From positions 60,070 to 79,286 of the forward strand of contig JAAAIG010000065.1 of NCBI GenBank assembly GCA_015852425.1: DNA of 19,217 bases, written 5' to 3'. The position numbers were made by a program, and so were the translations under genes. The notes beneath the pieces are model-generated. The model saw only the letters and a list, made by a program, of their open reading frames with translations. It was not told where the DNA came from and made no database searches. This stretch comes from Gryganskiella cystojenkinii (taxonomy: Eukaryota > Mortierellomycota > Mortierellomycetes > Mortierellales > Mortierellaceae). Below are positions 1-19,217 of this stretch, one piece after another. Every line of letters begins with the position of its first letter. Position 1 is the stretch's first letter.

Positions 1-2780
1 TACAAAGCTGTCAATGTGTATTACGACTTGAAAAAAAGGATTTATCCCATGAAAGGGATTTCCCAGTCGAGGAAGATTAGCCGTAGGGAAGGAACACTTG
101 GTCTCTCGACCATCGTAGAGTTGTTATGTCGAGTTACGGTCCTTGTAGGGGAAAGAGAGTTTTGCAACAAAAATGGAAGGCACTAAAACGAACGTTGTGG
201 TTGCACAACGCATGTTTCCGCTGGAGTTCGATCATTTGTTGTCGACTTGCGACGCGCGATGGGCTCAGTTTTGTCGCCGGTTGTGGTCCACATAAGCAAA
301 GAAAAAAGGTGCTCTCTTTTTCATGTTTGTCGACTCATTTCTTTCTTGCTTTTTCATTGTTGGTGTGCAAGAGTGTAACGCAATACAAACTCATACCTCT
401 CTTTTTTCTTTTTGCATGCACAGTAATTTGCTTGATCTTTTTTGCTGCTTTCCTTTGTGCTGCTGCTCTCAACCCTCACGCGCTCTCAACGGCGGGAAAG
501 GCAAACCACTCCCCTCCCCTCCCAAGCGGACAGTTCCGCGAAGTTTTAAAAAACGTGGTCTTCGACCTTACCCTGCTGGGTTATTGTTGTTGCAGAGCAA
601 AAAAAGTTTAGTGGGTTTTTGGGCTTAGTGCACGGAAATGAACGAGATGCTGCAGTGCAAGTCGCAGCTCTCCAATCTGAAGAGCAGGACGGCGGTGGCG
701 TATATTCGACAAAAGTTATAGCACGACACTGCAGGATACACATCCAGAGAAGACACAATCGGAGATGCACCAGAGCCAAAGATACTGGCGTGTCAACTGT
801 TCATTGACTCTTCTCAAAGACAAACGAAGAAAGAAAAGAGCATATGATAGATAAGTCAACTATTTTCACTGAGCCTTGTGGGAGGTGTCACAAAAAGTGC
901 GTGTTGCGAGGTCCAGCTTTCTCTGCATTTCAAATCAACATGCGACTCATTTTCACAAACAAATGTTGTTGACAGGGACAGGGAGCATGTCTTTTGCCCC
1001 CATTCGGATCAATGTTGTTTCTCGGCAAGTTCCACTATGTGAATGAGCCCTGTCTTTTGAGAGATTTCTCAGCATACGATCACTGTTTTTTCGACTCTTT
1101 TTTCTCATTTGCTTTTTTTCTTCTTCTTTGGCTCGTTAGTCTCCTCCCTCTTTTTCCACTCGCAACGAACACGACCTTTTTCTCAGCCACCGACATTTTC
1201 CTTCCCCTCCCGCCCCCTATACCAAAAAAAGAGGCAAGAATCGACGTGAACGCACCGACCCTCAACCTCCGACCACTGTCCATCAGGGAAAAAAATACTC
1301 TTTCGCTCGTAGAAAGAAACGACGAGAGCACACCGTAAGACTATCGCAAAAAATTGGAGCTTGCGCTTTTCCTTTTCGCGATTCAATCCGATCAAGAGGA
1401 GCAGAGACGGGGAATGAACAGCTGAACCCAGTGTTCAAAATTGCAGAGGGAGAGTAGACAAGCGCCACCATGGCTGCGAGATCTTCTCTGACCAAAACGA
1501 GTCGGTTGAGCGTGAGAAGAGAAATGACGGATTGTTTTTTTTAAGCGGAGGCCTGTCACCAAGTAGGCTCGCAATCAACTCTAAGTTAATTGACATTTGA
1601 CCAAGAACAATTTTTTCAGGAACAACGTTCGCGGGGGTGTGTTGATTGATTTGCCAAAGTTACCGCCCTTGGGCGAATGAGAGCGAATGTCAAAAAATCC
1701 AAACCCAGGAAGTATGTAGGGCGATTTTTTTTTTTTTGCTATGCCTTGAATGCAGGCCAGCAGGGTGCATTTCCTTTGCCACTGGAGCTGATGAAGGTAA
1801 CACAAAGTAGGGTGCATTGGTTAACAACAATTGCAATCTCTCCAAAAAAGGAGGAGGAGCGGAAAAAAGTCGCAAGCGAGCATTAACTTCAATTTAGGGT
1901 CGACACAGGTTAGGGAACGGGATAGGGTCCAATTGCCAATTCACCAGATTGATGAAAGTGTAAGAGAGGAGATACCCCGGGTGAGCAAAAAAAATAATGT
2001 GAAGAGAGCGATGAACCGGGACCCCTTCTTCTGTTTGTTGAGTGTCCGTTCCTGTGTCCGGTGGACTCTCTTTCTTTTAGTTTTTTTGGTGGTTCTCACC
2101 AGAACAGATGGCTTTGGACCAATCACAGACGAGAAACTTTGTTTTTTCATTTTCATTTTTGTTTTCTGCGTCTTTACCACAACGGAGACATGACGATGGG
2201 ACCAGAGTGAGAGTGTGTGTGTGCGTGTGTATGCGTCTGCAACAAACGCACCCTTTCTTTTATTTCTCGCTAGCTTGCATGCGTTCGTCTATGCCATCAT
2301 TTATTGAAAGATAGGAGGTCGCGGTAAAAAAAGAAAGTGAGGAGGAGAGATCGTCAATAATAGGGTCTCTTTCTCTCTCCAAAAAAGGGAGGAGTTTTTT
2401 TTTTTTGTGCGGTGGTGGTGCCCTGGTTGGTTCAGGATAAACTCTGGCATCTCATTTGCTGGGTTGAACCATCGCCCTCTCCTTTCCCTCGCTTTTTTTT
2501 TCCCTTCCTGTTATTCCACTCGCTGGAAAGACACAAAAATCGGGAACGAGTAGCGTTCAAACGCGCCCTACCGTCTGTTGGACAGGTTGGTCCGTCGGGC
2601 AATTGTTTGTTGAGTGTGTGAGAGAAAGCGTATGTCGAGAGTACGCACGTTTTTTTTTCTCCTTCAGCTCACTGCTCTTTTTTTTTTCTTTTTTTTTTTT
2701 GGCTCCTTTGTGAGAATCTGCTTTGGTGTCAGCCGCCAACTGAGAGGAAAGAGATTGAGAGAGAGCACACGCAGAAGAGA
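1..2780. other. Upstream region without a recognisable gene
   Basis: No convincing protein-coding gene is visible on either strand. Open frames here are short, rich in Phe/Ser/Leu or Lys, and lack recognisable domains. The stretch is dominated by T, CT and A tracts, with long T runs near 1727-1738, 2393-2406 and 2682-2700. A short GT-rich microsatellite lies at about 2213-2230. It could hold distal promoter or 5' leader of the SKN7-type gene, or the 3' UTR of a gene to the left. I see no tRNA, rRNA or transposon terminal repeat. Confidence 0.5.
2213..2230. repeat. Short GT microsatellite
   Basis: An interrupted run of GT dinucleotides (two GC interruptions) is directly visible. It is short and has no obvious functional role. 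Confidence 0.6.
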
Positions 2781-3916
2781 CGTCTGGTCATGAACCTTTT
2801 CTTCGCCTCTGTTTTCCTTCTTCCCTCGTTATCGTAAACTCAACTCTGTCCTCGGGGAGATTCAATCACTTTTTTCATTCTTTCCATCATCACAATCAGC
2901 TCTGTTTGTGTCGCTCGTTCACCTTACTCTGCCATCCTCTTCTCCCTTCTTTATTCCTTTTTATCATTTCTGTTGAAAGTCTCGCTCACTCACTCACTTC
3001 GCTACATTGCTTGCACGCTCTCCCTCCCTCTTTTCATTCTTCAAAAAAACAGAAAGACTCCCAACTCAGCCCCCAGCCATCCTCGCACGTCCTCTATCTC
3101 TGTCTCTTGGCAAAAACCTTCGCAATCAGGTACAACAGCCAAACAACAATCACATTCACTTTCAATGAGACATGACACCGGACATATACACCCGTGAACC
3201 TCGACCATTCTCGCATCCCCTACTTCCTCATTATTGCGCTGTTCACTCTTTCGACCACACAGTTACACAAACAGCGCTTGTAAAAAAAAGGCCAATCTCT
3301 TTTGTGATCCAGCTATCCCTTCCCCTCCTCATCAACGAACGGCTGAAGAAAAAAAAAAAGCGATTTTTGCAATCGATCTTTATTTATTATTGTCGTTGAA
3401 TGCTTCCATTGACTCATCTCTTTGTTTGTTCACTCCTTCTCCTTCATTCTTGCTGTCCTCTCTCTTTCCCCTCCCTCCCTTGACCTTTTATCCCCATAGA
3501 GCCCAAAACCGTTAATTCATCCCTATCGACTGTCCCAGTGTCAACGTATCCGACAAAAAAAGACTGATAGCGACGACCTTGGACAACCACATCATCCTCC
3601 ATCCCTTGCACCTCCTCTTTCTTCTCTAAAAACACACACACAAAGACAGGCCAACAGCAACACACAAGCTCATCATACCACACCTCTCTTCTTGATACTT
3701 CCGCCCCCTCGTTCCTCTCTTTCCCTTTTCTTTCGCCTCCTCCCGATTTGAACTGCTTTTTTTCAGTTGTCTGTGTGAATACTCTCCCACTTTCCGTTCC
3801 CTGTCCTTCTCGTTCAATTTCCCTTCACCCTGACGACCCACGATAAAAAAAGGACCCGGAAGCGTCCTCTACCGGAGCAAGACGAGGTTCCCTCTTCTGA
3901 CTCCTCTCCTTCTCAA
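2781..3916 (+). promoter_or_regulatory. Pyrimidine-rich promoter / 5' leader of the SKN7-type gene
   Basis: The + strand is strongly C/T-rich across about 2790-3840, as is common around transcription starts of fungal genes. A consensus-like acceptor (run of T, then CAG) ends at 3766, so a 5'-UTR intron is possible, but no donor stands out. In the frame of the downstream ATG there is a TGA at 3776-3778 and no ATG between it and 3917. That supports 3917 as the start. The exact transcription start cannot be read from the sequence. Confidence 0.45.
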
Positions 3917-6900
3917 ATGGCGACCGCAACCATGGTCCAAGAACAGGATATCTTGATGACCTCAGCATTCCCCTTGGACGGTGCAGATACCTCCTTGACC
4001 GAGGATCTCCCTGATTCCACAGCACCTGGCGCTGGAAGTGGCGTTCCCGACTTTGTCAAGAAACTATACAGGCAAGTTTATATTTACAATTTGTTTGGCG
4101 TTGCTGTTCAGCGCCGTTTGTTTTTGAACGCCCATTTTGTTTTAGTACTTTTTGTACCAAGATTAGCATGGATACACAGCAACTTTTTGTGGGGAGGGGG
4201 TAAACACCATGAAGAAGAGAGGGCTAAAAGGGAGAGAGCAAAAGGAGCAGGTTTAATCCGAGCACGAAAAAGACAGAAACAGATCGTGGGACTCTCAGTG
4301 TGCTCGGGACCTTTTCGAACTCACCACTGGACATATATGCACCGAAAAAGATCAAAACACACGCAACGACACTTTTTTTTTTATTGACTCTCCAATCTTC
4401 CTCTCGCGGTTTACAACCGTCGACGACGTCTTTGTCATCCACCATTATTTCTTCCGTTGTTTATGTTACCATCTCTTCCTCTTTTTTGAAGGAGAGCCCA
4501 ATCGTACGGCTTGATGGATGAGGCGTGTTTCGTGTCTGGGTTGTTTATTTATTTGTGAAGGGACGTCGAATACCAAACAGTTCAGACCCTTTGGATGTCG
4601 CACAACCAGCAAGCGATTCTCTCTCCTTTCCCCTTCTAATTCTAATCAAACCCCTGCCTCACCTCCTCCAAACACTACCAAATATTATCAATCAAACAAA
4701 ATAGGATGCTAGAGGAAAAAGAGCACGACCTTATTGTCTCGTGGGGCAAGAGCGGCGAGACCTTTGTGGTCAAGGAGCCCAACGAGTTTGCCAAGGTCAT
4801 CCTCCCAAAGCATTTCAAGCACAACAACTTTGCAAGTTTTGTCCGCCAGCTGAACAAGTATGATTTCCACAAGATCAAAACCACAGAGGATTCTATCCGA
4901 CCCTATGGTGACCAGGTAAATCATTTGTTGTTTTTTTTGAACAACAAGGGCTATTGGTGATTCCTCCAAAGAACGTGGCTGCACTGTTAGTCGCAAGGTT
5001 TCTGACTCCTATTTTTGCACCTTTAACTTCCACAAACTAGGCTTGGGAGTTTCAGCACCCAAAATTCCAAGTGGACAAGAAGGATCTGCTTGAAAACATC
5101 AAGGTATGAACAAACATCGATCGCATGTTTCATGGCTCTAGACAATCAGTCCCCTCCCCTCCCCTCGTCCGTTCCGAGATCATGGCAACAAAAGCTAAAC
5201 TGCTTGTTATTTTTATTGTTATTTTTATTTCCTTTTTTTTAGCGCAAGACACCAAGTAATAAGAAGGTACCTGGGTCGACCTTGGGATCTTCACCAGACC
5301 AGAATGGGTTCTTGGCAGAGGAGTATCAAGCTCAGTTTGACCAGATGACCAAGACTCAGGCCAAGATGCAGGCAGAGCTGACAAAGTGCGACGCCAAGAT
5401 CAAAACGCAGGATCAACTCATTCAGAGACTCTTGCAAGTTCTTGGATACACCTGTGCAGGTAATACTTTTTTCTATTGCTTTTTTGGTGGCGCTGATTGG
5501 TAGCTTGTTAGATGTATTTAGCAGGATCATCTAAACCTTTTGATTTTTTGGCATTTTCTCTCTCATAGCGGATGGTGATTTGGTAAAATCGGAGCCAAAC
5601 GAGCCTTGCGTCCCTGCCCTCAAGACCGCCACCAAAGCAAAAGCGGCCAGCACAAGTCCAACTCAGCGGAAGAATGGAAAGCAGCAAGCGCAGGCGCAAC
5701 AAACGCAACCACTTCAAGCACAGCCACAACTACAGCCATTACCACCGCAACGATCACCAGAGCAACAAATCCAGTCATTCAACTCGCCTCCTCAACATCA
5801 ATCGTCGTCTTCACCGCCCGAAATCCATGCAGCACAACCTATGGGACTCTCTGGTCCTATTGAGACTCCCTCCACGATACCAACGCCTGCCACTCCTAAT
5901 TCATCATCATCAAATCTGCATATCACCCCTCGGTCGTCTTCGTCTTCGTCTCCATATGGCGAGAACGTCTTCCACCATCCGCTGATGTGTCAGGACCCCA
6001 GCTTGGGAATTCCCTCCCTGACCCTCAGTCACCTCACATCCAAGAAGCATAATGATACGACAAGCAAAACTAGTGTCAAGCCTACGCTCAAGCAGCGAAC
6101 GCTGGCACTAAAGCAGCAAAAGCTTCGACAGGAACAGCAACAGCAACAGCTTCAGCAGCAACAACAACAACAACAACAACAACAGCAACAACATCAGCAG
6201 CAGCAACAGCAGCATCATCATCAACAGCAGCAGCAGTTACAACAGCAACAAATTCAAATGCAGGGGCAGATGCTTCAACAGCAACAGCAACAACAGCAAC
6301 AGCAATACCCGTCAGAACAAACCCCCAACGAGTCTGCTATGATCCAACGACCCAGCACGGTGACTCCAACATGGGCGATGGCGCCTAAGGTTCTGCTTGT
6401 CGAGGATGACGACACTTGCCGACAACTGAGTTCAAGGTTACTCCAGATATTCGGATGTGCCTTTGATGTCGCCGAAGACGGTGTTGCTGCCGTTGGCAAG
6501 ATGAGCCATCAGAAATACGATATCGTTCTTATGGTAAGTTTTTAATCTTGGACATATTTTGTGACTGGAAAAAATGTATGTAGCAGGCATCGAGTCTAAC
6601 TTTTGAGTCAAAATCATACATAATTAGGATATTATGATGCCCAAGTTGGACGGAGTCTCGGCCACGACGCAGATTCGTCAATTTGATGCTATGACGCCGA
6701 TTATCAGTATGACCTCGAACACTACCACGAACGACATTATGACCTACTTTGCAAATGGTATGAACGATATTCTCCCTAAGCCGTTCTCCAAGGCTGGACT
6801 CCTGAACATGCTGGAGAAGCATTGTCAGCATTTGCGGTATATCAAGCTGGGATCGAACCAAGACGAGGGCCGGTTACAACTCTTGTATCGGGCTAACGGC

Positions 6901-7293
6901 AACGGTGCCGGCAACAATGATGGATCTAGCAACGGAACCATGCAGCTCTCACTCACGGACTTTCATGACCCTCAAGCAGGTCCCACGACTCTGCAACTTG
7001 TACATAACGATAAGGTCAACTCGAATGGGAGCGGTAGCGGTAGCGGCAGCGGGAGTCCAGAAGATCCAAGAAACGGCGGCGTTACCTCCCTGGGCTTGGG
7101 TCTCCAACTCGGCAGCATGTTGATCCTGAACAGTCTCGATGGCTCCATGTTGACCCCAGGTTCAAACGACGGTTCCCAGATGTTTAACAATGGTCGACCA
7201 GAGAAGCATGGACTTACTGATGAAAATAATCTCCAGTCTGATTTCATGTCATCGTCCAACGGTCAGATGCAGCAACAACAGCAGCAACATCAT

Positions 7294-7325
<32 letters not shown>

Positions 7326-8007
7326 TCAGCACCAGCAACAACAACAGCAACAACAGCAACAACAACAGCAACAGCAGCAGCAGCAGCAAGCCATGCAAGA
7401 GCATCATGCTGCGATGATGAACTCTCACCATCGTAGTAGCTTGTCTTCGAACATGGCTCCATCTGGTGTTCATACATCGATGCCTATGTCGATGCCTGGT
7501 CCTTCTGCCGTGTCTGCAGCTGGAGTCTTGTCTCCGATTGGACCTCCGTATTCGTCTGCCTCGGGAGGTCCCTCGATGCTAGCCTATTCGTTCGCTCCTC
7601 CTCAGCAACAACAGCACGCCCAACAACAACAACATCAGCAGCAACAGCTTCATCACCAGCAGCAGCAGCAGCAGCCGCATCAACAACAGTTTCATCCACC
7701 AGCGCACCAGCCACTTTTTCATCAACCTGGTACAACTATGACCCTGTTGTCGGTCAAGTCTGAGGGGAATGGTGGATCGATGATGACATCTAACGGTCCC
7801 AACCAGAGCAACAGTCAAGCCAACGGTGGATCTACAGGGTTCTTGCTCGCTGCTGGTCACCCGGGTGATTTTGGCGATGGACTCGACAGCATGGGTCTTG
7901 GCCTGACGCTCGAGGGTGGTGTGGGCAACAACAACAACGGCATGATGAGCAATGCTGGCCTCGGTGGTGGTCGGAGGAAACGTGCCAAGATTGAAGTTAT
8001 TGAGTGA
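3917..8007 (+). CDS. SKN7: Skn7/Prr1-type HSF-domain response regulator transcription factor (six exons)
   Basis: Exons by splice signals and frame: 3917-4071, 4705-4915, 5041-5103, 5243-5459, 5569-6533, 6628-8007, giving 996 codons plus TGA. Residues ~43-145 form an HSF-type DNA-binding domain ([10 protein letters not shown] joined to MLEEKEHD, then [21 protein letters not shown]). Residues ~169-210 are a coiled coil. Residues 489-~600 are a receiver domain with acidic pocket E494/D495/D496, phospho-acceptor D538 ([12 protein letters not shown]), T566 and K588. The C-terminus ends in a basic RRKRAK stretch, a possible nuclear signal. PolyQ blocks occupy about 405-461, 750-791 and 863-891. 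In yeast the Skn7 receiver is phosphorylated through the Sln1-Ypd1 relay, and the protein acts in osmotic, cell-wall and oxidative stress responses; the same role here is inferred. It is longer than yeast Skn7 (about 620 residues), mostly because of low-complexity sequence. The HSF-coiled coil-receiver order excludes an ordinary heat-shock factor. Confidence 0.95.
4072..4704 (+). other. GC-AG intron 1 of the SKN7-type gene, 633 nt
   Basis: The exon ends in CAG and the intron begins GCAAGT, the well-known strong form of non-canonical GC donor. The acceptor is AATAG before GATGCTAGAGG. The split codon AG|G gives Arg, and the joined protein reads KKLYR-MLEEK, matching the uninterrupted HSF fold. 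The nearby GT at 4076 would put exon 2 out of frame. It is far longer than the other four introns: 4916-5040 (125 nt), 5104-5242 (139), 5460-5568 (109) and 6534-6627 (94, with CTAAC at 6596-6600). Confidence 0.88.
6135..6305 (+). repeat. CAG/CAA polyglutamine tract 1
   Basis: Mixed CAA and CAG codons, with a few His, Leu and Met interruptions, encode residues about 405-461 of the SKN7-type protein, just before the receiver domain. Mixed codons indicate a long-standing low-complexity region rather than a pure, freshly expanded CAG run. Glutamine-rich segments often serve in transcriptional activation. Confidence 0.9.
7264..7389 (+). repeat. CAG/CAA polyglutamine tract 2
   Basis: This Gln-rich block with His interruptions encodes residues about 750-791, C-terminal to the receiver domain. 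The antisense frames read as poly-Leu or poly-Ala/Val and are shadows. Confidence 0.9.
7603..7689 (+). repeat. CAG/CAA polyglutamine/histidine tract 3
   Basis: A third Gln/His-rich block encodes residues about 863-891 of the SKN7-type protein. It is followed by His/Pro- and Gly/Asn-rich sequence up to the basic C-terminus. Confidence 0.85.
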
Positions 8008-8487
8008 TCGACTCTCCTCTGTCCCTCTTTCTTTTTCTCTCTCAAAAAGTCTCTTTCATTTTTTCATCCTTGTTGTATTATCCCATTTTTTTTAAAAAAA
8101 GAAACTTTTTCTCAGTGGAGAGACCCCTTGTAACTCAGTACGGAAGAATTCCTTTGCATGGGCCCTGAGTATCTCTTCCATTTTTCCCTGTACCAACAAA
8201 AAACAACCAAGTAAAGTCTTTCTTCAACAATCAAATGAGCATCTCAAATCAAACGGCAGCAGCGAGGAGCTTCATGTCTTGTGTTTGTCGGAAGTCTCGA
8301 TTTTTTGCTCTTTTCCACTCCATCAATCACAGTTGTGCCATTCACGCGCCAATCACGCGCCTCGTGGCCTATCTTATGCTTTTCTTCACACACTCTCGCT
8401 GCCACTCTTTGTATTGTCATCATACTCCTCTTTACTCTGTTTCTCATTGTATCGTGCTGCCAGGCGCTCACATTGCAAGCAAGGTAA
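8008..8487 (+). other. 3' UTR of the SKN7-type gene and intergenic spacer
   Basis: No coding sequence is supported. After the TGA come T-rich and A-rich stretches consistent with fungal 3' processing signals, though no single AATAAA stands out. The 8-mer CACGCGCC occurs twice 11 bp apart (8343-8350 and 8354-8361), separated by AAT so that a CCAAT is formed. This could be promoter sequence of the decayed gene that begins at 8488; that is inference. Confidence 0.45.
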
Positions 8488-10711
8488 ATGGACTCTCTTC
8501 AGCTCTCAGCGCCATGGGAAAATATTTCGTTAAGAGCCGCTTGGCCCTTCCTTAGGTCCAACGTCGGTATAGTTGAATCTGTTCGGGACTCTATTGCATA
8601 CAATGTAACGAAATCAATGATCCAGAAAATGTGTCCCGGGAAAGGTGTTTTGAAGCGGGCACGGGCTTAAAGGCAGCAGGATAATCAACAGGAAGGACAA
8701 AAAAAATGGATCGAAGGACAAATCGATCCGCTTTTACTTTACGGTACTCGCAAGACAATTTACCTTTGGCAGCCCACAGACAAGGAGTATGAGTTGATTC
8801 TACCGAATGTTCCCACTCTCAAAGTCAAATGTGCGTATAACGATACAACAATTGTACGTTACGACGAAGACTTAGCCCGCCAGTTTGTCGATTGACCGGA
8901 CAAGCTTTTACAGGGAGGAGAACAAGACAAGAGAGGGAGGACACTGGGTGGCGTATGATTGCGATGATCATCGCCAGCTGTCAACTCTCTGCAACAGTGG
9001 CACCAATGCGTAGGTGTATCTGAGGTTCCAATGTTATCGGATACGATTGGACGATGAAGAGAGGAATCGAGTCAAGATTACCATTGTCTAGCTTTTTGTT
9101 CTTTTTGCGTTGTAGCTATTTTGGACCGACCCCGCCACTCGTAAGCTTAAAGAAGATCGTCTTACTTGCATGCACCTTGCCTGAAGGACAAATTTGGGCC
9201 GCAGCCAAAAAGAAGAGAATGGAAGGATCCCCATCTCCCCCGTATCCTTTACGACTGTCGGCAACAGCCCATCAGGGCTGATGTCCGCGAAAGGTACTTG
9301 GGATTAAAGAGTCGCCACTCAAGGGACCGCCTCCGAATCCAAGAGCACGAGTTGCAATTCCTGATGGATTTTTTCGAAGGAAAGTCTGCCCTGAACGGCG
9401 TAAGCTTCGACGAACAAGAAGCCATTGTGCATCTTGACCGTCTGTTCGACGACAATGATTACACAATCAGCACCATCGTTCCCATTGAAGGTGCCCTCAA
9501 CTTTGTCCAAGGAAGATGCAAAGCGTTCGAGACCCGGTTTCTCATATTCCGGTGAAGACGCAGTCGAAGATATTCAGATCAGACAGAAGCAGCCTCGTGA
9601 TCCCTTTGATAGTGCGAATGCCTGCTTTCCAAGGACTCCTAAGAACAGGTGTAAGTCGTTTGATAGAGAAGGTCTATGGATAAGTTTCCTGTTTTGTGTC
9701 TTGTATACAGTCTGTTGACAGCTATACCCCGTTGCACCAACAGATATCGAAGCAGAGTCAATTGACAGCCCACCTTTGGTTCCCCGGAAAAAGATCTTGT
9801 TACCCGAGTCTGCAAGCAAAGACTTTTATTCAAGGGGATATTTGAAGACCTCAATCTCGCGACCGGTTTTCAAGCTATTTCTCCGAAGTGAAAAGAAGTC
9901 AAGTGTATATGAAGCATGCGGGTATGCGTATTCAAAAACTTACCTTCTGCCTTATGTTTGATGCAGAATCGTAGTGGCAGGTAAGACATCATTCTGCTCA
10001 AGGACGGTGGAATGGAACTTCAGACGAACACTTTGGATCGGACACTCTTGCAAAATTGGATGTATTATTCCACAACCACTTTGGAAGACCACAGACATCG
10101 CCACTTAGGCGGCCTCAAATCCAAGGCTGGGTGGACGTAAGATTTCTTTTTCTGATTATTCGATTTTCGCACACGATTCAAACGTATGTGCTGTCACTTA
10201 ACACAGGCGATAGGAGACAAGAAGTTTGACAGAGCAGAGTACTTTGCAGAGATGATTTCTTCGCCCCCCTGCTAGTCCTTTAGCACGGAAGCTGTGTACT
10301 TGTATCCTCTCAGCGACAAACGACTTCCTCGGTGAACAACAAGTTGTACTATGAGTTGACAGGATCTTCTCCTATATTGCCCCACTAAGCAGAATGTTCA
10401 TTGCGAATACGGAAAATTGCACATTCTTCAACTTGTAAGTGGTATACAATCTTACGACCTTCAAAATTCGTGATGTTTGTGGATTGTTGGTTATGGCATT
10501 TTCTCCTTTACAATTGGTGTTTCCTAGAACACAGTGTCGAGTCATACTTCAAGTAGCCGCAAAGGGTCTGACATAGTGCTTGAGCCACATGCACGCAAAA
10601 GACCTACTTGACAATATCGAGGATGGTATGGCTCTGCATGCGACTGTGAAGTCTTCGGGAGTACTTGTCACATCCGGCAAACGGAAACTAGGGTGGTGTG
10701 GTCAACCATGA
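8488..10711 (+). pseudogene. Decayed multi-exon gene, family unknown, with kinase-like remnant at its 3' end
   Basis: Protein-like stretches run in one direction but are broken repeatedly. A frame from ATG 8488 is stopped by TAA 8668-8670, continues in the same frame to TGA 8893-8895, then shifts one base and meets TAG 9011 and TAG 9089. Another stretch, about 9166-9552, is rich in charged residues (FFEGKSALNGVSFDEQEAI) and needs a one-base shift near 9500-9550 to continue. Splice-like introns at 9651-9743, 10137-10206 and 10435-10527 keep the frame across their junctions, so this was once a spliced gene. Further stops occur at 10273, 10333 and 10574. The segment at about 10529-10708 resembles a protein-kinase helix E and catalytic loop with lost key residues. 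The part at about 8891-9088 has a W-x-x-Y pattern faintly like a WWE domain, which I do not claim. No confident family assignment. Confidence 0.6.
10529..10711 (+). other. Degenerate protein-kinase-like catalytic segment within the pseudogene
   Basis: One frame reads LQVAAKGLT, stop (TAG 10574), LSHMHAKDLL, and then HATVKSSGVLVTSGKRKLGWCG, of which I compare HATVKSSGVLV with the kinase pattern HRDLKSSNVLV and KLGWCG with KLGDFG. The spacing between the two motif positions is about 17 residues, as in real kinases. The catalytic Asp, the Asn and the DFG Asp are all absent, and a stop interrupts helix E. The similarity is short and judged by eye. Confidence 0.35.
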
Positions 10712-11170
10712 CAATCTGGTTGCATGCATTAGTGAGTTCTTGGTAAAGCATAGCCTAGGTCGACTCTCCAATATGTTTTCCCGTTGTTTATCATGGCTCT
10801 ATCCTAGTGTCCAGTTGGGTCCGTAGGCGGTCCTCTGCGATTTCCAGCCGACAGCTACTCAACAAAGAGAGCATGGCAAAGTACAAGAAAGAGAGCCTGG
10901 CTTAGAAAAAGAAAGGGAGCACCCTCGGCGCGAGACAAGTTGAGGATTCCACTCCTTTCATCTCCCGACCAGTCATCTAATTCACATTGTCATTCACTAT
11001 CGGCTTTCATCCTCAAGTTAGCCATCATTTACATTTTGTCATCTCTTTGGACACCTGGAGATTGCCACATTGCCCAAACAGCTGTCCTCTTTGGCAGTGA
11101 AGCTCGTCCGTCTCTTTTCCAGACCGGTCTCCTGTTTAAACGATCGGTTATAGTCGTCGACAGACCAACA
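10712..11170 (+). other. Spacer and probable promoter of the NACHT gene
   Basis: No coding sequence is recognised. The stretch separates the decayed gene from the first leader intron candidate at 11171. It has mixed composition with a C/T-rich portion at about 10945-11040 that could mark the transcription start. I see no repeat boundaries or target-site duplications. Confidence 0.35.
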
Positions 11171-12061
11171 GTAAGTTGGAGTGACATAGCACAGCATGTA
11201 ATAACAGTGTTGTGTGAGTATACAAAACTAATTGGTGTCAGTTAGGACGTCTGCCTTTATCTCGCACTATTACGGATATCTCACAAGTCATACCAAGCAG
11301 TCTCCAAAGAGTAAGTCGGGTAAGTCTCTATTGAACGAAGGGACTTATCTCTCTGGTATTGTCGATTTTATCGCTATCTTACAAATAAACTCATCTGGTG
11401 AAAATCAATCCTCTATCCGATCAAGCGCGTCGTCTTGACAAACAGCAGCAATCAAAACGAACAAAGTCAACATCCGACCAACACCTCACCAACTGTAAGT
11501 TGATGTACCAATCGAAGACGATGGAAAAGGCGATGTTTTCACACACAATTAACTGCGTTCTACCCCGCTTCATTGGTGGTAACTCATCGCACTCTATTAT
11601 CTATTCTCTATACTCTTCAGGAGGTGCACATTGCGTTCAATTCACAAAACCGTGTCACCAAGGTTTCAAGGTAACTGCTCGGACGGGAAGTAATCTGATT
11701 TTCTTTATTTTTCTCAACGTCGAGTAACAGGGTCGCTCTTTCTTCATTAGTTCACGCCCGCATCTCGCCGTTGTCAAGGCGTCCACGTCTCAAATAGCCA
11801 CATAAACTGCGTCGCGTAAGTTACCTCTCACGAACAAGACTCCAATATTAACGTCCATTCCCATAAACAGCCCATATCCACACACGCCATCTTGCGTCCT
11901 AACTATATTCAGCATTTGCAATCGCTTTACATCCCATCAAGCAAAGTCGCATTAGGCATTGTAAGTGTGTCTGTTTGTCACCTGCCGCTACTCCCTGACG
12001 TATCAACCTTCTCGGGCCTGAAATTAATCTTACCCCTTCCCGTGTGCTCACTACCTAGCAG
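11171..12061 (+). other. Intron-rich 5' leader of the NACHT gene
   Basis: Six intervals look like short introns, five with a GTAAGT donor: 11171-11245 (or -11241), 11311-11445 (second GTAAGT at 11320), 11495-11620, 11671-11750 (GTAACT donor), 11816-11870 and 11961-12061. Each ends in a plausible CAG or TAG, and most have an A-rich branch-like motif. The intervening exons would be only about 50-90 nt. With the last intron removed, the frame of the ATG at 12078 meets a TAG in the exon 11871-11960, so these small exons appear to be untranslated. The last two intervals are the best supported; the others are inference. Confidence 0.5.
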
Positions 12062-12077
12062 ATCACGCAGGGACAAC

Positions 12078-15000
12078 ATGTTTGAAAGCAAAGTGTCATC
12101 CAAGAGAAGTCCACTTCCGCCGCAGAGAGAGCTGGGGCTTGTCAAAATTTATTTGGAGCAAGGCCGCACCGCCAGCAAGGAACGGAAACACGATATCGCG
12201 CTTGTGCTATGTGAGGAGGCGGAGGCATCGTTATCCCAAATGAAAAAAGGTGTAAGAGCCGCCGAGGCCGTCCAGGACGTCACGGACCTGCGCCATGGCA
12301 TCGCTTGCGCTTTTTTAGAGCTCAGCAAACTCCTGGATGAACTGAAGAAGCCGAAAAGAGCAAAGGAGAACTACAAGAAGGCGCATGAGTGGGGATACAC
12401 CGAGGTAGAGAAGTTGTCCATCTCATCTCTGCGGTCCCTTGAGGGCTCGGCTTCTACTACAGCTCAGCCGTCACTCAAGACCACCAAAGCAGCCCAACCG
12501 ACACTCGAGACCTCCGTTTCCGTCGTGACTCAACTGTCCCTCGGCAGATCCGCTACCATCGATGTTGAGGTGTCAGCCATTGGAGACTTTTTTGCCCAGG
12601 ACAAATATCCGCCGGTGACCGAGTATAGCTTGCCGGAACCAGACGAACGCCTTGCGAATACGCACCAACTTGTCTATTGCCTTGGTCTTCTGAGGTCTCC
12701 ACCGTCGCCTGACGACCCTCATCAGGACTCTGCGCGAATCTGGGTTAAAGCAACACAGAACAACAAAGATGAGCAGGAAAGACTCAACACCTTGACGACG
12801 AACCTAGTTCGGGCATTCAGTCGTGATGAGCTGAAGGGTCCAACGGCTGTTGCAGAAGTCGCATGCATCGCCTCGTTCCTCAACAAGGACGATTTTCGAT
12901 ATCTACTTGAACTGTTCACCGACAGTATTGCGAAATCCACCTTGCTACATGTCAACTCTCTGGAAGGTCTTGCCAAGCTAGTGCAAGGTGCGAACGAGGG
13001 CTACCTCCAGGCGGCTGATTTGGTCAAGATCCTTGAAGTCCTCAACACCAACTTGCATACCACACACGATCAAACCCAGGACTACATTTATCAGCTCATG
13101 ATGGCAGTGTCACACGTCCTGGATGCCATGGCCGATTGCAAAGTCACGGGCTTGGATCGTGTCACTCTTCACGAGAGCCTCGCCGGGTACATGGAAAAGC
13201 TGAAGAACAGCAAGGACCCTCATATGGTGTACCTGGCCGCCTATGCCTTTCAGGCACTGGAGTGTGTGCCTGACAACGAAAGCCCCTGGCAGGCCACGAA
13301 ACGGCGGACAGAAAATATTATGCAGGGCGTCTTCGGTGTGGTGAAGGCAGTGAAAGGCCTGGACGTCAATAGCTTTCTGGAGAGCATAAGGGATATCGAA
13401 GACGGACTGGATGGAGCGGTCAAGGTCTTCAAAACTCTCAAAGATGGTTACGACAGCGTTGCTGCACTGGTAGACAGTGGACAAAGCCTGTTTGAAGCCC
13501 TAAAAGACGGTCTCAATTTTGATCGCCAACGCTCCTGGTATTCCCTTTTGCGAGGCACAGACAGGGTCATTCGGGACGGCCAACTCACCAAGTTTAGAAC
13601 CCTCGTCCTCGAGGCTCCATGCCGACGCAGCCTTGCCTTTCAGTGGGGAGTGTGCCAGCGCTTAGGTGATCTTGCAGCCAATCCAGCCTGGGATGCAGAG
13701 TCTCGCGAGGACGCTCTGGAGTTCTTGGCCGAGATCTACCAGAATGATGCCGTCTGGGGCTATCACGAACACGTCAAGCAAAAGATTTTGGATATCTTAT
13801 TGCACTTGCAGCAGCAGTCAGACAACGCCTTTCAAGGTATATGTGTGTCATGAAGATCTAATGTAACAATCAATGACATTGTCAATGACCACGAGACAAT
13901 GGCATGAACGGCGATCTAACAGCGTTTGCATGTTCATCTCTATTTTCTCTAGTGTTTGATAGCGCAATTGCTAGAAGAGTGCTGCAGAGACTGAAGCACA
14001 ATGGCGGTACGACGAAGCAAACCCTGTACAATAATTGTCTAGATCAAGGCCCAAGCCAATACCCATTAAAAACCTCGCGGCCACAATTTGCAACCCTGAC
14101 CTTGCTGGATCGCGTCCAGAACAAGCCAGATGTCGAGGAGGATTTGCGAAAGCTGAGGCAACAGAGACTGAAAGAGCGAGGAGATGCACCCTATATCCCT
14201 CCCCGAGCGAAGGCCAACCTGAGAGCGTCAGATGACGTCCTGTTTGACTTGACGGAGGAAGTGGAGAAGTTCCTGGCTGGCGACAAGAAGGTATTGCTTC
14301 TGCTTGGCGATTCTGGCTCTGGAAAGTCGACCTTCAACCAGGCTCTCGAATGCGACTTGTGGGGTGTCTACAAGAAAAAGGAGGGTCGGATCCCACTATT
14401 TATCAACTTACCCGCCATTGACAAGCCGGAACGGGATCTGATTGCCAAACAGCTCCGAAAGGCAGAGTTCACTGAGCCCCAGATCAGAGAGTTAAAGCTC
14501 TACCGCGAATTCATCTTGATCTGTGATGGGTACGACGAGAGTCAGCAGACCCACAACCTGTACACGAGCAACCGGCTGAATCGGGAAGGCGAGTGGAAGG
14601 CTCAAATGGTGATCAGTTGCCGAAGCGAGTACCTTAGTCTTGACCATCAGGATCAGTTCCAGCCAGTAGATCTCAACCACCAAGCGAGGCCATTATTGTT
14701 CCAAGAGGCGGTTATTGCACCATTCTCAGCGAAACAGGTTCAACAGTATATTGATAAATATGTTGCCATGACGGAGCCGCTCTGGAACGCCAAGGACTAC
14801 TCAGAAGCTCTCATTCAGATTCCCAGCCTTCGAGACTTGGCCAAGAACCCTTTCATGCTCACACTGACGTTGGAGGTCTTGCCTCGCGTGGTGGATCTGG
14901 AAGAGACGCACTCAGCCACCCGAATAGCCAGAGTCGAATTATACGACCACTTTGTTGAACAATGGTTAGAGCGTGGCAAAAAGCGATTAGCGGAGAAAAC

Positions 15001-18000
15001 TTCGTCTAGCGAGGAGCGTCGGGCTTTTGAAGTCTTGGTCAAGGAAGGCTTTACAGAGAACGGCATTGCCTTCTTGAAGGACCTGGCAGTGGCGATCTAC
15101 GAATTTCAGTCAGGAAACACTGTGGTAGAATACAAACGCTTTGTTAACAAAGGGACATGGAAGGACGCATTCTTTGGTCGAGATTATGAGAAACAGGTTC
15201 TACTTGAGGCCAGTCCGCTGACCCGCAGCGGCAATCAGTACCGGTTTATTCACAAATCGCTCCTGGAATATTGTGTCGCCAGGGCAGTCTTTGAAGCTCG
15301 AGAGACAGGTAGTGACGGTGGATGGACATCAACATTGCTCGATCGAAGGATGCCGAGTCAAGGGTCGAGCCTTGAGAGTCAAGATGGTCATAGGGACAAA
15401 TCACCCGCTGCTGCACTTAATGTGCTCGAATCCGTATTGACGAGGATCAATTTTGCTGGTGAGTCATCGATTTTGCAACTTTTGGAGGAACGAGTCCAAC
15501 TAGACCCTGCCTTTGAGAAGAGGTTATTCACGGTTCTCGAACGGTCGACAAAGGACAAGACGATGCGCCTGGCAGCAGCCAATGCGAGTACGATACTGAA
15601 TGTTGCTTGTCCAGTCATCAAATACGAATTACCGGAACCAGATCAACGCATCATCAGCACCTCTCAACTCCGGTATTGCCTCAGTTTGTTGCCAAGTCCG
15701 AATTCCTCTACTCAAGCCCTCGATGAAACCGAACGTGCATGGTCACAAGCCACAGTCATGGATCTCGACGAACAGACGCGACTGCGGAAGTTAGCAGCTG
15801 AGCTTCTGGCAGGTTTTAGTCGCGATGACCATAAGCTGGAAATCTTAGTCGCCGAAGTGGTGTGTATCGTACCAATCCTCGATCAAGAACAGCTCAAAAG
15901 GCTGCGCATGGACTTTATTGGCGGTATCAGGGAGGACCGGCCCCATATGGTCGAAGGTCTGGCGCAATTGATGCTGCAAGCCACACCAGGACACCTCAAT
16001 ACTAAGGATCTTGCTGAGATATTGGAGGCTCTCAGACACCGATTACTAGATGTCGTGCAACCATCAGGGCAGCATGTTTACAAACTAGCGCTGGCAGTGT
16101 CACACATTTTGGATGCAGCGGCTGACTGTCAAATCAAAGGCTGTAACTATGGACAGCTTCTCGAGTCCTTCTCCATCTATTTGAATAGGCTGAAGGGCAG
16201 CATAGACCCATATCTTGTGTATCAAGCGGCCCATGCCTTTCAAGCATTGCTTTATGCCTCAACCGATAAATCCGTAATGCATATCGTACCCTGGCACGCG
16301 ATTAGGGCGCCACAGTACAATGCAGGACTCGCGAGAGATACCAAAGATCGGGACCTCGAATGCTTTGTTGAGGGACTGTCATACGGACAAGGACTGCCTG
16401 CAGCCAATATAGATCAGGGCAACATCCCATACCAGACGGCGACGTTGCTAGTGGAGAGTGGGAAGTCCTTTCTAGACTCCATTGAAGGAAGCTTCAAAGA
16501 TAAGAGCATGTGGTATCCTGCACTACGCGGAGTAGACACGTTGCTGCAAGGAGGACAGCTAGCAAGATCCAAGAAACTAATCTACAGAGTGCCCTGCCGC
16601 CGTGATCCTGCCTTCCAATGGGGAGTATGCCAACGACTCGGGGACCTCGCGAGCAATTCTCGCTGGGATGAATTTACGCGCCAGAATGCTGTCACCTTTT
16701 TAGGCGAGATCTACGTGGATGATGCGCAATGGGGCCAGAATACCACTGTCAAGAAATGGATCGTTAATATCCTCACCCATTTGAAGGCCTCGACTAAGAG
16801 CCCAGTAAAGGATCGCGCCGGCGTGCTTCTTCAAGAGCTAGAAAATAATGGCGATGCAGCGAAACGCGCTCTGTTTCAGCTCAATGATGGTACTGCCTTG
16901 TATCCATTGACGGTTGCCTTACCCCAGACGACGTCGTCACTCTTGCTCGATAGCATTCAGAACAGGCCTGATGTTGAAGCCGACTTGCAACGATTGAAAG
17001 AGCAGCGACTGAAGGAACGGAGTGACGCCATCTATGTTCCTCCGCAAGCCAAGGCTAGTGTTCGAGCACAAGATACGGATCTGTTCGACTTGATGGAAAA
17101 GGCCAACAAGTTTCTGGACGATATGGACCAAAAAGTCTTGCTCTTGCTCGGCGAAGTTGGTGTGGGAAAGTCAACGTTCAAAATGGAACTCGAGTCTCAG
17201 TTATGGAGCAAATACGAAAAGAGAATGGGCTCTATCCCACTCTTCATCAGCTTGCCTACCATCTTCCGGCCTGAACAGGAACTGATCGTTAAGCAGCTAC
17301 GAAAGGTCGGGTTTGAAGAGTCACAGATTCGAGTTTTGAAGGAGCGCAAGTTCGTGTTGATCTGTGACGGATACGATGAAAGTCAGCGAACCCACAACTT
17401 GTATATGAGCAATCGGTTTAATCAAGAGGGCGAGTGGAAGGCCCAAATGGTGATCAGCTGCCGAAGCAAGTACATCGGTCTTCACTACCAGGACGCATTC
17501 TGGCCTGGTAATCGCCACCAGTTTCAAGAAGCAGTGGTCATGCCCTTCAACGCTAATCAAGTCAATGAGTACATCAAGAGCTTCGTCCTCCTCAAGAAGT
17601 CACTCTGGAGTGCTGATAAGTACATCAATGTGCTGGAACATATTCCAAGCTTGAAAGACTTGATCAAGGACCCGTTCCTGCTGACGTTGTCACTAGATGT
17701 GCTGCCGCGCCTGATCGATCCAAATCAAACGATCAATTCCGCCGCGAAGGTCACTAGAACGGCGCTATATGACGAGTTCCTGGAGCAATGGCTGGAACGC
17801 GGCAAGAAGCAGCTCGCGGACAAGGACCTGAGCGCACAAGAGAAGAAAGCCCTGCAAAGTCTTTCGGACGACGGATTCGCGCGGAATGGTATCGATTATT
17901 TAAAGAGACTCGCGACAGAGATATACAACAAGCAAAATGGCAATCCAGTCATCAAGTACTCGCGTCTTGATGATGTGGGGTCATGGAAGGACGCGTTCTT

Positions 18001-19217
18001 CGGTAGCGAGGACGACAAGCAGTTGTTGCGTGATGCCTGTCCGTTGACACGGAGCGGTAACGAATTCCGTTTTATCCATCGATCATTCTTGGAGTATGGG
18101 CTGGCACGTGCAGTATTTGATCCACAAAATGGAGGCATCGTTTTACCGACAGAGATGTTGAAACGTCGAGGCAGTGCGTATAGCTTCGAGATGGAAAGCG
18201 CTCTGGAGGATATGGATGTCTCGATCGCACAAGGTCCCGATGACAGGTCTCCACTGTTTAGGAGAAGCTTTGTTGGCGAGCCCTCGGTTCTGCAGTTTCT
18301 AGTAGAACGCGCGAAACAAGGACCTGTGTTCAAGTACCAACTTCTCGAATTCATTGAGTCTTCCAAAGTTGACAAGAAATGGCGTACTGCAGCAGCCAAT
18401 GCCATCACGATTTTGGTCAGAGCCGGCGTAAACTTTAACGGGGTAGATTTGAAAGGCGTACAGATTCCACAAGCGGATCTGAGTGGAGGCCAATTCGATT
18501 CGGCTCAGCTAGAAGGGGCAGATTTGAGGAAGGCCAATCTTCGCAATATTTGGCTGCGTCAGGCAAACTTGAGCAGGGCGCAGATGGCAGGCGTGCAGTT
18601 CGGAGAATGGCCGTATTTACTGCAAGGCAGTGAGGTACTTTGCTGCTCTTATTCACCGAACGGTGAAACCTGCGTCCTTGGCCTTAGAGATGGTACGGTC
18701 AGCGTGTATGATACCATAACTTGGGCTAAAACCAACACCTTTCAAGGACATGTCAACCATGTTACGAGCGTGTTGTATTCTCCTAGCGGTCACCAGATCG
18801 CGTCGGGTAGTCTGGACAAGACGGTGCGGCTGTGGGACACGCTTACTGGTACACCTGGCCCCATCCTGACCGGCCATACCGATAGTGTTACGAGCGTGGT
18901 GTATTCTCCCAGCGGTCACCAGATTGCGTCAGGCAGTTTGGACAACACTGTGCGGTTGTGGGACACCGAAACCGGTGCACTTGGCTTCATCTTACATGGC
19001 CATACCGACGTTGTTACGAGTGTGGTATATTCTCCCAGCGGTCACCAGATTGCGTCAGGCAGTCGAGATAAGACAGTGCGGCTGTGGGACACGCTTACCG
19101 GTTCACCTGGCCCCATCCTGACCGGCCATACCGATAGTGTTACGAGCGTGGTGTATTCTCCCAGCGGTCACCAGATTGCATCAGCCAGTTTGGACAATAC
19201 AGTGCGGTTGTGGGACA
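12078..19217 (+). CDS. Tandem double-NACHT STAND protein with pentapeptide and WD40 repeats (3' partial)
   Basis: Exons 12078-13836 and 13953 onward give at least 2341 residues, with no stop before the window edge. The start is the first ATG in frame (MFESKVSS), since the open frame upstream has no ATG. Residues ~15-115 are helical and TPR-like. Residues 127-165 are a Thr/Ser-rich linker with three imperfect AQPSLKT-type repeats. Then come two homologous units, each an alpha-helical module plus NACHT. Unit 1 has Walker A GDSGSGKST (705-713) and Walker B LICDGYDE (D778). Unit 2 has GEVGVGKST (1653-1661) and LICDGYDE (D1725). Both carry CRS-(E/K)-Y, QWLERGKK and FIH(K/R)S(L/F)LEY motifs typical of NACHT modules. 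Residues ~2081-2137 are pentapeptide repeats and from ~2145 WD40. NACHT STAND proteins use NTP binding and oligomerisation to switch on a response after ligand binding by their repeats. Cytosolic location and a nonself-sensing role are inferred. No HET, Goodbye, PNP-phosphorylase or lipase effector domain is recognisable. Confidence 0.9.
13837..13952 (+). other. Coding intron in NACHT unit 1 (116 nt)
   Basis: Donor CAAG|GTATAT, branch-like CTAAC at 13916-13920 and acceptor TTTCTCTAG. Splicing joins NAFQ to VFDSAIARRVL in frame. Without it, translation stops at TGA 13851-13853. The joined sequence continues the homology with unit 2, which supports the model. Confidence 0.88.
14306..14332 (+). 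other. Walker A (P-loop) of NACHT 1
   Basis: Encodes GDSGSGKST, residues 705-713, preceded by KKVLLLL, a hydrophobic beta strand. Lys711 and Ser712 are the expected nucleotide-binding residues. The matching Walker B starts at about 14510. Confidence 0.95.
15623..18433 (+). repeat. Internal duplication, unit 2 (helical module + NACHT 2)
   Basis: This copy starts at YELPEPDQR and ends where the pentapeptide repeats begin. It is homologous to unit 1 throughout but lacks the coding intron. It has also diverged in the stretch equivalent to residues 416-479 of unit 1, where the GVVKAVKGLD-type helices are not preserved. Walker A and B remain intact. Confidence 0.9.
17150..17176 (+). other. Walker A (P-loop) of NACHT 2
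   Basis: Encodes GEVGVGKST, residues 1653-1661, preceded by QKVLLLL. Lys1659 is present, so this second NTPase also looks competent. Its Walker B Asp codon is at 17366. Confidence 0.95.
18434..18604 (+). repeat. Pentapeptide-repeat segment
   Basis: About eleven consecutive A(D/N)LXX-like units cover residues 2081-2137, for example FNGVDLKGVQIPQADL and GADLRKANLRN. Such repeats form a right-handed quadrilateral beta helix. They lie directly between NACHT 2 and the WD40 array, so they may act as a rigid spacer or as part of the sensor. Confidence 0.85.
18626..19217 (+). repeat. WD40 repeat array (incomplete at window edge)
   Basis: One divergent repeat (18626-18745) is followed by units of exactly 126 nt (42 residues) at 18746, 18872, 18998 and 19124, the last cut by the window end. 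Each has GH...VTSV-YSPSGHQIAS-S--D-TVRLWD. The units are almost identical at DNA level. They would form part of a beta-propeller used for ligand recognition, and more blades must lie beyond 19217. Confidence 0.95.

Follow-up and report, generated by a model that had tools for sequence, protein, structure and literature searches.

Architecture of the locus

The window, a stretch of 19,217 nucleotides from a contig of Gryganskiella cystojenkinii, carries a gene that appears, on the domain matches, to encode a receptor-like protein with two complete switches in series, where its relatives have one. Joining of the exons at a GT-AG intron gives a stop-free chain of 2341 amino acids in the order N-terminus, ARM1, NACHT1, ARM2, NACHT2, pentapeptide stretch and WD40 repeats, whose features are as follows.

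12078-13836, + strand: exon 1, carrying the N-terminus and ARM1
12078-12620, + strand: N-terminal region (aa 1-181), without an annotated effector domain
12621-13836, + strand: ARM1 (ARM_5, PF23948; 240 bits), the 3' part of exon 1, in a clade of widespread paralogues
13837-13952, + strand: GT-AG intron at the ARM1/NACHT1 boundary, where the exons join; site shared with paralogues
13994-15613, + strand: NACHT1 with winged-helix and helical tail (Pfam NACHT match)
14306-14332, + strand: Walker A of NACHT1 (GDSGSGKST)
14471-16990, + strand: conserved tandem core, made up of ARM2 and most of NACHT1, common to the other tandem proteins; limits approximate
14516-14539, + strand: Walker B of NACHT1 (LICDGYDE)
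15242-15259, + strand: RFIHKS of NACHT1
15584-15650, + strand: fusion junction, the NACHT1 tail running directly into ARM2 (TILNV, then KYELPE)
15614-16861, + strand: ARM2 (ARM_5; Pfam, 132 bits), a single clade in five proteins
16859-18448, + strand: NACHT2 with winged-helix and helical tail, nearest to its own paralogue L016/P0032
17150-17176, + strand: Walker A of NACHT2 (GEVGVGKST)
17357-17380, + strand: Walker B of NACHT2 (LICDGYDE)
18068-18085, + strand: RFIHRS of NACHT2
18431-18589, + strand: pentapeptide-repeat stretch, 29.5 bits, under the family cut-off of 125; precomputed PF00805 in P0001
18640-19217, + strand: WD40 repeats (PF00400), start approximate, cut by the contig end

Among the Pfam matches listed, ARM_5 is found once per exon, exon 2 further has two separate NACHT stretches and WD40, and NACHT1 and NACHT2 each exceed the family cut-off alone (37.6 and 35.8 bits against 26.7). 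With 46% identity between the two copies (aa 189-1121 and aa 1150-2060), these matches bear out the tandem of two helical-plus-NACHT modules described in the initial annotation, as do its two P-loops (14306 and 17150) and two Walker B motifs, both reading LICDGYDE. The frame it had read as free of stops from 13953 to 19217 does stay open over that stretch, up to the last base of the window, where the contig (length 79286) ends as well, and in-frame stops are absent from 13904 to 19216. The single intron, however, does not join the two modules, as had been claimed: it separates ARM1 from NACHT1, and the two units are joined without an intron. Similar residues flank this site, with the same GT/AG ends, in three of the five paralogues scanned (L024, L025 and L026); L016 and L027 gave no hit in the intron motif scan, L027 being 80% identical by blastn across the site and L016 having no blastn match.

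At the fusion junction, unit 1 has no pentapeptide or WD40 repeats and unit 2 no N-terminus. The single repeat sensor of the earlier view is visible only as far as the contig end, so the C-terminus is missing. The WD40 DNA repeats have a period of 126 nt, and their copies match the reference copy at 79% and 89% identity in a region cut by the contig end, figures to be read beside the repeat criterion of more than 85% identity over at least 100 aa given in the available portion of PMC4986451. At the other end of the chain, the best relatives of the N-terminal region show 79-89% identity in aa 1-120 and 51-71% in aa 81-200, and a Pfam search of aa 1-223 with E values up to 0.1 gave no match, so that no effector domain was recognised.

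Nucleotide-switch motifs and comparison with known receptors

The five switch motifs checked are all found in both window NACHTs, and likewise in NACHT1 of P0002, P0003 and P0004; we take the RFIHKS of NACHT1, by analogy, to contain the winged-helix histidine. A set of 192 other units has 115 conserved columns, of which NACHT1 of the window keeps 105 and NACHT2 109. Four NACHT1 units deviate at 7-11 of these columns, against a median of 1 and a 90th percentile of 7 in the 192 other units, and this greater departure of NACHT1 suggests that the NTPases may be non-equivalent. The dN/dS ratios (NG86 / YN00) are 0.17 / 0.26 for NACHT2 against L016, 0.10-0.13 / 0.15-0.21 for ARM1 against L024, L025 and L027, and, at dS values of 1.4-2.7 that are near saturation, 0.16 / 0.24 and 0.11 / 0.14 for NACHT1 against L024 and L014, respectively. 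Comparison of ARM2 with its own paralogues was saturated and yielded no value. On these ratios, both window NACHTs are estimated to be under purifying selection.

The chain has a NACHT above the curated cut-off, Walker A and B motifs in each NTPase and a C-terminal WD40 repeat sensor, as in NLR/STAND proteins; it departs from the usual single NTPase per chain in having two complete NACHTs. Two-NBS NLRs exist in rice and wheat. According to the available part of PMC5041133, the rice CC-NBS-NBS-LRR proteins BPH18, BPH26 and Pib each contain a pair of NBS domains, the first of them partial, lacking most of the ARC and with a divergent P-loop, and BPH18 is functional by complementation. The generalisation in the initial annotation that usual STAND/NLR proteins have a single NTPase is therefore too broad, although in these cases the first NBS is partial. 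As described there, the rice proteins are of the plant NB-ARC type with LRR, whereas the window shows NACHT and WD40 (among the 25 of 59 exon 2 matches listed), both NACHTs are complete, NACHT1 covering profile positions 1-554 and reading GDSGSGKST, and the helical domain is duplicated too.

Likenesses are also found among fungi and their endosymbionts. Single ARM_5-NACHT-pentapeptide-WD40 NLRs of Mortierellaceae, together with endosymbiont NLRs from Mycoavidus and Glomeribacter (P0060, P0076, P0173), have the same domains in the same order per unit, but one ARM_5 and one NACHT per chain where the window protein has two of each. In this regard, the accessible text of PMC11291939 describes Mortierellomycota NLRs as derived from, or shared with, Mycoavidus. 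In HET-E/NWD-type proteins of Podospora and other fungal NLRs, NACHT is combined with WD40 repeats resembling one another within a gene, and N-terminal, NOD and repeat domains are mixed and matched; HET-E itself carries a single NACHT, centrally placed, and at the N-terminus a HET death effector (PMC4986451, as far as its available sections go), unlike the window protein, in which no effector domain was recognised. In the literature searched, no report of a two-NACHT protein was found; the papers naming two NACHTs concern, by title, mostly human NLRP3, NLRC4 and NLRC5. Among solved structures, a profile of unit 2 and its relatives matched mostly WD40 chains, Apaf-1 included (best 60 of 875), and NACHT1 alone gave only a weak match to NLRC4 (E 0.046). 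PADLOC returned only weak matches, at the P-loop, and an NCBIfam search nothing above a cut-off.

Tandem relatives and the history of core and ends

When NACHT-NACHT architectures were sought in relatives, the same junction (TILNV, then KYELPE) was found in P0002, P0003, P0004 and P0174, from three other genera (Mortierella sp. AD032, Dissophora and Gamsiella). P0002 of Dissophora globulifera (2699 aa), a database protein and the sole relative seen whole, covers 100% of exon-2 residues 1-1400 at 61% identity and reads ARM-NACHT-ARM-NACHT with one C-terminal WD40 region; P0003 and P0174 are cut off by the ends of their contigs, and P0004 is a partial sequence whose ARM2 is shortened. A second tandem, P0007, is joined differently. 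No second double-NACHT tandem gene was found in the window's own genome. Five further database proteins (P0005, P0006, P0009, P0017 and P0121) also hold two ARM-NACHT units, but these lie about 700-1200 residues apart; in all except P0121, which is placed here by spacing alone, WD40-type repeats lie between the units, much as if neighbouring genes had been read as a single one.

Across five proteins, NACHT1 falls into a single clade and so does ARM2 (100% SH-aLRT in both cases), in subclades that also contain Mycoavidus and Glomeribacter proteins. Neither ARM1 nor NACHT2, in contrast, forms a clade of its own (AU p 1.7e-67 and 1.2e-5, respectively, in the three proteins testable). Co-descent of ARM1 and NACHT2 with the core was rejected by these AU tests in the three proteins having both. 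As reconstructed from the trees, the NACHT1-ARM2 core is a unit that stayed together, and ARM1 and NACHT2 fall in different paralogue clades by species. The initial annotation had not noticed that the ends of the protein and its core are placed in different paralogue clades.

Possible modes of action

The explanation that we consider best as a whole, at a probability of roughly 45%, is that of one Mortierellaceae ARM_5-NACHT-WD40 NLR with two switch modules in series, paired in cis. That the locus encodes one real tandem protein is very probable, and both NTPases probably bind nucleotide. The protein would be translated as a single chain, with its C-terminal WD40 sensor controlling the adjoining NACHT2; once activated, NACHT2 would engage in cis the NACHT1 tethered to it, which would serve as the following protomer. 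In this way the receptor would bring a ready-made pair of protomers to its oligomer, so that every two NTPases share a single sensor and a single N-terminal output region. The chain would most likely represent a covalently paired NLR, in which NACHT2 is gated by the sensor and partnered in cis by NACHT1; pairing of the protomers as the working mode is put forward tentatively. The pre-formed dimer or double-gated switch suggested in the initial annotation would likewise be hypothetical.

Whether the tandem exists as such bears on two alternatives. An assembly artefact could be suspected where a contig ends in similar WD40 repeats, at which assemblies break; with units just 46% identical and the same junction in the assemblies of other species (P0002, P0003, P0004, P0174), it is exceedingly improbable, and we reject it because of that shared junction. 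A split into two genes, ARM1-NACHT1 and ARM2-NACHT2-WD40, the latter driven by a separate promoter near 15350, would agree with the automatic gene call P0001, which starts at an M at nt 15351 and would split the gene. But unit 1 lacks a stop and unit 2 an N-terminal region, P0002 is annotated as a single protein spanning the junction, and aa 1081-1200 around it are closer to P0003, P0002 and P0004 (71-86% identity) than to the best singles (58-61%), which makes this split very unlikely.

The remaining alternatives concern what the tandem does. It is unlikely that the tandem form is a by-product lacking any function of its own, left by unequal crossing-over or gene conversion within a large family of NLRs, even though the protein ends are mosaic with paralogues, some NLR loci of the same genome share contigs (C325 and C531, three NACHT matches each) and the differently joined P0007 exists. 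Against it, the core and junction persist with open frames in four genera, the window's included, and letting the core decay at random to 83% identity introduced a mean of 8.8 stops (minimum 1, 200 runs), an argument that leans one way because protein databases list open frames only. It is rather doubtful that NACHT1 is a non-cycling regulatory copy, keeping fold and motifs and serving NACHT2 as a clamp or relay instead of as an equal protomer. In line with this notion are the deviations of NACHT1 at conserved columns and the distribution of an exact RRGS linker, absent after NACHT1 in 5/5 direct tandems (the window protein, P0002, P0003, P0004 and P0007), present after NACHT2 in 4/4 and found in 117/146 units of other proteins, sister P0008 among them. 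The five switch motifs are nevertheless kept in NACHT1, its dN/dS is low, RRGS occurs in only 6/17 units of the same genome and P0174 has RRSAS at that position; as the five tandems do not count as independent cases and the motif was chosen post hoc, the linker asymmetry is too weak to lean on. A further reading, possible although less probable than cis pairing, holds that a double-switch core was fixed across genera and that input (NACHT2 and sensor) and output (N-terminus and ARM1) were exchanged with paralogues, as in a covalent NLR pair of two separately gated switches. With both sides swapped around a fixed core, each species would plug different inputs and outputs into a two-NTPase relay.

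Activation of NLRs is viewed as the switching, by assembly, of one NTPase per chain, a single NTPase being usual but not strictly defining. Two complete, conserved NTPases in one chain offer a natural test of how such receptors turn on, and raise the questions of whether protomers can pair in cis, whether firing is needed at both sites and how oligomer stoichiometry changes when two switches share one sensor. Our findings also suggest that fungal NLRs can exchange modules around a multi-domain core that itself stays fixed.

Gene model and surroundings

The window takes up the last 19217 of the 79286 bases of contig C712, in a 35-Mb genome of the family Mortierellaceae. Its tandem NLR gene, in which each of two units comprises an ARM and a NACHT module, has the following features:

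12078-13836, forward strand: exon 1, with an ARM_5 match of 240 bits
13837-13952, forward strand: GT-AG intron, inside unit 1
13953 to window end, forward strand: exon 2, with a second ARM_5 match (132 bits), two NACHT stretches and WD40
14306 and 17150, forward strand: P-loops
14516 and 17357, forward strand: Walker B motifs

When spliced, the exons encode 2341 aa free of stops. The frame is open from 13904 to 19216, in agreement with the open stretch 13953-19217 claimed in the initial annotation, and both P-loops lie where it had placed them. The intron, which had been described as joining the two modules, actually lies within unit 1, and the same-genome paralogues L024, L025 and L026 have an intron at the matching site with similar flanking residues. 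Across 943 aligned positions, units 1 and 2 share 46% identity. Unit 1 leads directly into ARM2, at the point where the single-NACHT relatives shown (singles) continue into pentapeptide-type repeats. We estimate at roughly 90% the probability that the tandem is one real chain.

In the neighbouring region, two ORFs at 5580-8007, with long glutamine-rich runs, match PF00072, the receiver domain of response regulators: one covers its first half (profile positions 1-48; 25.0 bits, below cut-off), the other its second half (positions 51-110; 42 bits). They probably represent one spliced response regulator, which we take to be Skn7-like. Nearly 4 kb (8008-11891), with no listed ORF above 129 aa, separate this gene from the frame holding the first NLR exon.

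Distribution of the tandem architecture

Two NACHT modules in one frame, as claimed from the sequence, are a real architecture present in four genera. Two NACHTs occur in 9 of the 173 proteins (including P0001, the window's own automatic gene call) gathered from the first two of three protein searches, a frequency that is biased because each search scored just the 7994-8000 candidates with most common words and these two listed the best 120 of 941 and the best 120 of 389 relatives. In four of the nine (P0002, P0003, P0004 and P0007) the second ARM follows NACHT1 immediately; in the other five (P0005, P0006, P0009, P0017 and P0121) it lies at least 700 residues further on, and these may be adjacent genes read as one. 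A further relative, P0174 (Gamsiella multidivaricata), came from the third search. The initial annotation had proposed looking for NACHT-NACHT architectures in related genomes, and the window's junction (TILNV, then KYELPE) is indeed common to P0002, P0003, P0004 and P0174. Of these, P0002 (Dissophora globulifera BGZ98_008181) alone is available in full. P0003 (Mortierella sp. AD032) breaks off shortly after the NACHT2 P-loop and P0174 shortly before it, and P0004 (D. globulifera BGZ99_000468) is a partial protein whose ARM2 is shortened. The annotated start of P0003 is probably wrong, ARM1 being absent from its gene model, because its N-terminal residues resemble the window intron read through (13904-13952). 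P0007 (JGI source), whose P-loops end in GKSI and GKSM, is joined at a different point and its NACHTs cluster with other singles; it is therefore probably an independent fusion, tandems having arisen at least twice.

Within the genome, 60 NACHT matches exceed the cut-off. By position, the two on C712 lie 2.8 kb apart, and spacing exceeds 4 kb on the other multi-NACHT contigs (C325, C508 and C531). The NACHT1-ARM2 core (777 aa, nt 14471-16801) gave at least 59 matches from 58 scored of 129 candidates, the counts being lower bounds; among the 58 besides the core itself, two of which are other parts of the same gene, none spans both halves. NLR-like matches with internal stops on contigs C107, C997, C397, C95 and C67 of this genome are either pseudogenes or introns read through.

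According to the parts of the literature available, N-terminal, NOD and repeat domains occur in mixed combinations among fungal NLRs (PMC4986451). NLRs with two NBS domains are described for rice, namely BPH18, BPH26 and Pib, whose first NBS is partial (PMC5041133; Pib also in PMC4917536), and for wheat, as candidates at Rwt4 (PMC10027608) and for Pm40 (PMC8508864). Queries for 'tandem NACHT', 'two NACHT domains' and 'double NACHT' found no paper in a corpus mostly outside the subscription literature, and the wording 'two NACHT' or 'NACHT-NACHT' occurs in other papers. The available text of a Sordariales survey contains neither 'two NACHT' nor 'multiple NACHT' (PMC12258605), and that of the 2014 fungal survey lacks 'two NACHT' (PMC4986451).

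A core with exchanged ends and its possible origin

Sequence comparisons suggest a conserved core with exchanged ends across the tandem proteins. In trees of 42 rows each (34 hand-picked singles and 8 tandem units), a single branch unites the five NACHT1 units, and likewise the five ARM2 units (100% SH-aLRT each). A wider FastTree of 201 NACHT and 181 ARM units, excluding P0174 and P0001, recovered each set of four with support 1.0. Forcing together the ARM1 units of the window protein, P0002 and P0004 costs 412 log units (p-AU 1.7e-67), and their NACHT2 units 109 (p-AU 1.2e-5), these p-values being somewhat flattering since the FastTree result was known before the tests.

Scanning the window protein in 80-residue steps, the best match is a single-NACHT paralogue at every step up to aa 721-800, and P0003 at 21/21 steps from aa 761-840 to 1561-1640. 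At the following step P0004 is narrowly ahead of the genome's own L016; L016 or P0032 then leads to about aa 2120, and other paralogues beyond. The left limit is soft because P0003 comes close to the top single across aa 601-800; within ARM2, in stretches at about aa 1240-1360, the scores of singles equal or exceed those of P0002 and P0004. The pattern may reflect a survivor effect: exchange within the core would break up the tandem, so the core is the part that has to stay joined.

Outside the tandems, NACHT1 is nearest to P0008 (Dissophora ornata, single-NACHT) and P0167 (96% SH-aLRT), and P0008 is likewise the nearest single to ARM2, which fits the doubling of one gene lineage; both ends would have been replaced later. 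The core falls in subclades also containing Mycoavidus and Glomeribacter proteins, the trees not indicating the direction of transfer. One study holds that the NLRs of Mortierellomycota derive from Mycoavidus or are common to both (PMC11291939).

State of the two switches and a possible mechanism

The window keeps 105 (NACHT1) and 109 (NACHT2) of the 115 columns that are conserved to 95% or more across 192 other units; those other units show a median of 1 mismatch, a 90th percentile of 7 and a maximum of 56. NACHT1 keeps 104 in P0003, 105 in P0002 and 108 in P0004; NACHT2 keeps 111 in P0002 and 94 in P0004, the latter shortfall coming mostly from a split match with the tail left out. NPF, one of five motifs checked, was missed by the pattern in NACHT2 of P0002 and P0004, where the alignment reads TNPF. 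NACHT1 thus diverges more than usual yet retains the five motifs.

The dN/dS ratio (NG86 / YN00) is 0.17 / 0.26 for NACHT2 against L016, 0.16 / 0.24 and 0.11 / 0.14 for NACHT1 against L024 and L014 (at dS of 1.4-2.7, near saturation), and 0.10-0.13 / 0.15-0.21 for ARM1 against L024, L025 and L027. All ARM2 comparisons, NACHT1 against L016 and NACHT2, and NACHT2 against L024 and L014 were saturated and gave no value. Under simulated random decay to 83% identity, the core acquired a mean of 8.8 stops (minimum 1, 200 runs).

RRGS, possibly a phosphorylation site, follows the NACHT2 winged helix of the window (18164-18175). It occurs in 117/146 units of other relatives, 6/17 own-genome loci, none of the five NACHT1 units and all four NACHT2 units of direct tandems.

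In NLRs in general, the sensor keeps the NTPase closed, the ligand permits nucleotide exchange and protomers assemble via NACHT. We consider it likely that the chain has two nucleotide-binding sites. Pairing of NACHT1 and NACHT2 in cis is put forward tentatively, at somewhat less than even odds. The main rival reading takes NACHT1 as a regulatory, non-cycling copy. The sensor adjoins NACHT2, and the presumed output region adjoins ARM1-NACHT1. In the simplest working scheme, NACHT2 would open first and would then take the tethered NACHT1 as its neighbour.
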